A stretch of 64,000 nt of DNA from Natrialbaceae archaeon AArc-T1-2. GTDB taxonomy: Archaea; Halobacteriota; Halobacteria; Halobacteriales; Natrialbaceae. The stretch covers positions 2,356,001-2,420,000 of the forward strand of contig NZ_CP127174.1 in NCBI RefSeq assembly GCF_030273315.1, read 5' to 3'. Position 1 is the stretch's first letter, and every line of letters starts with the position of its first letter. Positions 1 through 64,000 of the stretch are shown here, one piece after another. Position numbers and translations under genes: made by a program. Below the pieces are notes generated by a model, which worked only from the letters and a program-made list of their open reading frames with translations, did not search any database and was not told the DNA's origin.

Positions 1-125
1 ACGACGGGAACGGCCTCGAGGGCGTCCGTCACCCCCGCGGCGAGCTCGTCGCCTCGCTCGATCGGGACCTCGACGGTGACGGTCGCGTCGGCGATCACCT
101 CGGTGACGGCGTCGGCGTCGGTCAT
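1..125 (-). CDS. Hypothetical protein, N-terminal fragment
   Basis: The reverse strand opens at an ATG at 125 and stays open to the window edge, giving 41 residues that begin MTDADAVTEVIADATVTVEV. The composition is acidic and rich in Asp, Glu, Ala and Val, as in the neighbouring genes. No domain can be recognised from so short a piece, and the stop codon lies outside the window. It is divergent from the gene at 326, so the roughly 200 bp between them should carry promoters for both directions. Confidence 0.55.
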   Translation of the reverse strand, partial: MTDADAVTEVIADATVTVEVPIERGDELAAGVTDALEAVPV

Positions 126-230
126 GGTCGATCCTGAACGCGTCGTCGCTTGTCGATCGATTCGTTCATGATGGCCGTTCGTCGGCACACTTTGAAAAGA
201 CTAATCGGCTCGAGCGCCCTGCACTGACCC

Positions 231-329
231 ATGACCGACGCTGTCGAGGGTTGCCGGGCTGCGGTAAACCGCACCCTCACCCTCGATCCCGACCCCGATC
301 GATCGGACGAGGTGGCTCGGCGACGATGA
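231..329 (+). CDS. Candidate 32-codon leader ORF overlapping the next gene
   Basis: An ATG at 231 lies about 30 nt downstream of an AT-rich stretch (tttgaaaagactaat, about 191-205), the spacing expected for a leaderless haloarchaeal transcript. The 32-codon frame ends in a TGA that shares bases with the ATG of the following gene (ATGA, 326-329). It could be a real small ORF translated in coupling with the downstream gene, or chance openness in GC-rich DNA. The peptide matches no family I know and ends in an Arg run. Confidence 0.25.
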   Translation: MTDAVEGCRAAVNRTLTLDPDPDRSDEVARRR

Positions 330-997
330 GCGCGGACACGACCGACCCCGGTCCCGACGTCACCCGGGTGCCGTCGTTTTTCGACCGTCTCGAGGACGCC
401 GGCGGTCTCGCGGTCGAGGGCGTCCTCGAGGCGCTAGCGCCCGAGGTCCAGATCGCTCACGAGGGACCCGTCGAACGGGCGGGCGTCGTCTTCCACTACC
501 GGGGCGTCCGGGTTCCAGGCTACGACGCCACGTTCGTCCACGAGAGATCTGACGCCCGCGACGTCCCGGCGTTCAGCCTCGAGGTCGACACGATCGGACC
601 CCGGAACACGTGGGCAGTGTTCGACGCGACACTCGGCTGGGACGTCTACCTCGTCCGGACCGCTGACGCGACGGTGCTCGCCTGGATGAGTGACGAGGAG
701 TTCGAAGCCGAGGAGGCGGGGCGGTTCGACTCGAAACGCGAGGCGGTCGCCGCGGGACGGTTCTCTCTCGGGGTCTTCCTCCGGACGGGCGAGGAGTGGG
801 CACAGCGACGCGAACTCATGGAACGGACCGAAACGCCGGCGCTCATCCAGCTCGAGGACGGGCGCACCCTCGTCCCCGAGACCCAAGGGGAGTTCTACGA
901 GGAGGTCGACTCGACGGTCGTCGAGTTCCGCTTACACGGCGGCGGCGCGCCCGACTACCTCGGCGTGCTCGAACTCGAGATGACCGTCGAGGAGTAA
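326..997 (+). CDS. Conserved hypothetical haloarchaeal protein (223 aa)
   Basis: This is a soluble acidic protein of about 223 residues with no signal peptide or membrane segment. I chose the ATG at 326 over an upstream TTG at 251 because the added residues are basic and Pro-rich, unlike the rest of the protein, and because the ATG overlaps the stop of a short upstream ORF. The sequence alternates predicted beta strands and loops, with no nucleotide-binding or metal motif. It stands alone, with about 180 bp to the next gene. I do not recognise the family. Confidence 0.7.
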   Translation: MSADTTDPGPDVTRVPSFFDRLEDAGGLAVEGVLEALAPEVQIAHEGPVERAGVVFHYRGVRVPGYDATFVHERSDARDVPAFSLEVDTIGPRNTWAVFDATLGWDVYLVRTADATVLAWMSDEEFEAEEAGRFDSKREAVAAGRFSLGVFLRTGEEWAQRRELMERTETPALIQLEDGRTLVPETQGEFYEEVDSTVVEFRLHGGGAPDYLGVLELEMTVEE

Positions 998-1092
998 CGA
1001 CCTTGCGTTCCCAAGGCCGATGTTATTCGTCGCGGCTGTCCTCTCTGTCGGTTGTCCCCGTCACGGCAAGCCATCCCGGCTGGTGGCGGAAC

Positions 1093-1154
1093 CGACATAT
1101 AGTCCGATGAGCATAACACCAAGGTAGGAGGCCGTACAATCGGACATATCGTCC
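1093..1154 (+). promoter_or_regulatory. Duplicated palindromic operator-like motif upstream of the wHTH gene
   Basis: Two near-identical 13-mers occur 49 nt apart: CGACATATAGTCC at 1093-1105 and GGACATATCGTCC at 1142-1154. The second is an inverted repeat (GGAC/GTCC) around ATATC and sits about 30 nt upstream of the ATG at 1177, where the TATA box should be. A protein bound there would cover the basal promoter. Autoregulation by the winged-helix protein downstream is the simplest guess. Confidence 0.4.
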
Positions 1155-1176
1155 CATCGGACGGTGATACACACAC

Positions 1177-1563
1177 ATGGTATTTCGCACACTCTGGACC
1201 CGTCTCTCGTCTCTCTGGCGGTCCGACACTACGGACGAGGAACCGCCGACAGACGAGCCCGACGCGATCGAAGAGAGCGAGACGGACGCGACGTTGAGCT
1301 ACGCCGAACAGGTCGAGTACGGCGTCGACGACCGCGACCTCTCGGACGAGGACAAGATCCTCCGCCTGCTCGTCAAACGCGGCGGGCGCGTCGACGAAAC
1401 GACGATCATCGAGCAAACCGGCTGGTCGGAAGACCACCTCGAGCGCGTTGTCGACACGATGGAAGCGGACGATCAGATCAGCGCGGTCACCGTCGGTCGA
1501 AAACGCGTCATCTGCCGTCGCGGCTTCGAACCCAAGGGATATCGCTCTCACCTCGGAGAGTAA
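1177..1563 (+). CDS. Winged-helix (HTH) DNA-binding protein
   Basis: This 128-residue protein has a basic N-terminal stretch (residues 1-15), a very acidic linker (about 16-55), and a C-terminal winged-helix fold (about 56-128). The fold shows a helix, turn and recognition helix pattern (DEDKILRLLVKRGGRV, then DETTIIEQTGWSEDHLERVV) followed by a short beta wing. It is probably a transcriptional regulator. The paired palindromic motif over its own promoter supports autoregulation. No ligand-binding or metal-binding residues are visible. The target genes cannot be read from the context. Confidence 0.7.
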   Translation: MVFRTLWTRLSSLWRSDTTDEEPPTDEPDAIEESETDATLSYAEQVEYGVDDRDLSDEDKILRLLVKRGGRVDETTIIEQTGWSEDHLERVVDTMEADDQISAVTVGRKRVICRRGFEPKGYRSHLGE

Positions 1564-1863
1564 CGGATACTATCGACTCGAGCGCAGTCAGTGTTCGCCC
1601 GCCGCTGTGACCGCCGACGAATCGGACACCGACGGGTGTCACTCCGTGCCGACCGCTCTGTCGGGCACGCGAGACGGCGTTCCCGGAGAGTGAGCGGAAC
1701 CGCGTTCCGACGGGCCGGCGAGCTCGCTGCGGGCTCGACTTCGACGGCGTCGCAATCAGCGCGTCGTTCATCTCGATTTGACGTCCGTGACGACTTCGAT
1801 GATCCCGTCTTCGAGCCGTCGCACCGCCGAGAATCCTATACCGGTGCGGACCCACGCTCTCAC
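1564..1863 (+). other. Intergenic stretch without a convincing gene
   Basis: These 300 bp lie between two plus-strand genes. Open frames exist on both strands, but they are basic, low-complexity and start far from any promoter-like sequence. The last 40 bp contain an AT-rich patch (cgagaatcctata, about 1829-1841) placed suitably to be the promoter of the gene at 1864. I see no repeat or RNA gene. Confidence 0.5.
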
Positions 1864-2262
1864 ATGGTCGAGGTCACCTACTACTGTCCGTACTGTGGAG
1901 CCGTCACCGGCGTCGAGCGCGAGGGCTACCTCCGGGACAAGTGCGTCACCCGGGAACCACTCGCGGGCTGGGAGTACGCCGCCACGACGGACGACGTCGA
2001 GGCTGCAGACGGCATCGAGTTCGTCTGCCTGGGCGACGCCGGCGGCGACATCTACGTCGAGGGCGACGAATCCGAAGACGTCGAGGACGACAACGGCGTT
2101 CGAATCGCAGACGGCCCCAACGCCGACGTCGACGGACCGGCGGCCGACAGGGACGGCTGCGGTCGAACGTTTTACCTGAGCTACGTCAAATACGAGGACG
2201 GCACCGAGGTCGAACACCGACGACCGGCGTACGACCGGCCGCGGTTCGATTTCTCGCCGTGA
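1864..2262 (+). CDS. Conserved hypothetical zinc-ribbon-like protein
   Basis: The protein has 132 residues, with a CPYC motif near the N-terminus (residues 8-11) and single cysteines near 22, 59 and 98, so it could bind zinc or an Fe-S centre. The middle is extremely acidic. I chose the ATG at 1864 because the upstream part of the frame is basic, non-halophilic sequence and an AT-rich box lies about 27 nt before this ATG. It ends 15 nt before the convergent MOSC gene. No function can be assigned. Confidence 0.65.
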   Translation: MVEVTYYCPYCGAVTGVEREGYLRDKCVTREPLAGWEYAATTDDVEAADGIEFVCLGDAGGDIYVEGDESEDVEDDNGVRIADGPNADVDGPAADRDGCGRTFYLSYVKYEDGTEVEHRRPAYDRPRFDFSP

Positions 2263-2277
2263 GGCAGGGTCCGTCGC

Positions 2278-3093
2278 TCACGCTGACTCCGGACTCTCGA
2301 TCATCACCGGGTCGCCGACCGCGATCGACTCCCCCCACGTCGACTCGGGAACTCGTGTGTTGACCATCAGCCTGAAGTAGTGATCGAACTGCGTCTCGTG
2401 CGCCCACGGCGGCAGCGTGGCCCGACGCCGGTCGACGAACGTCTCCCGAAATCCCGGCGTCGGCTCGCCGGTATCGGGGTGACGCGTCGGGACGACGCAC
2501 CGTTGACACGGGTTGACCCCGCGAAGGCTCGCGGATCCGATCTCGAACGGGACGACTCGTCCGGGCCGATCGTAGAGTCGATCCTCCCAGAACGCCGGGA
2601 CGTCGCCGACCTCGAGGTTCGGCCGCAGGCGACGACGCAGCTCCGCGGCGTCGATTCCCTCGTACCACGAGGCGACGGCCTCGAGCGTCGTCGTCCCGAT
2701 CACCGTCGGTCCCGAAGCGTCTTCGTCGTCCGGAAAGCCGCCCTCGTCGTCACGGACGAGCTCGACCGGCCGGTCGAAGAAGGCGGTGAGCCAGGACGCG
2801 AGTGCGTCGCGGTCGTCCTTGAGGTGAAACGTCCGCCGGTCGACAGACGTATGGCGCTTTCCGTCACCGTCGTACTCGCCGACGGTCACCACCTCCTGCT
2901 CGAGATCGAACTCGGCTTGCAGCCGGTGGATCACCTGCTCGCGTTTCCCGGTTACGTACTCGCCACTCGAGTCCACGATCGCGTACCGTCGGTCCCACTC
3001 CAGACCGCCGTTTTCGACGATCGCCGCCGACTCGACGGCCGTCCCGTCGAGCGACTTGATCGGGTAGACGAGGATCTTCTCGAGGTGTGCCAT
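2278..3093 (-). CDS. MOSC domain-containing protein
   Basis: This 271-residue protein has an N-terminal MOSC beta-barrel domain (about 1-115, beginning LEKILVYPIKSLDG) and a C-terminal MOSC domain (about 125-265). The C-terminal domain carries the conserved NPCQRCVVPTRHP segment with Cys196 and Cys199. MOSC proteins such as YcbX and the mARC family bind the molybdenum cofactor and reduce N-hydroxylated compounds or handle sulfur. The RRRLRPNLEV segment (153-162) is also typical. It is monocistronic and convergent with the gene before it. Family assignment is firm; the physiological substrate is unknown. Confidence 0.88.
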   Translation of the reverse strand: MAHLEKILVYPIKSLDGTAVESAAIVENGGLEWDRRYAIVDSSGEYVTGKREQVIHRLQAEFDLEQEVVTVGEYDGDGKRHTSVDRRTFHLKDDRDALASWLTAFFDRPVELVRDDEGGFPDDEDASGPTVIGTTTLEAVASWYEGIDAAELRRRLRPNLEVGDVPAFWEDRLYDRPGRVVPFEIGSASLRGVNPCQRCVVPTRHPDTGEPTPGFRETFVDRRRATLPPWAHETQFDHYFRLMVNTRVPESTWGESIAVGDPVMIESPESA

Positions 3094-3272
3094 CGATCGA
3101 CACGTCGTGCCGGTCGGGAAAAGGCGTGTCTATCGACGGGGCCTACCGAACCGTAGCGATCGCTTACGAGCGGAGTCTCCGATTTCGTCGGTCTCGAGTT
3201 CACCGAATGTCAGACCCTTGTTTACTCGTACGGCGTGCGTACTCGACCGTACGAACTGCTGTATGGCAACGA

Positions 3273-3322
3273 CACACGGGTTACGTTGTCGCACACGGGA
3301 ACGAATATCCTCTACGTTTATG
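3273..3322 (+). promoter_or_regulatory. pckA promoter with an upstream direct repeat
   Basis: A TATA-like TTTATG at 3317-3322 lies 27 nt before the pckA ATG at 3347, so the transcript is probably leaderless. Upstream are two copies of CACACGGG (3273-3280 and 3292-3299), 19 nt apart and each flanked by similar bases (GACACACGGGTTACG and TCGCACACGGGAACG). The position just upstream of the TATA box fits an activator or repressor site for a gluconeogenic gene. Confidence 0.45.
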
Positions 3323-3346
3323 CGTCAGGATACGTCTCGTTCTAGT

Positions 3347-4858
3347 ATGTCCGAAACCGGGACGGAGCGCCGGCCGCTGTCCAGACGGCTTCCCGATCCG
3401 AACACAGCGTCGAACGTCATCTACAATCCCTCGCTCGAGGAGCTCCGCGAGCTCGCAGAACCCGACGAGACGACGACCGAGTACGGATCGCCGTCGTACG
3501 TCAGCGAATACCGATCGCGAAGCTCCGAACGGACGAAAAACGCCGTCGACGACGAGTTCGGCGACGAGGACTACGAGCTGCTCGAGGACGCCGCCGACCT
3601 CGCCGGCGAGCGCGAGATGGTCTGTGTCGATCGGATCATGGGCCGCCACCCCGACGCGACGTTTTGCTGTCGGCTCTTCGTGCCGACGGAGTACGCACGG
3701 ATCGCGCTCGCGTGGGCGAAGCTGTTCGAACCGACGGACGGTCGTGAACCCGATCTCCACACCGTCCAGATCCCCGACCACGACGAGACCGCGATCCGCA
3801 TCCGTCCCGAGGAGGGGTTCACGGCCGTACTCGGCAGCGACTACACCGGCGAGGCCAAGAAGTCGTTCCTCCGGTTGCTCATGTACCGCACGAAACAACG
3901 CGGTGGCCTCGGGCTTCATGCCGGAAGCAAACGCGTCCGCGTCCGCGACGCCGACGGCGACATGCGCATCGTCGGCCAGGTGTTCCTCGGCCTCTCCGCG
4001 ACCGGCAAATCGACGCTGACCTCGCATGGCTGCTGGCTCGAGGAGCCCGAAGACGCCGTCATGCTCCAGGACGACGTCTGTGCACTCCTGCCGGACGGCT
4101 CCGTCGCTGGCAGCGAGGGTCAGGGGCTGTACATCAAGACCATCGGCCTCGAGGAGGACGAACAGCCGGCGCTGTACGACGCGGCGACCGACGAGTCCGC
4201 GGTGCTCGAGAACGTCGCGGTCGACGACGACGGCACGGTCCACTTCGAGGAGGACCGGTACACCGCAAACTCCCGGGCCGTCGTCCAGCGCGAACACCTC
4301 GCGAGCGCGGACGAGGAGATCGACCTCGACCGGGTCGACCAGGTGTTTTTCATCACCCGGAACCCGCTGATGCCTCCGGTCACGAAACTCGACGAGGAGG
4401 AAGCCGCCGTCGCGTTCATGCTCGGCGAGTCGATCGAGACGAGCGCGGGCGACCCCGACCGGGCCGGCGAATCGATCCGCGTCGTCGGCACTAACCCCTT
4501 CATCGTCGGCTCCGAAGGTGAAGAGGGCAACCTCTTCCGTGACCTCATCGCCGACCTCGACGTCGACTGTTACGTCATCAACACCGGCTACCTCGGCAAC
4601 GAATCCAAAGACGTCGGCGTCACGGAGTCGGTGACGATTCTCACCGAACTCGCGCGGGACACCGTCGAGTGGACCCACGACGACCGCATGGACATGACGA
4701 TTCCCGCCGAGATCCCTGGCATCGACGTCGAGGAGTTCTACGTCCCCGACCACGTCGAGGACTACGAGGACGCCGCCGCCGAACTCCGCGAGGAACGACG
4801 CGAGTACCTCGAGAGCTTCGAAGCACTCGCTCCAGAGATCAAAGACGCGACGTACTGA
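3347..4858 (+). CDS. pckA: Phosphoenolpyruvate carboxykinase (ATP)
   Basis: This cytoplasmic enzyme of 503 residues makes PEP from oxaloacetate and ATP, the entry step of gluconeogenesis. The family signatures are the YTGEAKKS segment (about 166-173), the P-loop GLSATGKSTLT (about 215-225), in which the usual second Gly is Ala, and the metal-binding MLQDDVC (about 239-245). The start at 3347 is set by a TATA-like box 27 nt upstream; an ATG at 3320 would lie inside that promoter. It is followed after 60 nt by a cytochrome P450 gene with no evident link. Confidence 0.9.
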   Translation: MSETGTERRPLSRRLPDPNTASNVIYNPSLEELRELAEPDETTTEYGSPSYVSEYRSRSSERTKNAVDDEFGDEDYELLEDAADLAGEREMVCVDRIMGRHPDATFCCRLFVPTEYARIALAWAKLFEPTDGREPDLHTVQIPDHDETAIRIRPEEGFTAVLGSDYTGEAKKSFLRLLMYRTKQRGGLGLHAGSKRVRVRDADGDMRIVGQVFLGLSATGKSTLTSHGCWLEEPEDAVMLQDDVCALLPDGSVAGSEGQGLYIKTIGLEEDEQPALYDAATDESAVLENVAVDDDGTVHFEEDRYTANSRAVVQREHLASADEEIDLDRVDQVFFITRNPLMPPVTKLDEEEAAVAFMLGESIETSAGDPDRAGESIRVVGTNPFIVGSEGEEGNLFRDLIADLDVDCYVINTGYLGNESKDVGVTESVTILTELARDTVEWTHDDRMDMTIPAEIPGIDVEEFYVPDHVEDYEDAAAELREERREYLESFEALAPEIKDATY

Positions 4859-4918
4859 GTCGGCTGGAAGCCGTATGCGAGCGAGTACCACTAACTCGCT
4901 TCCACACGAAGAACGGGT

Positions 4919-6241
4919 ATGAGCGAATCCGGTACACCCCCAACCCCGGACGGGATGGCGCTTCTGGGGCACGGGCTGGCGTTCGCCCGGAACCCGACCG
5001 CGGCGCTGGAGCAGTGGGCCGCCCACGGCGATGTCGTTCGGCTCCGGCTCCTCGGCGAGTCGATATACCTTGTCACCGGTCCCGACGAAATCGAGACGAT
5101 CCTCGTCGACGACCAGCACGCGTTCACCATCGGTACCGAGCAGCAGGCGACATTCCAGGGGATCGAGGACCACGCCATGACGACGGCGACAGGTGAGCGC
5201 TGGAAGCGGCTCCGTCGCGGGGCCCACCCGGCCGTTACCCGCGAGCGCGTCACACAGTACGGCGACCGCTTCGGATCCGTCACGGCCCGCTTTCTCGAGG
5301 ACTGGAACGACGGCGACCGGATCGACCTCGCCGCCGAGATGCGTCGGCTGACGGTCCAACTCCTCGGGGAGACCCTGCTGGAGGCGGACCTCCGCGGCCG
5401 GGAGGACGTCGTCCTCGAGGCCACCGACGCCTTCCTCGACCGGGCCGACTTCAGCCGCCCCGGTCAGTTGCTCCCGAACGCGATCCCGACGCCGACGGAG
5501 TTTCGGTTTCGGCGTGCGGTGGGACGGCTCGACGCCGTCGTCGACGACCTCCTCGAGCGGCGGCGAGCCGACGCCGACGCCCGCGAGGACGTGTGCTCGA
5601 TTCTGCTCGAGGCACACGATCGCGGGAAGCTAACGATGGCGGAGGTTCGACACAACCTGGTCGCGTTCGTGCTCGCCGGCCACGAGTCCCCCGCGGGGAC
5701 GCTCATCCGGGCCTGGTATCTGCTCGCGAACCACCCCGAGGTGACCGACCGGCTCCGGGCGGAGTACGACCGGGTCGTCGACGGCGACTGGCCGACGGCC
5801 GGGGAGTACGACGACCTCGAGCTGACCCGTCGCGTGATCGACGAGACGCTCCGACTGTACCCGCCGACGACGGGCGTCAGCCGGCAGGCGATCGAACCCG
5901 TGACCGTCGGCGAGTACGAGTTCGACGCCGGCACCCAGTTTCTGATTCCCCAGTGGGTCCCCCACCGCGACGAACGGTTCTGGGACGAGCCGGAGACGTT
6001 CGACCCCTCGAGGTGGAAGCGAGATGCCGACCGGCCGGAGTTCGCCTACTTCCCGTTCAGCGGCGGCCCGCGCCGCTGTATCGGTGCCGACTTCGCCCGG
6101 CTGGAACTGGTGCTGGCGCTCGCGACGATGGTCGATCGCGCCGATCTCGACCTCGAGGTCGACGAACCCCTGACGTTCCGATCGTCCCTCCAGCTCCGGA
6201 TCGAGACGGACATTACCGCGTCCGTACGGACACGATTTTGA
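4919..6241 (+). CDS. Cytochrome P450
   Basis: This is a soluble P450 of 440 residues with no membrane anchor, resembling bacterial CYPs. It has the I-helix oxygen-activation motif AGHES (253-257, with Glu-Ser in place of the usual acid-Thr pair), the K-helix ExxR (Glu309-Arg312 in ETLRLYP), and the heme loop FSGGPRRCIG with Cys387 as thiolate ligand. The substrate is unknown. No redox partner gene is adjacent, so electrons must come from a ferredoxin encoded elsewhere. It is followed by about 200 bp of non-coding DNA. Confidence 0.93.
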   Translation: MSESGTPPTPDGMALLGHGLAFARNPTAALEQWAAHGDVVRLRLLGESIYLVTGPDEIETILVDDQHAFTIGTEQQATFQGIEDHAMTTATGERWKRLRRGAHPAVTRERVTQYGDRFGSVTARFLEDWNDGDRIDLAAEMRRLTVQLLGETLLEADLRGREDVVLEATDAFLDRADFSRPGQLLPNAIPTPTEFRFRRAVGRLDAVVDDLLERRRADADAREDVCSILLEAHDRGKLTMAEVRHNLVAFVLAGHESPAGTLIRAWYLLANHPEVTDRLRAEYDRVVDGDWPTAGEYDDLELTRRVIDETLRLYPPTTGVSRQAIEPVTVGEYEFDAGTQFLIPQWVPHRDERFWDEPETFDPSRWKRDADRPEFAYFPFSGGPRRCIGADFARLELVLALATMVDRADLDLEVDEPLTFRSSLQLRIETDITASVRTRF

Positions 6242-6410
6242 ATATCATCGGTGTCTCGTCGATCCCGCCACGTGCACGCTCCGTATTCGAACATTCGATC
6301 GGCCCGCGAGTGATCGAAGCCCCGAACGCGAACCCACAGCTGATCGTATACTCGGCAAACGTCGCTCGAGGTGTCACAGATCGCAGATTCAGCGGCTATC
6401 ACACACAGAT

Positions 6411-6421
6411 ACGATTATATG
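6411..6421 (+). promoter_or_regulatory. TATA box for the HEWD gene
   Basis: The stretch gattatatgc is centred 27 nt upstream of the ATG at 6444. It is the only strong AT-rich box in the 202-bp gap after the P450 gene and points to a leaderless transcript. Confidence 0.55.
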
Positions 6422-6443
6422 CGTCCGGTTTCCATACCCGACA

Positions 6444-6629
6444 ATGAGCGCGCAGCTACGGAAACCAACCGTCCGCGAATGCGAACTGTGCGGTCGGCAG
6501 GAGCGATGGGACGACGACCTCGAGGCATGGCAACTCGTCCGCGAGGACGGCGAGAAGCGGGTCGGCAATCCACACTGCATCCACGAGTGGGACATCACCG
6601 GCACGTTCAACCCGATCGACGAGAGCTGA
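6444..6629 (+). CDS. HEWD family small zinc-finger protein
   Basis: This 61-residue protein has a CELCGRQ knuckle (Cys13, Cys16) and a second ligand pair in NPHCIHEWD (His45 or Cys46, His48), giving a probable zinc finger. The His-Glu-Trp-Asp sequence after the second knuckle names the haloarchaeal HEWD family. Small proteins of this type may bind nucleic acid or protein, but no function is established here. A clear TATA box sets the start. Confidence 0.8.
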   Translation: MSAQLRKPTVRECELCGRQERWDDDLEAWQLVREDGEKRVGNPHCIHEWDITGTFNPIDES

Positions 6630-6703
6630 TCGCGACTCCGGAGACGTCCCCGACGGACCCACGTTCGCGTACGCTTTTGTCGGCTTCCGCCGTAGACGTA
6701 TCC

Positions 6704-7006
6704 ATGCCAACGGTGTACATCACCGCACCGCTTTCCGCCGCAGACGAGATCGTCGAAACGGTGCTCGAGGAGCGACTCGTCGCCTGTGTCAATCACCTGC
6801 CGATCAGGTCGACCTACCGCTGGGAGGGCGAGATCCACCGCGAGGAAGAGGCATTGTTGCTCGCGAAGACGACCGACGACGCCTACGACGACCTCGTTTC
6901 CCGCGTCCAGGAGCTTCACCCTCACGACGTTCCCTGCATCGAGCGATTCGACGAGGACGACGTCCTCGAGTCGTTCGCGACGTGGCGCGAGGACGTGATC
7001 GAGTAG
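6704..7006 (+). CDS. cutA: CutA family divalent-ion tolerance protein
   Basis: The protein has 100 residues, the family's usual length. It starts MPTVYITAPLSAADEI and carries the CutA core ERLVACVNHLPIRSTYRWEG (about 24-43) with its conserved Cys, and ends with the C-terminal ESFATWREDVIE helix. CutA proteins form very stable trimers. They were linked to copper tolerance in bacteria, but the biochemical role is unclear. An AT-rich CTTTTGTC about 27 nt upstream supports a leaderless start at 6704. The L11 gene follows after 49 nt with its own promoter. Confidence 0.88.
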   Translation: MPTVYITAPLSAADEIVETVLEERLVACVNHLPIRSTYRWEGEIHREEEALLLAKTTDDAYDDLVSRVQELHPHDVPCIERFDEDDVLESFATWREDVIE

Positions 7007-7055
7007 ACTGCCCCAAAAAGCAATCCTTAAAACTCGCGCACGGGTTCGTTCGGGT

Positions 7056-7535
7056 ATGGCTGGAACCATCGAAGTGCTCGTTCCGGGTGGCCAGGCCGAT
7101 CCCGGCCCGCCGCTTGGTCCCGAGCTCGGACCGACGCCGGTCGACGTCCAGGCCGTCGTACAGGAGATCAACGACCAGACCGAAGCGTTCGACGGGACTG
7201 AAGTCCCGGTAACGGTCGAGTACGAAGACGACGGCTCCTTCGAGATCGAGGTCGGCGTGCCGCCGACGGCAGAACTCATCAAAGACGAGGCCGGTTTCGA
7301 TACCGGCAGCGGCGAGCCCCAGAAGGACTTCGTCGCGGACCTCTCGATCGATCAGGTCAAACAGATCGCCGAGCAGAAAAAACCCGATCTGCTGGCCTAC
7401 GACGCGAAAAACGCCGCGAAGGAGGTCGTCGGCACGTGTGCCTCTCTCGGCGTCACCATCGAAGGCGAGGACGCACGCGAGTTCAAAGAGAAGGTCGACG
7501 ACGGCGAATTCGACGACGTCCTGGCCGAAGCGTAA
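7056..7535 (+). CDS. rpl11: 50S ribosomal protein L11
   Basis: This is a 159-residue large-subunit protein that binds the GTPase-associated centre of 23S rRNA. The N-terminal domain has the conserved GGQADPGPPLGPELGP segment (residues 11-26) and the C-terminal RNA-binding domain runs from about 75 to 145. The gene stands alone here, with a TATA-like CTTAAAA (about 7026-7032) about 27 nt before the ATG, so it is not part of an L1-L10-L12 operon in this window. Confidence 0.96.
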   Translation: MAGTIEVLVPGGQADPGPPLGPELGPTPVDVQAVVQEINDQTEAFDGTEVPVTVEYEDDGSFEIEVGVPPTAELIKDEAGFDTGSGEPQKDFVADLSIDQVKQIAEQKKPDLLAYDAKNAAKEVVGTCASLGVTIEGEDAREFKEKVDDGEFDDVLAEA

Positions 7536-7571
7536 CGCCGACTCGATTTTCGACGGTCGACATCGGAGCCG

Positions 7572-8291
7572 CTACGACGGTCTCATCGTGCGAAGCCACA
7601 GTCGAAACCGCCCGTCGTCGGCCTGGAGCCAGCCGACCGTCGTCAAGCCGGCGGCGACAAGCGGCGTGGCCGACGCGCCGCCTGGAACCAGGACGTCGGT
7701 GGTGAGGACTGCAAGAACGGTTACGATTCCGGCGCACGTGTAGGCTCGCGTGTAGCGGACGCTGATGCCGGCGTCCCACGCGTCGGCGAACAACGACGTT
7801 CCCGCGGCGAACAACACCACGAGCAGCGTCGTGTGGATCCAGTAGCCGAGCTGTGGGGAGATTGCGACGAACGCGACCGTCCCGGTCGGCTCCGACGACA
7901 GCGACCAGTACAGATCGTGTGCAGGCGTCGTGGCGATACAGACGATGTTGAGACCGGTGAGGACGGCCGTGATCCCGTAGACCAGTCGTCGCTGTGGCAC
8001 GCCCACCGTGCTGCTGGCGGTGGCGGCGAACAAAAACCACCCGAGTCCGGCCAGGGACGAGCCGACGAAACTCAACGCGAGAAAAAACCCCTTCACGAGT
8101 GGGTCCGGATCGAGCACCTGCGCGGCGAACATGGCGTTCCAGACGCCCGCGCCCATCACGAGGAGAATGTACGCCAGTCCGTTGTCGCTGCCGCGATACG
8201 AGATCGCGGTCGCAACGTACGGATACGTCGAGAGGACCACGACGGCTGCGCCGGCTACGAGTACCCACGTCCCCCACTGCACCACTGACAT
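7572..8291 (-). CDS. Stand-alone 7TM protein resembling histidine-kinase sensor domains
   Basis: The protein has 239 residues and about seven hydrophobic segments. It resembles the N-terminal 7TM sensor region that many haloarchaeal histidine kinases carry before PAS and kinase domains, including the TTPAHDLYW motif in the loop after the fourth segment. Here it ends shortly after the last helix (GWLQADDGRFRLWLRTM), with no kinase part on either strand downstream. It is therefore an orphan sensor module, possibly signalling through a partner, or a remnant. I chose the start at MSVVQW (8291) because upstream residues are polar and precede the first helix. Confidence 0.65.
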   Translation of the reverse strand: MSVVQWGTWVLVAGAAVVVLSTYPYVATAISYRGSDNGLAYILLVMGAGVWNAMFAAQVLDPDPLVKGFFLALSFVGSSLAGLGWFLFAATASSTVGVPQRRLVYGITAVLTGLNIVCIATTPAHDLYWSLSSEPTGTVAFVAISPQLGYWIHTTLLVVLFAAGTSLFADAWDAGISVRYTRAYTCAGIVTVLAVLTTDVLVPGGASATPLVAAGLTTVGWLQADDGRFRLWLRTMRPS

Positions 8292-8373
8292 AGCTGGTGT
8301 CGGTCGTACTCTACCTTGGTAGTTACGCCACGCCGACACAGCACCGGCTGAACGTGCTTTCTCCCCGAGCCGA

Positions 8374-9210
8374 TCAGCTGTCGGGGTCGCCGTAGGAAGC
8401 GCCGTCGCGCTCGTCGGCGCGCATCCGTCGCAACGCCGCCCGGGCGTTGCTCGCCTCGTAGCCGAAGTAGACGTCGGTTCCGTACGCGGCTGCCACCTCG
8501 GTCGCGTGGATCAGGTTGTCGACGTCGACGTCGACCGCGTACAGTTCGACGCTAAACGGCGTCTCCTCGAGCGCGCTCTCGAATCCCTTCGCGATCGTCT
8601 CGAGCCAGTAGGTCGTCGTGTAGGCCATGTCATACAGCGGAACGACGAACTCGTCGACGACCGCTTCGAGCGCTTCGAGGTCGAGACCGGACCGTTCGTA
8701 GAGGTGACCCGGATACGGGTCGGGATACAGCGTCAGGTACACCCGACCCGGAATCCGGTCGACGGCGTCCGCGACGAACTCCGTGATGACGTCTGCCCGC
8801 CACTCGAAGCGATCGTCGAACTCGCTCGCGGCGAATGCCTCCTCGCAGACGCCACAGCGGCAGTACTCGGCTCGCGGGAAGCCGACGTCGTCGAGTCGGA
8901 CGTCCTCGTTCGCCTCGACGCAGTCGTCGATGACCTCGAACAGCCCCTCCCGGTACTCCTCGCGGGAGGGACAGATGTACGCCCAGTCGAAGTACGGACG
9001 CTCACGCGTCGCTGGCCGTCCCATGTCGTCGACGGGAACGAGCGACGGGTCGGCGTCGGCGGCAGCGTTGTCCCCGAAACACGAGACCATGTTGACGGCG
9101 TCGGCGATCGGCTCGGCGGATCGACCAGTTACGTCTTTGACCTCGTAGAACCCGCGATCGAACTCCTCCCAGTTCACTTCGTCGGCGTTGCGCGTGACGA
9201 CGCCATACAT
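8374..9210 (-). CDS. Conserved hypothetical protein with TIM-barrel-like features
   Basis: This soluble acidic protein has 278 residues. Its alternating strand-helix pattern and segments such as DVRLDDVGFPRAEYC, RVYLTLYPDPY and DVYFGYEAS resemble a glycoside-hydrolase-type barrel. A CRCGVC cluster in the middle (about residues 118-123) could bind a metal. The ATG at 9210 is preferred because the frame upstream is strongly basic. It is probably transcribed after the tiny membrane gene at 9252-9362. I do not recognise a named family. Confidence 0.65.
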   Translation of the reverse strand: MYGVVTRNADEVNWEEFDRGFYEVKDVTGRSAEPIADAVNMVSCFGDNAAADADPSLVPVDDMGRPATRERPYFDWAYICPSREEYREGLFEVIDDCVEANEDVRLDDVGFPRAEYCRCGVCEEAFAASEFDDRFEWRADVITEFVADAVDRIPGRVYLTLYPDPYPGHLYERSGLDLEALEAVVDEFVVPLYDMAYTTTYWLETIAKGFESALEETPFSVELYAVDVDVDNLIHATEVAAAYGTDVYFGYEASNARAALRRMRADERDGASYGDPDS

Positions 9211-9251
9211 ACGGGGACGTACGAAACGCAGCGGGTAAGACGTTCGGAATC

Positions 9252-9362
9252 CTACTCGGTCGGTTCGTACTCGACTTCGACCTCGGAGGAACGGCCGGAG
9301 ACGAGTTTCCACACGAGAACGATGACGACCAGCGCGATCAAGACCTTGACTGTCCGGGACAT
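9252..9362 (-). CDS. Small single-span membrane protein (36 aa)
   Basis: The reverse strand encodes 36 residues starting MSRTVKVLIALVVIVLVWKL and ending in an acidic tail (EVEVEYEPTE). There is one transmembrane helix (about residues 5-20) preceded by basic residues, so the acidic tail probably faces outward. The codon pattern and acidic end look like a genuine haloarchaeal small protein, although it is shorter than most gene callers accept. It lies 41 nt upstream of the barrel-like gene on the same strand. The function is unknown. Confidence 0.55.
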   Translation of the reverse strand: MSRTVKVLIALVVIVLVWKLVSGRSSEVEVEYEPTE

Positions 9363-9448
9363 GTATCTGTGGCTACGTGAGACGCGCACTTAGATTTTTC
9401 TAGAGGTCGATCCAAAACGGCCGGAGAGCGACCCGACCGCGTCCCGGC

Positions 9449-9913
9449 TCACTCACAGATCAGGTCGGCGATGTCCTCTCTGACGATCCGCCCACAGTAC
9501 TCACAGCGAACGCCGTCTCTGAGCACCTCGAAGCGGGAGGTGGCCGGCTCGTTCGCGGTCGTGATACAGCTATCGTTGGGACACTCGAGGACGCCTTCGA
9601 CGATCTCGGGGCGTTCGACGCGATGTTTTCGCTCGACGTCGTAGTCACGGACGATGTTGATCGTCGCGTCGGGGGCGATCAACGAGAGAACGTCGACCTC
9701 GTCCTGGCTGAGCTCGCGACCCTCGACCTTGACGATGTCTTTGCGTCCGAGCCGATCGGAGGGGACGTTTATCCCCACCGAAACCTCTTCTCCATCGCTG
9801 CCGTCGATGCCGAGAATAGCGAGGACGTTGAGCGCCTGCCCGCCGCGGACGTGGTCGATGACAGTGCCGTCACGGATCTTGCTGACGCGGAGTGCGTGAT
9901 CGTCGGAACTCAT
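9449..9913 (-). CDS. pyrI: Aspartate carbamoyltransferase regulatory subunit
   Basis: This 154-residue subunit has an N-terminal allosteric domain (about 1-95, beginning [15 protein letters not shown]) that binds nucleotide effectors. Its C-terminal zinc domain has four Cys ligands, CPNDSC and CEYC (about 110-141), and holds catalytic and regulatory subunits together. It starts inside the pyrB stop (ATGA overlap, 9910-9913), so the two subunits of the pyrimidine-pathway enzyme are translationally coupled. Confidence 0.96.
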
Positions 9914-10824
9914 GCGGAATCACCCACGAGGAGATCGAGCAGGGCCATCCGGACCGGAACGCCGTTGTGAGCCTGCTCGAAGTACGACGCGTGCTCGGTC
10001 GTATCGACGTCTGCGGCGATCTCGTCGACGCGGGGAAGCGGATGTAACACCGTCAGGTCGTCGCGTGCCGCCTCGAGGGTCTCGAGGTCGATCCGGTACT
10101 CGCCTGCGACTTTCCGGTACTCGTCTTCGTCGGGGAACCGTTCCTGCTGGATACGCGTGACGTAGAGCACGTCGAGCGAGGGAAGGACCGACTCGAGACT
10201 CTCGTGTTCCCGGACCGTCGCGCCCTGCTGGTGGAGATCGTAGACGACGTCTCGAGGAAGCTGTAGGCTCTCGGGACTGATGAAGTGTTGTTGCGTATCG
10301 AAGTTCGTCAGTGCGTACGAAAGCGAGTGGACGGTTCGGCCGTACTTCAGGTCGCCCATGATCCCGATCGAGAGATCGTCGAGTCCGGCGTTTTCTCGGA
10401 TCGTGTACAGATCGAGCAGCGTCTGGGTCGGGTGATGGCCCGCGCCGTCGCCGGCGTTGATGAGCGGGACGTCGACGTACTCACTTGCCATCTTCGGCGC
10501 CCCCTCGAGTGGGTGACGGAGGACGAGTGCGTCGACGTACCCCTCGATGACGCGGACCGTATCCGCGAGCGTTTCGCCTTTCTGGACGCTCGAGGACTCG
10601 ATCGATCCCATGTCGACGACGTCACCACCCAGTCGCTTGATCGCCGTCTCGAAGCTCATCTTCGTGCGGGTGCTCGGCTCGAAAAAGAGCAACCCGAGCA
10701 ACGACCCGGCGTGTGCTTTCGCGACGGCGTCCGGATCGTCGTCGATCTCGGCCGCGCGATCGAGGACCCGCGTTATGTCCTCGCGAGAGAGTTGTTTGCT
10801 CGTGATGAGGTGATCGTGGCGCAT
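9910..10824 (-). CDS. pyrB: Aspartate carbamoyltransferase catalytic subunit
   Basis: This 304-residue enzyme condenses carbamoyl phosphate with aspartate in de novo pyrimidine synthesis. It has the carbamoyl-phosphate loop [13 protein letters not shown] (about 48-60), the [10 protein letters not shown] motif in the middle, and the aspartate-domain HPLPR near the C-terminus. It is the first gene of the pyrBI pair. A possible promoter, GATTCAAGG on the reverse strand, lies about 27 nt upstream of the ATG. Confidence 0.96.
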
Positions 10825-11047
10825 CTGTTCGTCATGGCACTCGCCGACCCCTTGAATCTCTCCATCCGCTCGCGTCGTTTCGAAATCAGAATGATGCTAC
10901 GGTGACATTTTTTACCGTCTCGACCGCGATTGACGTCGAGTTCGAACGTCGCTGGTGCGGAGCTATCCCCGGTTCGACGAGGATTTGTTCGGCGGCCGAA
11001 GCTAAGGCAAAGAGTTATCAGTCGGATAGGGAAATACTCACATCCGC

Positions 11048-11674
11048 ATGGAGGGTCGGCTGCAGACTGGTATCAACGTGTTAGACCGAAAACTCGATGG
11101 GGGGATCCCACCCGGGTGTATCGTGGCCTACACCGCCGATCCGGCCAGCCAGTCGGAACTCCTGTTGTACGAGCTCACCGCCGCACGCGGAACGCTTTAC
11201 GTCACGACACAACGGTCCGACGACGCCGTTCGTCACGCGATCGACTCGTCGATGGCACGCGTCGGCAGCCCGACCGTCCGTCACCTCGACAGCGACGAGC
11301 CACTTTCGGAAGCGACGCGCCTGATCGGTGCACTTCCCGACGGTGCGAACCTCATCATCGACCCGGTCGACGTCCTCGAACGGACGGACCGACACGAGTA
11401 CGTCGACTTTCTCAATACGCTCAAAGATCGCATGCTCGAGACCGGGAGTCTCGCGTTCTTGCACTGTCTGAAAAGCGACGCCGAACCCGAGAACCGGCCG
11501 ACGACGACACACGTCGCCGACGCGGTCTTCGATCTCCGGACGACCGTCGGGGCGACCGAACTCGAGAACTTCCTGACGATTCCCAAGTACCGCCGCGGTG
11601 GTGCCCCCTCCGAGACGATCAAACTCGAACTCTCAGAACGGGTCGAGATCGACACGAGCCGCGACATCGCTTGA
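11048..11674 (+). CDS. RAD55/KaiC-like ATPase-fold protein with a degenerate P-loop
   Basis: This 208-residue protein has the RecA-like layout of the haloarchaeal RAD55/GvpD/KaiC relatives: an N-terminal TGINVLDRKLDGGIPPGCI and a Walker B-like ANLIIDPVDVL (about 98-108). The Walker A site reads TADPASQSE (about 29-37) and lacks the Gly-Lys-Ser/Thr needed for nucleotide binding. It may act as a non-hydrolysing regulatory protein. It is convergent with the FKBP gene. Fold assignment is good; the role is unknown. Confidence 0.75.
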   Translation: MEGRLQTGINVLDRKLDGGIPPGCIVAYTADPASQSELLLYELTAARGTLYVTTQRSDDAVRHAIDSSMARVGSPTVRHLDSDEPLSEATRLIGALPDGANLIIDPVDVLERTDRHEYVDFLNTLKDRMLETGSLAFLHCLKSDAEPENRPTTTHVADAVFDLRTTVGATELENFLTIPKYRRGGAPSETIKLELSERVEIDTSRDIA

Positions 11675-11714
11675 TCTCCCGATCGTAGCGTTTCGCCTCG
11701 AGCTTTCGTGAACG

Positions 11715-12677
11715 TTACTCGTCGGCGTCGGCCTCGAGTTCGTCGACGATCTCGTCGGCGTCGACGTCTGCGTCCTCGAGTGCGTCCTCGATGTCGCCAC
11801 CGCCAGCGCCCATCCCGCTCATCATACCGCCCATGCCGCCCATCATGCCGCCGGCACCGTCGATGATCTCCTGGACGATGACGCGGTCGACGCCGACTTT
11901 GTCGATGACGTCCTGGGCGATCTGTTGTTTCGAGAACATCCACTGCTGGTTCATCGTCAGCTGTGGGGTGGACTCGACGTACAGCGTCTCTTTCTCGACG
12001 ACTTCGGTCTCGAACTCGGGTTCGGCGTCTTCGTCTTCGTCGTCGGGCTCGACGGGAACCTCTTCCTCGACCTCGTCGACCTCGATCTCGAGTTCGGGCG
12101 AGACGTCGAGGTACATCTCGAAGAGGCCGGCGGCGCGTTCCTCGCGGTCGTCGACGACGTCGACGATCTCGTAGTCGTACTCGACGTCCTCGCCGGCGAG
12201 CGGATGGTTGAAGTCGACGCGAGCGCGACCGCCGATGATCGTCGTGATGTGACCGGTCCGGCCCTCGATCTGGACGTGTGCACCGGGGTAGCGGTCGTCC
12301 TCGTCGATCTTCTCGGCGCTGATCGTCTCGACGTCGTCGGGATCGTGCTCGCCGAAGGCCTCTTCGGCGGGAATCGTGACCGTGCCCGAGTCCCCGGCTT
12401 CGGCGCCGACGATCTCGTCTTCGACGGCCTCGAAGATGTGTCCCTCTCCGAGGACGATGGTCCGCGGTTTGAACTCGGTTTGCTGATCGTCGACGCCTTC
12501 CTCTTCGGCGACGTCGGGATCGGTCGTATCGACCAGCTGTTCCTCCTCGACGGTACGTGCAGTGTACCCGAGCTTGACGAAGTCGCCAGCCTGGAGCCCG
12601 CTCGCTTCGTCGTCGGTCGTGCCGTCTTCGACGTCTTCGTCGACGTCGTCGGCCTGCTCGGCCTGTTCCTCGGTCAT
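11715..12677 (-). CDS. FKBP-type peptidyl-prolyl isomerase, SlyD-like, with a Gly-Met tail
   Basis: This 320-residue protein has a very acidic N-terminus (1-27) and then an FKBP domain interrupted by an insert-in-flap chaperone domain (about 30-180; GDFVKLGYTARTVE, FGEHDPDDVETI and VDFNHPLAGEDVEYD are recognisable). A long acidic linker and a C-terminal helical domain follow. The end contains GAGGMMGGMGGMMSGMGAGG, similar to the Gly-Met tails of group II chaperonins. It probably helps protein folding in the cytoplasm. The start at 12677 follows from composition and the divergent promoter shared with the CYTH gene. Confidence 0.88.
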   Translation of the reverse strand: MTEEQAEQADDVDEDVEDGTTDDEASGLQAGDFVKLGYTARTVEEEQLVDTTDPDVAEEEGVDDQQTEFKPRTIVLGEGHIFEAVEDEIVGAEAGDSGTVTIPAEEAFGEHDPDDVETISAEKIDEDDRYPGAHVQIEGRTGHITTIIGGRARVDFNHPLAGEDVEYDYEIVDVVDDREERAAGLFEMYLDVSPELEIEVDEVEEEVPVEPDDEDEDAEPEFETEVVEKETLYVESTPQLTMNQQWMFSKQQIAQDVIDKVGVDRVIVQEIIDGAGGMMGGMGGMMSGMGAGGGDIEDALEDADVDADEIVDELEADADE

Positions 12678-12768
12678 ACGTAGTACGTCCAGCCGTCTGC
12701 ATAAAAGGACGACGTTTTGAGCCGGCCGGAACGACCGATACTTACGGGTCCCGACCGTGATCCGCCCC

Positions 12769-13347
12769 ATGTACGAAGTCGAAGTGAAGGTCCCTGCAGA
12801 TCTCGAGGCCGTCCGCGACCGACTCGGCGACCTCGAGGCCGATGCGCTCGCGACCGTCGTCCAGGAAGACACCTACTACGACGCGCCACACCGGTCGTTC
12901 CCGGAGACCGACGAAGCGTTGCGAATCAGACGCGAGACGGTCCGCGAGGGTCGTATCGGTGACGCCGACTCGAGCAACGACACGAACGATACCGACGGGA
13001 GTCGGCTCACGTACAAGGGGCCGCTGGTCGACGACGAGTCGAAGACCCGCGAGGAGGTCGAAACGCGCCTCGAGGACGCCGCCGAGATGGACGCGATCCT
13101 CACGAATCTCGGGTTCGAACCGGCCGCGACGGTTCGCAAAGAACGCGAGCGATTCGCACTCGAAGGCTACACCGTCACCCTCGACCGCGTCGACGACGTC
13201 GGAACGTTCGTCGAGGTCGAAACCGAAGCCGAGAAAGCCGACCTCGAGTCCGCTCGCGAAGGCGCATTCGGCGTACTCGACCAACTCGGACTCGATCCCG
13301 ACGCGAGCATCCGGACGTCGTATCTCGAGCTCGCACTCGAGAAATAA
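12769..13347 (+). CDS. CYTH domain protein (class IV adenylate cyclase-like)
   Basis: This 192-residue protein begins with the ExExK signature of CYTH/triphosphate-tunnel enzymes (Glu3, Glu5, Lys7 in MYEVEVKVP). It has further charged strands such as EALRIRRE, LTYKGP and RKERERF that would line the tunnel. Relatives include CyaB-type adenylate cyclases and thiamine or inorganic triphosphatases, and the sequence does not say which reaction it performs. A GTG four codons upstream is an alternative start. It is divergent from the FKBP gene. Confidence 0.82.
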   Translation: MYEVEVKVPADLEAVRDRLGDLEADALATVVQEDTYYDAPHRSFPETDEALRIRRETVREGRIGDADSSNDTNDTDGSRLTYKGPLVDDESKTREEVETRLEDAAEMDAILTNLGFEPAATVRKERERFALEGYTVTLDRVDDVGTFVEVETEAEKADLESAREGAFGVLDQLGLDPDASIRTSYLELALEK

Positions 13348-13416
13348 CCCGGAGGCATCTTTCAGGCGGGTCTGCTTTTCGCAAGTTATAGAACCACACC
13401 GACGCAACGTTCGCCA

Positions 13417-14622
13417 ATGACCGAGCGGAACATTCGAATCGAGCCGATCGACCGACGGGCGGTCGAGGACCAGGAAGTCGAGATCGTCGAACGAAAGGGT
13501 ATCGGTCACCCTGATTCGATCTGTGACGGCATCGCAGAGAGCGTCGCGAGTGCGCTCGCACGCGAATACATCGACCGCGTCGGAAAGGTGTTGCACTTCA
13601 ACACCGACGAAACTCAGCTGGTCGCCGGCGAGGCAGCACCCGCATTCGGCGGCGGCGAGGTCGTCGATCCCATCTACCTGTTGATCGTCGGCCGCGCGAC
13701 GAAACGCTACGGAGGCCAGACGATTCCGACCGAAACGATCGCGCTCCGGGCCGCCCGCGAGTACCTCGAGGAAGAGATCCCGAAACTCGAGTTCGGGACG
13801 GACGTCGTCGTCGACGTTCGCCTCGGCGAGGGAAGTGGCGACTTACAGGAAGTCTTCGGCGAAGACGGCGCGACCGTCCCGATGGCAAACGACACGAGCT
13901 TCGGCGTCGGACACGCCCCCCTGACGGAGACCGAACGGATCGTCTATAACGCCGAACGTCGACTCAACGGGGAGTACGCCGAACGAAACCCCGTGCTCGG
14001 CCCGGACGTGAAGATCATGGGCAAACGAGAGGGCGATCACATCGACGTCACCGTCGCCGCCGCGATGATCGACGAGCACGTCCCGGACATGGAAGCGTAC
14101 AAAGCCGCCGTCGAGTCCGTCCGCGAGTACGTCCACGAGGTCGCCGGCGAGTACACCGATCGCGAGGTATCGGTTCACGTCAACACGGCCGACGACTACG
14201 AGGAGGGATCGATCTATCTCACGGTCACCGGCACCTCCGCCGAGCAGGGTGACGACGGCTCCGTCGGCCGGGGCAACCGCGCGAACGGACTCATCACGCC
14301 CAACCGCTCGATGTCGATGGAGGCGACAAGCGGCAAGAACCCGGTCAATCACATCGGCAAGATCTACAATCTGCTCTCGACGCACATCGCCGAAGACGTC
14401 GTCGCAGAGGTCGACGACATCCGCGATCTGCGCGTGCGCCTGCTCTCTCAGATCGGTCGTCCGATCGACCAGCCTCACGTCGCCGACGTCCACGTCGTCA
14501 CCGACGACGGCGTCTCGCTGGGAGACGTCGAAGGCGAGATCGAAGCGATCGTCGACGACCGTCTCGCGAACGTGACCGGCGTGACGCGGCAGGTCATCGA
14601 CGGCGAGTTGACGACGTTCTAA
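13417..14622 (+). CDS. mat: Methionine adenosyltransferase, archaeal type
   Basis: This 401-residue enzyme of the archaeal MAT family makes S-adenosylmethionine from methionine and ATP. Recognisable segments are [17 protein letters not shown] near the N-terminus and [17 protein letters not shown] and [16 protein letters not shown] in the second half. A TATA-like GTTATA about 27-30 nt before the ATG supports the start. Its product feeds the many corrin methyltransferases encoded at 41-48 kb. It ends 7 nt before a small gene likely to be cotranscribed. Confidence 0.96.
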
Positions 14623-14629
14623 TCGGCCG

Positions 14630-14923
14630 ATGACCGCAGACCGACCAGCACCGCCCGATGACCTCGAACGCGAGCTCGATCCCGAGTTGCTCGAGGCACT
14701 CGAGTCCCACGACCCGGAGACGCTCCGTGCCGTCGGCCGGTACGTCGACGAGCTCGCGTCGTGGAAAGAACACACGCAGGGAGACGACCTCGAGGACCTC
14801 GAGTATCCGGCCGACGTTCCCGACCGCGCAAGCGTTACGGTGACCGAGATCGACGGGACGGAGTACCTGTACTACCAGTGGCGAGAAGGCGACGAGATCC
14901 GCTCGAAGACCGAAACCCGGTAG
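14630..14923 (+). CDS. Conserved hypothetical protein (97 aa)
   Basis: This small, strongly acidic soluble protein starts 7 nt after the mat stop and is probably in the same operon. The N-terminal half is helical (LERELDPELLEALESHDPE), and the C-terminal half forms a short beta unit (ASVTVTEIDGTEYLYYQWREG). There are no cysteines or catalytic motifs. I do not recognise a function; the closeness to mat is the only hint. Confidence 0.7.
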   Translation: MTADRPAPPDDLERELDPELLEALESHDPETLRAVGRYVDELASWKEHTQGDDLEDLEYPADVPDRASVTVTEIDGTEYLYYQWREGDEIRSKTETR

Positions 14924-15019
14924 CGACCGGATCCGCGCCACAACCCCGTCGCAGTCCCACACTTTCGACGAGCGAACCATACTTCTTTTTCGCGTGCCGT
15001 CGGAACAATCTGCACGACT

Positions 15020-15421
15020 ATGTGCGCAAATTCCACAACTGGTACGGAATCGCTATTCGACCCCCCGTCCAACCCGGTCGGGTACGTCGCGATCCTGATG
15101 GCGGTCGTCACGGGTGTGTTACACCTCGTAGCATCGACGAACGCCATCCAGTTCAGCCAGACGCTCGGCATCCTGTTTATCCTCAACGGGCTCGGCTTTC
15201 TCGGCGGGGCAGCTATCTATCTGACCCGGTTCTGGCGGCGGCCGCTGTTTCTCGTCGCGGCCGCGTACTCGATCGTGACGATCCTCGCGTTGTTCCCCGT
15301 TCAGGGCTGGGGCATCGAGGCATTCTACATGGGCGGGGACCTCAATCCGCTCGCGGTGATCACGAAAGCCGCCGAGGCGATTCTGGCTGTCTGTGCCATC
15401 TACCTCTATACCGACGCCTGA
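15020..15421 (+). CDS. Four-span membrane protein of unknown function
   Basis: This 133-residue protein has four hydrophobic segments (roughly residues 20-42, 46-68, 74-95 and 108-130). Short loops contain NAIQFSQ and FYMGGDLNP. It has no signal peptide cleavage site or catalytic motif and resembles small haloarchaeal integral membrane proteins with no assigned role. It stands alone, about 100 bp after the previous gene, and converges with the site-2 protease. Confidence 0.7.
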   Translation: MCANSTTGTESLFDPPSNPVGYVAILMAVVTGVLHLVASTNAIQFSQTLGILFILNGLGFLGGAAIYLTRFWRRPLFLVAAAYSIVTILALFPVQGWGIEAFYMGGDLNPLAVITKAAEAILAVCAIYLYTDA

Positions 15422-15528
15422 TACTACCAGACAAAAGTCAGTGAACACCCGATCGCGTCTCGAGTGCGGTCGGTGTGTGAACTGTTTTGCCCGGCAGTAT
15501 GAACGTCGGTCGTCACTCGTCACTGGTT

Positions 15529-16650
15529 TTAGCTTACGATCTCGATCGGCACCGGCATGAAACAGAGCACGCCAAGGACGAAGGTCACGATTCCAAGAAG
15601 GATCCGTTCAGCCCCCAGTCGGTCGTCGACGACCGGCTTTGCCGGTCCCGCCGCGGCGATGAGGGTGGCGAAAAACCCCCAGAAGACCCAGATGAGCACC
15701 GAGTTTCCGTCGTAGCCGCCGACGTAGTAGAGATAGCCCGCCAGCGCGAAGAGAACGCCGGGAACGAGCGCAGCGACCGTCTCCTGGCGGTCGCCGACCA
15801 TCGCCCGGAGGATGTGTCCGCCGTCGAGTTGGCCGACGGGGATCAGGTTCAAGAACGTGACGAACATTCCGACCCAGCCGCCGATGACGACCGGATTGAC
15901 CGACGTCGTCGGATCGTCGCGATACAGCGGCTGGTCGAACGCCGCCGCGAGCAACTCGAGCAGGGGTGGATACCCTAGCTGTAACCGGATCGCGTCGGGA
16001 TCGTTTGCCAGCTCCGCCGGCGCGATTACGGGTGGAAGGTGAAGTCCGACGACGGTGACGACGACCGTCGCGACTAGCCCGGCAAGGGGGCCGGCGACGC
16101 CGATGTCGAACAGCGCCTTCCGGTCGGGCATTCTACCTTTCATCTTGATGACTGCTCCCATCGTGCCGATGATCGTCGGGACCGGAAGGAAGTACGGCAA
16201 CGATGCGTCGACGTCGTGGTACCGACTCATCACGTAGTGGCCCATCTCGTGGACGCCGAGTACGAGCAAGATCGCAACCGAGAACGGCCAGGCCCGCCAG
16301 ATCTCGAGCGGTTCCGCGAACGGATCGATGTGATACCACATCGCGCCAGCGAACAGCGTCGAGGCGACCGTCGCGAGAAACAACACGACGTTCGTCCACG
16401 GAATGCCGTCGATACCGGTGTTCGTCGGCTCGGCAACGATGACGTACTCGCCGTGTCGTCGGGTAAACTGCGCCTCGTAACCCGCATCACGGAACGCGGG
16501 CCATAGCTCTCGCATCATCGACTCGGGGTCGACCAGCGGATCGCCGTAGTAGAACAACCGTTCGCCGTCGGTTCGCGTCTCGTAGACGGCAAACACCGAT
16601 CCGATCGTCTCGAGAGGAGGGCCTGGATCGAACTCGTCGGCGTCGTCCAT
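15529..16650 (-). CDS. Site-2 protease family membrane metalloprotease (M50)
   Basis: This 373-residue protein has a soluble N-terminal domain (about 1-80) and then about six membrane spans. The zinc site is HEMGH (His134-Glu135-His138) plus the distal NLIPVGQLDGGH motif, placing it in the S2P intramembrane protease family that releases membrane-bound regulators or degrades signal remnants. There is no PDZ domain, unlike the second paralogue at 20728. It is monocistronic and convergent with the gene before it. Confidence 0.92.
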   Translation of the reverse strand: MDDADEFDPGPPLETIGSVFAVYETRTDGERLFYYGDPLVDPESMMRELWPAFRDAGYEAQFTRRHGEYVIVAEPTNTGIDGIPWTNVVLFLATVASTLFAGAMWYHIDPFAEPLEIWRAWPFSVAILLVLGVHEMGHYVMSRYHDVDASLPYFLPVPTIIGTMGAVIKMKGRMPDRKALFDIGVAGPLAGLVATVVVTVVGLHLPPVIAPAELANDPDAIRLQLGYPPLLELLAAAFDQPLYRDDPTTSVNPVVIGGWVGMFVTFLNLIPVGQLDGGHILRAMVGDRQETVAALVPGVLFALAGYLYYVGGYDGNSVLIWVFWGFFATLIAAAGPAKPVVDDRLGAERILLGIVTFVLGVLCFMPVPIEIVS

Positions 16651-16771
16651 TAGCAGTTGTTACTCGTCGTCAAGTATAAATCGACTGCAACCGGTCGTCG
16701 TACGGCCGTTGTAAGTCGGCGCCGGCGATCAGTTCTCGGCGGGGATGCGGGGAAGGCAGGTTCGATGGGGA

Positions 16772-17011
16772 TCAAGCGGGTTCGACGCGCCACGTGGTCG
16801 CACCCGTGTACGACCACTTCTCGATCTCGAGGTCGGAGGCCGACTCCGAGAGTTTCACCATGAGCGCGCCGATCTCCTTCGGGGAGAGGCCGACGTCGTC
16901 CGCGATGAACTTGCCCTTGAAGTAGAGTTCACCGTCTTCGGCGCGCTCGCGCAGGTACCGCTTCAGGCGGTGTTCTTTGCTTTCCGTGGAGGTTTGGGCT
17001 GTCGTGCTCAT
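16772..17011 (-). CDS. Small conserved haloarchaeal protein, possible wHTH (DUF7123-like)
   Basis: The protein has 79 residues. A polar N-terminus is followed by ESKEHRLKRYLRERAEDGEL, GKFIADDVGLSPKEIGALMV and a terminal beta pair (SYTGATTWRVE), a layout compatible with a compact winged helix. It looks like the haloarchaeal family I know as DUF7123, from memory. The start at 17011 is fixed by a TATATCAT-type box 27 nt upstream on the reverse strand. The upstream region is unusually AT-rich. Confidence 0.75.
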   Translation of the reverse strand: MSTTAQTSTESKEHRLKRYLRERAEDGELYFKGKFIADDVGLSPKEIGALMVKLSESASDLEIEKWSYTGATTWRVEPA

Positions 17012-17035
17012 CGACAGATATCCCTTTCGCCCAGC

Positions 17036-17157
17036 AGATGATATAACGGCTGGTCGGTTAGTCACGTTTCGACTACGTTTAGAAATTCGAGCGTCTTCGA
17101 AGCTTTCACCGAACGTTACAGGACGTTTTACGACACTCTCATATCTCTTTAGAAATT
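17036..17157 (-). promoter_or_regulatory. TATA box and AT-rich upstream repeats of the small wHTH-like gene
   Basis: A box reading GTTATATCAT on the reverse strand (about 17036-17045) lies 27 nt before the ATG at 17011. Further upstream, TTTAGAAATT occurs twice (17078-17087 and 17148-17157) in a region much richer in A and T than the surroundings. The repeats may be binding sites for a regulator or a nucleoid protein. Confidence 0.4.
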
Positions 17158-17245
17158 TTATAGCCGCTTCTAGTTCGTTATCTCCGACTGAGGGGAGGGT
17201 GCGGTTGGAATCCGGTCGACATCGTCCGGAAGTCCGAAGCGACGA

Positions 17246-18079
17246 TCAGGAGCGTTCGTGGACCCAGAACTCGTCGTCGACCGTCACTTCCTTTTTGAAC
17301 AGTGGTACCTCGTCTTTCAGCCGGTTGATGCCGTCCTCGACGGTCCGGAACGCCTCCTCGCGGTGGCCGGCGAGCACGACGACGAAGACGATGTCCTCGC
17401 CGTCGCGAACGACGCCAGTCCGATGGAACAGTTCGACGGCGTAGACGCCGTCGCGGGACTCGAGGTCGGCCTGCAGCGAGGCGAGGCGCTGTTCGGCGAC
17501 GCCCTCGTACTTCTCAAACTCGAGGTACTCCGTTCGCTCGTCGTCCGGGTCGTCTCTCGCCCGGACGCGTCCGGTGAAGGTCGCAATCGCGCCCGCCTTG
17601 TCCGCGTCAGGCGACCGCTTGATTCTGGCCACCAGCGATTCGAGAGTCCTGTGGGGTTCGGTCGCCTCGAGATCGGCGACGACGGCCTCAAGGTCGAGGT
17701 CAGCGGGCGTTCGAGCGGTTGCGATAGTCGAGTCGGGAACGTCCTCGTCGTCGCCGACGACGACGGTCGGATACCGAAGCGACTCGACGCCGGCGACGAC
17801 AGCGTACTCGCAGTCGGTCGCGAGCGTATCGATCGCGTCGGCGACCGATAGGCCGGTGCCGTTTGCGGTCCAGTCGCCGTCGGCACCGAGGTCGTAGGTG
17901 ACGTCGCCGCCGACGGTGAGCGTCTCGTCCCGTAGCGCCGACGTGCCGTCGGCGATCGTGGCGTCGTACCAGACGACGCCGACGCGTCCGTCCTGGGAGA
18001 GTCGATCGACGATTCTGTCGACGGCTCGCTCGAGAGCGCCGTCGCGTGTACCACGGTCGAGTACACCAAGCACGTGCAT
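17246..18079 (-). CDS. moaE: Molybdopterin synthase large subunit (MoaE) with an N-terminal MobB-like domain
   Basis: This 277-residue protein is in two parts. The first, about 1-115, resembles MobB (MHVLGVLDRG..., DVTYDLGADGDW..., YAVVAGVESLRYPTVVVG) but its P-loop is gone. The second, about 130-277, is MoaE, with AGAIATFTGRVRARD, the dimer segment VELFHRTGVV, and the active-site VPLFKKEVTVDDEFWVHE with the expected lysines. MoaE inserts the dithiolene sulfurs into molybdopterin. The separate functional-looking MobB at 59072 suggests that the N-terminal half here is structural. Confidence 0.9.
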   Translation of the reverse strand: MHVLGVLDRGTRDGALERAVDRIVDRLSQDGRVGVVWYDATIADGTSALRDETLTVGGDVTYDLGADGDWTANGTGLSVADAIDTLATDCEYAVVAGVESLRYPTVVVGDDEDVPDSTIATARTPADLDLEAVVADLEATEPHRTLESLVARIKRSPDADKAGAIATFTGRVRARDDPDDERTEYLEFEKYEGVAEQRLASLQADLESRDGVYAVELFHRTGVVRDGEDIVFVVVLAGHREEAFRTVEDGINRLKDEVPLFKKEVTVDDEFWVHERS

Positions 18080-18198
18080 ACGTCAACCGTGGTTCGGTTA
18101 GGGTTTGTAGCTGTCGCCGTCGGTCGCATCTGTCGTCCAGTCTATGGTCGGGGTGGTTGGCAACCCTTAAGAACGCATCCCGGTTACACCGCGATAGC

Positions 18199-18924
18199 AT
18201 GAAAGTGGTCGTTTCTATCGGCGGGAGCGTGCTCGTGCCCGATCCGGGTACGAATCGGGCTGGCGAGTACGCCGCCGTCATCGACGAGCTGGTCGCAGAC
18301 GGCTGTCGGGTCGGTGCCGTCGTCGGCGGCGGCGGCGTCGCACGCACGTACATCGGGGCCGCTCGAAATCTCGGTGCGAACGAGATCGAGCTCGACCAGC
18401 TTGGAATCGACGTCACCCGGCTCAATGCCCGGCTGCTCATCGCCGGACTCGGCGAGGACGCGGTGACCGCGCCCGCACTCGACTACGAGGAAGGAGGCGA
18501 GGCACTCAGGCAGGGCGAGATCTGTGTCATGGGTGGCGTCGCCCCCGGCCAGACGACCGACGCCGTCGCCGCTGCACTCGCGGAGTACGTCGACGCCGAT
18601 CTGCTCGTCTACGCGACGAGCGTTCCCGGCGTCTACGACGCCGACCCCAACGAGGTCGACGGAGCGACCAAACACGACGAACTCGCAGCTGCCGAACTCG
18701 TCGACGTCATCGCCTCCATCGAGATGACCGCCGGCTCTTCAGCGCCCGTCGACCTGCTCGCGGCGAAGATCATCCAGCGCTCGGGGATGCGGACCATCGT
18801 CCTCGACGGTACCGATCCCGACCGGATTGCACGGGCGGTCCGTCACGGGAAACACGACGGCACCGACGTCATTCCCGAAAACGTCGGCGAAGAACCGACC
18901 TACTGGGCCAGCGATGACAATTGA
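18199..18924 (+). CDS. pyrH: UMP kinase, archaeal type
   Basis: This 241-residue amino-acid-kinase-fold enzyme phosphorylates UMP to UDP. Signatures are the N-terminal VVVSIGGSVLVP phosphate loop, AVVGGGGVARTYIGAAR, and the substrate-side LLVYATSVPGVYDADPN. A TATA-like CTTAAGAA (18166-18173) about 27 nt before the ATG sets the start. Its last 11 nt overlap the beginning of lysS, so the two are cotranscribed and probably translationally coupled. Confidence 0.95.
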   Translation: MKVVVSIGGSVLVPDPGTNRAGEYAAVIDELVADGCRVGAVVGGGGVARTYIGAARNLGANEIELDQLGIDVTRLNARLLIAGLGEDAVTAPALDYEEGGEALRQGEICVMGGVAPGQTTDAVAAALAEYVDADLLVYATSVPGVYDADPNEVDGATKHDELAAAELVDVIASIEMTAGSSAPVDLLAAKIIQRSGMRTIVLDGTDPDRIARAVRHGKHDGTDVIPENVGEEPTYWASDDN

Positions 18925-20680
18925 GAACGACTCCGAACGTCCGTACACCCTCCAGGCCGAGGACGGAGACGACCACCACGCCTTCTGGGCTGATGAAGTG
19001 GCGGATCGGATCGTCTCCCGGGAGCCGGACGAGCCGATCGTCGTCAAAGGCGGCATCTCGCCCTCCGGCGTCCCCCACCTCGGCAACGTCAACGAGATCC
19101 TGCGGGGCTACTTCGTCGCCGAGGTGCTTCGCGATCGCGGCTACGAGGTCGAGCAGGTGTTCACCGCCGACGACCGCGACCCGCTCCGGAAGCTCCCCCG
19201 AACGCTGTGTGACCTCGAGGGGAACCTCGTCGACTTAGGCGAGGTCGACGCCGGCGCGCTCGGTCGGAACCTCGGCGTGCCCTACACCGACGTTCCCGAT
19301 CCGTTTGGCTGCTGTGACTCCTATGGTGACCACTTCGCGACCATCATCGAGGACAGCGCCGACGCCGTCGACGTCCCCATCGAGTTCGTCTCGACGACGG
19401 AACTGTACGAGTCGGGCGAACTCGAGGACGTCGTCTCCCACGTCCTCGAAAACGAGGATCGCGCCCGAGAGGTCCTCGCTTCCTACCAGGACAAGGTCGA
19501 CGACGACTACGTCCCGTTCAACCCGATCTGTGCGGAGTGTGGGAAGATCACCGAAACGGTGACCGACGTCGACGTCGGTGGCGAGGCGTCTAGCGCCTCG
19601 GACGGTCGAGCGGGGAGCGACGAGACCCGAGAGACGGCCGGCACCGTCGAGTACCGCTGTACCGACATGGAAGCTGGCGATCGGACTATCGAGGGCTGTG
19701 GTCACGAGGGGGAAGCGACGTTCCGGGAGGGGAAACTGCCCTGGCGCTTCGAGTGGCCCGCCCAGTGGCAAGTCCTTGGCGTCGACTTCGAGCCGTTCGG
19801 CAAGGACCACGCCGAGGGCTCCTGGCCGAGCGGCCAGGACGTCGCCCGCAACGTCCTCGAGATCGAACCGCCCGTGCCGATGGTCTACGAGTGGTTCACC
19901 CTCGACGGCGAGCCATTCTCCTCGTCGGCGGGCAACGTGATCCTCGTCTCGGAGGTGCTCGAGCTGTTAGAGCCCGAAGTCCTGCGGTACTTCTTCGCGA
20001 AAGACCCCTCGAAGGCACGCGACTTCAGCATCGAACGACTCGATCAGCTGGTCGACGAGTTCGACCGCTTCGAGCGGATCTACTTCGACGAGGTCGAAGC
20101 CAGCGAAGACGAACGCGAGTTCGCCGACCGCGTCTATCCGTTCGTGGTCGATGGGGCGGCTGCCGCCGCCGATCCGGAGCGTGTCGACCGGCACGCAGAG
20201 GAGTCTCGCGAGGAGCGAATCCGACTGCCTTACACTTTCGCCGCGGTGCTCGGCATGACCGACGATCCCGACTTGCGCGAGGAGATCGCTCGCCGGGAGG
20301 GACACATTCCAGCGGACGCTCCCGAGTGGGCAATCGAGGATGCGCTGGCACGGGTCGAGCGAGCGCGCAACTGGGCTCGACGGACGGGCAACGAGTTCGA
20401 CTACGAGCTCAAACGATCCGAAATACCCGACCACGAGTTCGACGAGGCGACCGAGACGGCGCTCGACGAACTCGCTGACTTCATCGAGGAAGGCCACGAG
20501 CCCGAGGAGATCCAAGGCGAGATCTACGAGACGGCAAAGCGCCACGACGTCGACGTCGGCGACTTCTTCGCCGCCGGTTACCGGCTCTTTTTCGACGAAC
20601 AGCAGGGACCGAAACTCGGCACCTTCCTCGCGAAGGTCGATCGGGAGTTCGTCGTCGCACGGCTGCGCCGCGAGCGATAG
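18914..20680 (+). CDS. lysS: Lysyl-tRNA synthetase, class I
   Basis: This 588-residue class I LysRS charges tRNA-Lys; this class is typical of archaea. The HIGH-type motif is SGVPHLGN (about 51-58) and the KMSKS-type motif is FSSSAGNVI in the second half. A cysteine pair (ICAECGK) and a later Cys pair mark the zinc-binding insertion, next to a haloarchaea-type acidic stretch. The helical C-terminal part binds the anticodon. The ATG at 18914 overlaps the end of pyrH. Confidence 0.96.
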   Translation: MTIENDSERPYTLQAEDGDDHHAFWADEVADRIVSREPDEPIVVKGGISPSGVPHLGNVNEILRGYFVAEVLRDRGYEVEQVFTADDRDPLRKLPRTLCDLEGNLVDLGEVDAGALGRNLGVPYTDVPDPFGCCDSYGDHFATIIEDSADAVDVPIEFVSTTELYESGELEDVVSHVLENEDRAREVLASYQDKVDDDYVPFNPICAECGKITETVTDVDVGGEASSASDGRAGSDETRETAGTVEYRCTDMEAGDRTIEGCGHEGEATFREGKLPWRFEWPAQWQVLGVDFEPFGKDHAEGSWPSGQDVARNVLEIEPPVPMVYEWFTLDGEPFSSSAGNVILVSEVLELLEPEVLRYFFAKDPSKARDFSIERLDQLVDEFDRFERIYFDEVEASEDEREFADRVYPFVVDGAAAAADPERVDRHAEESREERIRLPYTFAAVLGMTDDPDLREEIARREGHIPADAPEWAIEDALARVERARNWARRTGNEFDYELKRSEIPDHEFDEATETALDELADFIEEGHEPEEIQGEIYETAKRHDVDVGDFFAAGYRLFFDEQQGPKLGTFLAKVDREFVVARLRRER

Positions 20681-20727
20681 CTGGAGAGACAAAAGCCATT
20701 TGAGAACTGGCCTCCGAGATAGGAGTG

Positions 20728-22572
20728 ATGGACTACGGCCTCTCCTCGCCCGCCTTCCTCTCGGTCCCCGAGGTGTTCGGCTCGAGCACGCTCACCTGGA
20801 TTCTCGTTGGCGTCGCGGCCTACTGGCTCGCGCTCGTGGCCCTGCGCAAGGGTGGCCTGCTCCCCGGCTACGTCGGCGCGCAGGGACCGATTATGACGAT
20901 ACACACGAAACGCGGCCGCGCGTTCCTCGATCGCCTCGCCGGTCCGAAGCGGTTCTGGCGAGCCTGGGCCAACCTCGGCGTCGGAATCGCGATCGTCGTG
21001 ATGGTCGGCATGTTCGCGATGTTGCTGATCGCGGCGCTCTCTGCGCTTCAGGCCCCGGAGACGACGGAGGTTCAACAGCCACAGAACGTCCTCGTCATCC
21101 CGGGCGTCAACGACTTCCTGCCGCTTTCTGCGGCCCCGGGGATCGTCTTCGGACTGCTCGTCGGACTCGTCGTCCACGAGGGTGGCCACGGTCTGCTCTG
21201 TCGGGTCGAGGACATCGACATCGAGTCGATGGGTGTCGCAATGTTGGCGATCCTCCCGATCGGCGCGTTCGTCGAACCCGACGAGAGAGATCAGCGCGAG
21301 ACCGATCGTGGCGGTCAGACCCGGATGTTCGCCGCCGGCGTCACGTTCAACTTCGCGGTCACGATCGTCGCGTTCGCGTTGCTCTTCGGTCCGATCGTCG
21401 GCGCGATCAGCGTCGCACCCGGCGCCGCCGTCGGCGGCGTCGCCCCGGGATCGCCCGCCGAGGCGGCCGAGATCGAACCGAACGACCGGATCACGGCCGT
21501 CGACGGCACCGACCTCGAGACCAACGACGACCTCGCGGCGACACTCCAAGAGACCGACGCCGACGAGGTGGCGGTCGAGCTCAACGACGGGGAGCGCACG
21601 ACGACCGTCGAACGGTCGGTGCTTGTGACCGCCTCGGCCGGGGACGACACCGTCGGCGTCGTCACAGGTGACACCATCGTCGCCGTCGAGGACGAACCCG
21701 TCGCGACCGAGCGCGGCTTCCTCGAGACCGTCGAGAACGAGTCGGTCGCCACCTTGACCGTCGAGGACGAAGATGGCGATCGCGAGGACCGTGACGTGCC
21801 GATCGGTGCGGCCGTCCAGGTCGCCCCGGACGGCCCTCTCGCGACTGCCGGCGGTCCCGCGGGCGAACTGTTCGTAATCACCGAGATCGACGATCAGGAG
21901 CTGACGACCTACGACGACCTCGAGGTGGTCTTGGCCGAGACGGAGCCTGACGAAGACGTTACTGTCACGGGCTATCACGACGGTGACACCGTCGAGTACG
22001 ACGTCACGCTCGATGAGAACCCCCGCGAGGACAGCGGCTTTCTCGGTATCAGAGGGATCGCAGGCGTCTCCGGACTCTCCGTAAACGACATCGGCATCCA
22101 GCTCTATCCGGCCGACGAGTACCTCGCCTTACTCGGCGGCGGCGGCGACAGCAGCGTCAGCGACACGTTCGTCGACTCGTTCCTCGGGAAGATCGTCATC
22201 GCGCTCGGGTTGCCGATCGTCGGCTTCCTCGAGCTGTTGCCGTTTAACTTCGCCGGCTTCACCGGTGGTATCGAGAACTTCTACGAGACGCGAGGTGCGC
22301 TTTCTCTGTTCGGTGACGGCACCGTCTTCGCGGTCGCGAACCTGCTTTTCTGGACCGGGTGGATCAACGTCCAGCTCGGGTTTTTCAACTGCATTCCGGC
22401 CTTCCCGCTCGACGGCGGACACATCTTGCGGACCAGCACCGAAGCGATTCTCTCGCGGCTGCCGATCGAGACGACCCGTGGCATGGTGCGGTCCGTGACG
22501 ACGATGATCGGACTGACGATGCTCGTGAGTTTCCTCCTCATGGTGTTCGGTCCGTCCCTGTTTGCCGGATGA
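20728..22572 (+). CDS. Site-2 protease family protein with PDZ domains
   Basis: This 614-residue membrane protease has early spans near 22-40 and 82-105, a zinc motif HEGGH at His150, and a long extramembrane region (about 230-480) with PDZ-like repeats (GSPAEAAEIEPNDRITAVDG is a clear PDZ core). Final spans carry NCIPAFPLDGGH. It is an RseP-like intramembrane protease, more elaborate than the paralogue at 15529. It begins 47 nt after lysS; an alternative GTG start lies one codon upstream. Confidence 0.92.
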   Translation: MDYGLSSPAFLSVPEVFGSSTLTWILVGVAAYWLALVALRKGGLLPGYVGAQGPIMTIHTKRGRAFLDRLAGPKRFWRAWANLGVGIAIVVMVGMFAMLLIAALSALQAPETTEVQQPQNVLVIPGVNDFLPLSAAPGIVFGLLVGLVVHEGGHGLLCRVEDIDIESMGVAMLAILPIGAFVEPDERDQRETDRGGQTRMFAAGVTFNFAVTIVAFALLFGPIVGAISVAPGAAVGGVAPGSPAEAAEIEPNDRITAVDGTDLETNDDLAATLQETDADEVAVELNDGERTTTVERSVLVTASAGDDTVGVVTGDTIVAVEDEPVATERGFLETVENESVATLTVEDEDGDREDRDVPIGAAVQVAPDGPLATAGGPAGELFVITEIDDQELTTYDDLEVVLAETEPDEDVTVTGYHDGDTVEYDVTLDENPREDSGFLGIRGIAGVSGLSVNDIGIQLYPADEYLALLGGGGDSSVSDTFVDSFLGKIVIALGLPIVGFLELLPFNFAGFTGGIENFYETRGALSLFGDGTVFAVANLLFWTGWINVQLGFFNCIPAFPLDGGHILRTSTEAILSRLPIETTRGMVRSVTTMIGLTMLVSFLLMVFGPSLFAG

Positions 22573-22640
22573 TCGATCGGACGTCGCGCTGGACAAACAC
22601 AAACGGACCTTTCTTATCGTCCCCATCCTAACCCGACGAT

Positions 22641-24128
22641 ATGGAACGACGCGAAGCGCCACCGACCGACGAGGGATGGTACGTCCTTCACGACTTCCGG
22701 TCGATCGACTGGGACGCCTGGCGAGACGCTCCTGACCACCGCCGCGAGCGAGCCATCGAGGACGGTAGCGAGTTTCTCGCTTCCTGTGAACGCCTCGACG
22801 ACGCCGAGGAGGGCGACTCGGCGACGTTTACGGTGCTCGGCCACGAAGCGGACCTCCTGGTGCTCCACCTCCGGCCGTCGATGGCGGCTCTCGACGAGCT
22901 AGAACGGCAGTTCGAACAGACCGCAGTAGCCGAGTTCACCGATCGAACCGACTCCTACGTCTCGGTGACCGAGGTCTCGGGGTACGTCTCGAGCGAGTAC
23001 TTCGAGGACGGCGAGGTCGACGCCGGCATCGAGAACTACATCCGGATGCGGCTGCACCCGTCGATCCCGGACGCCGAGTACGTCAACTTCTACCCGATGG
23101 ACAAACGCCGCGGCGAGACCGACAACTGGTACGATCTGCCCTACGATGAACGCGCCGAGCACCTCGAGGCCCACGGCGAGATCGGCAAGGCCTACGCGGG
23201 GAAGGTCACCCAGGTCATCTCGAGCAGCATCGGCTTCGACGATTACGAGTGGGGCGTGACCCTGTTCGCCGACGATCCGACGGATATCAAAGACCTGCTG
23301 TACGAGATGCGCTTCGATCCCTCGACCTCGAGGTACGCCGAGTTCGGATCGTTCTACGTCGGCCGCCGGTTCGCCCCGGAGAACCTCGATGCGTTCCTCG
23401 CCGGCGAGGCTGTCTCCCAGGAGCCGGCCGAAGGTCACGACGAGGGAGAACGCGGACACCCCCATGCGGGTGCGGGCGACTCGCCACACGGTGAGGGCCG
23501 CCCACACGGCGAGTCGGACGAGGGGACGGACGAAGGCGAGGCCGTCAGAAGCGAACTCGAGGACCAGGGCGTCTACGCGGGCTCGCCCCACGGCGAGGAC
23601 GTCCACGCGGTCGTGCTCTACTCGACGGCCGACGTCGACGAGCTCTTCGAGGAGGTCGACGGCCTCCGGACGAACTTCGATCACTACGACACACACGTCA
23701 AGACCGCAGTCTACGGGTCACACGACGGAGGCGACGAAAACGCCGTCGTGAGCCTCTGGGAGACCGAGCGTGCGGCGGAGACGGCTGCCGGTTTCCTCGC
23801 CGAATTGCCCGACGTCGTCCGTCAAGCCGGCGACGACGAAACGGATTCGTGGGGGACGATGGGCATGTTCTACACGGTCAAACCCGACCACCGCGAGGAC
23901 TTCGTCGGCACGTTCGAGGACGTCGGTACCGTCCTGTCGGGAATGGACGGTCACCGAAAGAGCGACCTGCTCGTCAACCACGAGGACGAAAACGACATGT
24001 TCATCGCCAGCCGCTGGGATTCCCGCGAGGACGCGATGGCATTTTTCCGCAGCGACGAGTTCGCCGAGACTGTCGAGTACGGCCGGGACGTGCTCGCAGA
24101 CCGGCCCCGGCACGTCTTCCTCGCCTGA
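22641..24128 (+). CDS. pitA: PitA-type protein: chlorite dismutase-like domain fused to an ABM domain
   Basis: This 495-residue protein has an N-terminal chlorite dismutase/HemQ-like domain (about 1-250; AGKVTQVISSSIGFDDYEWGVTLF is highly characteristic), a linker rich in His, Gly and Glu (about 260-300), and a C-terminal antibiotic-biosynthesis-monooxygenase-type domain (about 310-495). The same architecture is known from Haloferax volcanii PitA. HemQ relatives decarboxylate coproheme to heme, so a heme-related role is likely. The His-rich linker may bind metal. It stands alone after the protease gene. Confidence 0.9.
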   Translation: MERREAPPTDEGWYVLHDFRSIDWDAWRDAPDHRRERAIEDGSEFLASCERLDDAEEGDSATFTVLGHEADLLVLHLRPSMAALDELERQFEQTAVAEFTDRTDSYVSVTEVSGYVSSEYFEDGEVDAGIENYIRMRLHPSIPDAEYVNFYPMDKRRGETDNWYDLPYDERAEHLEAHGEIGKAYAGKVTQVISSSIGFDDYEWGVTLFADDPTDIKDLLYEMRFDPSTSRYAEFGSFYVGRRFAPENLDAFLAGEAVSQEPAEGHDEGERGHPHAGAGDSPHGEGRPHGESDEGTDEGEAVRSELEDQGVYAGSPHGEDVHAVVLYSTADVDELFEEVDGLRTNFDHYDTHVKTAVYGSHDGGDENAVVSLWETERAAETAAGFLAELPDVVRQAGDDETDSWGTMGMFYTVKPDHREDFVGTFEDVGTVLSGMDGHRKSDLLVNHEDENDMFIASRWDSREDAMAFFRSDEFAETVEYGRDVLADRPRHVFLA

Positions 24129-24253
24129 CACGGGTCATCTTCGTGTTCGGCTCTGCTCGGCGGGAGCACGGTGTGTCCCCGTCGGAACGGCCCTGCGTAC
24201 TCCAGTGCCAGTGCGATCACAGACGTACACGTCTGATATCGGCGGTAACGTTG

Positions 24254-24550
24254 TTACGACGAGGTCGCTGTCCATCGAGTAGTAACAGTAGTCACCACCC
24301 AGCCACCGATTCGACCGAACACCAAGCCGAATAGTGAGGCGAGAACAAGCACTATCACGACGAAAAACACCACGCTGAACGGTGGTGGCCACGCTATCAC
24401 GGTATCGGTAGTGGGACCGTCCGCCGCTACGATAGGTGTGAGTATTGCTATGACTCCACCGAGAAAACCGACACGAAGTCCGGCGGCATTCGGGTCTGCC
24501 GAGTGAATGACAGCTATCACTCCCGCGAGAAACCCACCGATAATCATCAT
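24254..24550 (-). CDS. DUF5518-like four-span membrane protein
   Basis: The 98 residues contain hydrophobic helices (IIGGFLAGVIAVI, GFLGGVIAILTPI, FSVVFFVVIVLVLASLFGLV, IGGWVVTTV), as in the haloarchaeal DUF5518 family. Family members usually have one more N-terminal helix. The frame upstream of 24550 remains open and hydrophobic (VTVLVNWLPHSEADIAGG) to a stop at 24626 but has no ATG, GTG or TTG. The true N-terminus may therefore be lost or shifted, possibly by a frameshift from the ATG at 24650. A GGTGGA just before the ATG is a usable ribosome site. The base composition is noticeably more AT-rich than the neighbours. Confidence 0.55.
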   Translation of the reverse strand: MMIIGGFLAGVIAVIHSADPNAAGLRVGFLGGVIAILTPIVAADGPTTDTVIAWPPPFSVVFFVVIVLVLASLFGLVFGRIGGWVVTTVTTRWTATSS

Positions 24551-24636
24551 TCCACCCGCGATGTCCGCCTCGGAGTGTGGCAGCCAGTTTACGAGAACTG
24601 TGACGGGGGAGTGAAATACTACTCCCTAATAGGTTT

Positions 24637-24659
24637 GTATCGATGACCATTTTCGATAC
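24637..24659 (+). promoter_or_regulatory. Inverted repeat upstream of the DUF5518-like gene
   Basis: GTATCGA at 24637-24643 and TCGATAC at 24653-24659 form a perfect 7-bp inverted repeat around a 9-nt spacer. It lies in the AT-rich gap between the DUF5518-like gene and the reductase gene. It may be a dyad operator; it has no T-run after it, so a terminator is less likely. Confidence 0.4.
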
Positions 24660-24719
24660 ATGATCCCATTCTGATAACTTCGTATCACCGGGTGACCGGC
24701 GTATCGCACGCGACTGTCC

Positions 24720-25808
24720 TTAGCGGGGGAGAGAGAACGTCGCTTTCAGGTGCTCGAGCGAGAGGACGGAGCTCGGCCGATCCATGTGAACGCCGATCTC
24801 GCCCGAGAGCGCCCGGAGACCGATCCGCTGGAGCGGCTCCGGGAGCGAGTAGGCCCGCCGGATCAGGTGACCGAGTTCGATCTCTCGCTCGAGCTCCTCG
24901 CGCCAGGCCCGTTCGTAGGCGGCGAGCGTGGTCGGCCGATCGGGATCGATCTCGCCTGCGGCGTGGTCGGCGCTTGTCATTCCATAGAGGATTCCGCCGC
25001 CAGTAAACGGCTTGGTCTGGGCGGCGGCGTCGCCGATCAGGAACCCTCGACGGGTCGTCACGCGGTCTGGCGGTCCAATAGGGATCACGCCCGAACAGCG
25101 GTCCGTGACCGCGACCTCGTAGCCGTCGATCAGCTCCTCGAAGTGTTTGCCGACCTGGACACCCGGCGGCGCGGCGAGGCCGTACTCGACGCCCGCCTCG
25201 CCGCGTGGGATCCGCCAGGCGAAAAACCGCGGCGCGGTGAGGTGGACGTCGACGAAGTTCCCGTGGTCCGGATCCGTCGCGAACGCGAGCACGCCGTGGA
25301 GCAGTTCGTCGGGCTCGGGTAAGGCGAGTTCTGACCGAACCTTCGAGCGCGGTCCGTCACAGCCCGCGACCATCTTCGCCGCGACGGTCTCGGTGCCGCC
25401 CGGCCCCTGGACCTCGAGTTCGACCCGGTCGGAATACTCCGTGACCGCGGTGACGGTGTGACCGTCGCGGACGTCCGCACCCGCCTCGCCCGCGAGTTCG
25501 GCGAGGTGACGGTCGAGCCCGACCCGATCGATGACGTTCGAAACGGCCTCGGGCTTGTAGAACGGGTAGGCGCTGCTGTCGGGACCGCCGACGTGAAAGC
25601 GTGCGCCGTAGACCTCGTTTTGCAACAGCTCCGTGCGTGCATCCTCGCCCGTAAACGCCCAGACGTCCGTGCTGACGTGTCCGGAGCACGCGAGCGGATC
25701 GCCGATCGTTCCCGACTCGAGTGCCAGCACGTCGTACCCTTGCTCGGCTGCCCGTCGTGCGAATCGGGCCCCCGGCGGACCGACGCCCACGGTCACGAAG
25801 TCGTACAT
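24720..25808 (-). CDS. Geranylgeranyl reductase family FAD-dependent oxidoreductase
   Basis: This 362-residue flavoprotein starts MYDFVTVGVGPPGARFARRA with the GxGxxG dinucleotide-binding loop (residues 8-13), followed by the CSGHVST segment of the geranylgeranyl reductase family, the second FAD motif GFLIGDAAAQTKPFTGGGI, and a C-terminal helical part. Archaeal members saturate isoprenoid chains of membrane lipids or respiratory quinones. It lies 49 nt downstream of the coaE-type kinase gene and may be read from the same operon. Other lipid-acting members of the family are possible. Confidence 0.88.
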   Translation of the reverse strand: MYDFVTVGVGPPGARFARRAAEQGYDVLALESGTIGDPLACSGHVSTDVWAFTGEDARTELLQNEVYGARFHVGGPDSSAYPFYKPEAVSNVIDRVGLDRHLAELAGEAGADVRDGHTVTAVTEYSDRVELEVQGPGGTETVAAKMVAGCDGPRSKVRSELALPEPDELLHGVLAFATDPDHGNFVDVHLTAPRFFAWRIPRGEAGVEYGLAAPPGVQVGKHFEELIDGYEVAVTDRCSGVIPIGPPDRVTTRRGFLIGDAAAQTKPFTGGGILYGMTSADHAAGEIDPDRPTTLAAYERAWREELEREIELGHLIRRAYSLPEPLQRIGLRALSGEIGVHMDRPSSVLSLEHLKATFSLPR

Positions 25809-25857
25809 GTCCGTCACGTTCTCGTCCGGCGATAAATAGTTTCTCGAGATCGGTACC

Positions 25858-26424
25858 TCACTCGAGCAGCGTCCACAGCCGCTCGTGGTCGCCCTCGAAG
25901 CGCTCGAGCAGCGACCGGACCTCCTCGCGGACCTCCTCGTCGACCTCGACGAGGACCATCCCCTCGTCTGGCTGGCCGTAGACGACGTGTGCACCCTCGG
26001 GGGCGGCGACGATCGCCGGCAGCGTCGCGAGGTCTTCCTCACCGTCGACGAGGATCGTGGTCGGCTCGGGGGCCTCGAGAGCCGCACAGAGGGCCTCGAG
26101 CAGGTCGACGGTGATCGCGGCGGGCGGGTTGACGACCTCGAGCGTCGCGCCGGTCGTCACCGCTTCACGGATCTCCTCGTCGACGGCACTGCGTTTGGTA
26201 CGTCCGTCGACGAGGGCGATGGCGGGTTCGTGGCCGGCTTCGCGGAGGTGGTAGGTGACGACGTCGCCGACGGCGACGATCGGCCCGTCAGCTTGGGCGA
26301 GCAGGTCGGACGCGTCGGTTTCGATCGGACCCAGAGGATCTTTGAGTTCGCTCCGAAGCGACTCGGGGAGAGTGAGCAACGGCTCGTCGGACGCGGCCGT
26401 CGCGTCGTCCGTATCGCGAGTCAC
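25858..26424 (-). CDS. GTP-dependent dephospho-CoA kinase
   Basis: This 188-residue protein belongs to the archaeal DUF359 family, which catalyses the last step of coenzyme A synthesis with GTP. Recognisable segments are PIVAVGDVVTYHL, ALVDGRTKR, LEVVNPPAAIT, TILVDGEEDLATLP and VVYGQPDEGMVLVEV. It starts 1 nt after spt4. This kinase next to RNA-polymerase and initiation-factor genes is a conserved archaeal arrangement and implies cotranscription with them. Confidence 0.9.
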   Translation of the reverse strand: MTRDTDDATAASDEPLLTLPESLRSELKDPLGPIETDASDLLAQADGPIVAVGDVVTYHLREAGHEPAIALVDGRTKRSAVDEEIREAVTTGATLEVVNPPAAITVDLLEALCAALEAPEPTTILVDGEEDLATLPAIVAAPEGAHVVYGQPDEGMVLVEVDEEVREEVRSLLERFEGDHERLWTLLE

Positions 26425-26425
26425 G

Positions 26426-26623
26426 TCAGCGGACCTTGAGTGCGTACGCGCCCGGCTCGGTGACCTGCATCTCCGTGGCGATCTCGCTGTCCTCGGGATG
26501 GGAGATCGAGACGTAGCCGGCCCAGTCCTCGGTCAGCGACGAGGAGCTACAGTTCTCGCAGGTTTCGGCGTCGGGATCGTTTATCGTGTGACACTCCCGG
26601 CAGGCGAGGCGGTTGGATGCCAT
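26426..26623 (-). CDS. spt4: Transcription elongation factor Spt4 (RpoE'')
   Basis: This 65-residue zinc-ribbon protein has two knuckles, CRECH and CENC (Cys8, Cys11, Cys22, Cys25), followed by the WAGYVSISHPEDSEIA core typical of archaeal Spt4. Spt4 pairs with Spt5 on the RNA polymerase clamp to keep elongation processive. It is packed between rpo7 (2 nt) and the dephospho-CoA kinase (1 nt). Confidence 0.94.
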   Translation of the reverse strand: MASNRLACRECHTINDPDAETCENCSSSSLTEDWAGYVSISHPEDSEIATEMQVTEPGAYALKVR

Positions 26624-26625
26624 CG

Positions 26626-27195
26626 TTACTCACCCGTGGTGGCTTCTTGTGCGTCCCGGTCCTCTTTGAGCCAGCCGTGTTTGCCCAGTCCGGGCTGTTT
26701 GGCCGTGAGCCCGATCTTCGAGTCCCGCGGGTTGCGCTCGTCGATGCTCTTGGTGACGATGCGGGCCCGGACGGCGTCGTCGACGCCGAGTGCGCGGTCG
26801 GACTCGTTCGAGGAGAGGCGCTGGTTCTCGCCGTCGAAGGCGAGGTATTCGTCGGAGATCTGGGAGACGTGCAACAGGCCGTCGACCGGGCCGATCCCGA
26901 CGAACGCACCGAACTCGACGACCTCGACGACGGTGCCGTCGACGACCTCTTGCATCTGCGGATCGAAGGTGACAGCGTCGAACTCCGCCTCGTAGTAGAC
27001 GCCCGGCCGATTGGGCAAGACCGCACCCTTGCCGATATCGTGAACTTCGGTGACCGAGACGACGCTGCCTACTTCCTCGTCCATCCGTCCTTCGAGTTTG
27101 TCCTGGAGCAGTCGCTTGACCAGCCCGGGCGAGACGTCGCCCAGCTCCTTCGGCGGTACCTCCACCGTGTCTTTCAATCTGACCCGTTTGTACAT
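26626..27195 (-). CDS. rpo7: DNA-directed RNA polymerase subunit Rpo7 (RpoE')
   Basis: This 189-residue stalk subunit has an N-terminal RNP-like domain (about 1-78; MYKRVRLKDTVEVPPKELG) and a C-terminal S1/OB domain (about 80-165; GTVVEVVEFGAFVGIGPVDGLLHVSQIS) that binds emerging RNA. The final 25 residues are a haloarchaeal extension (GLGKHGWLKED). It begins directly after the PIN gene stop with no gap, inside the aIF2-gamma operon. Confidence 0.95.
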   Translation of the reverse strand: MYKRVRLKDTVEVPPKELGDVSPGLVKRLLQDKLEGRMDEEVGSVVSVTEVHDIGKGAVLPNRPGVYYEAEFDAVTFDPQMQEVVDGTVVEVVEFGAFVGIGPVDGLLHVSQISDEYLAFDGENQRLSSNESDRALGVDDAVRARIVTKSIDERNPRDSKIGLTAKQPGLGKHGWLKEDRDAQEATTGE

Positions 27196-27579
27196 CTATG
27201 GTCGAGTGATCGCTAGTTTGTTTCTCCCGCGTAATGCAATTACCGGTACACCCGCCTCGAGCACGCGGTCCCGAAGCGGTCGGTCGTTCGTGACGACGTA
27301 GTCGGCGTGGCCCTGGCGGGCGAGTTCGACGAGCGCGTCGTCGGCGTACGATGCCTCCGTGTCGACGGCGAGACAGCGTTCGGTCGCCAGATCGTGGCCC
27401 ACGTTCGCTGCGGTGCCCTCGGTGCCACCTTTCTCGGCGAGCCGGCGCAACTCCTCCAACACCGGCTGTGGCGTGACCGGCTCGAACGACTCGAGGAGTC
27501 GCTCGAGTTCGTCGAACAGCCTGACGTCGAGTTCGACCGGCATCATGAGCGCACTGGTGTCGATGGCGACCCGCTCCAT
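27196..27579 (-). CDS. PIN domain ribonuclease, VapC9/Utp24-like
   Basis: The protein has 127 residues. The PIN acidic residues are visible at AIDTSALMMP (Asp6), TPQPVLEELRRL (the Glu pair near 43), DDALVELA (around 80) and VVTNDRPLRD (around 96). It is a stand-alone PIN protein of the archaeal type linked to rRNA maturation (Fcf1/Utp24 relatives). It is not followed by an antitoxin, and its place between aIF2-gamma (4 nt) and rpo7 (0 nt) argues for an RNA-processing role and against a toxin-antitoxin role. Confidence 0.88.
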   Translation of the reverse strand: MERVAIDTSALMMPVELDVRLFDELERLLESFEPVTPQPVLEELRRLAEKGGTEGTAANVGHDLATERCLAVDTEASYADDALVELARQGHADYVVTNDRPLRDRVLEAGVPVIALRGRNKLAITRP

Positions 27580-27583
27580 CGCC

Positions 27584-28816
27584 TTACGCTTTCAGGGTAC
27601 CGACGCCGATCAGCCGCCAGCGCGCACCGATGCGGCGATTGATCGCAATCTTCGCGCCCGGCTCGGCACAGACGGGTCGTTTGAGATTGACCTCACACTC
27701 GTTCTCTCGAGCGCTCGTAACCGCGCCGACGGTCGTCGCCGTCCCGATCGTCATCATCAGGGGTTCGCCGGTCGAGATCTCGTCGATCTCCCCGCCACCG
27801 TCGGTCCCGACGACGCGATCGAGCAGGTCGACGTCCATCGTAAACTGCTGCCAGGTCGGGGGCAGCGTGTCGGCCGGCCCCGCCAGCCGGCCCGCGAGCG
27901 CGTCACCTTTCGTGAGCGCGGGATCGAGTGCGGTTCCGACGCCGAGCAACCCGCCGGGGGTCGCCGTCTCGACGTCCGTCCCGCCGGCTTGCAGCGAGCG
28001 AACGGTCGTCCGAATCGGCTCGTACTCGGTCTGGCCACCGCGGTCGATCTCCCGGCCGGGCCGGATCTCGATCTCGTCGCCGACCTCGAGCTGGCCCTCG
28101 GCGAGGCTGCCCCCGAGGACGCCGCCGGCGAGGTCTTCCCACGTCGTGCCGGGCTTGTTGATGTCGAAACTCCGGGCGACGTGCATGCGCGGATCCACGT
28201 CGGGGTCGCGTCCGGGCGTGGGGATCTCCTCCTCGAGCGCGCCGATGAGCAGGTCCATGTTGACGTTCTGACCCGCCGAGATGGGGACGACGGGGGCATC
28301 TTCGGCGACGGTCCCCTCGACGAACTCCTGAATCTGTTCGTAGTTCCGTCGGGCCTGGTCGGCGTCGACGAGGTCGACCTTGTTCTGGGCGACGACGATG
28401 TTGTCGATCCCGATGATGTCTAGCGCCATCAGGTGTTCCTCGGTCTGGGGCTGTGGGACGGGCTCGTTGGCACTGACGACCAGTACGGCTCCGTCCATGA
28501 TCGCAGCCCCCGACAGCATCGTCGCCATCAGGGTCTCGTGACCAGGGGCGTCGACGAACGAGACGGTCCGGATCGGCTCACTTTCGCTGCCGTCCGGACA
28601 CTCCTCCGTTACGGTGTAACACTCGGGCTCGTCGAGCTCCGGGCACTCCCGAAACGTCGCGTCGGCGTAGCCCAGCCGGATGGAGATGCCGCGTTTCATC
28701 TCCTCTGAGTGCTGGTCCGTCCACGACCCGCTAAGTGCCTGCACCAGCGTCGTCTTGCCGTGGTCGACGTGGCCGACGAGTCCGATGTTCACCTCCGGTT
28801 GTCGATTTCCTGCCAT
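27584..28816 (-). CDS. eif2g: Translation initiation factor 2 subunit gamma
   Basis: This 410-residue GTPase delivers initiator Met-tRNA to the ribosome. G1 is [15 protein letters not shown] near residue 12, G3 is VDAPGHE, G4 is AQNKVDLV, and a Cys knuckle ([17 protein letters not shown]) matches the zinc-binding insert of aIF2-gamma. Domains II and III follow. The ATG at 28816 gives the normal family start ([12 protein letters not shown]). A TTTATC box on the reverse strand near 28859-28864 is a plausible promoter for the five-gene operon. Confidence 0.96.
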
Positions 28817-29022
28817 AAGACGATGAGTAATCTTGGATGAGTCTTCCGCGGTGCGCTTGATAAACCTACTGTTCTGCCGGCGTCCATCCGTCGAAAATCC
28901 ACGCACGCAGACGGATCGGCCGTCGGAACCGTGCGGATACACTAGGTGAGACGGACACGCGGAACAGCACAAACCGAACCCGAACCCGCGTCCTTTTGCA
29001 CCGTCCGTCCCTGGGTAGGGCC

Positions 29023-29994
29023 GTGAGCGAGTTTGCGTTCGAACTCGAGCTGTGTGCCCACCTCGAGCGACGCAGCGACGGGATCCTCGCGCGCCAACTC
29101 GGCGCGAGCGTGGCCGATCCGGGCGGGCGCATCGTCGACGTCGTCCACGTCGAACCCGGCCCCGAATTCGACGAGCGCGTCGCCGTCACCGGCGAGTCGA
29201 TCCCGCCGGCTGCGATCGAGTCGGCCGTCGACACCGAGCGGGCCCGACACTGGAAGGACGCCTTCGACTACCATCCCGAGCGCGCACGCCGGGCACTCGA
29301 GCGCGCCCTCGAGGTCGGATTCTTCGAGCGCGAACGCCGGAACGGACAGGAGTACGTCCGACAGGTCACCCGCTATCCGGACTGGATCGGCCGGATCGTC
29401 GGGATCGAGAACAAGCCCGATCTCGGCCGACCGGGAGAACTCACTGCCCAGTTGCGAACCGACGTCTCTCTCGCACTCGTCGACGCGGCGATTCTCGCCA
29501 CCGAGAGCTACGTCACGAGAGCCCACCGCAACCGCATCCCCGACGCGGTCGGCATCTGGCGCGTCCACCGCGAGGGCGACTCCCTCGAGATCGAAGTCGT
29601 TCGCGAACCCGCCCCGTTGCCGGTCGAGGAGCCGGGCATCGAACCGATCGCGGCTCGCCCCGGCCGAACGGACGTCGCGGTCGTCTCGCCGACCGACAAG
29701 GCTCGAGCACGCCGCCGGCTGGCCGAACGCGCCTACGGAAAGGGGTGGCGAACGTTCGAGCTGCCGGCCTGTAGAGCGTGTGATCCGGCGACGACGGAGC
29801 CAACGCTGCCGTACTGTACGTGGACGGGACGGATCGTCGACGCGGCGACGGAGTGTGGTCCCTCGTGTGCGGGCTACGAGCCAGCCGAGCGTCCGGCCGT
29901 CGACCTCGAGACGGAACGCGAACGTCGAACGCCGTGGGTCGCCGAGCCCGGGAGCCGAACGCCGCGACAGTCCGGTCTCGATCGGTTCTCGTGA
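29023..29994 (+). CDS. Conserved haloarchaeal hypothetical protein (DUF5787-like)
   Basis: This 323-residue soluble protein has an N-terminal nuclease-like or sensor-like part ([13 protein letters not shown]..., [20 protein letters not shown]). Its C-terminal part has several cysteines ([18 protein letters not shown]) that could form a zinc site. The glutamate and lysine in IENKPD recall restriction-endonuclease-fold proteins, which is only a hint. The GTG at 29023 is chosen because a TTTTGC box lies about 27 nt upstream. I recall this family as DUF5787, unconfirmed. Confidence 0.7.
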
Positions 29995-30117
29995 GCGTCC
30001 GGGAGCCGAACGCGACGTCTGTGGTTCACTTTCGACTCGAGATGACGTTCAAGCACCGCGTCTATTCGTCACCGTTCTCCCTGCGGGTTTATGATGGACG
30101 ACGACCGAACCCGGTGC

Positions 30118-30657
30118 ATGAGCGAAGCGCCGACGGTGCTCGTCGTCTGCGGAAGTCGACGCGAACCGTCACGGACCAAAGAGCTAGCACGCGTCGCCGC
30201 GGAGGTCGGTACCGAGATGGGTCTGTCCGTGCGGATGCTCGACCTCCGTGAGTATCCGATGGAACTATTCGACGGTCGCGAACCCGACGCGTACGACGGG
30301 GTCACGACCGAAGCGATTTCGATGGTCCTCGACGCGGAGATCTATCTCGTCGCGTCGCCGGTCTACTTCGGCGGAATGTCCGGCGCGCTGAAAAACCTCG
30401 TCGATCACATTCCGTACGAGTCGTTCACGGAGACCTCTCGCGCCGCAGGGATACTCGCAACCGGTCGCGACGACCGCCATCAGTTCGTCATAGAGAGACA
30501 ACTTCGCTCGACGCTCGTCTATCTCGGCGTCGACGTGGCGACGACCAGCGTCTTCGCCACCGAGGAGGACTTCGACCGGTTCACGTTGGACAACCCGTCA
30601 GTAACGACGTACATCGAGTCCACGATCGAGGAGGCCGTGTCGCTGCAGAACGTGTGA
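30118..30657 (+). CDS. NADPH-dependent FMN reductase family protein
   Basis: This 179-residue flavodoxin-fold protein has the phosphate-binding loop VVCGSRREPSRTKELAR near the N-terminus and the flavin-contacting SPVYFGGMSGALKNLVDHI in the middle, as in NADPH:FMN or quinone/chromate reductases. The start at 30118 is fixed by TTTATG (30088-30093) about 27 nt upstream; the ATGs at 30091 and 30094 lie inside that box. It is monocistronic and followed by a hairpin-rich gap. Confidence 0.88.
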   Translation: MSEAPTVLVVCGSRREPSRTKELARVAAEVGTEMGLSVRMLDLREYPMELFDGREPDAYDGVTTEAISMVLDAEIYLVASPVYFGGMSGALKNLVDHIPYESFTETSRAAGILATGRDDRHQFVIERQLRSTLVYLGVDVATTSVFATEEDFDRFTLDNPSVTTYIESTIEEAVSLQNV

Positions 30658-30668
30658 CTTGCCTCTCC

Positions 30669-30695
30669 GGCCGTCAGGCCGTGGCAGCCGGCCAC
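30669..30695 (+). terminator. Tandem hairpins after the FMN reductase gene
   Basis: Just after the stop codon, GGCC-GTCA-GGCC (30669-30680) and GTGGC/GCCAC (30681-30685 and 30691-30695) form two adjacent short stem-loops. They may end or stabilise the transcript. The rest of the gap to 30941 is AT-rich relative to the genome and contains no gene I can support. Confidence 0.35.
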
Positions 30696-30941
30696 CGGAT
30701 AACTGTCCTGCCGAACCAGGGTGTCTCGGTTACAGTTGCTCATATGGCAATATACATTCCACACGGAGAGTTCCGTTCGAAACGGATGGTTCGATATTTT
30801 GTCACCCGTCCCTGACAGCCCAACGACGTGCTTCTTTCTTCATCCCAGTCGGGAGCAAACGAGCGCGCTCACGCTTGCGAGCGCAGCCGAAAGGCTTTAT
30901 CAGCCAGTGAGCCGGTAACTGATAGAGAGGTGACAAACAGT

Positions 30942-31388
30942 ATGACCGATCTGGCCCGACGAACGCTGTTAGAAGCCGCCGGTGCATCGATGCTGGTTGC
31001 CGCCGCTGCAGGATATCTGGGTGATAGCGAGGAAACAGACGACGAACAGCTGGATGCTATCGAGCCCGGTGAGACGATCCTCCTCGAGGCGTATATCGAT
31101 GGCTGGGAGGTTGTCGAACCGTCCGAGCTTGAAGATGAGCAAAATCCGACACTCGTCCTCGAGGAGGATGAAGAGTACGAGATCGCGTGGCAACAGGGCG
31201 ATGGGACGAACCACGATCTCGTCCTCTGGGACGAAGACGAGGAGGTCGTCGAGGACTACGAAACCCCCCCGACGCAGGAACCCGATCCGGACGGTGAGCA
31301 ACTGCTCGAGTTCACTGCGACCGACGAACTCGCCTACTATCGCTGTACTCCGCACCCTAACATGCAAGGCGAGATCGACGTCGAATAG
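30942..31388 (+). CDS. Halocyanin-like blue copper protein
   Basis: This 148-residue cupredoxin transfers electrons outside the membrane. The copper ligands are visible: the His of GTNHDLVLW and the Cys, His and Met of RCTPHPNM near the end. The N-terminus has a twin-arginine signal (LARRTLLEAAG) and a hydrophobic run ending AAAAGYLGD; related lipoproteins read GCLGD, so the lipid-attachment Cys is replaced by Tyr. A good ribosome site, AGAGGTGA (30925-30932), supports the ATG at 30942, with a TTTATC box further up. Confidence 0.85.
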   Translation: MTDLARRTLLEAAGASMLVAAAAGYLGDSEETDDEQLDAIEPGETILLEAYIDGWEVVEPSELEDEQNPTLVLEEDEEYEIAWQQGDGTNHDLVLWDEDEEVVEDYETPPTQEPDPDGEQLLEFTATDELAYYRCTPHPNMQGEIDVE

Positions 31389-31418
31389 TCGCCTACGGTC
31401 TCCGGTTCACGTCCACCC

Positions 31419-32243
31419 TCACAGTCGATACTGCTCGCCGTCGACGGCCAGCGGCTCCTCGAACGCCTCCTCGACGGGGTAGTAGTGAGCGACGTGGACC
31501 AGCCGCGTCTCGGTGGCGTCTAGCTCGTCTGCGATCGCGATCGCACCCTCTCGAGTCATGTGTTTCGTCCCGAACGTGCGGGCAACGCCGTCGGGACCCG
31601 CGTGGCGACCGCCGGCCGGGTGGTACTCACAGAGGGCCGCGGGAACGATGGCGTCGGCGAGCAACAGGTCGGGATCGGCGAGTACCTCGCGTGAGGGTTC
31701 GGGGATCGCGTAGCTCGTATCGCCCGTGATCGACAGCTTCGCGCCCGTCTCGGGGTCCTCGATCGCGAGGCCGTAGCAGACCAGCGGCGGGTGATCGACG
31801 GGGACGAGCGTGACGTCGAACCCACAGAGCCGGACCGACTCGAGCGGCGTCGTCGGGTGGACGGTGACGGCGTCGAGGTAGTGATAGTCCGCGGCGACCG
31901 TCTCGGCGACGCTGTTTCCCGTCTCGGGGTCTTTCTCATCGGCGGCGATCACCTCGAGCGTATCCAGCAGCCGGTAGGCGTTGCCCAACCCGTCGAGGTG
32001 GTCGAAGTGGACGTGTGTGATCACGCAGGCGTCGGGCAACGCGAGATCGTCCCGGAGGAACTGGTAGCGAAAGTCGGGGCTGGCGTCGACGAGCAACACC
32101 TCTCCCGTACGCTCGTTCTCGACGTGGACCGAAAATCGGGTCCGCTCTAGGCCGTGCGCTCGAGCGTACTCGCAGGTGTCACAGTCACAGCCGACGGTGG
32201 GCGTGCCTGTCGTGTCGCCGGTGCCGAGCAGGGTGACGTGCAT
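31419..32243 (-). CDS. MBL-fold metal-dependent hydrolase, PhnP-like
   Basis: This 274-residue metallo-beta-lactamase-fold enzyme begins VTLLGTGDTTGTPTVGCDCDTC, with the GC.C..C cluster of the PhnP/phosphodiesterase branch. It carries the metal motif THVHFDHLDG, then VDHPP and SITGDTSY, and a final VAHYY. PhnP cleaves cyclic phosphates in phosphonate breakdown, but no phosphonate genes are present, so the substrate is open. A GTG two codons upstream of the chosen ATG is an alternative start. Confidence 0.88.
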   Translation of the reverse strand: MHVTLLGTGDTTGTPTVGCDCDTCEYARAHGLERTRFSVHVENERTGEVLLVDASPDFRYQFLRDDLALPDACVITHVHFDHLDGLGNAYRLLDTLEVIAADEKDPETGNSVAETVAADYHYLDAVTVHPTTPLESVRLCGFDVTLVPVDHPPLVCYGLAIEDPETGAKLSITGDTSYAIPEPSREVLADPDLLLADAIVPAALCEYHPAGGRHAGPDGVARTFGTKHMTREGAIAIADELDATETRLVHVAHYYPVEEAFEEPLAVDGEQYRL

Positions 32244-32390
32244 GTTCACGCCCGACTCCGACGCGTCAGAGTTGACACTTCGAGCATCGGTTCGACCGTA
32301 TCGTCAGGTCGCGACTCGGTCATTGGATCCCGATTGTCGGGCGGCCTATAAGGGTGTTACTCGAGATCGTGACCGTCGCTCTCGCATCGG

Positions 32391-33788
32391 TCAGTGTGAG
32401 TGATTGTGGTCGTGGTCGTGGTCGTGATCGTGGGAATGACCCCCGTCGCCGGCCTTGCCGACGTCCCCGCCCGCGACGAGCGCGTCGTGGTCGCCCTCGA
32501 TCATGTCCATGTTCTTCAGGTTGTCCCGTTCCTCGAAGCCCTCGACGGCCTCGAGCAGATCGTCCTGGGTGAGCGTCGTCCGGTTCTCGGTGAGGGCGTC
32601 GAGGACGGCCTCGCGAAGCACCATCCGGAGATCGCTGCCGGTCAGCCCCTCGGTGGCCTCGGCGACGGTCTTGGGATCGAACTCTTCGATATCCATTGCC
32701 CGCGTGATGACCCGAAGGATGTCCGCCCGCATGCTGTCGTCGGGTTTCGGGAAGTTGACGATCTCGTCGAACCGTCGCCAGGCGGCGGCATCGAGCTGGT
32801 CGGGGTGGTTCGTCGCGCCGATCAGCAAGACGTCGTTTTGGATCAGCGAGACGTCGTCGATGCTCTTGAGCAGGGTGTTGACGGCGCGTTTCAGGGCGGC
32901 GTGTTCGTCGCTGCGGCGGGTCTTCGCGACGAAGTCGAACTCGTCGATGAAGAGGATACACGGCGAGAGTCGTTTGGCGACCTCGAAGGTCTTGTCGACG
33001 TTTTTCGCCGTCTCGCCGAGATACTGGGAGGTGATCATCGAGAGCTTGACCTCGACGAACGGCAGGTCCATGTCACGGGCCAGCGCCCGTGCCGTCGAGG
33101 TCTTGCCGGTGCCGGGCGGCCCGACGAACAGCAGTTTGCCGATCTCTCGCAGGCCGATCTCGGCGAGGTAGTCACGGTGTTCGATCGCCTTCGAGATCTT
33201 CTCGATCTCGCCTTCCTGGTCTTCCGTGAGGACGATCTCCTCGAGCGAGACCTCGATCTCTTCGGGCGCGCGGATCTCGACGAGATCGAGCATGTCCTCG
33301 TCGTCTTCCTCGTCGAAGTACTCCTCGAGCAGGCCGTCGATCCAGACGCGGTCGGCCTGGATCGGCCGGTTCATCTCCCGGGCGGCCTCGTAGTCGAGTT
33401 CGAGGTCGTCGTGGTCCTCGAAGTGTTTCGCGAGCGTCGGATTTTTCATCAGTCGCTTCTCGCTTGCGCGTTCGACGAGCCAGCGTTCTGCCATCTCAGA
33501 CTCGGTGAGCGAGATCGAGCCCGAGAACTCGTCTCTGTCGGTGAACATGAGTTCGGAGACGGCCTCCCAGGGACGGTCGATTCCCGTCGCCGCGCGTGCG
33601 GTGCTGTTCGTGACCGAGAGCGGTCGCTGGATACCGCCACGATCGTCTCCCGTATCGTCGCCTGCGCCACCGGTCCAGAATACGCGACGGTATTCGGGCG
33701 GCAGGTCGTTTTCGTCTAGCGATCGGTCGTCCGAGTAGACCCTCGTCGTGAGCAGGAACTCGACGACGTCGAGCGCCGCGTCACTCAT
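32391..33788 (-). CDS. AAA ATPase with a C-terminal His-Asp repeat tail
   Basis: The 465 residues include an N-terminal domain of unknown type (1-180), then one AAA module: Walker A GPPGTGKTS (223-231), Walker B CILFIDEFD, sensor 1 LIGATNHPD, and the arginine finger region AAWRRFDE. A helical lid reads VAEATEGLTGSDLRMVLREA. The protein ends HSHDHDHDHDHNHSH, a probable divalent-metal-binding tail. It may remodel proteins or complexes in the cytoplasm. It has no protease domain and is divergent from a stress protein gene. Confidence 0.87.
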   Translation of the reverse strand: MSDAALDVVEFLLTTRVYSDDRSLDENDLPPEYRRVFWTGGAGDDTGDDRGGIQRPLSVTNSTARAATGIDRPWEAVSELMFTDRDEFSGSISLTESEMAERWLVERASEKRLMKNPTLAKHFEDHDDLELDYEAAREMNRPIQADRVWIDGLLEEYFDEEDDEDMLDLVEIRAPEEIEVSLEEIVLTEDQEGEIEKISKAIEHRDYLAEIGLREIGKLLFVGPPGTGKTSTARALARDMDLPFVEVKLSMITSQYLGETAKNVDKTFEVAKRLSPCILFIDEFDFVAKTRRSDEHAALKRAVNTLLKSIDDVSLIQNDVLLIGATNHPDQLDAAAWRRFDEIVNFPKPDDSMRADILRVITRAMDIEEFDPKTVAEATEGLTGSDLRMVLREAVLDALTENRTTLTQDDLLEAVEGFEERDNLKNMDMIEGDHDALVAGGDVGKAGDGGHSHDHDHDHDHNHSH

Positions 33789-33943
33789 TCTTCGGACGTT
33801 GAGCCCACACGGTCTTAATGTCGTCGTCCGGCGGGACGTGTGGGGGTCAGTGCCGCGACAGTGCTACCCACGCCTCCGCTACGCTCTGCCCACCGGCGGC
33901 AGGCGGCACAATTATTTTCGTCCGGCAGAACGCAGGGGTTCTC

Positions 33944-34312
33944 ATGGACGTGTTACTCGGGATCGTGGGCAGCGACGAGTCGATGAAGGCGTTGCGGGCG
34001 ACGATCGAGCGAACGAAAGAGGTAGACGACGACCTGACGATCGCCGTCGTCGAAAAACCCGAAGCGAAACGGACGCCGGAGGAGATGGCCCACCAGGCCA
34101 GAGAGCTGGTCCGAAGCGCCGACCTCGACGCCGAGATCCGAACGCTCGAGGGCGACCCCGGCAGTACGCTCGTCGAAGAGGCAGAACGCGGCGACTTCGA
34201 CCAGCTGGTCATCGGCGGCGGCACCGAGAGCCCAATGGGGAAAATCAGGATTGGACCGATCACCGAGTTCGTCCTGTTGAATGCCACGACGACGGTGAAG
34301 CTGATCCGATAA
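33944..34312 (+). CDS. Universal stress protein family protein
   Basis: This 122-residue UspA-fold protein runs from MDVLLGIVGSDESMKALRAT to the terminal FVLLNATTTVKLIR. The ATP-loop region reads IGGGTESPMGKIRIGPITEF, close to the G-2X-G-9X-G pattern of ATP-binding members. The start at 33944 is set by ATTATTTT (33911-33918) about 27 nt upstream. It is followed after 2 nt by an acetyltransferase gene in the same operon. Confidence 0.85.
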   Translation: MDVLLGIVGSDESMKALRATIERTKEVDDDLTIAVVEKPEAKRTPEEMAHQARELVRSADLDAEIRTLEGDPGSTLVEEAERGDFDQLVIGGGTESPMGKIRIGPITEFVLLNATTTVKLIR

Positions 34313-34314
34313 CG

Positions 34315-34881
34315 ATGACTGGCTCCCGTGTCTATCCCGACGAGCCCGCCGGCCCGTTCCCGTCGCCGCCCTCGGAGTTCGAGGACGGCGAAGGTCGGAC
34401 GATCGACGTCCAGGCGCTCGAGGAAGACGACGAGGATCAGATCGACGCCCTCGTCGAGATGTACGACGACTTCGACGCCGCCGACCGCGCCCAGGGGATC
34501 CCGCCGTCCGGCGAGAAGCGGATACGGGACTGGCTCGAGCCGATCTTCGCGGGCGGGGTCAACGTCGTCGCCTGGCACGACGAGACTGTCGCCGGACACG
34601 CCACGCTCGTCCCCGAGATCGACGACCCCGACACGGCCGACGACTACGGGGCGATCGAGTGGGAACTCGCCATCTTCGTCCACCAGACCTACCAGCGCGC
34701 CGGCATCGGTACGAAACTGCTCGAGCATCTGCTGGGACACGCAAGCGACCGGGGGATCGACCGCATCTGGCTCACCGTCGAACGGTGGAACGATCCCGCC
34801 ATCGCGCTGTACGAGAGAGTCGGCTTCGAGACCTGCAGTACCGAGAGCTTCGAACAGGAGATGGCGATCCGTCTCGAGTGA
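34315..34881 (+). CDS. GNAT family N-acetyltransferase
   Basis: This 188-residue protein has the GNAT core in its second half: WELAIFVHQTYQRAGIGTKLLEHLL (motif A with the acetyl-CoA-binding Q-R-A-G-I-G loop), then ALYERVGFETC. The N-terminal 45 residues are acidic and Pro-rich. It is cotranscribed with the stress protein 2 nt upstream, so it may modify proteins or small molecules under stress. It ends directly against the convergent second stress-protein gene. The substrate is unknown. Confidence 0.87.
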   Translation: MTGSRVYPDEPAGPFPSPPSEFEDGEGRTIDVQALEEDDEDQIDALVEMYDDFDAADRAQGIPPSGEKRIRDWLEPIFAGGVNVVAWHDETVAGHATLVPEIDDPDTADDYGAIEWELAIFVHQTYQRAGIGTKLLEHLLGHASDRGIDRIWLTVERWNDPAIALYERVGFETCSTESFEQEMAIRLE

Positions 34882-35340
34882 TCAGACAGAGAGCACGGGC
34901 TGGCTCGCGTACGCGAGGACGTACTCCGCGGCGCGCTCGAGCACGTCGGGAGAGGCGTCGGTCGTCGACTCGCGAGGGACGACGATGAAGTCGGCGCTGA
35001 CCGCTTCGGCGGCGTCTAAGACGACGCTGCCGGGATGGCGCGTCTTCCGGGTCGGCGAGAACCCTTGCGCCATCGAGGTGGTCGACGGGACGGCGTGGTC
35101 GGCGCTGACGGCCTCGACGTCTGCGAGAAATTCTCGGGCGTTTTCGGCGACCTGGTCTTCGTCGAGCGCACCTGCGTTCATCCCCTCGACGACGCCACGA
35201 CCGAGGACGTACAGCGCGTGGACCGACGCGTCGTATCGGTCGGCGACGGCGACGGCGTACTCGACGGCGGTGGCGGACTCTTCGCTTCCGTCGACCGGGG
35301 TGAGGACGATGTCGACCGCAAACGACTCGCTCGCGTTCAT
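34882..35340 (-). CDS. Universal stress protein
   Basis: This 152-residue UspA-domain protein starts MNASESFAVDIVLTPVDGSEESATAVEYAV and ends YVLAYASQPVLSV. The typical ATP-loop Gly motif is replaced by VVPRESTTDASPDVLERA, so nucleotide binding may be lost. It belongs to a different subfamily from the stress protein at 33944. I chose the ATG at 35340 because upstream residues are unrelated to the family. Confidence 0.85.
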   Translation of the reverse strand: MNASESFAVDIVLTPVDGSEESATAVEYAVAVADRYDASVHALYVLGRGVVEGMNAGALDEDQVAENAREFLADVEAVSADHAVPSTTSMAQGFSPTRKTRHPGSVVLDAAEAVSADFIVVPRESTTDASPDVLERAAEYVLAYASQPVLSV

Positions 35341-35397
35341 GCCTGGTGGTGAGTCTGCAGCCGTGAAAAAGACTCGGCCCGTCCTCACCCGGCGGCG

Positions 35398-36384
35398 TCA
35401 CTCGGGTACGTCGGCGTCTTCGCTTTCGACGTCGGCGACGTCCTCGTCGACAGGAGGCCGCTCGGGCGGTTCGTCACCGACGTCGTCGTCCGACGGGACG
35501 TCTCCGACCTGACCGCTGACGAGGTAGTCCGCGACGTTGCCGACGAGGACGTCGTTATCCCCGCGGTAGGCGTTTTCGGGCTCGAGGAAGCTCGCGTCAC
35601 CGATCACGAACACGTCGCCGGCGTCGGCCGCGACCGGGTAGGTGCCGGCCTCGCGGCTCGTCGACAGGCGAGTCTCCTCGGTCGTTCGCAACGCGATGGT
35701 GTCGGTGTCGGCACCGACGGCGACGGCGCCACGGAGGACGACCTCGTCGACGCCGTCGGTCACCGGCGACGAGTCGTCGGGCACTGCGTAGACGCTCAGG
35801 TAGTTGTTGTCGTTCTCCACGAGGTTGTAGAGGTAGCCCTCGTAGGTGTAGATCCCGAGCGAGGAGGTCAACGTCGCGGAGTCGTCGCCCGCCGCGGCGG
35901 GCGGTACGAAAAGCCCACCGGGCACAGCACCACTACCGGCGTCGGCCGCCACGACGACGCGTCCGCCCGCCGCGACGAATTCCTCGACGTGCTCGACGTC
36001 GTCGGCGGCGACGGCTGGACTCGAGCCGGCGATCACCACGCCGTCGGCGTCCTCGAGTTCGTCCTCGAGTCCGCCGGGAGCCGAGGCGTCGACGAACCGG
36101 ACATCGTGGCCGTTCGCCGTGAGCGTCCGCGTGAGTGGGCCGACGTCGCGTTCCGAGACGTCGCCGAGCACGAGCACGGTGTTGTCACGCTCGAGGCTGT
36201 CCATTTCGATCTCGCCACCGTCGGGCGTGGCCTCGGGGGCGAGTTCGTCGTAGTCGTACTGGGCCGTCTCGAGCGCCGGGGGTTCGGTCGCGTCGTCGGC
36301 GACCAGTGTACCCACGGTGGCGAGTCCGACGGTCGCGACGACGACCAGCACGAAGATGCCGACCAGCGTTCCGAGTCGGCTCAC
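35398..36384 (-). CDS. Membrane-anchored DUF4350-like protein
   Basis: This 328-residue protein has one N-terminal transmembrane helix (about 7-28) and an extracellular DUF4350-type domain with the alternation TVLVLGDVSERDVGPL, GVVIAGSSPAVAADDVEHVEEFVAAGGRVVVAAD, ending in a very acidic tail. Such domains resemble GATase-like sugar- or ligand-binding folds of unknown function. It starts within the sppA stop (ATGA overlap, 36381-36384), so it is coupled to the protease and may act with it at the membrane. Confidence 0.78.
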   Translation of the reverse strand: MSRLGTLVGIFVLVVVATVGLATVGTLVADDATEPPALETAQYDYDELAPEATPDGGEIEMDSLERDNTVLVLGDVSERDVGPLTRTLTANGHDVRFVDASAPGGLEDELEDADGVVIAGSSPAVAADDVEHVEEFVAAGGRVVVAADAGSGAVPGGLFVPPAAAGDDSATLTSSLGIYTYEGYLYNLVENDNNYLSVYAVPDDSSPVTDGVDEVVLRGAVAVGADTDTIALRTTEETRLSTSREAGTYPVAADAGDVFVIGDASFLEPENAYRGDNDVLVGNVADYLVSGQVGDVPSDDDVGDEPPERPPVDEDVADVESEDADVPE

Positions 36385-37343
36385 GGTTTCTCACCTCCGA
36401 TCTCGTCGGCAGACGCGTCGGCGACGCCGTCACCGTCGGAGATCTCGATCGCGTCGACGGCCTCGTGTTCGGTCTGGACGTCGCCGACGATGTAGAGGTA
36501 CTGGTGGGTGTCGACCCCGTCGTAGCCGAACGGGCTCTCCTCGACGACGACGACTGTGTCACCGTCGTCGTCGGCCTCGAGCAGCAACAACCCGTCTGCC
36601 GTGCCGACGTCTCGTTCGACGACCTCGTAGCTGTCGAGACCTGCCCGCTGGGCCGCGTCGTGGACGGCGTCTTCGGTCGAGCCGATCTCGTCGGCGAAGC
36701 CGTTCTCGACTGCCTCGGTTCCCTGGTAGACCCGTGCGTGGGCGACTTCCTCGCGGTCGAGTTCGATCCTGTCGCCGCGTTCTTCCATCACGGAGTTGAG
36801 AAACGTTTCCTTGAGCAACTCCTGTTGTTCGCGGTCGTCGTCGGGGTGGGCTGCGCCCTTGTCCGGAGCGCTGTTGCCCGGATTCGGCGCGGTCGGACTC
36901 GGGCCGACACCCGCGACGCCGACGCTGCCGACGGTCGAGGTCGGCAACACGTAGATCTCCTCCGCAGGCAACATCGCGTAGTACCCGCCCGACGCGCCCA
37001 TGCCGTGGACGCTCGCGACGAGCGGTTTCTCCTCGCCGGTGCGTTTTGCCGACGTGTAGATCTGTTCGCTGCCGGCGGGTGTGCCGCCGGGGCTGTCGAC
37101 CTGCAAGACGACCGCGTCGATCGATTCGTTCTGTCGTACCTCCCTGAGCTCGTCCTCGACGTCCTCGGCCATGCCGGAGTGGATCGATCCCTCGACCGAG
37201 ACCACGGCGACGGTCCCGTCCGGGCCACCGACCCGATCGGCGGCGTGTGGTGCAGTCCACAATCCGACAGCGAGAGCGACGAGCACGACGGCGGCGATCT
37301 GCTGTCGCCGCGTCAACCCAACGTTGCTAAGAGCGGTTACCAT
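36381..37343 (-). CDS. sppA: Signal peptide peptidase SppA-like protease (S49)
   Basis: This 320-residue protein has an N-terminal membrane helix (about 17-35) and an S49 protease domain with VVSVEGSIHSGM, VVLQVDSPGGTPAGSEQIY and the catalytic serine segment VHGMGASGGYYAML; a Lys further on (PDKGA) may complete the Ser-Lys dyad. It should degrade signal peptides left in the membrane. The start at 37343 is supported by an ACAAAACATTATCAG promoter on the reverse strand about 27 nt upstream. Confidence 0.88.
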   Translation of the reverse strand: MVTALSNVGLTRRQQIAAVVLVALAVGLWTAPHAADRVGGPDGTVAVVSVEGSIHSGMAEDVEDELREVRQNESIDAVVLQVDSPGGTPAGSEQIYTSAKRTGEEKPLVASVHGMGASGGYYAMLPAEEIYVLPTSTVGSVGVAGVGPSPTAPNPGNSAPDKGAAHPDDDREQQELLKETFLNSVMEERGDRIELDREEVAHARVYQGTEAVENGFADEIGSTEDAVHDAAQRAGLDSYEVVERDVGTADGLLLLEADDDGDTVVVVEESPFGYDGVDTHQYLYIVGDVQTEHEAVDAIEISDGDGVADASADEIGGEKP

Positions 37344-37453
37344 CTGCACGTTGCTCGAGGGAGCAGAAACTGATAATGTTTTGTGACCTTTTTCTCGACA
37401 CGAATGTACGCTCCGACAACGAAACCGATATATGGCTGTGGCTGCCGGCTCGA

Positions 37454-38704
37454 TCAGCCCTCGAGTCGCCACGTGTGCAGCCGGTAGGCACCTCGCGTGA
37501 CGCCCTCGTCGTGGTACTCGACCGGTTCCTCGATCACGGCGAGACGGTCGCCCGAAAGCGAGACGGCCGTCGAGATTCCCTCGATCGAACGGGTCTCGAG
37601 CGGTCCCGTCCCGGCCTCGAGCAGGTGGACGGCGTGGGTGTCGGCGTCGCGCTCGCGGAAGTTCTGTGCCGAGGGGACGGCGACGAGGCCGTCATCGGCC
37701 GAGAGACAGCGGGCGAACCCGCGGACGTCGTGACTCCAGATCGTTTCCCCGCTCTCGAGGTCGACCGCGACGGCCGTGTGCTCGTTCGGGTGGCGGCCGT
37801 CGGGGTCTCTCGTCTCCGCGGCGTAGGTGTTGCCAGTGACGAAAATCGCCGTCCCGTCGACGACGGCGACGTGGTTCGGGTAGGCATACAGCGTCTCGTC
37901 GTCGGTCTCGCACTCGCTCGCCAGGTCGACGCACCACGCCTCCGCGCCGTCGTCTTCGAGGAGGTAACCGTGTTTGTCGCCGTGGCTGGCGACAGCGATC
38001 CTCTCGTCGGTGATAGCCACGTCGCCGACGCGGCGCTCACCCGGCGTGCCGGGATCCCAGGTCGTCAGCTCCGTGCCGGTCTCGGTCTCGAGGACGACCA
38101 GTCCGTGATCGTGGTCGTGGTTGGCCGGACAGCGGTTGTACGCGACGGCGACCCGGCCGTCGGCGACGTCGGCGGCGATGGGCGACGCCCGCGCGTCGTA
38201 GCTCCACTGGAGCTCGCCCGCCCGATCGAAGCCGTAGACGACGCTCGACCAGTGCTGGACGTCGCCGTCGCGTTCGTACCGGCGTGCGACGACGACGATC
38301 CGGTCACCAGCGATGGCGACGTCGACGACGTACGGCTGGGCGAAGAACGTCTCCCGTGCGGGCGAGCCGACGTCCTCGGCGGTGAGATACGTCCACTGCT
38401 GTTCACCGGTCTCCCGCGAGAGGACCCGGAGCCGTCCCGTCGGCCCGCGCCCCCCGACGACGACCAGCTCGTCGTCGGCCGCAAGCGAGACGGCGTACTC
38501 CTCGCCGCCTGCCTCCCAGCGACACTCGCCGTCGGGATCGTAGCTGCGGACCCGGCCGTCCGCCGTGCCGACGACGATCGACCCGTCGTGGACGGTGACG
38601 CCGGAGCGGGTCCAGTTGTGGCGACTCGCCGCCGGCTCGAGGTCGCCCAGCGACCACCCGGCCTCGTCCCGGACGACCGCTGGATCGGTGTTCGCGTCGG
38701 TCAT
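37454..38704 (-). CDS. Beta-propeller (PQQ-like repeat) protein at the end of the cobalamin cluster
   Basis: This 416-residue soluble protein is built of repeating beta blades (for example VTVHDGSIVVGTADGRVRSYD, VVYGFDRAGELQWSYD, VAVDLESGETIWSHD), as in PQQ/WD-type propellers without a signal peptide. One loop carries PANHDHDHGL, a possible metal site. It overlaps the DUF3209 gene by 4 nt, so it is the last gene of the cobalamin operon. A role in metal or corrin handling is inferred only from position. Confidence 0.8.
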   Translation of the reverse strand: MTDANTDPAVVRDEAGWSLGDLEPAASRHNWTRSGVTVHDGSIVVGTADGRVRSYDPDGECRWEAGGEEYAVSLAADDELVVVGGRGPTGRLRVLSRETGEQQWTYLTAEDVGSPARETFFAQPYVVDVAIAGDRIVVVARRYERDGDVQHWSSVVYGFDRAGELQWSYDARASPIAADVADGRVAVAYNRCPANHDHDHGLVVLETETGTELTTWDPGTPGERRVGDVAITDERIAVASHGDKHGYLLEDDGAEAWCVDLASECETDDETLYAYPNHVAVVDGTAIFVTGNTYAAETRDPDGRHPNEHTAVAVDLESGETIWSHDVRGFARCLSADDGLVAVPSAQNFRERDADTHAVHLLEAGTGPLETRSIEGISTAVSLSGDRLAVIEEPVEYHDEGVTRGAYRLHTWRLEG

Positions 38705-39078
38705 TCCTCGACCGGGAACGCCTCGTGGAGCGTGTGGTGGGTCTCGCCGAAGTCCTCGAGCAGGCCGTCGGTTCGCTCCCGGAGCCGGCGGATCCGCTGT
38801 TCGGCGTCCCGGACCGCGACGACCCGGCCACGGAGGTAGGCCCCGTGTGGGTCGGTCGCGTCGGCCGCGGAGGCCTTCTCTTCGAGGTCGACCAGCGCCG
38901 CGTCGAGGTGGCGTTGAATCTCCTCGAGCGTTTCGGCGTCTGCCAGGGCCGCGATCGGGCCCGATTCCTCTAAGGCGTCGCCGATCTCGGCCTCGGCGTG
39001 TTGTTTGACGCTCTCGTCGACGCTGCCAGTGACGTTCATCAGTGCGAGTCTCAGTGCTTCGAGTTCTGCGCAAGCCAT
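38701..39078 (-). CDS. DUF3209 family protein
   Basis: This 125-residue mainly helical protein starts MACAELEALRLALMNVTGS. The DUF3209 family occurs in cobalamin gene clusters, which fits its place between the CbiX fusion (31 nt upstream) and the propeller protein (4-nt overlap). There is one Cys (Cys3) and a His pair in ETHHTLHEAF that could bind cobalt, though this is inference. The biochemical role is unknown. Confidence 0.85.
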   Translation of the reverse strand: MACAELEALRLALMNVTGSVDESVKQHAEAEIGDALEESGPIAALADAETLEEIQRHLDAALVDLEEKASAADATDPHGAYLRGRVVAVRDAEQRIRRLRERTDGLLEDFGETHHTLHEAFPVEE

Positions 39079-39109
39079 GGGTGTGTTGTTGTGTTGGTCT
39101 GTCGTGGTC

Positions 39110-40339
39110 CTACAGCGTCTGCTGGACCAGGTCGGAAACGATGCGGTCCCGTTCGAAGTGGGACGAAACGATGCGTTCGGTGTCCTCGGGGGTGACCCCG
39201 CCGTACCAGATCCCGTCGGGGTAGACGGCGACCATCGGGCCCTCGCCACACTGGCCGAGACAGGAGCTACGGGTGATGTGGACGTCACACGCCTCGGCGT
39301 CGCGGGCCTCCTGGCGGAGTCGCTCGAGGACTGTCGTCGCGCCGCTTCCCGCACAGGTCTGGTTCGTACAGACCGCGACGTGGTTTTCGGGGGCGTCGTG
39401 GACGTGTGGGTCGTCGCCGACGTCCTCGCGGTCTGCGTGTTCGGCCTGGTGGACGAGCGAGCGCAGCATTGCCCGGGCACCACCCTGGTCGTCCTCGTAG
39501 CCGTCGAGTTCGACCTTGTACTTGCAGGTGTCACAGGACATCTCGACGCCGCCGGTGCGGGCCTCACGGAAGCGATCCGCCAGCACTTTCACGATGCGTT
39601 CGTCCGTCCCGAGCGGTTCGCCGGCCCCTGCGGCCACGTAGGGATACTCCGCGTCGAACTCGTCCGTGCGGTCCCGGATCCGTCCCGTCAGGACGCCGTC
39701 GCCCAGCATGTACGGTAAGACGACCACCGCGTCGGGTCGTCCCTTCGCGACGGTGTGTAAGGCGTCCTCGAGTCGGGGTTCGGTCACCCCGATGAAGGCC
39801 GTCTCCACCCGCGTAAACGCCCGCCCCTCGTAGAGCAGCCGCGAGAGCTTGTGGGCGTCGGCGTTGGCGTCCGGATCGCTCGAGCCCCGGGCACAGACGA
39901 CGACCGCGACGTCGTCGTCCTCGCGGTCGACGCCGAGCTCGTCCTCCACCGCTCGAGCGCGTTCGTCGAGCAGTTCGACGAGTGCGGGGTGGACTCCGAG
40001 ATGGGAGCCACAGTGAAGCGACAGGTCGTCGTACTGTGCTCGCGCGGTCTGGACGGCCAGGGGCACGTCGTTTTTGACGTGGCTCGCCCCGAACAGCGAC
40101 AGCGGGACGACCGAGAGGTGCTCACACGTCGGCGCGAGCTCTTCGATCGCCTCGGGGATAGCGGGCTCTGCGAGCTCGAGGTAGGCGACGTCTGCCGGCA
40201 CGCCGACGCGCTCTTCGAGCATCGCCGCCAGCTTGCGGACCTGTTCGTTCGACTTCTCCCGCCGGGAGCCGTGGCCGACGACGAGGACGGCGTCGTCCGC
40301 GAGCACGTCGTCTGCAAGCTCCGGGCCGTCGACACTCAT
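39110..40339 (-). CDS. cbiX: Sirohydrochlorin cobaltochelatase CbiX fused to a [2Fe-2S] domain
   Basis: This 409-residue protein has two CbiX-type halves. Residues 15-135 have the chelatase VVGHGSR with catalytic His23. Residues 145-260 begin VVVCARGSSDPDAN, in which that His is missing. A thioredoxin-like [2Fe-2S] domain (320-370) has four cysteines (Cys324, Cys329, Cys360, Cys364). An extra Cys pair (CDTC, 269-272) lies between. It inserts cobalt into sirohydrochlorin, the committed early-cobalt step. The ATG at 40339 overlaps the stop of the upstream gene. Confidence 0.92.
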   Translation of the reverse strand: MSVDGPELADDVLADDAVLVVGHGSRREKSNEQVRKLAAMLEERVGVPADVAYLELAEPAIPEAIEELAPTCEHLSVVPLSLFGASHVKNDVPLAVQTARAQYDDLSLHCGSHLGVHPALVELLDERARAVEDELGVDREDDDVAVVVCARGSSDPDANADAHKLSRLLYEGRAFTRVETAFIGVTEPRLEDALHTVAKGRPDAVVVLPYMLGDGVLTGRIRDRTDEFDAEYPYVAAGAGEPLGTDERIVKVLADRFREARTGGVEMSCDTCKYKVELDGYEDDQGGARAMLRSLVHQAEHADREDVGDDPHVHDAPENHVAVCTNQTCAGSGATTVLERLRQEARDAEACDVHITRSSCLGQCGEGPMVAVYPDGIWYGGVTPEDTERIVSSHFERDRIVSDLVQQTL

Positions 40340-41016
40340 ACGTTCTCGGCCTGTTCGAGACTGCGCTCGAGTTTCCGTTTCCGGCTCGGTGCGTACAGCC
40401 CCGTCTCCTCGCAGGTCTCGTAACACCACTCCCCGAAGGCGGGGGCGGCATCGTCTGCGAGGCCGAACCAGTAGCCGCCCGAGGAGGTCTCGCTTATTTC
40501 GCCCGTGGGGGCCTCGACGGGACAGGACGCGAGCAGGTCGTCGATCGCCTCGAGCAGTTCCCGGTCGTCGGCGACGAACGAGATGCCGACCGTCCCGCTC
40601 GAGGACTTGAAACAGACCGTCCCACAGCCCTCGAGCAGGCCCCGGAGGAGTTCCCGCTTGTGGGCCGAAAAGGCGCTAAAGCGGTAGTTCCCGCGGCCGT
40701 CGACCGGGAGACCGAGCGGGCCGCTCTGGCCGTAGAGTTCCGAGCCGTCGATCGCGACGGTGTACTCCTCGTCGGTCCGGGTGATCGAGGTGTCGTGGGC
40801 GTACTCGCGGGTCGTCGTCTCCCGTTCGGGGTCGGCCGCCGCACCGCCGGCGATCGCCGCGAGCACTTCCGCCGAGGGCTCGTCGTTCGCGACGACCTCG
40901 AGGCCATCCGCCGTGACCTCGCCGCTGCCGGCGACGTGGCCCCAGAGGTAGGCAGTCGCCGGGTGGCCGGCGAGGAGATCGGCGGGACGCTCGATCTCGA
41001 GAGTCCCGTCGGTCAT
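40336..41016 (-). CDS. Cobalamin-cluster protein with two LAGLIDADG-like motifs
   Basis: This 226-residue protein carries two spaced helices of the form YLWGHVAGSGEV (about 23-34) and LLRGLLEGCGTV (about 123-134). Each is followed by a beta strand and a conserved aromatic or basic segment, as in LAGLIDADG-fold proteins. The acidic catalytic residue is absent from both motifs, so it is unlikely to cut DNA. It is locked into the cobalamin operon by 4-nt overlaps at both ends. Homologues are found in haloarchaeal cobalamin clusters, but the reaction is unknown. Confidence 0.7.
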   Translation of the reverse strand: MTDGTLEIERPADLLAGHPATAYLWGHVAGSGEVTADGLEVVANDEPSAEVLAAIAGGAAADPERETTTREYAHDTSITRTDEEYTVAIDGSELYGQSGPLGLPVDGRGNYRFSAFSAHKRELLRGLLEGCGTVCFKSSSGTVGISFVADDRELLEAIDDLLASCPVEAPTGEISETSSGGYWFGLADDAAPAFGEWCYETCEETGLYAPSRKRKLERSLEQAENV

Positions 41017-41285
41017 TGCCCCACCTCCCGAACCTCGATCGCGTCCACCGGACAGGCCTGGGCGGCCTGTTTGGTGTCCTCGATCCGGTCGTCGTCGAAG
41101 GTGGCGACGATCCGACCATCCTCGACGGTGACAGTCTCCTCGCCCGTCGCGTCGTAGACCGGGTCGGCGTCGGGGTCGATCGTCGCCAGGCCGTCGTCGT
41201 CCTCGATAAAGCGCGGGTCCCGGGTCAGGCAGGCGAAGATGCCGTCACAGGCGTCCTTCTCGAGGGTGACTTCGTATTTGGGCAT
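41013..41285 (-). CDS. Monocluster ferredoxin with an incomplete Cys motif
   Basis: This 90-residue ferredoxin-fold protein starts MPKYEVTLEKDACDGIFACL. The first motif reads C-D-G-I-F-A-C, so the central ligand position is Ile, not Cys or Asp; only one more Cys (QACPVDAI) follows. Three cysteines suggest a [3Fe-4S] cluster or a cluster with a non-protein ligand. In this operon it may feed electrons to ring contraction or cobalt reduction. The start at 41285 lies 25 nt after the cobJ-like stop. Confidence 0.82.
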   Translation of the reverse strand: MPKYEVTLEKDACDGIFACLTRDPRFIEDDDGLATIDPDADPVYDATGEETVTVEDGRIVATFDDDRIEDTKQAAQACPVDAIEVREVGQ

Positions 41286-41310
41286 GGTGTGGTGTGCTCG
41301 TATCGGGACG

Positions 41311-42345
41311 TCAGTAGTCGTACTTCGTCTCGTAGCCACGCGGGGTGACCATCCGGTCGTCCCAGACGTAGGTCTCCTCGTTGCCGACGACGATGGTGGT
41401 CGTCATGTCGATGATCTCGCTTTCGCCGAGCTCTTCGAGTTCGCCGAGTTCGGTGATCATCACCTGCTCGTCCTCGCGGCCGGCAGCGTGGACGATGCCG
41501 ACGGGCGTGTCGGGATCACGATGCGTGAGAAGAATCTCACAGCACTTCTGGAAGTTGTCGCGGCGCTTGCGGCTCCAGGGGTTGTAGATCGTGATCGTGA
41601 AACTCTCCTTGGCCGCGGCGTGGAGCCGGGACTCGATCTCGGGCATCGGCACGAGGTGATCGGACAGCGAGATCGAGACGGTGTCGTTCACGAGGGGAGC
41701 ACCCAGGCGGGCCCCACAGGACTGTGCGGCGGGGACACCCGGCACGACCTCGAAGTCGACCATCGAGGCCGTCGCGCCCTTCGACTCTATGATCTCGAGT
41801 GCGAGTCCCGCCAGCGCGTAGACGTTCGGGTCGCCGCTGCCGACGATCGCCACGTCGTTGCCCGCGAGCGTGCGGTCGACCGACTCCTCGGTTCGCGACA
41901 CTTCGCCACACATCGGCGTGTCGTAGATCTCCTCGGCCTGCTCGGTGATCTCGTCGGGGATCAGTTCGATGTAGGTCGTGTAGCCGACGATGTGATCGGC
42001 CTCGAGCAGGGCCTCTCTCGCCCGCTGGGTCATCCCCTCGGGATGGCCGGGGCCGAGGCCGACGGCCATCAGTTGGCCGGGGTCGGCGTCGAAGTCCTCG
42101 ACGGTCGCGCCGACTTCTTTCTCGGTCGAATCGTCGTCGCTCGAGGCCCCACAGGAGGATGTCGAGTCGCTGGAACTCGAACTCGAGCCCCCGCATTTGG
42201 ATTCCGAGGACGTCGAGTCGCTGCTCGAGGCCCCGCATTTCGAGCCGGAATCGCTCGCAGTCTCGGCCTCGGTGTCGGTGCTCGCGCCACAGTTGGAAGT
42301 CGATTCGTCAGCGTCGGTGGATTCGGGGTCGGTATCGGTGCTCAT
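41311..42345 (-). CDS. cbiH: Cobalt-precorrin-3 C17-methyltransferase (CbiH/CobJ) with a Cys-repeat extension
   Basis: This 344-residue protein has a SAM-dependent methyltransferase domain (about 90-344: MAVGLGPGHPEGMT, VAIVGSGDPNVYA, EVVPGVPAAQSCGARLGAPL, ending VTPRGYETKYDY) that drives ring contraction in the anaerobic B12 route. Residues 1-80 are a Ser/Asp-rich extension with four evenly spaced Cys-Gly repeats (Cys19, Cys37, Cys51, Cys65, each CGAS or CGGS). The repeats may bind cobalt or an Fe-S centre. It lies 2 nt downstream of a paralogue. Confidence 0.92.
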   Translation of the reverse strand: MSTDTDPESTDADESTSNCGASTDTEAETASDSGSKCGASSSDSTSSESKCGGSSSSSSDSTSSCGASSDDDSTEKEVGATVEDFDADPGQLMAVGLGPGHPEGMTQRAREALLEADHIVGYTTYIELIPDEITEQAEEIYDTPMCGEVSRTEESVDRTLAGNDVAIVGSGDPNVYALAGLALEIIESKGATASMVDFEVVPGVPAAQSCGARLGAPLVNDTVSISLSDHLVPMPEIESRLHAAAKESFTITIYNPWSRKRRDNFQKCCEILLTHRDPDTPVGIVHAAGREDEQVMITELGELEELGESEIIDMTTTIVVGNEETYVWDDRMVTPRGYETKYDY

Positions 42346-42347
42346 GG

Positions 42348-43247
42348 TCAGAAGTCGTCGACGTCACGCCCGCCACGCGGGGTGACGAGGTACGTTCGAT
42401 CGTCGTTGCTCCAGGTGTCGGTCTCGTGGTTGCCGATGATGAGCGAGGTGCCCATCCCCGAGACCTTCTCGTCGTGGTTCACAGCGTCGCCAAGCGTCGT
42501 GACGAAGTGGCCCTCGCCGTTTCGCCCGGCGTCCTCTCGGCCGGCGTCGTTGACGATGGCCACGTAGGCGTCGTCGGTCCGTTCCTCGCGGACGATCTCG
42601 ACGGCCTTCTCGTAGTTGCGCCAGCAGTTGTAGAGGACGATCACGAAGTCGCTGATTGCCGCGGCACGCAGTTTCTCCTCGATCTCGTCCCAGCCACGCC
42701 ACTTGTCGGACAGCGAGACGGTACAGAAGTCGTTACACAGGGGTGCACCGACCATCGCCGACCCGCCGAGTGCGGCGGTCACGCCGGGAACGATCTCGAT
42801 GGGGATGTCCGTCGCTTCCTCCTCGTCGGCCATCAGGAAGAGGAGGTCGGACTTGCCGTAGACCGAGGGGTCGCCGCCGGAGACGTGGGCGACGTCTTCG
42901 CCCGCGCGAACGCGCTCGAAGGCCTCCTTCGCCAGCTCGATCTGGCGTCCCATCGACGAGCGGACGATCTGCTGTTCGTGACCCTCGTTTCGAGTCACGA
43001 ACCCGTCCTCGTCGACCGCCTCCTCGGGTGGCAGCGTGCCGTCCTCGCGCAGGAACTCCTGGTAGAGATTCGAGACGATCACGCAGTCGGCCGTCTCGAT
43101 AACGTCTTTCGCGCGCTTGGTCATGTGATCGGGCAGGCCGGGGCCGATGCCGACGACGTAGAGGGTGCCGTACTCCTCCGGTGTCCCCGTCGCGTCGGCG
43201 CTATCGGCCGTCTCGTCGACCTGTCCAGCGTCGTCAGCGCCGCTCAT
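42348..43247 (-). CDS. cbiH: Second CbiH/CobJ-type precorrin-3B C17-methyltransferase paralogue
   Basis: This 299-residue corrin methyltransferase resembles its neighbour downstream (VVGIGPGLPDHMTKRA, VAHVSGGDPSVYG, EIVPGVTAALGGSAMVGAPL, FVIVLYNCWRNYEKA, TSLIIGNHETDTW) without the Cys-repeat extension. Two adjacent CbiH paralogues are usual in haloarchaea; one may form a heteromer or act on another position. It is coupled to cbiG by a 4-nt overlap. Confidence 0.9.
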   Translation of the reverse strand: MSGADDAGQVDETADSADATGTPEEYGTLYVVGIGPGLPDHMTKRAKDVIETADCVIVSNLYQEFLREDGTLPPEEAVDEDGFVTRNEGHEQQIVRSSMGRQIELAKEAFERVRAGEDVAHVSGGDPSVYGKSDLLFLMADEEEATDIPIEIVPGVTAALGGSAMVGAPLCNDFCTVSLSDKWRGWDEIEEKLRAAAISDFVIVLYNCWRNYEKAVEIVREERTDDAYVAIVNDAGREDAGRNGEGHFVTTLGDAVNHDEKVSGMGTSLIIGNHETDTWSNDDRTYLVTPRGGRDVDDF

Positions 43248-44215
43248 CGGCCGATCGCCACCGTTACCTCGTCCTCGTAGCCGATCTTCTCGAGGACGAG
43301 TTCGTTCTCACGGCCGCCGGCGATCGCCGAGGCCTCCGAGACGCCCGGCCAGCCGATCAGCTCCTTGGACTTCGAGGGGGTCGGCCCCTCGTGCTCGAGC
43401 AGGGTCTCCTTCTCGAAGGCGACGACGCCCAGCCCGAGTTCCTCGGCCGCGGCGAGCAGCCCCTCCTCGTCTTCCTTCCGGGTCGCCGTCGCGACGAACT
43501 CGACGTCTGCTCTGTCGTAGTCGGTCTGCTCGAGGGCCGTTTCCCAGGCTGCGAGGAACGTCTCCTTGTCCGCCCCGGAGACGCTGCCGGTGCCGATGAC
43601 GACGCCGTCCTCGGAGTTGCGCTTGAGGACAGTCACGTCGTCGCCGACCAGCACCGCCTTCGGGCCGTCGAGGCGGGCCACGGGGCCGAGTTCGTCGTCG
43701 AGCACGGCGAGGTTCGTCGCCACGGTCGAATCGCCGTTGACGACGTGGAGATCCATCGCCTTCGCACGGGCTTCGACGCCCTGCTTGCCCGCCGCCTCGC
43801 TCGCGGTGGTCATCGCCGGGATCGCGCCCATCGTCGCCAGGTCCTGTGCGACCTGGTTTGCGCCGTGGTGGCCACCCGTGATCGGGATCGCCCAGGTCAG
43901 TTCCTCGTCGACCACGACGATCGCCGGATCGTCCCACTTGTCCTCGAGCAGGTGGGCGGTTTTTCTCATTGCGATACCGCTTGCCATCAACCCGACGAAA
44001 CAGTCGTACTCGCCCCAGTACTCCTCGAAGACGTCGCCGTGGTACTCGAGGATGTCCACCGAGTCGTAGCGAGCGCCGATGCCCTCGACGATCTCCTCGG
44101 CGGTGTCCATCTTGCGCTCGAAGGCGATGATGGCGATCTCCTCCGCGACTTCGCCGTCCGAGTCGGGCGTCTTGCAGTGTCCACTGTCGTCGGAATCGTT
44201 GCTGTCAGTACTCAT
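43244..44215 (-). CDS. cbiG: Cobalt-precorrin-5A hydrolase CbiG
   Basis: The 323 residues contain a central and an N-terminal part (DCFVGLMASGIAMRKTAHLLEDKWDDPAIVVVDE, WAIPITGGHHGANQVAQDLA) and a C-terminal CbiG core (VIGTGSVSGADKETFLAAWE, VEFVATATRKEDEEGLLAAA). CbiG opens the ring lactone and releases the two-carbon fragment as acetaldehyde in the anaerobic route. It starts a set of five overlapping or adjacent genes downstream; the 165-bp gap before it probably holds a promoter, although I see no strong TATA box there. Confidence 0.93.
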   Translation of the reverse strand: MSTDSNDSDDSGHCKTPDSDGEVAEEIAIIAFERKMDTAEEIVEGIGARYDSVDILEYHGDVFEEYWGEYDCFVGLMASGIAMRKTAHLLEDKWDDPAIVVVDEELTWAIPITGGHHGANQVAQDLATMGAIPAMTTASEAAGKQGVEARAKAMDLHVVNGDSTVATNLAVLDDELGPVARLDGPKAVLVGDDVTVLKRNSEDGVVIGTGSVSGADKETFLAAWETALEQTDYDRADVEFVATATRKEDEEGLLAAAEELGLGVVAFEKETLLEHEGPTPSKSKELIGWPGVSEASAIAGGRENELVLEKIGYEDEVTVAIGR

Positions 44216-44380
44216 CGTTCATGTCGAATAGCCGATCGTTCCATGGTTGGATCGCAATCCCGTCCAGTCACTCGAGTCGGCCGACCGACCAGTCGCCCCG
44301 GGCGGGAATGAAAGGGGCCGGCTCGAGCGAGTCGGGCACGTTCACCCTGTTGTTGACTCCGTATTGCACTACCACTCATC

Positions 44381-45202
44381 TCAGTCCGAACACCCATCGT
44401 CTGTCTCTTCACTATCGTTCGACCCACGATTTGCCCAGTCGCCGTAGAGGTACGAGCGCTCGTAGCCCGCGCCGGTGACGGCCTCGCCGATCAGGACCAG
44501 CGCGGAGGCCCGGTAGCCTGCCTCCGCTACCTCGTCAGCGATCGTCCCGATCGTCCCCGTGATGACGTCCTCGTCGGGCCAGGAGGCGTGATAGACCACC
44601 GCCACCGGAATGTCCGGGTCATGACCGTCCTCGAGCAACCGCTCCATCGTCTCCCGCACCGCGTGGGTACCCAGGTAGATGCAGGTCGTCACGTCGCCCA
44701 TCTCGACGAAGTCGCTGATGTGATCCTCCTCCTCGCTCAAGGTCTTGCCCTGCGGGCGGGTGAACGCCACGTGGTTCGCGACCTCGTTCAAGGTCAGCTG
44801 GGTGCCAAGCGTTGCACTCGCCGCAAACGAGGAGGTCACGCCGGGGACGAAATAGGTCGGCACGTCCTCGGCCTCCAAGGCGTCCATCTGCTCGAGTGCG
44901 GCCCCGTAGATGGCGGGGTCGCCGCTGTGGAGGCGAACGACAGTTCGGCCCTCGTGATACGCCTCTGCCATCAGCGGGATCAGTTCCTCTAAGTCCTTGC
45001 CGACGGAGTTGACCAGCTCGGCGTGGTCACAGTACTCCTCGAGCAGTTCGCTGTTGACAAGCGAGCCGGCATGCACCACGAGGTCGGCCTCGGCGAGCAG
45101 TTCCCGGCCGGTAACGGTCAGCAGGCCCGGGTCGCCGGGGCCGGCCCCGACGAAGGGTACGCCCTCGCGAACGTCGCCGGCGGTGTAGTTCGCGTCGCTC
45201 AT
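44381..45202 (-). CDS. cbiF: Cobalt-precorrin-4 C11-methyltransferase (CbiF/CobM)
   Basis: This 273-residue SAM-dependent corrin methyltransferase has PFVGAGPGDPGLLTVTGREL at the N-terminus, VVRLHSGDPAIYGAALEQ, and PGVTSSFAASATLGTQLTLNEV with the substrate-specific PQGKTLSEEE of CbiF. It methylates C11 of cobalt-precorrin-4. It overlaps cbiL by 4 nt, and 165 bp separate it from cbiG downstream. Confidence 0.93.
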   Translation of the reverse strand: MSDANYTAGDVREGVPFVGAGPGDPGLLTVTGRELLAEADLVVHAGSLVNSELLEEYCDHAELVNSVGKDLEELIPLMAEAYHEGRTVVRLHSGDPAIYGAALEQMDALEAEDVPTYFVPGVTSSFAASATLGTQLTLNEVANHVAFTRPQGKTLSEEEDHISDFVEMGDVTTCIYLGTHAVRETMERLLEDGHDPDIPVAVVYHASWPDEDVITGTIGTIADEVAEAGYRASALVLIGEAVTGAGYERSYLYGDWANRGSNDSEETDDGCSD

Positions 45203-45933
45203 GCCGACCCCTCCGCTTCGGCGTCGGTGTCAGCGTCCGCCTCCTCGTCGACGTCGAACGCCGCCGTCGCCAGATCGCGCTCGAGACCCTCCCGTTCGGC
45301 GTAGGCGAGCGTGTAGTAATCCCGTTCGTCGATCTCGCCCGGATCGTCGGTGACGATCGTCTCGCCCTGTTCCATGAACAGTCGCCGGCCGAAGCGAACC
45401 TCGTAGCCCGCCTCGGTCAGCTTTTCGTACGTGGTCGGCGCGTCGGTGACCTTGAACAGGATCATCCGGTCGGGACCGGTGGGAGCCGCGCCGTTTGCGG
45501 CCTCCCGGAGCGCCAGGCCCGTGCCGGACTCGATCTCGACGCCGAGCGCCGTCGCAAAGGCCGTCATCGCGCTCACGCCGGGGACGACCTCGAGGTCCAC
45601 CTCCGGGTGGAAGGTATCGAGGGTCCGCCGGAGGTGGCCAAACGTCGAGTAGACGTTGGGGTCGCCGAGGGTGACGAAGGCCACGTCCGTCTCGCGGGCT
45701 TGCGTCGCGACCTCCTCGGCGGCCTCCTTCCAGGCACTCCGGAGTTCCTCGGGGTCCCGGGTCATCGGGAAATCGAGGTCGCCGATCTTCGACTCCTCGA
45801 CGTGTTCGAGTGCGACCGATCGGGAGAGGCGGCCGGGGGAGTAGACGATCTCGGCGTCCTCGAGGACGCGTTTGCCCTTGACCGTCACAAGCTCTGCATC
45901 GCCGGGGCCGAGGCCGACGCCGTAGACGGTCAC
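45199..45933 (-). CDS. cbiL: Cobalt-factor II C20-methyltransferase (CbiL/CobI)
   Basis: This 244-residue corrin methyltransferase shows YGVGLGPGDAELVTVKG, VAFVTLGDPNVYSTFGHLRRTL and LEVVPGVSAMTAFATALG, with a long acidic tail. It adds the C20 methyl group to cobalt-factor II, directly after CbiX has inserted cobalt. It is coupled at both ends by ATGA overlaps with cbiT and cbiF. Confidence 0.93.
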   Translation of the reverse strand: MTVYGVGLGPGDAELVTVKGKRVLEDAEIVYSPGRLSRSVALEHVEESKIGDLDFPMTRDPEELRSAWKEAAEEVATQARETDVAFVTLGDPNVYSTFGHLRRTLDTFHPEVDLEVVPGVSAMTAFATALGVEIESGTGLALREAANGAAPTGPDRMILFKVTDAPTTYEKLTEAGYEVRFGRRLFMEQGETIVTDDPGEIDERDYYTLAYAEREGLERDLATAAFDVDEEADADTDAEAEGSA

Positions 45934-46490
45934 GCCAACCCCTCCGCGTCGCGACGGCCGACGATCATGTACACCGGGTTCTGTGAATCGAAGCTCGTCG
46001 CGCCGACGAGTTCGTAGCCGTGGCTGACCTGGAACTGGACGACCTCGTCCAGGATTTCGCGCTCGCGGAAGGCCTCGACGGCCCGGCCCGCGACCTCCAG
46101 ACGAGCGACGTTCATCACGATCCGGTCGACGTCGGTCTCGACGGCGTGGTCCAGCACGGCCTCGAAGTTGCGGCTCCCGCCGACGAACAGAGCGTCTGCG
46201 TCCTCGGGGAGTCCGTCGGGGGCTTCGGCTTCACGGACCGTCACGTCCGCGTCGACCTCGTTTGCCGCGAGGTTCTTCTCCGTGACCTCGAGGCGCTCGG
46301 GCTTGCGCTCGATTGCCGTCACCCGCCCGGCTCGACGGGCCGCCTCGATCGTCACCGCACCGGTACAGGAGCCGACGTCGACGACGTGATCGGACGGTCC
46401 CAAATCGAGCTTTGCGAGTGTCACCGCCCGGACCTCCGGCTTCGTCGGTCCGGCCTTCGCGTCGTGTGGCAGGGCTACCTGGGCCATCAT
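45930..46490 (-). CDS. cbiT: Cobalt-precorrin-6B C15-methyltransferase (decarboxylating) CbiT
   Basis: This 186-residue Rossmann-type methyltransferase has the SAM loop HVVDVGSCTGAVTIEAARR, the acidic AIERKPERLEV, and DADALFVGGSRNFEAVL. It methylates C15 and removes the acetate carboxyl at C12. The start is one of two adjacent ATGs (46490 or 46487). A reverse-strand AAAATTGTTTT box about 27 nt upstream and the tandem repeats beyond it make this the first gene of a cobalamin transcription unit. Confidence 0.93.
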   Translation of the reverse strand: MMAQVALPHDAKAGPTKPEVRAVTLAKLDLGPSDHVVDVGSCTGAVTIEAARRAGRVTAIERKPERLEVTEKNLAANEVDADVTVREAEAPDGLPEDADALFVGGSRNFEAVLDHAVETDVDRIVMNVARLEVAGRAVEAFREREILDEVVQFQVSHGYELVGATSFDSQNPVYMIVGRRDAEGLA

Positions 46491-46510
46491 CCGAACCCTT
46501 TCGCCGATCC

Positions 46511-46594
46511 GTAAAAACAATTTTGTTTGTGCTATCGAAACCAGGATTTCACACCCTGGATTGTGCTACCCCAACCGACGTTTCACTCTGTCAC
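46511..46594 (-). promoter_or_regulatory. cbiT promoter with a tandem 34-nt direct repeat
   Basis: On the reverse strand an AT-rich box (ACAAAATTGTTTT, about 46512-46524) sits about 27 nt before the cbiT ATG. Directly upstream are two head-to-tail copies of a 34-nt unit, with ends at 46527 and 46561, sharing GTGAAA, GGTT and TAGCACAA at equal spacing (21 of 34 positions identical). Their position just upstream of the TATA box fits an activator site. The second copy reaches the end of the Met8-like gene. The nearer copy also contains a CCAGG/CCTGG hairpin. Confidence 0.5.
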
Positions 46595-47232
46595 TCCTCG
46601 TCGTCGGTGTTTCCCACGTCGTTTACGAGGTCCCACGCCCGCGCTCGAGCATCCGCCTCGCGACCGTCCTCGAGTCGCTGCCAGACCTCCTCGTCCTCGA
46701 GCACGCGCCACAGCGCCTCCCGGCGTTCCGGGACGGACAGTTCGTCGTCGTCCTGGAGTTCCTCGCGTAGCTCCGCCTGGAGCGAGACCATCGGGTCGAC
46801 GCGCTCGAGCAAGGGCTCGATCTCCTGTCGGAGGTACTTCGAGATGGCAGGGCTCGCGCCGTCGGTGGAGATGGCGACCGTCACCCGGTCGGACTCGGCG
46901 CGACTCGGTGTGACGACGTCGCCGCGGCGATCGACGCGGTTGACGAGCGCGCCGGCCTCGCGGGCGGCCGTCGCGACCGCGTCGTTGAGGTCCCCGTCGT
47001 CGGTCGCGGGGACGACGAGGAAGGTGTCGTCGACGACGACCGGAGCGTCGGCGGGCTCGAGTTCACGGCGGACGCACTCGCAGTCGACCGTCTCGAAGCC
47101 GTCGGCGAACGCCGGAGCGAACACGGTCACGTCGGCCTCGGTCGCGAAGGTCCGTGCCTTTCGCAGGGCGACGGGACCGCCGCCGACGACGACCACCGAC
47201 CGACCCTCGAAGTCGTGAAAGAGCGGGAGCAT
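46591..47232 (-). CDS. Precorrin-2 dehydrogenase, Met8/CysG-N-like
   Basis: This 213-residue protein has the NAD-binding loop SVVVVGGGPVALRKARTF (about 12-29), TFLVVPATDDGDLNDAVA, LVNRVDRRGDVVTPSRAESDRVTVAISTDGASPAIS, and a helical C-terminal part, as in Met8p and the CysG N-domain. It oxidises precorrin-2 to sirohydrochlorin, the branch-point compound for cobalamin, siroheme and heme. It begins 4 nt after the cobA stop and is cotranscribed with it. Confidence 0.92.
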   Translation of the reverse strand: MLPLFHDFEGRSVVVVGGGPVALRKARTFATEADVTVFAPAFADGFETVDCECVRRELEPADAPVVVDDTFLVVPATDDGDLNDAVATAAREAGALVNRVDRRGDVVTPSRAESDRVTVAISTDGASPAISKYLRQEIEPLLERVDPMVSLQAELREELQDDDELSVPERREALWRVLEDEEVWQRLEDGREADARARAWDLVNDVGNTDDEE

Positions 47233-47236
47233 GGGC

Positions 47237-48202
47237 TCAGGCCGGGTCGAACGGCTCGAGTGCCGGCTCGATTTCGTCTCGGATCGCGGTGACGTCGCCA
47301 ATCACCGCCGTTGCGGGCGGCGAGACCGACTCCGCCTCGGCGCGGTCGACGATGGTCTCGAGGGTCCCCCGGACGACGTGTTGGTCGTCCCAGGTCGCCT
47401 TCTGGACGAGCGCGACGGGTTTGTCGGGGTCGACGCCGTGGTCACGCAGCGCCGTCACGTTTCGCTCGAGGGTCCGTACGCCCATGAGCACCACGAGCGT
47501 ACCGCCGCTTTCGACGGCCGCGGAGATCGCGTCCCAGTCGAGTGCACTCTCGTCTTTGTCGGGCGTCTCGTGACCGGTGATGACCGTAAACCGCGAGGAG
47601 ACGTCCCGGTGTGTCAGCGGAATCCCGGCGACGCCGGGGGCAGCGAGCACGCTCGAGACGCCGGGGACGATCTGGAACGGGACCTCGTGGTCGGTGAGGT
47701 GCTGGGCCTCCTCGCCGCCGCGGCCGAAGACGAACGGGTCGCCGCCTTTCAGCCGGACGACGGCGTCGCCGTCGCGGGCGTGAGAGACGAGCAGGTCGTT
47801 GATCTCCTCCTGTGGCGTCTTGTACTCGACGCGTTTGCCGACGTCGACGATCTCGGCCGAGGCCGGCAGCGTCTCGAGCATCGCCTTCCGGACCAGCGCG
47901 TCGTGGAGGATGACGTCGGCCGTCTCGACCAGCAGGCGGGCCCGGACCGTGAGCAGGTCCGGATCGCCGGGACCGGCACCGATCAGGTACACCGTTCCCG
48001 GCGACGCGTGACATCGGTTCGGGAGCGACGACCCCGAGTCGTCGACACCCGTTCCGTCGCCGGTACGAACAACGGCGTCAGCGGTCGCCCGTACGATGGC
48101 GCTTTCGCGCTCGTTCGTCGTCTCGGCGCGTTCGTCGTCGTCCGACGATGGCGGCTGCGGTTCGTCCGCCCGTCCCGACCCGCGAGCGGTGTCGTCTTCC
48201 AT
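47237..48202 (-). CDS. cobA: Uroporphyrinogen-III C-methyltransferase
   Basis: This 321-residue protein starts with about 70 residues of acidic, Ser-rich extension, then the SUMT domain: TVYLIGAGPGDPDLLTVRA, VVRLKGGDPFVFGRGGEEAQ, QIVPGVSSVLAAPGVAGIPLTHR, ITGHETPDK. It methylates uroporphyrinogen III twice to give precorrin-2. With the Met8-like gene it forms the entry pair of the tetrapyrrole region. It is divergent from the ArsR gene, with AT-rich sequence (ataatcgtcacttgcaata) between. Confidence 0.94.
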   Translation of the reverse strand: MEDDTARGSGRADEPQPPSSDDDERAETTNERESAIVRATADAVVRTGDGTGVDDSGSSLPNRCHASPGTVYLIGAGPGDPDLLTVRARLLVETADVILHDALVRKAMLETLPASAEIVDVGKRVEYKTPQEEINDLLVSHARDGDAVVRLKGGDPFVFGRGGEEAQHLTDHEVPFQIVPGVSSVLAAPGVAGIPLTHRDVSSRFTVITGHETPDKDESALDWDAISAAVESGGTLVVLMGVRTLERNVTALRDHGVDPDKPVALVQKATWDDQHVVRGTLETIVDRAEAESVSPPATAVIGDVTAIRDEIEPALEPFDPA

Positions 48203-48295
48203 CGGAATATAATCGTCACTTGCAATAACTTCAATCTATTTGTATTGCGTCGATGATCGTCACAGACGACTGGCAGGAGCCACCGCCTCCGGTCC

Positions 48296-48326
48296 GCTTA
48301 TGTATTCGAATATCGAAATACGGACG
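48296..48326 (+). promoter_or_regulatory. Probable autoregulated ArsR promoter and operator
   Basis: A TATA-like CTTATG (48296-48301) lies about 27 nt before the ATG at 48327. Between them is TATTCGAATATCGAAATA (48301-48318), an imperfect dyad (TTCGAATATCGAA) like known ArsR-family operators. A repressor bound here would block the start site of a leaderless transcript. Confidence 0.5.
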
Positions 48327-48692
48327 ATGGACGAACGAAGGCCCAACAGCGAGTGTGAGCTGGTACTCTCCGAGGACGACGCCACGCCGTTCTCGGACCG
48401 CGACGTCGACGAAGAGGTCGAAGTGTTCGCTACGCTAGGGAGTGAAACTCGGTATCGGATCCTCCTGCTTCTCGACGCCGCCGACGGACCCGTCTGCGTC
48501 TGCGAACTCGAGCCACACCTCGAGGTCGGCCAGAGTAGCATCAGTCAGTCGCTCTCGAAGCTCCGGAAGGCCGACCTGGTGTCGCGGACGAAAGAGGGGC
48601 GGTGGCGGTACTACGAACCGACGCCGAAAGCGGAGCGGCTGCTCGAGACCGTCCCGGGGGCGATGACCGATACGCCTGCCGCGACGCTGTAA
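48327..48692 (+). CDS. ArsR family winged-helix regulator
   Basis: The 121 residues form a winged helix with the ArsR pattern FATLGSETRYRILLLLDAADG, VCVCELEPHL, SQSSISQSLSKLRKADLVSRTKEGRWRYYE (approximate). Cys57 and Cys59 in VCVCEL match the alpha-3 metal or metalloid site (ELCVCDL) of arsenite-sensing ArsR proteins. The start at 48327 is preferred over an in-frame ATG at 48300 because of the TATA spacing. It lies upstream of and on the same strand as the molybdoenzyme operon, which it may control. Confidence 0.85.
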   Translation: MDERRPNSECELVLSEDDATPFSDRDVDEEVEVFATLGSETRYRILLLLDAADGPVCVCELEPHLEVGQSSISQSLSKLRKADLVSRTKEGRWRYYEPTPKAERLLETVPGAMTDTPAATL

Positions 48693-49010
48693 GCTGTAAC
48701 CCAGAACTCGACGCGTGCCATCCCGGCCCGGACGGGCTAGTCAGTGTGGCAATTCACGTGAATCGCCTCGAGGTCAAGCCCCGAGCTATTCTCATAGACC
48801 GTTTGATAAATACATCTGATGTTTTCGTTTGTCCATCTGGGAGAGCTCTGAACAACTGTTCGTTACACTTCCGCCCAATATGGCCCACACATTGGGTATA
48901 AATACCCGCTAAGGAAGTAATCTAGAAATCTCTGGTTGCTTTTTCTCACCTGCGGGTCGGCGTGCCATAAGGACAAATCTTAATATTATGATCTAGCAAT
49001 ACAGCCAACG
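48693..49010 (+). promoter_or_regulatory. Regulatory gap before the molybdoenzyme operon: dyads and two TATA boxes
   Basis: These 318 bp hold several ordered elements: the perfect palindrome ATTCACGTGAAT (48752-48763), an inverted repeat CCCAAT-N11-ATTGGG (48874-48896), and the dyad GGGTAT-AA-ATACCC (48894-48907) containing TATAAATA. A second AT-rich box, CTTAATATTATG, lies at about 48979-48990. The first TATA box would give a transcript with a leader of about 90-130 nt; the second would start near 49011. No gene is visible in the gap. Confidence 0.5.
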
Positions 49011-49061
49011 ATGCTCGTCACTAGCATACGGCGATCCGACGGGTGGTGGTCGGCGCTATGA
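49011..49061 (+). CDS. Candidate 16-codon leader ORF coupled to the molybdoenzyme gene
   Basis: ATG at 49011 lies about 27 nt after the second TATA-like box and opens MLVTSIRRSDGWWSAL. Its TGA overlaps the ATG of the oxidoreductase (ATGA, 49058-49061). If transcription starts here, the ribosome would load on this ORF and reinitiate at the main start. Alternatives are that it is untranslated chance sequence, or that the main protein starts at a GTG at 49043. Confidence 0.35.
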   Translation: MLVTSIRRSDGWWSAL

Positions 49062-51847
49062 GCCTGAACGTCACCGAGAAGGAAGGGAATGCGTCGGGTA
49101 GCATCTCCAGACGAACGGTGCTGAAATCGATCGGGCTCGCAGCCGCGGGAGCGAGTCTCGGCGGCGCGAAGTACTTCAGTGCGGCCGGCAGTGCCGACGA
49201 CGCGCCGTCGTTCGAGATGGACGAGGTGTCGACGGCCTGCTGGATCGGCAAGCAGGACTGTACGATGCGGGCGAACGTCGTCAACGACCGCGTCGTCCAC
49301 CTCAAGCCCGACCCGAACGACGAGGTCATCGACGGCCTCTGTCCGAAAGGCGTCGGCCAGATCGCCGACCTCTACGACCCCTATCGAGTCAAACAGCCGC
49401 TCAAGCGCGTCGGCGGCGAGAAAGGCGAGGTCGGCGAGTTCGAACCGATCTCCTGGGAACAGGCGGCCGAGGAGATCGGCGAGGAACTCGGGCCGATGCT
49501 CGAGGACGACCCCCGCCGGGTACACTTCCAGATCGGCCGCGTGAAAGGCGCGGAGTGGCACATGGACGGCTGGGTCGCCGCCCTCGAGGAAGAGTACGGC
49601 GAGGGAATCAACGTCCGTGGCCACGGCAACGTCTGTGCGACGGGCAACAAGATGGCCATCAGCCGGATGGGAGCCGGCTTCTCGACGCCGGAACCCGACT
49701 TCGACAACACCGAGTTCTTCCTGAACTGGGGCTGGAACGCGACCCAGGCCGGCGGTCCACACCTCTGTAACACCACCTACTCGAAGGAGATGGCAGAGGG
49801 GTACGAGGACGGGATGGACGTCGCCGTGCTCGATCCCCAGCGACGGGGCTCGGGCCAGTGGTGTGACGAGTGGCTGCCGATCGAACCCGGCACCGACCTG
49901 GCCTTCTTCCTCGCGTTCAACCACGTCCTCATCGAGGAGGGCTACGTCGACGACTGGTTCCTCCGGAACACCACGAACGCCCCGTGTCTCGTCTACACCG
50001 AAGGCGACAATGAGGGGGAACTCGCCCGCGCCGACGACGCGGAAGATCCCGTCGAGTCGGTGCTGTGGACCGAGGGCGAACTCGTCTACGACGAGGAGGC
50101 AGGCGAGATCGTCCCCCACGAGGAGACGCTGCCCGAGGACCCACAGGATCCGTCGGCGGTCGGCACGGCGGCCCTTCGCGTCGACGAGGACCTCGAGGTA
50201 AACGGCGATACGGTTCGGCCGGCCTTCGAGCTGTTCGAAGAACACGTCGCCGACTACGATCCGGAGTGGGCCGCGGAGATCACCGACCTCCCGGCCGAGC
50301 AGATCCGTCGCGTCGCCGAGACGTGGGGCGAGGAGGCCCGCATCGGCGCGACGACGACGGTCGAGGTAAACGGCGAGCGCCGACAGGTGCCCTACCGGCC
50401 GGTCTCGATGTCGCTGTATCACGTCAGCCAGCAGGAACTCGGTCCGACCGCGATGCAGGCCGGCGTCATGCCGATGTTCCTGGTCGGTGCCGTCGAAACC
50501 GTCGGGAGCAGCCGAACCGGTTACCAGAACGCACCGAACCCGGCCCACAGGGAACACGTCCGCGAACAGGCGTTCGACCCCGAGGAAGCACTTAGCTGGG
50601 AGCCGGACGGCCCCGACCTCGAGGGGACGTACTTCCATCCGGACGCCAACGGCGCGTACTCGCGCGTGCCGGACGTGCTCAACAACGCCGACGAGTACAA
50701 CCTCCCACACGACCCCGAGGACATGGCCGTCGTCGTCTGTTATGCGAACCCGGTGTCGGGTGCGCCAAACCAGGAGCGAAGCCGGGAGGGCTACTCCCAG
50801 TACGGCACCGTCATCGCGGTCGATCCCGAGATGAGCGACACGGCAGCCTACACTGCCGACTACGTGTTGCCGACGACGACCGTCGACAAACACGAGAACG
50901 CCAAAGACGGGATGAGCAACACCCACTACACGAGCGCGACCCGGACGGCACCGATCCCACAGCTGTGGGAGTGTCGCGACGAGGGCGAGATCTTCAAAGA
51001 CCTCGCCGCCGAACTCGACGCGGGCGACAACTACGTCGAGCAGATCAACGACGCCTTCGAACTCGAGGGAGCCGACGCGTTCGACAGCGTCGACGAGATC
51101 AGCGTCGAGGAGTGTATGGACCGGACGCCTCGCTACGGCGAGGAGTTTCGCGACGCGCCACAGAGCGAGGAGCGCCCGCTGTACGAACGGTACTGGGTAC
51201 TCCTATCAGAATCGGAGCACCTGGATGAGGACGTCCACCGCACCGAGTACAGCCCGTTCGGACTCAAGTGGCAGTTCTACCTCGAGTCCTTCCAGCTCAT
51301 GGGCGAGAACGTCCGTGGGGGCTTCGCCGAGGAGTACGGCGACGACGCGACCGAACAGTTCCCCTACATCCAGGACATCACCGGCTTCGCGGACTGGCGC
51401 GAGCCCACGATGTGGACCTCCCCAGCGGAGTACGAGTACACGCTGTTCGATTACAAGCAGATCGAACACAAACAGACCCGGACCGCACAGAACCCGCTGT
51501 TGAACGAACTCGCACCGAAAAACCACATCCGCATGAACCCACGCGACGCCGACGAGATCGGCGTCTCCGACGGCGACCGGGTCGTCCTCGAGAGCCACAA
51601 CGCGGTCACCGACGAGACCTACGAACTCGAGGGCGACGTGATGACCCTCCAGGGCATCAAGCCGGGGACGATCGCGATCCCGTACGGGAACGATACCCAC
51701 TCGGAACACCCCAACGTCGAGGAACTCGACGAGGGGATCAATCCCAACGAGCTGTTCGACTCGACGCCGGGATACTGTTCGTGGGCCGCCGACCAGTCGT
51801 TCCACATCCGTGTCAGAGCCGAGCCCGCAGGGGGTGATGGCGCATGA
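49058..51847 (+). CDS. Tat-exported molybdopterin oxidoreductase, catalytic (A) subunit
   Basis: This 929-residue subunit belongs to the DMSO-reductase superfamily (complex iron-sulfur molybdoenzymes). A twin-arginine signal SRRTVLKSIGLAAAGASLGG (17-36) predicts export. The proximal Fe-S motif reads Cys61-x2-Gly64-x3-Cys68...Cys95, so the second Cys is Gly. NVRGHGNVCATGNKMA (186-201) places Cys193 where the molybdenum ligand lies in Cys-ligated members such as Arr, Psr, Phs and Ttr; DmsA uses Ser. The C-terminal domain binds the second guanine dinucleotide. The substrate is unknown; arsenate, polysulfide, thiosulfate and tetrathionate are all possible. Confidence 0.88.
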   Translation: MSLNVTEKEGNASGSISRRTVLKSIGLAAAGASLGGAKYFSAAGSADDAPSFEMDEVSTACWIGKQDCTMRANVVNDRVVHLKPDPNDEVIDGLCPKGVGQIADLYDPYRVKQPLKRVGGEKGEVGEFEPISWEQAAEEIGEELGPMLEDDPRRVHFQIGRVKGAEWHMDGWVAALEEEYGEGINVRGHGNVCATGNKMAISRMGAGFSTPEPDFDNTEFFLNWGWNATQAGGPHLCNTTYSKEMAEGYEDGMDVAVLDPQRRGSGQWCDEWLPIEPGTDLAFFLAFNHVLIEEGYVDDWFLRNTTNAPCLVYTEGDNEGELARADDAEDPVESVLWTEGELVYDEEAGEIVPHEETLPEDPQDPSAVGTAALRVDEDLEVNGDTVRPAFELFEEHVADYDPEWAAEITDLPAEQIRRVAETWGEEARIGATTTVEVNGERRQVPYRPVSMSLYHVSQQELGPTAMQAGVMPMFLVGAVETVGSSRTGYQNAPNPAHREHVREQAFDPEEALSWEPDGPDLEGTYFHPDANGAYSRVPDVLNNADEYNLPHDPEDMAVVVCYANPVSGAPNQERSREGYSQYGTVIAVDPEMSDTAAYTADYVLPTTTVDKHENAKDGMSNTHYTSATRTAPIPQLWECRDEGEIFKDLAAELDAGDNYVEQINDAFELEGADAFDSVDEISVEECMDRTPRYGEEFRDAPQSEERPLYERYWVLLSESEHLDEDVHRTEYSPFGLKWQFYLESFQLMGENVRGGFAEEYGDDATEQFPYIQDITGFADWREPTMWTSPAEYEYTLFDYKQIEHKQTRTAQNPLLNELAPKNHIRMNPRDADEIGVSDGDRVVLESHNAVTDETYELEGDVMTLQGIKPGTIAIPYGNDTHSEHPNVEELDEGINPNELFDSTPGYCSWAADQSFHIRVRAEPAGGDGA

Positions 51848-52707
51848 GCCAGATGGGCATGGCGATCGACTTAGAGCGCTGTCAGGGCTGTCGTGCCTGC
51901 GTGCTCGCCTGCAAGACCGAGAACGACACGCCCCGTGGCGCGTTCTGGATGAACGTCTTCCGTCACGAGGAAGGCGAGTTCCCGGACGTCGAGCAGGGCT
52001 TTACCCCGAACCCGTGTCACCACTGTTCGGAACCGTCCTGTTCGGAGGTCTGTCCGACCGACGCGCGGTTCAAGCGCGAAGACGACGGCATCGTTCTCAC
52101 GGACTACGACACCTGTATCGGCTGTCGGTACTGCGAGGTCGGCTGTCCCTACGGCGTCAACTACTTCCAGTGGCGCGACTCCGAGGAGGGCCAGTACGGC
52201 TTCGCCTCCGAAGCGGAACTCGTCCAGGACGTCCACCAGAACCTCGAGGAGCTCGACGCGGACTTCGAGGGCGACGACCGACCGTGGGCCGACCCCGGCC
52301 TCGACGCCGTCCAGGAGCCACGCGGCAACAAGATGGGCGGCGGCGACCAGAAGGTCGGGACGATGGGCAAGTGTACCTTCTGTGTCCAGCGTCAGGACGG
52401 CGACGACGACGAACTCCGGGGAACGACCGCCTGCGAGGAGGTCTGCCCGACCAACGTCATCTTCTTCGGGGACATGGAAGATCCCGAGAGCAAACCCCGC
52501 CAGCACCTCGCGGAACACTCCGGCAAGGAGCAGTGGCAGATGCTCGAGGGCACGGGCAACGAGCCGAACGTCGTCTACCTCGGCGAACAGCCTGGTTCGG
52601 GCGCTCGCAACATGGAGGACAACTACAAGGACCCCGAGGAGGCGATCGAGGCAGAGGCCGATCGTGAGCCTGGGTACCTGGTTACCGACGGAGGTGAGCA
52701 GCAATGA
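51844..52707 (+). CDS. Four-cluster ferredoxin (B) subunit of the molybdoenzyme
   Basis: This 287-residue DmsB/PsrB-type electron-transfer subunit has four cysteine groups: CQGCRACVLAC (14-24), CHHCSEPSCSEVCP, CIGCRYCEVGCP, and CTFC...CEEVCP. These are enough for four [4Fe-4S] clusters wired between catalytic and membrane subunits. It lacks its own signal and is probably exported with subunit A by the Tat system. It starts inside the stop of the A gene (ATGA). Confidence 0.93.
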   Translation: MSQMGMAIDLERCQGCRACVLACKTENDTPRGAFWMNVFRHEEGEFPDVEQGFTPNPCHHCSEPSCSEVCPTDARFKREDDGIVLTDYDTCIGCRYCEVGCPYGVNYFQWRDSEEGQYGFASEAELVQDVHQNLEELDADFEGDDRPWADPGLDAVQEPRGNKMGGGDQKVGTMGKCTFCVQRQDGDDDELRGTTACEEVCPTNVIFFGDMEDPESKPRQHLAEHSGKEQWQMLEGTGNEPNVVYLGEQPGSGARNMEDNYKDPEEAIEAEADREPGYLVTDGGEQQ

Positions 52708-54059
52708 GCGCAATCGACGCCGACATCGAACGGCTCACCGAACCGCTGCGGAACACCTCGAGGAAGTTCTACGTCGCGCTGGTCGTGTCGGCGATCGTCT
52801 CGCTCGGCGTCGGCGTCGCGTACCTCAGCCAGCTCCGGTTCGGAATGGCCATCACCGGCCTGGACGGCTGGGGAACCCAGGGTGGCGTCCCGTGGGGGCT
52901 GTACATCGGGACGTTCGTCTGGTGGATCGGCATCGCCCACGGTGGCGTCGCCATCTCCGCCGCGGTCCGGCTGTTCGACTTCAAGGAGTACCTGCCGATC
53001 GCCCGGATCGCCGAGATCCTGACGCTGATCGCGTTGCCGATGGCGGCGACGAACATCCTGTTCGACATCGGCCGTCCCGACCAGCTGTGGGTCATGATCA
53101 CGAACTGGCCAACGACGGTCCAGACCTCGCCGCTGACTTGGGACATGACGGCGACGTTCCTGTACTTCATCATGGCAGGAACGTATCTCGTCATCACGCT
53201 CCGTAACGACCTCTACGACTGCATGCAGCGTGGAACGCTGCCGTCGGCGCTGAGCCCGCTGTACAAGCTGTTGTTGCTCGGCTACCGCCCGAGCGAGCGC
53301 GAGAAGACCCACCAGATGGCGTGGTGGATGGCCGTCGGCATCCTGCTTCTGGTCCCGCTGATGAGCGGCGGCGTCGTCCCGTGGCTGTTCGCCACGATGG
53401 GGATGCATCCCGGCTGGTTCGGTGCCTCCCACGGGCCGGCGATGTTCGCCGAGTCGATGACCTCCGCGATCGCCGCCGTGGTCATCACCGCGGCCGCCTT
53501 CCGGTGGGCCTACGGCTGGGACGACGTGATCAGCGACGAGATCTTCCGTGGCCTGAACAAGGCGCTGATCGCGCTCGTGTTGGTCACGCTGTGGTTCCTG
53601 GCACAGGACCTGGTCACCGGCTCCTACCCGGCCGCCCCGACCGACGTCGGCGAACTCACCGCCTCGCTCGTGACCGGGAGCATGGCGACCCCGTTCTGGC
53701 TCGCCGTCGGTGGCCTCGTCGTTGCGCTCGCGTATCTGGTCGCCCAGGCGCTTCGCCCGTCGCTGTTTAGCATCGGTGCTTCGGTGATCGCAGCCGTCCT
53801 CGTGACGGGCTCGATCCTGCTGAAGAAGGTCGTCTTCGTCGTCGAGGGGCTTCTCTACCCGACGCGGGATCCGCTGGCGAGTATGTTCCCCGCGAACAGC
53901 TACTGGCCGACGATCCCCGAGTTCGTGATGGCACTCGGGACGATCGGCGTCGCGGTGTTGATCTTCCTCGTCGCGACGAAGATCATCCCGATCGTCGAAC
54001 TCGAGCACGCCAGACAGACGGATGAGGAGGAGGCCGACTCGGAGGTGATCGAAGCATGA
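52704..54059 (+). CDS. NrfD/PsrC-like membrane subunit (C)
   Basis: This 451-residue protein has about ten transmembrane helices and begins with the NrfD-type WGLYIGTFVWWIGIAHGGVA in the second span. NrfD proteins anchor the exported subunits and exchange electrons and protons with the quinone pool. There are no heme-binding His pairs of the b-type cytochrome kind. The gene is coupled to the B gene and the next small gene by ATGA overlaps. Confidence 0.92.
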   Translation: MSAIDADIERLTEPLRNTSRKFYVALVVSAIVSLGVGVAYLSQLRFGMAITGLDGWGTQGGVPWGLYIGTFVWWIGIAHGGVAISAAVRLFDFKEYLPIARIAEILTLIALPMAATNILFDIGRPDQLWVMITNWPTTVQTSPLTWDMTATFLYFIMAGTYLVITLRNDLYDCMQRGTLPSALSPLYKLLLLGYRPSEREKTHQMAWWMAVGILLLVPLMSGGVVPWLFATMGMHPGWFGASHGPAMFAESMTSAIAAVVITAAAFRWAYGWDDVISDEIFRGLNKALIALVLVTLWFLAQDLVTGSYPAAPTDVGELTASLVTGSMATPFWLAVGGLVVALAYLVAQALRPSLFSIGASVIAAVLVTGSILLKKVVFVVEGLLYPTRDPLASMFPANSYWPTIPEFVMALGTIGVAVLIFLVATKIIPIVELEHARQTDEEEADSEVIEA

Positions 54060-54250
54060 GCGTCGGTCTGTGGGTCATGTTCGGCATCGTCCTGGTGCCG
54101 CTTTACGTGACGCTGCTGGGCTGGTTCCTCGGGGAGCCCCGCGATTACCGGACCGCCGGCATCGGCGTCGGCGTCCTGGCGGGGCTGCTCCTGTTGATGA
54201 TCGTCGCCTCGTTCGTCCCGATTGCGTTCCAGGTCGTCATCCCTGGCTAA
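54056..54250 (+). CDS. Two-span small membrane protein of the molybdoenzyme operon
   Basis: This 64-residue protein has two transmembrane helices (about 5-25 and 34-58) joined by a short GEPRDYRTAG loop. It overlaps the NrfD-like gene by 4 nt, so it should be made in step with it and may be an accessory subunit of the membrane complex. I know no named family. A gap of about 150 bp follows. Confidence 0.75.
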   Translation: MSVGLWVMFGIVLVPLYVTLLGWFLGEPRDYRTAGIGVGVLAGLLLLMIVASFVPIAFQVVIPG

Positions 54251-54404
54251 CGCCTGCCACGTGGGATCGTCACACGACCGACCGCCGTTTTGTGTCAACC
54301 CTGTCGAGATACTCGATACCACGAAGCGTATTAGTCTCGGCCAATATGGACTCGACAACAGTCTCGCATGCACGAACCGACCCGTCAGACCCGACAGCGT
54401 GGTG

Positions 54405-55016
54405 ATGAGTACGATGAGTGACGCGGATGCGGACGCGGAAGTGACCGAAATCGGCGCGTTGCTGGCACCGGCCTACCGTACGCTCGGCCAGCTGTATCTC
54501 GAGCCGCCGGACGAGCGGACGGTACGAGCGATCCAGCAGTGGTGTGACGCGTTCGCCGACGAGTCGCTCCCGCCGGAGCTCGAGGCGGCCGTCGAGACCG
54601 TCCGGACCGCCGACCCCGAGCTCGACGTGCTACGTGGTGCGTTCACGCGGCTCCTGCAGGGCGTGAGCTACGGCGAGGCCGTTCCGCCGCCGTACGAGTC
54701 GATGTACGTCGACGAGATGCTCAACGGTCCGAGTTCGACGGAGGTCGAGGCCTTCTACTACGAGGTGGGGGTCACGCTCGACGTCGACGACGAACTCATC
54801 GATCACGCGGGCTACGAACTGTCCTTCCTCGCCGAGCTGTGTGATCGCGGCGACCGGGAGGCACAGCTGGGGTTCATCCGGACCCACGTCGGCGACTGGC
54901 TCACTGAGTTCCACGAGGCCGCCCGCGGGGAGGACCCGCCGGCGTTCTACCGGGGGCTGTTCGCCCTGACCGAATCGCTCCTCGAACTGCACGCGGACAC
55001 CCTCGAAGAATCATGA
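54405..55016 (+). CDS. TorD/DmsD-like molybdoenzyme chaperone
   Basis: This 203-residue all-helical protein of the TorD family has LLAPAYRTLGQLYLEPPDE near the N-terminus and the family core VPPPYESMYVDEM...VEAFYYEVGVTL...DHAGYELSFLAELC. Such chaperones bind the Tat signal of the catalytic subunit until cofactor is inserted. The ATG at 54405 (a second ATG is at 54414) overlaps the end of a 19-codon ORF starting at 54346. An AT-rich GTATTAG near 54328 suggests an internal promoter. It overlaps the next gene by 4 nt. Confidence 0.88.
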   Translation: MSTMSDADADAEVTEIGALLAPAYRTLGQLYLEPPDERTVRAIQQWCDAFADESLPPELEAAVETVRTADPELDVLRGAFTRLLQGVSYGEAVPPPYESMYVDEMLNGPSSTEVEAFYYEVGVTLDVDDELIDHAGYELSFLAELCDRGDREAQLGFIRTHVGDWLTEFHEAARGEDPPAFYRGLFALTESLLELHADTLEES

Positions 55017-57124
55017 CCGACGACAGCGACGTCGGCGCGTTCGTCTGCTCGTGTGCCGATACCTGTGACGTCAATCTCGACGTGGCACGCGAACGGGTAG
55101 ACGACGTGGCGATGGCCGCCAGTTCCGACCTGCTGTGTGGTGAAGACACCCTCGGTGACGTCTGCAGCGTCGTCGAGGAGCGCGACCTGACCGACGTGAT
55201 CGTCACCTGCCCGGCAGCGGCCGGCCAGCAACAGCTCGAGCGCGTCGAAGCGGAGACGGGCGCGACCGTCCACTTCGTCGACCAGCGCGAGGGCGCGGGC
55301 TGGGTCCACGACGAACGGGCAGCCACCGAGAAGACGGCCCGGCTGGTCAACGCCGCCCGCGCCAGCCTCGTCGATGGCGACGAGCCGGCATCGGTCGGTG
55401 GCGACGTCGGCCGCTCGGTCGCGGTCGTCGGCGACGCACAACTGGCCGCGGCGATGCCCGACTCCGCGGACGTGAGCCTGATCGCCGACGGCCAGGAACT
55501 CGACGACGTCGGCGTCGACCTCTCCGCGGTCAGCCTCGAGCGCGGTCGCGTCCGGGACGTCTCCGGCACGCTCGGCAATTTCGAGGTCGTCCTCGAGTCC
55601 CGCGTGACCGAGGACTGCATCGACTGCATGGAGTGTGTCCGGCTCGGCCCCGACGACGGCGTGACGCGGACACCGGTCGACGTCGACCCCGACGTCGACA
55701 GCGGGGAGTGGGTCGAGGTCTGTCCGACCGACGCGATCGACCTCGAGGGCGTCACTCGCACGGTCCCGTTCGACCAGGTCGTCCATCCCGACGGCGCAGA
55801 CGACGCGGTCGGGGGGACCACGGGCTATCACACCGACGACGACCTCGGGACGATCGCCGCGGTCAGTGACCTGCTCGGGCTCGACCGGGGGTCGTACCTC
55901 GAGCTCGAGCCCGACGTCTGTGCCGCCGGCGACTCCGGCCAGGAGGGGTGTCGGGCCTGTTACGACGCCTGTCCTCACGACGCGGTCTCGAAGCCCGCAC
56001 CTGACGAAGTCTCGTTCGACCTCGCTGCCTGCCAGAACTGCGGGGCCTGTACGAGCTCCTGTCCGACCGGCGCGGTCGAACTGACCGAGCGGTCCAGCGA
56101 ACGCATCGCCCGCGAGGTCGAGGCGCTCGTCGACGAGGCACCCGGCGGCGGGCTGCTCGATCGCTCCGGCCCCGCGATCGACGAACAGGTCGTCGCCTTC
56201 GTCTGTTCCGAGCGAGCCGAACGCGCGCTCTCGACGTACGGCCGGATGGCGGCACGCGGCGACGCCGACGTCTCCTACCCGCCGATCCTCCCGGTACGGG
56301 TCAACTGTACCGACACGGTCGGCGAGGCCCACGTCCTCCACGCGCTGGCTGCGGGAGCAGACGGCGTGACGATCGTCGGCTGTGGCTGTGACTGTTCCCA
56401 CTCCGGCCCCGATCCGAAAGCCGAGCTGGTCGAGCGGCTGAACACCGCGACGTCCGACCTCGGGCTCGGCGAACGCGTCCGGTTCCTCGCGCCCGAGCCC
56501 GACGCGCCCGCGGCGTTCGCCGACGAGCTCGCGGCGTTCGTCGACGACCTCGAGGCGACGCCGATCCCCGCGGGCGAACACGCGGCCTCGGGAACGTCGC
56601 TGTCTGCCGACGACGAGGACCTCCCCGCGTTCGGCAACCGCGTGTGGGCCCTAGAGAGCGTCCGTGCGATCCTCGAGCACGTCGAGCCAGAGCGTGAGCT
56701 GATCCGTGGCCTCGAGAGCTTCGGGACGATGTCGGTCGACGACAGCTGTGGCATGACCCCGACCTGCGAGAACCTCTGTCCGACCGGCGCGATCCGTCGC
56801 TCGGCCGAGGCCGGCACGCTCGAGTTCAACCACGAACGATGTGTCAACTGCGAGCTCTGTGAGTCGGGCTGTCCCGAAACCGCCATCACCATGGAGACCG
56901 GACTCGACGTAGGACTGTTGCCCGAGGAAAACGACGGCGACGCCTGGACGACCGTCCACGAGGAGGAGATGTTCGAGTGCCGGAGCTGTGGTGCTGTCGT
57001 CGCCAGCGTCTCGACGGTCGAGGAAATAAAAGAAGCGCTCCCCGACGACGAGATGGACGGCGTCGACGGCCACATGGCGGAATACTGTAGTGACTGCAAG
57101 GGCGACCTCGCATTCAAGCTATGA
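55013..57124 (+). CDS. HdrA/MvhD-like multi-cluster iron-sulfur protein
   Basis: This 703-residue protein has several parts. Residues 1-118 resemble the HdrA N-domain (FVCSCADTCDVNLDV, LTDVIVTCPAAA, QREGAGWVHDERAATEKTARL). Residues 133-190 look like a decayed FAD domain. Cluster motifs follow at Cys202-237, Cys303-320 and Cys340-350. Residues 391-515 form an MvhD/FrhD-type domain (QVVAFVCSERA, ILPVRVNCTDTV, VGCGCDCSHSGP). Two more clusters (Cys579-589, Cys610-620) and a terminal Cys4 site (657-695) complete it. It probably links the membrane molybdoenzyme to a cytoplasmic electron carrier. Confidence 0.82.
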   Translation: MTDDSDVGAFVCSCADTCDVNLDVARERVDDVAMAASSDLLCGEDTLGDVCSVVEERDLTDVIVTCPAAAGQQQLERVEAETGATVHFVDQREGAGWVHDERAATEKTARLVNAARASLVDGDEPASVGGDVGRSVAVVGDAQLAAAMPDSADVSLIADGQELDDVGVDLSAVSLERGRVRDVSGTLGNFEVVLESRVTEDCIDCMECVRLGPDDGVTRTPVDVDPDVDSGEWVEVCPTDAIDLEGVTRTVPFDQVVHPDGADDAVGGTTGYHTDDDLGTIAAVSDLLGLDRGSYLELEPDVCAAGDSGQEGCRACYDACPHDAVSKPAPDEVSFDLAACQNCGACTSSCPTGAVELTERSSERIAREVEALVDEAPGGGLLDRSGPAIDEQVVAFVCSERAERALSTYGRMAARGDADVSYPPILPVRVNCTDTVGEAHVLHALAAGADGVTIVGCGCDCSHSGPDPKAELVERLNTATSDLGLGERVRFLAPEPDAPAAFADELAAFVDDLEATPIPAGEHAASGTSLSADDEDLPAFGNRVWALESVRAILEHVEPERELIRGLESFGTMSVDDSCGMTPTCENLCPTGAIRRSAEAGTLEFNHERCVNCELCESGCPETAITMETGLDVGLLPEENDGDAWTTVHEEEMFECRSCGAVVASVSTVEEIKEALPDDEMDGVDGHMAEYCSDCKGDLAFKL

Positions 57125-57204
57125 CTACGACCCTGATGACGGACGAACGACGGACGAACCGCTCGACGATCGACGGTGGCCAGGACGAAACGAGACCACG
57201 ATGA
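57121..57204 (+). CDS. Candidate 27-codon bridging ORF between the HdrA-like and Mrp genes
   Basis: The ATG at 57121 overlaps the TGA of the preceding gene (ATGA), and its own TGA overlaps the ATG at 57201 of the Mrp gene (ATGA again). The peptide starts MTTTLMTDERRTNRSTIDGG and resembles no family. It could let ribosomes cross a 76-nt gap by termination and reinitiation. It may also be chance openness, since stop codons are rare in this GC-rich DNA. Confidence 0.35.
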   Translation: MTTTLMTDERRTNRSTIDGGQDETRPR

Positions 57205-58376
57205 CCGCGACCGAGACACAGCTTCGCGAACGGCTCCGGCAGGTCGAGGATCCCGCGCTCGGGATCGACATCGTCTCGCTCGGACTGGTCGAGGACCTCC
57301 GGATCGACGACGACGTCGCGAGGATCACCCTCGCGTTCAACGCTCCCTACGCGACTGACGAGATGCAGATGGGTGACCGGATCCGCGAGGTCGCCGCCGA
57401 CCTCGGCCTCGAGGCGAAACTATCGGTGACCGTTCCCGACCGCGAGAGCGATATATTGCCCGGCGTCCGGAACGTGATCGCGGTCTCCTCTGGGAAGGGT
57501 GGCGTCGGCAAGACGACCGTTGCGACGAATCTCGCGGCGGGGCTCGCCGACGCCGGTGCCCGCGTCGGCCTGCTCGACGGTGACATCTACGGCCCGAACG
57601 TCCCGAAGATGGCCGGCGTCATGGGTGAGCCGGGACTCAAAGAGGACGGTACGCTCGTCCCGCCGGAGGCCCACGGCGTGACGATGATCAGCATGGCGTT
57701 TCTCACCGGGGGCGGGGACGACCCCGCGGTGATGCGCGGGCCGATGATCGACAAGGTCCTCATGCAACTGCTCGACGACGTCGAGTGGGGCCAGCTCGAT
57801 TACCTCGTCGTCGACCTCCCGCCGGGGACCGGCGACGCACAGCTCACACTGTTGCAGTCCGTTCCCGTCACCGGCTCCGTGATCGTGACCACGCCCGAGG
57901 AAGTCGCCCTAGACGACGTTCGCAAGGGCATCGAGATGTTCCGGGATCACAACACGCCCGTACTCGGCATCGTCGAGAACATGAGCGCGTTTCACTGCCC
58001 CGACTGCGGGGGCGAACACGCCCTCTTCGGCAGCGGTGGCGGCCGCGAGGTCGCCGAGACGTACGACGTCCCGCTGCTCGAGGAGATCCCGATGGACCCG
58101 GAGATCCGGACCAAAGGCGACGAGGGCGCGCCGATCGTCCTCTGGGACACCGCCGCCTCGGACGCCTTCGAGGAGCTCGCTGGCTCGGTCGCGAACCGCG
58201 TCGGGGCGGTCAACCGGGCCGACGTCGCGGGCGTCGATCCCGACGATCCCGACCCCGAAGAACTCGATACTCCGCCCGAATACGGCGGCTTCGAGGAACT
58301 CGACGAGGACGACGAGAACGACGATGACGACGAGGCGACCGCTTTCGGCGGTCTCGACGTCTCGGATGGTGGGTGA
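57201..58376 (+). CDS. apbC: Mrp/NBP35 family Fe-S cluster carrier ATPase
   Basis: The 391 residues comprise an N-terminal MIP18/DUF59 domain (about 1-85) and a Mrp ATPase with the deviant Walker A VSSGKGGVGKTTVATNLA (about 94-111), LLDGDIYGPNVPKM and DYLVVDLPPGTGDAQLTL. A CPDC pair (FHCPDCGGEH) bridges the cluster in dimers. A very acidic tail follows. Mrp proteins deliver [4Fe-4S] clusters, which fits an operon encoding at least nine of them. I chose the ATG at 57201 because the MIP18 domain begins just after it. Confidence 0.92.
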   Translation: MTATETQLRERLRQVEDPALGIDIVSLGLVEDLRIDDDVARITLAFNAPYATDEMQMGDRIREVAADLGLEAKLSVTVPDRESDILPGVRNVIAVSSGKGGVGKTTVATNLAAGLADAGARVGLLDGDIYGPNVPKMAGVMGEPGLKEDGTLVPPEAHGVTMISMAFLTGGGDDPAVMRGPMIDKVLMQLLDDVEWGQLDYLVVDLPPGTGDAQLTLLQSVPVTGSVIVTTPEEVALDDVRKGIEMFRDHNTPVLGIVENMSAFHCPDCGGEHALFGSGGGREVAETYDVPLLEEIPMDPEIRTKGDEGAPIVLWDTAASDAFEELAGSVANRVGAVNRADVAGVDPDDPDPEELDTPPEYGGFEELDEDDENDDDDEATAFGGLDVSDGG

Positions 58377-58377
58377 C

Positions 58378-58470
58378 GTGGCGGCGATACCGACTGACAG
58401 CTCGTGGACGGCCCGGGCCGACGGTCACGCTGGTGGGCGTACGGCCACCGACTGGAACGGAGACGGATGA
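58378..58470 (+). CDS. Candidate 30-codon bridging ORF between the Mrp and mobA genes
   Basis: A GTG at 58378, one base after the Mrp stop, opens 30 codons ending in a TGA that overlaps the mobA ATG (ATGA, 58467-58470). The peptide begins MAAIPTDSSWTARADG and has no known relatives. This is the second gap in the operon bridged in this way. Translation is unproven. Confidence 0.3.
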   Translation: MAAIPTDSSWTARADGHAGGRTATDWNGDG

Positions 58471-59075
58471 CCACGGGAATCGTCATCGCCGGTGGCCCCT
58501 CCGAGCGATTCGGCGTCGAGGACAAGGCGCTCGCGACCCTGAACGGGTCGGCGATGCTCCGACACGTCGTCGACCGGCTGGCGGCCGTCTGTGACGAACT
58601 CGTCGTCAACTGCCGGCAGGAACAGCGACCCGCGTTCGAGGACGTCCTCGGAGACGTCGAGGTACCCATCCGGATCGCCGTCGATCCGGTTCAGTACGCC
58701 GGTCCCGTCGCCGGTCTCGAGACGGCACTCGAGCGCGTCGACGACGAGGTCACGATCGCCATCGGCTGTGACGCCCCGTTCGTCTCGCCGAGGGCGTTCG
58801 CCGAGTTACAGGAGACGCTCGTTGGCGGCGGGGACGTAGACGTCGTCGTCCCCCACGCCGGGGGCCGAAAGCAGCCCCTGGGTGGCGTCTATTACGTCGA
58901 CGCGCTCGCGGCCGCGATCGACGCGCTCGGGGACACCGAGAACGCCTCCTTGTTTGCCATCCTCGACCGACTCGAGGTCGGGGTCGTACCCGCAGACAGG
59001 CTTCCGGGTGGGGAGCGCGCGTTCAGAAACGTCAATACCCGTGCGGACCTCGAGCGAGTGAGGACCCAGGAATGA
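58467..59075 (+). CDS. mobA: Molybdenum cofactor guanylyltransferase MobA
   Basis: This 202-residue nucleotidyltransferase joins GMP to molybdopterin, as needed for bis-MGD enzymes of the DMSO-reductase superfamily. Signatures are GIVIAGGPSERFGVEDKAL (the usual LAGGxSxRxGxDKA loop), DPVQYAGPVAGL, AIGCDAPFVSP and FRNVNTRADLE. Its place directly after the Mrp carrier and before mobB makes it dedicated to the neighbouring molybdoenzyme. Confidence 0.93.
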   Translation: MTTGIVIAGGPSERFGVEDKALATLNGSAMLRHVVDRLAAVCDELVVNCRQEQRPAFEDVLGDVEVPIRIAVDPVQYAGPVAGLETALERVDDEVTIAIGCDAPFVSPRAFAELQETLVGGGDVDVVVPHAGGRKQPLGGVYYVDALAAAIDALGDTENASLFAILDRLEVGVVPADRLPGGERAFRNVNTRADLERVRTQE

Positions 59076-59524
59076 ACGTGCTTCGCATCGTCGGTCCGAG
59101 CGACGCCGGCAAGACGACGCTCGTCGAGGAACTCGTGGGTCGGCTCGACTGTCGCGTCGCGACGGTGAAGTCGATCCACCACGACGTCGAACCGGATACG
59201 CCAGGAAAGGATACGTACCGCCACCGGGACGCAGGAGCCGACGCGACCGTCGGCGTCACTCCCTCGCGAACCTTCCGGATCACCGAACAGGGGAAAGGAA
59301 ACGACGAGGTCGAAACGCTGTATCGAATCCTCGGGGAGCTGGCCGATGACGGCTACGACGTCACGCTCGTCGAGGGGTTCAGCGCAGCAGCGCTTCCCGC
59401 GGTCGTCCTCGGCGGCCGCGAGGTCCCGGCCGAACACGTCGTCGCCCGCGGCGACCGAGCGGGAGACGTCGACGTCGACACCGTCCTCACGTGGCTCGAG
59501 ACGGCACCGCCGGCGCTCGAGTGA
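59072..59524 (+). CDS. mobB: Molybdopterin-guanine dinucleotide biosynthesis protein MobB
   Basis: This 150-residue P-loop protein starts MNVLRIVGPSDAGKTTLVEEL with an intact Walker A, then TVKSIHHDVEPDTPGKDTYRHRDAGAD and VEGFSAAALPAVVL. MobB binds GTP and assists MobA. It overlaps mobA by 4 nt and is the last gene of the operon, ending 76 nt before the convergent RNA ligase gene. The decayed MobB half of the moaE fusion at 17246 is a separate copy. Confidence 0.93.
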   Translation: MNVLRIVGPSDAGKTTLVEELVGRLDCRVATVKSIHHDVEPDTPGKDTYRHRDAGADATVGVTPSRTFRITEQGKGNDEVETLYRILGELADDGYDVTLVEGFSAAALPAVVLGGREVPAEHVVARGDRAGDVDVDTVLTWLETAPPALE

Positions 59525-59600
59525 GACGCGTAGACGATCACTACCGCCCGGAATCCAGCAAACCCGGTCTGGCCGGACAGCAGGGCTGTACCGCTCCCGC

Positions 59601-60719
59601 TTACTCTGTGACGATGTGACCGTCTAAGTACGATCGCGTCTTGTCGTTGGTCGACTGGATGCGCTTGTCGAAGGTGACCACACGATCGCCGTCCTCGTGG
59701 TCGTCCTCGACGACGTCGACCGTCAGTCCCTGGCCGCGGAGGTGCTCGAGAAGCGCGTCGATCGCTTCGTCGTCGGCCCGGACGGTGTGGCGCTCGTCGA
59801 CCCGACCGCCGTCGTCGATCGTCTCGACGGTGTCTCGCATCGACAGCAGGATCGCCTCGCCCAGCTCGTGGGCGCGCTCGCGGGCCTCGGCCTCGGACTC
59901 GTCCCACTCGACCGTCTGGAACGCCTCGCGAATGAGTCGCCGAAACATGAACGCCTGACCGTAGTCGAACGGGTAGGTGAAGGCGAACTCGAGGTCGCCC
60001 TGGTTCGCCGCCGAGGCCGTGTACTTCAGCTCGTTGCCGCCGTCGGGGGCTTTCATCACGATGCCCTCGCGGTCCTCGGCGTCGAGTTCCTCGACTATCT
60101 CTCGGAGCTCCGTCGCGGCCTCCTCGGGCTCGTAGATCCCGAACAGCCGCGTCTGTGGGACGTCGAAGCTCTCGTAGCGGTCCCGCCGGTCCTCGACGGG
60201 GAGGGGCTCGCCGGACTCGCGATTACGCCAGTCGAACGCCCGGAACGCGAGCGAGTCGACCTCGGGGTAGTCGTGAGCCGTGTAGGGATTTTCGGGACCG
60301 ATCATCTCGCCACAGACCATCGCGTCGGGATGGGCCTCGAAGATCGGCTCGAGGTCGACCATCCCCTCGAGGACGCGGGTCGTGAACGGACAGACCATCC
60401 CGCTCCGGGAAAAGGCGAGTACGTCGCCGTCGAGGCGGGCGACCCGGACGTTGTAGCCGTTGAGTTTCTCCTCGACGGCGAGTGGCCCGTCGAAGTGTTG
60501 TGGGATCCCCTCCGAGAGCACGAGCGTCCGGGGCACTTTCGGGAATCCGCGGACGATCTGTCCCTCGATCAGGACGGTGCCGCGTTCGACCCCCCGGCGG
60601 TAGTCGGGAACGTGGCGGTACTCTCGGCCCTCGTACTCCCGTTGCTGGACGTGTTCCTCGAGCTGTTCGAACGCCTCCTCGCCCATCCCGAGTTGACGGT
60701 GGTAGGCCGTATCGCTCAT
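59601..60719 (-). CDS. Archaeal ATP-dependent RNA ligase (Pab1020 family)
   Basis: The 372 residues carry nucleotidyltransferase motif I as EEKLNGYNVRVARL (Lys of KLNG is the AMP acceptor), motif IIIa-type MVCGEMIGPENPY, motif IV EGIVMKAPDG and motif V NELKYT. A C-terminal dimerisation domain is typical of the Pab1020 ligases, which circularise or join RNA. A TTATA box about 27 nt upstream (reverse strand, 60744-60749) supports the start. Its usual partner, HARP, is at 63122. Confidence 0.92.
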   Translation of the reverse strand: MSDTAYHRQLGMGEEAFEQLEEHVQQREYEGREYRHVPDYRRGVERGTVLIEGQIVRGFPKVPRTLVLSEGIPQHFDGPLAVEEKLNGYNVRVARLDGDVLAFSRSGMVCPFTTRVLEGMVDLEPIFEAHPDAMVCGEMIGPENPYTAHDYPEVDSLAFRAFDWRNRESGEPLPVEDRRDRYESFDVPQTRLFGIYEPEEAATELREIVEELDAEDREGIVMKAPDGGNELKYTASAANQGDLEFAFTYPFDYGQAFMFRRLIREAFQTVEWDESEAEARERAHELGEAILLSMRDTVETIDDGGRVDERHTVRADDEAIDALLEHLRGQGLTVDVVEDDHEDGDRVVTFDKRIQSTNDKTRSYLDGHIVTE

Positions 60720-60800
60720 CGCCTCGTCTTACAGGTGCTGTCCTCTTATACCGTCGGCCGGAACGAAATCGTCATCGGGCTCCGGCGACAATCCCGGCCT

Positions 60801-61235
60801 ATGCGCATGGAACTGCGGGTCTGCCAGCACTGTCTCGACGGCGACCACGACAACGAGCACAAGACCGCGATCCTGAACGACCTCGTCCGCTGTGCCGAGA
60901 AGATTCAGGAGTACCAGGACGCGATCGATCTCGACGAGGTCGTCGTTCGACGGGTGACCGAAGACGAGCCGGGAAAGCCCGAGGCGCTACCGGTCGTCGC
61001 CGCGACGATCGAAAGCGACCAGATGGCCCTGACCGACACCCAGCTCGTGACCGAGGACGACGACGGTTACATGCTCCTGTACCCCAATCCGCAGGACGTG
61101 CTGACGGTGCTCGTCAAGAACGTCGAACGGATCGACGAACAGCTCGACGACGAGGACGTCACCGTGGAGCTCTCCGAGGAAGGCAAGCAGCTGCTGTCGG
61201 CGACGACCGAACCACAGGGACAACATCAGCAGTAA
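60801..61235 (+). CDS. Conserved hypothetical acidic protein (144 aa)
   Basis: This soluble protein has a VCQHCLDGDHDNEH segment near the N-terminus (Cys8, Cys11 and several His), so a small zinc site is possible. The rest is acidic and mixed alpha/beta (TAILNDLVRCAEKIQEYQDAI..., VLTVLVKNVERIDEQL). The start may be 60801 or 60807. Its TAA stop falls within a few bases of the inferred end of the IS element, so the insertion spared the gene or occurred right at its end. The function is unknown. Confidence 0.7.
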   Translation: MRMELRVCQHCLDGDHDNEHKTAILNDLVRCAEKIQEYQDAIDLDEVVVRRVTEDEPGKPEALPVVAATIESDQMALTDTQLVTEDDDGYMLLYPNPQDVLTVLVKNVERIDEQLDDEDVTVELSEEGKQLLSATTEPQGQHQQ

Positions 61236-61239
61236 ACTA

Positions 61240-61290
61240 CCCCACCCTACTTCGCTCACCGCATACGCGGCTCGCTCGTTGAGGGTGGGG
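61240..61290 (-). repeat. Right-end stem-loop of the IS element
   Basis: CCCCACCCT (61240-61248) pairs perfectly with AGGGTGGGG (61282-61290). The enclosed 33 nt contain a further small hairpin (CCGC-ATAC-GCGG, 61259-61270). Read on the tnpB strand this is the 3' region from which guide (omega/reRNA-type) RNAs of TnpB are processed, so the guide would be copied from bases just outside the element. Confidence 0.65.
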
Positions 61291-61312
61291 CTTTGATGTG
61301 GACTCCCGGCGA

Positions 61313-62569
61313 TCAACTGTCGGCGGTTGGCCGATAGCCGTCACCGTTCAACGTCCCACCATTTATACGCACGTCTACTGGTGCGTCTGCGCTCCCCGAC
61401 GTGGGCGAGGAACGCAGTCTGTGCTGTCGCTTCCGCATGTACCGCAGGCCGACGTTTTTCGCGCCGTTGTAGTCCGCGTTGATTTCGCACCCACACTTTA
61501 AACACTGGAAATGCTCGCCGTCACGGTTGTCTTCGTGGGTAAAGCCACAGTCGGTGTGCGAACACCGCTGGCTCGTATGGTCTGGTTCGACCTGTTCAAC
61601 CGCTACACCGCATTCTGGGGCTTTGTACTCAACGTACTCGACAAGACGGCGGAACGCCCAGATGTGATGCCAGTCAGCGTGAGGCAGTCGCTCCCGTATA
61701 TCCGTCAACTCCTCGAACACGATTACGTCGCAGTCGTGGTCAATCGCTTCGTCAACAATCTCGTTGGCGACCGTGTGGATGTACTGTTTGCGCCATGCTC
61801 GTTCACGCTTTCCAAGCCGCAGCAAAGCGTTATGAGCAGCTTGCGTCCCGCGCTGTTGCATCTCTGCTCGGCGTTTCTCGAACTCCTGTATCCAGTGGTC
61901 GTATTCGTTACCACTCCAGAACGTGCCCGTGCTGGCGACGGCGAGACTGTTCACACCGAGGTCGATACCGAGGACAGTTTGGTGCTCGGTATCGTCCGAA
62001 ACCTCGATTTCAACAGCTTCACCGTCTGTATCTATCTTCCGTGTTTTGACGTGGAAGTAGAACTCGTCGGTTGCTTGATCGTACTGGAATGTACTCGTCC
62101 GAAACTCGTAGGCTTCCGAGAGGACGTACTCCTCGTACGGTGTTGGACTGTCTGCTGGCAACTCAAAGCCACACTCGATGCGACCATTCACGGTGGAGAG
62201 TGAGATTTTGTTCCGGTAAAAGGTAGCACTCCGCTTGTCGTACACCATACTCCAGGAGGTGAACTCCGGTTTGTTCGTCCGGTTGCCCTTTTTCCAGCGG
62301 TCAACACCGCTGTCGACGGCGTGGACAGCACGCCGGATGGCTTCTTGGACGAGGTTTGCCGTGAGGTCTGTTTCCTCGCGGAGACGGTCGTACAACGCAT
62401 CTCTGGCCTTCGCATTCGAGGTTACGCAGTCTTCGTAGTCGGTGTTGTCCCAGCAGTAGTCACTGGCCTCGTTCGCGCAGTAGAGAAATTGCTCGGCGGT
62501 TTCGTGGAGGTCATCGTGATACTCGTCGGGAACGACGAGTTTGACCGGTGCGGTGCGTCTGACCTCCAT
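61313..62569 (-). CDS. tnpB: TnpB RNA-guided endonuclease (OrfB)
   Basis: The protein is 418 residues. The RuvC-like catalytic triad is complete: Asp203 in GIDLGVNSLAVA, Glu286 in VIVFEELTDIRERL, Asp366 in CEINADYNGAKNVG. The zinc finger has Cys336, Cys341, Cys356 and Cys359. The N-terminal wedge and recognition part begins VRRTAPVKLVVPDEYH. TnpB proteins cut DNA matching a guide RNA from the element's right end and thereby maintain the element. No frameshift or stop is present, so it is probably active. Confidence 0.94.
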   Translation of the reverse strand: MEVRRTAPVKLVVPDEYHDDLHETAEQFLYCANEASDYCWDNTDYEDCVTSNAKARDALYDRLREETDLTANLVQEAIRRAVHAVDSGVDRWKKGNRTNKPEFTSWSMVYDKRSATFYRNKISLSTVNGRIECGFELPADSPTPYEEYVLSEAYEFRTSTFQYDQATDEFYFHVKTRKIDTDGEAVEIEVSDDTEHQTVLGIDLGVNSLAVASTGTFWSGNEYDHWIQEFEKRRAEMQQRGTQAAHNALLRLGKRERAWRKQYIHTVANEIVDEAIDHDCDVIVFEELTDIRERLPHADWHHIWAFRRLVEYVEYKAPECGVAVEQVEPDHTSQRCSHTDCGFTHEDNRDGEHFQCLKCGCEINADYNGAKNVGLRYMRKRQHRLRSSPTSGSADAPVDVRINGGTLNGDGYRPTADS

Positions 62570-62604
62570 AGTTCAGATATTGTATCGACGGTACTTATAC
62601 CGCC

Positions 62605-62668
62605 GGACGTAAGTCGTGAAAGATTCTCGCCGTCTCGGGGTGGCGAGAATCTTCACACAGTTACGTCC
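62605..62668 (-). repeat. Long imperfect hairpin, probable left end of the IS element
   Basis: Outer arms GGACGTAA (62605-62612) and TTACGTCC (62661-62668) enclose a second stem of about 15 bp, GTGAAAGATTCTCGCC (62616-62631) against GGCGAGAATCTTCAC (62642-62656), with a one-base bulge. Such subterminal hairpins are what IS200/IS605 transposases recognise. A transcript terminator for the upstream region is a weaker alternative. Confidence 0.55.
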
Positions 62669-62738
62669 GACAGTATTACTAGTTCGGGAGCCGGGCGGCT
62701 ACTGTCTCGTGAGTTGTGTCGTGAAGTGTCGGCTTCCT

Positions 62739-62857
62739 CCCCGGCCTACTCGCTTCGCGCTTCCGACTGGTCGGAAGCCCTCGCTCTCTCCTCACGGGCC
62801 GCAGGCCCGTTCGGATGGTCAGCGGGACCTTCGGTCCCGCACGACTTGAGGCCGGGG
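62739..62857 (-). ncRNA. Cloverleaf-like structured sequence, possible solitary IS right end or guide-RNA scaffold
   Basis: CCCCGGCCT (62739-62747) pairs with AGGCCGGGG (62849-62857) and encloses three perfect hairpins: CTTCCGA/TCGGAAG (62760-62777), ACGGGCC/GGCCCGT (62794-62810) and GCGGGACC/GGTCCCGC (62822-62840). On the minus strand the flank GCGAAGCGAGTAGGCCGGGG resembles the right end of the adjacent IS (GAGCGAAGTAGGGTGGGG). It may be the remnant right end of a second, otherwise deleted, element. Expression is unknown. Confidence 0.45.
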
Positions 62858-62875
62858 GCTCCGCCTCGAAACTGC

Positions 62876-63064
62876 TGGACAGTTCGCGACACGATCGGGA
62901 TTCTGATCGTCGTCGGGATTACTCTCTCCGCGGCACGCTCCCTCGAGGGGATCGCCCAGGCGCTCGTCGTGCTCGTCGGCGTCGTCGTCGCGCTGTTGTG
63001 GACCGCCAAGTTCTTCTTCGAGGGGTACACCGACGCGGTCGGATCGACGTCGCCCGACCACTGA
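62876..63064 (+). pseudogene. 5'-truncated small membrane protein gene
   Basis: From about 62876 the plus strand encodes WTVRDTIGILIVVGITLSAA...LVVLVGVVVALLWTAKFF and an acidic tail, a two-helix membrane protein ending at 63064. No ATG or GTG lies in frame near the start; only a TTG at 62846 within the structured IS-end-like sequence is available. The conserved-looking sequence begins exactly where that structure stops, so the original 5' end was probably removed by insertion. A rescued start at the TTG cannot be excluded. Confidence 0.5.
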
Positions 63065-63121
63065 TACGGACGTCCTCCCGGGACGCCCACTTATTTCCCC
63101 GTTCGATACGAACGCTCGAGC

Positions 63122-63796
63122 ATGTCCACAGATCCGTTCAAACAGCGATTCGTACTCGACACCTCGCTGTTTATCACCGAGCAGATCCGCCAGGACGGCG
63201 AATCCGCCGGGGAGGCGAGTCTCCGCCTGCTCGAGTTGATCTCGCGGGCCAGACTCGAGCTCGGCATCTCCTGTTACATGCCGCCGACGATCCACGACGA
63301 ACTCACGACGATGCTCGCCGATCGAAACGTCGACGACGAGGTGTACTCGAAACTCAACACCTGGGTCATCCGCAAACACCCGAACCGGTACGACGTCTCG
63401 ATCCCGGCGAACGTCGTCTACAGCTTCGTCGACGAGATGAGCGATCGCGTCAACCGCGGGCTGCGCGTCTCCGAGGAGGCCGTTCGACGCGCCGAGAGCG
63501 CACTCGACGAGCCGATCGACGACCACGAGTACAAGACCGAAGTCGACACCGTGATCGCCGACCTCCGGGACAAGTACCGCGACGCGCTTCGCAGCGGCGT
63601 GTTAGACTCCCGGGAGGACTTCGACCTGCTCATCCTCGCACGAGAGCTCGACGCCGGCGTCGTCACCGAGGATCGGGGAATCATCGGCTGGACCGAGGAC
63701 TTCGGCCTGCGGTACATCTACGGCGGGGAGTTTCCCGAGCTCCTCACCCAGTACCTCGAGGCGGTCGCGCCCGACGAGCGCGTGACCGAGGACTGA
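63122..63796 (+). CDS. HARP: RNA ligase partner / minimal protein-only RNase P homologue
   Basis: This 224-residue PIN-domain protein starts [15 protein letters not shown] with the first catalytic Asp, has a helical insertion (about 90-150) and ends its active site in [27 protein letters not shown] with clustered Asp residues. This is the family known as RNA ligase partner protein, shown to be homologous to the Aquifex RNase P protein. It can process tRNA 5' ends in vitro, but haloarchaea also keep RNA-based RNase P. Its partner ligase lies 2.4 kb away. Confidence 0.92.
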
Positions 63797-63828
63797 TCGG
63801 CAGAAAAACCCGACCGAACGAAGCCGCG

Positions 63829-64000
63829 TCAGATACGGCCGACGTTCTCGACGGAGACGCTCTCGACGTCCTCGAGTTCGGCGAAGTTCTCCTCGACGGT
63901 TTCGGTGCCGCCGGCGTCGTCGGGGACGATGACGGTCGGATAGAGCGCGGTGAGACCGAACGCGACCTCCTCGCGTTCGACGCCGTTTATCTTCGCACCC
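63829..64000 (-). CDS. ef1b: Translation elongation factor aEF-1beta, C-terminal part
   Basis: The reverse strand from the window edge encodes [20 protein letters not shown]...[35 protein letters not shown] and then stops at 63829. This is the C-terminal 57 residues of the small archaeal EF-1beta, the nucleotide exchange factor that reloads EF-1alpha with GTP. The start and the N-terminal third lie beyond the window. Confidence 0.93.

Follow-up and report, generated by a model that had tools for sequence, protein, structure and literature searches.

The catalytic subunit of a molybdopterin oxidoreductase operon in the window analysed here, a stretch of 64,000 nucleotides from Natrialbaceae archaeon AArc-T1-2, carries glycine where the second cysteine of its FS0 iron–sulfur cluster motif is expected, and this substitution is a real inherited trait common to all the close relatives that we found. 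Loss of the ligand probably alters FS0, the cluster that lies between the Mo site and the rest of the electron-transfer chain. The best explanation that we can offer, to which we give about an even chance, is that a haloarchaeal clade possesses a quinone-linked Mo enzyme acting on arsenate/arsenite through a three-Cys FS0 that is probably [3Fe-4S]; its cluster type, potential, substrate and direction are what we infer from the evidence below.

In subunit A the motif reads Cys61-x2-Gly64-x3-Cys68-x26-Cys95, or in full C61-W-I-G64-K65-Q-D67-C68-x26-C95, with the residue letters CPKG at Cys95. With residues numbered from the ATG at 49058, the codons are TGC for Cys61 (49238-49240), GGC for Gly64 (49247-49249), TGT for Cys68 (49259-49261) and TGT for Cys95 (49340-49342); with the upstream GTG at 49043 as start, the reading of subunit A becomes 934 aa. 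A preliminary description of this DNA had proposed that Gly64 replaces an expected ligand while the other three Cys are kept, and a 47-row alignment bears this out: the C-x2-G-x3-C-x26-C spacing is exact, residue 64 falls without gaps opposite the second motif Cys of other homologues (CESCFAFC, CKMCVNFC and others), and C61, C68 and C95 are Cys in 47/47 rows.

Table 1. Features of the operon and its surroundings (positions in the window)
Feature	Position	Strand	Basis
ArsR/SmtB-family regulator, VCVCEL motif, directly upstream of the subunit A gene	48300..48692	+	profile match; motif read
Catalytic subunit A, 929 aa	49058..51847	+	PF00384 + PF01568; Tat-type leader SRRTVLK (by eye)
FS0 cluster motif	49238..49342	+	read from sequence; column counts in alignments
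Subunit B, electron-transfer protein, 16 cluster Cys (four 4-Cys sets)	51844..52707	+	profile match + alignment
Subunit C, NrfD/PsrC-type membrane anchor	52704..54059	+	PF03916
TorD/NarJ-type maturation chaperone	54405..55016	+	PF02613; start by codon score
703-aa protein, several Fer4 modules + FlpD domain	55013..57124	+	PF02662
NUBPL/Mrp-type Fe-S carrier P-loop ATPase	57201..58376	+	PF10609 + PF01883
MobA-like molybdenum cofactor guanylyltransferase	58467..59075	+	PF12804
MobB	59072..59524	+	PF03205

Only few haloarchaeal genomes encode the Gly64 protein. Matches at E 1e-30 were found in 15 of the 391 genomes of a class sample, twelve of them full-length (the window's own included) and the other three covering the N-terminal part only, with C-x2-C-x3-C; an order sample gave 14/392 and a family sample 5/125, the three samples overlapping. 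The resulting orthologue set comprises 16 distinct haloarchaeal sequences, among them the window's and a plasmid copy from Natronorubrum bangense (L016); L148, identical to L016 over 939 residues, was left out. Identity to the window protein ranges from 44 to 84%. Gly64 is present in 16/16, as are C61, W62, K65, D67, C68 and C95, so that the loop CW-x-GK-x-DC is invariant, and Lys97 is likewise invariant in all 16. Invariant columns number 217/929 overall versus 9/12 in columns 57-68. The preliminary description had taken Cys in close homologues as the sign of a sequencing error or private mutation at the base calls of 49247-49249. The opposite is seen: 15 further distinct orthologous sequences also encode Gly, the conservation spans one clade, and we rule out such an error or private change, whose probability we regard as negligible. 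In a tree of 57 rows, built by a quick method with the motif columns left in and with long branches among the reference rows, the Gly64 orthologues fall into a single clade (SH-aLRT 100; stem length 0.88 changes per column), and a single origin therefore suffices.

Outside this clade the second-Cys place looks different. Among 89 other homologues fetched (L013-L015, L017-L094 and L096-L103), 87 have Cys there and two have Asp (L102 and L103), a count that is no census of the superfamily because a single bacterial motif type (CYMCACRC) dominates the best 80 matches that the contig profile scan behind this set listed. In the 47-row alignment, the 34 outside rows, which are less redundant, give 32 Cys and 2 Asp at place 64. 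Lys65 and Asp67 each occur in 0/34 of these rows and in 13/13 clade rows of the same alignment, 16/16 in the full set; Cys237 and Cys310 show the same distribution (16/16 clade sequences, 13/13 in the alignment, 0/34 outside). The co-conserved Lys65 and Asp67, together with the arsenic gene context considered below, are additions to the preliminary description. The two Asp-bearing proteins, L102:1477-4068 (CNMDYNAC) and L103:148-2730 (CNLDYNAC), come from genomes of the window's phylum (G572 and G564). Since they sit elsewhere in the tree, the second ligand has seemingly been lost at least twice, with an apparently independent event behind their Asp. Among the literature titles and abstract openings listed, none described a Gly at the second-Cys place or a haloarchaeal Arr cluster motif.

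By its domain matches (PF00384, 86.2 bits against a cut-off of 24; PF01568, 43.9 against 26.8), subunit A is a Tat-type molybdopterin catalytic subunit of the DMSO reductase (MopB/CISM) superfamily. The four-Cys FS0 motif C-x2-C-x3-C-xn-C, usual in many members, is absent from the clade (Gly64 in 16/16), and this leaves superfamily membership standing because the motif is not universal: AioA has Ser in it, and NarG, according to an excerpt of PMC8301774, has H-x3-C-x3-C. The column of Cys193 holds Cys in 46/47 rows, and this residue is a putative type I Mo ligand. The window's operon has the make-up of a CISM respiratory complex, with a four-cluster Fe-S subunit, an NrfD anchor and a NarJ-type chaperone, and the set of subunits A, B and C plus chaperone was matched in 12/12 neighbourhoods scanned. 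All 16 cluster Cys of subunit B are kept at 16/16 loci; the change is therefore confined to FS0. Taken as a whole, the Gly64 protein is a clade-wide variant within a known kind of enzyme.

Besides the window, four of 12 scanned neighbourhoods encode the 703-aa Fer4/FlpD protein, and these four belong to the window's sub-clade; by sub-clade, its gene is found at 5/6 scanned loci of the window's (none in L107) and at 0/7 of the other. The NUBPL-type ATPase gene was matched at 14/16 loci. We considered this ATPase as a special cluster-delivery answer to Gly64 and rejected the idea, as CISM-type genes adjoin three of this genome's four strong NUBPL paralogues; the pairing of NUBPL with CISM genes seems more widespread among haloarchaea.

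How this enzyme relates to characterized families was assessed by profile scores and by fold. All 24 NCBIfam models listed for subunit A score under their cut-offs: PhsA (NF012032) is best with 196.2 bits against 694, followed by the type II DMSO reductase model (127 against 985), DmsA/YnfE (123 against 778) and ArrA (NF041714; 109.3 against 1600), and AioA (TIGR02693) reaches 17.9 against 359. An AlphaFold2 model of subunit A (mean pLDDT 83.4, pTM 0.87) compares about equally well with PsrA (Z 29.4, rmsd 2.8, 671 residues aligned) and with ArrA (Z 28.8, rmsd 3.2, 702 residues), and Foldseek ranked ArrA first. The folds of PsrA and ArrA come closest to that of subunit A, which scores as neither. 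At the column aligned to Lys198 of ArrA, which with Arg165 and Tyr210 we take to be a substrate residue, the orthologues have Lys (8/16), Tyr (7/16) or Gln (1/16), and the Arg alignment is ambiguous.

Each known system shares some features with the clade and lacks others. Like ArrA (Shewanella ANA-3, 6cz7) and ArxA, the clade enzyme would combine an exported type I (Cys-Mo) subunit with a four-cluster partner, and it has an arsenic gene context, here at half of the loci; ArrA, however, keeps C-x2-C-x3-C (CQGCTSWC). PsrA/PhsA (2vpw) offers the PsrABC-like operon, the best NCBIfam model and the joint best fold, but in Thermus PsrA the second Cys is present (CEGC), and the neighbours of the clade, where named, are arsenic rather than sulfur genes. 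The three-Cys FS0 itself is most reminiscent of AioA and IdrA. AioA has a [3Fe-4S] FS0, the Pfam model that it matches (PF18465) is named 'Rieske 3Fe-4S', and the haloarchaeal AioA at L113 reads CRYCIVGC and then SIRGG in place of the usual C-x-x-G. According to an excerpt of PMC10100899, the FS0 of IdrA, a protein clustering with AioA, is a high-potential [3Fe-4S] centre. The difference is that AioA is without the fourth Cys (Ser) and the clade protein without the second, and that the clade has an NrfD anchor where AioA has a Rieske partner. A further haloarchaeal protein, likewise outside the known families according to part of PMC5437934, is the 'Deep' CISM HTSR_0627 of Halodesulfurarchaeum formicicum, encoded in HTSR_0625-0630.

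The genes around the operon point towards arsenic. Queries for ArsA, ArsD, Acr3, ArsM, AioA and AioB, at a threshold of at least 100 bits, matched within about 10 kb at 8/16 loci (L127, L107, L108, L110, L111, L113, L114 and L149) versus 0/20 control stretches (Fisher p 4e-4), the controls being hand-picked 19.5 kb stretches elsewhere in nine of the orthologue genomes and the test being partly circular because four of the eight positive loci (L110, L111, L113 and L127) had also provided the queries. Without these four the count is 4/12 (L107, L108, L114 and L149) versus 0/20 (p 0.014), where the L108 match and some of the L114 matches involve short ORFs or run into the stretch boundary and where L150 and L151 have shorter flanks. 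Genes of LMWP/ArsC-like and HcsL type were kept out of the count, as were ArsP_1 permeases, of which the one at L113 received other NCBIfam names (SO_0444 and SaoE, below cut-off) and which the control L157 also matches. Scores over NCBIfam cut-offs were obtained for AioA and AioB in L113, AioA in L114, Acr3 in L111 and ArsM in L110, and ArsR, ArsD and ArsA are annotated around the operon of Natronorubrum bangense. At the window locus itself, no gene of the query set lies within 9 kb; its ArsR-type regulator with a CVC motif is the only arsenic-type neighbour. In two congeneric genomes (G206 and G201), aioA/aioB share the island of the catalytic gene and are separated from it by about 3.5-4.5 kb (L113:1117-4288 and L114:1788-4960).

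What FS0 holds and what the enzyme reduces or oxidizes are separate questions, and the readings weighed here and in the next paragraph are not mutually exclusive. With three Cys, FS0 is most likely a [3Fe-4S] cluster, by an analogy with ferredoxins bearing Gly that crosses folds. As described in passages of PMC6237146, Ala or Gly for the second Cys is common in small [3Fe-4S] ferredoxins (CXXA/GXXC(X)nCP), and Mycobacterium marinum ferredoxins with other residues at this place were isolated as [3Fe-4S], with potentials of -340 to +230 mV; these proteins have another fold and x2 before the third Cys, versus x3 in the clade protein. Together with Gly64 in 16/16, this precedent lends sequence-level support to the earlier suggestion that the cluster is [3Fe-4S], uses an external ligand or has an unusual potential. 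One could instead imagine that a [4Fe-4S] cluster is kept with a replaced ligand, either Asp67 or water/hydroxide on the fourth iron, so that the cluster type would be the same and only the potential would shift. We entertain this tentatively, as something possible but rather doubtful: Asp67 stands beside Cys68 throughout the clade and in no outside row (16/16 versus 0/34), and Pyrococcus furiosus ferredoxin has an Asp-ligated, 3Fe/4Fe interconvertible cluster (PMC6237146, in part), yet Asp67 is three residues away from the place of the lost ligand, and Gly at that place is the common [3Fe-4S] mark of the ferredoxins just cited. Cys237 and Cys310 are further candidate replacement ligands. It is very improbable that FS0 has gone or become merely structural, with the remaining Cys serving folding. 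The N-terminal cluster is indeed missing in some superfamily members (PMC10100899, in part), but here all 16 sequences retain Lys97 and the three other ligands, and subunit B keeps its four cluster sites, for which a dead relay would have no use. In NarG, an excerpt of PMC10609526 states, neither FS0 nor the Mo cofactor is inserted once the FS0 Cys ligands are substituted, and the title of a reference in the same paper gives the same order for DmsABC; the NarG result makes a useless FS0 less likely in the Gly64 clade.

On the arsenic side, we envision a scenario in which the exported catalytic subunit of the operon would most likely interconvert arsenate and arsenite, electrons passing along a chain of quinone (at subunit C), the four unaltered subunit B clusters, the three-Cys FS0 and Mo at Cys193. 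FS0, the electron entry cluster, is without its second Cys ligand; the remaining three Cys would probably hold [3Fe-4S], and its potential would be expected to shift, probably upwards. Arsenate reduction is stated for 18 Halorubrum strains in an excerpt of PMC6650914. Against arsenic stand the eight of 16 loci, the window's included, that have no arsenic genes, the unconserved Lys198 column and the sulfur literature. The clade enzyme might instead be a Psr/Phs-type reductase of polysulfide, sulfur or thiosulfate, as further CISM enzymes of haloarchaea are, with the arsenic genes as chance or detoxification neighbours, an account that we consider unlikely. It would fit PhsA as the top NCBIfam model and PsrA as joint best fold, and the clade could be the lineage of HTSR_0627, which, per part of PMC5437934, fitted no CISM family and was up 68% on thiosulfate. 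Moreover, AArc-Sl has a putative Psr operon with arsenite-resistance genes flanking it, and the AArc isolates, soda-lake sulfur reducers, were all negative with arsenate, as sections of PMC6176080 report; but the same isolates were negative with thiosulfate too (PMC6176080, in part). Neither a rhodanese nor any other sulfur gene turned up by name in the neighbours that were scanned or annotated, which are part of all neighbours and include some without a match, and arsenic genes occur at 8/16 loci, arsenite oxidase among them. Taking these points together, we favor arsenate/arsenite as the substrate pair.

If the arsenic assignment is true, these operons are a candidate gene family for haloarchaeal arsenic respiration that the present ArrA model misses. 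Two arsenic molybdoenzymes would then be neighbours within the same haloarchaeal islands, each with a three-Cys [3Fe-4S] FS0, AioA having lost the fourth Cys and the Gly64 protein the second. As different ligands are lost in two neighbouring arsenic-linked enzymes, this would be convergence, provided that both three-Cys sites are true. We speculate, at somewhat less than even chance, that it reflects convergent retuning of the first relay, achieved here by the GK-x-D loop, in an undescribed respiratory arsenic family. A natural clade in which one ligand is replaced and three are kept also offers a ready test of how FS0 type affects potential, direction and maturation.

Other loci add minor observations. 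The window's genome encodes three other PF00384 proteins; by eye, one is Nas-like, one Fdh-like and one lies near rhodanese-like genes. At L125:9065-13231 (G000:C1, ~2.667-2.671 Mb) a gene for a 445-aa protein precedes one of NrfD type (by eye), after which come genes for a small protein and a NUBPL ATPase, and the PF00384 search gave no molybdopterin subunit at this locus. At L126:230-14299 (G000:C1, ~1.098-1.112 Mb) lie genes for another MopB enzyme (CFNCEAGC) and its ferredoxin-type subunit, near a repeated gene row that is rhodanese-like by eye.
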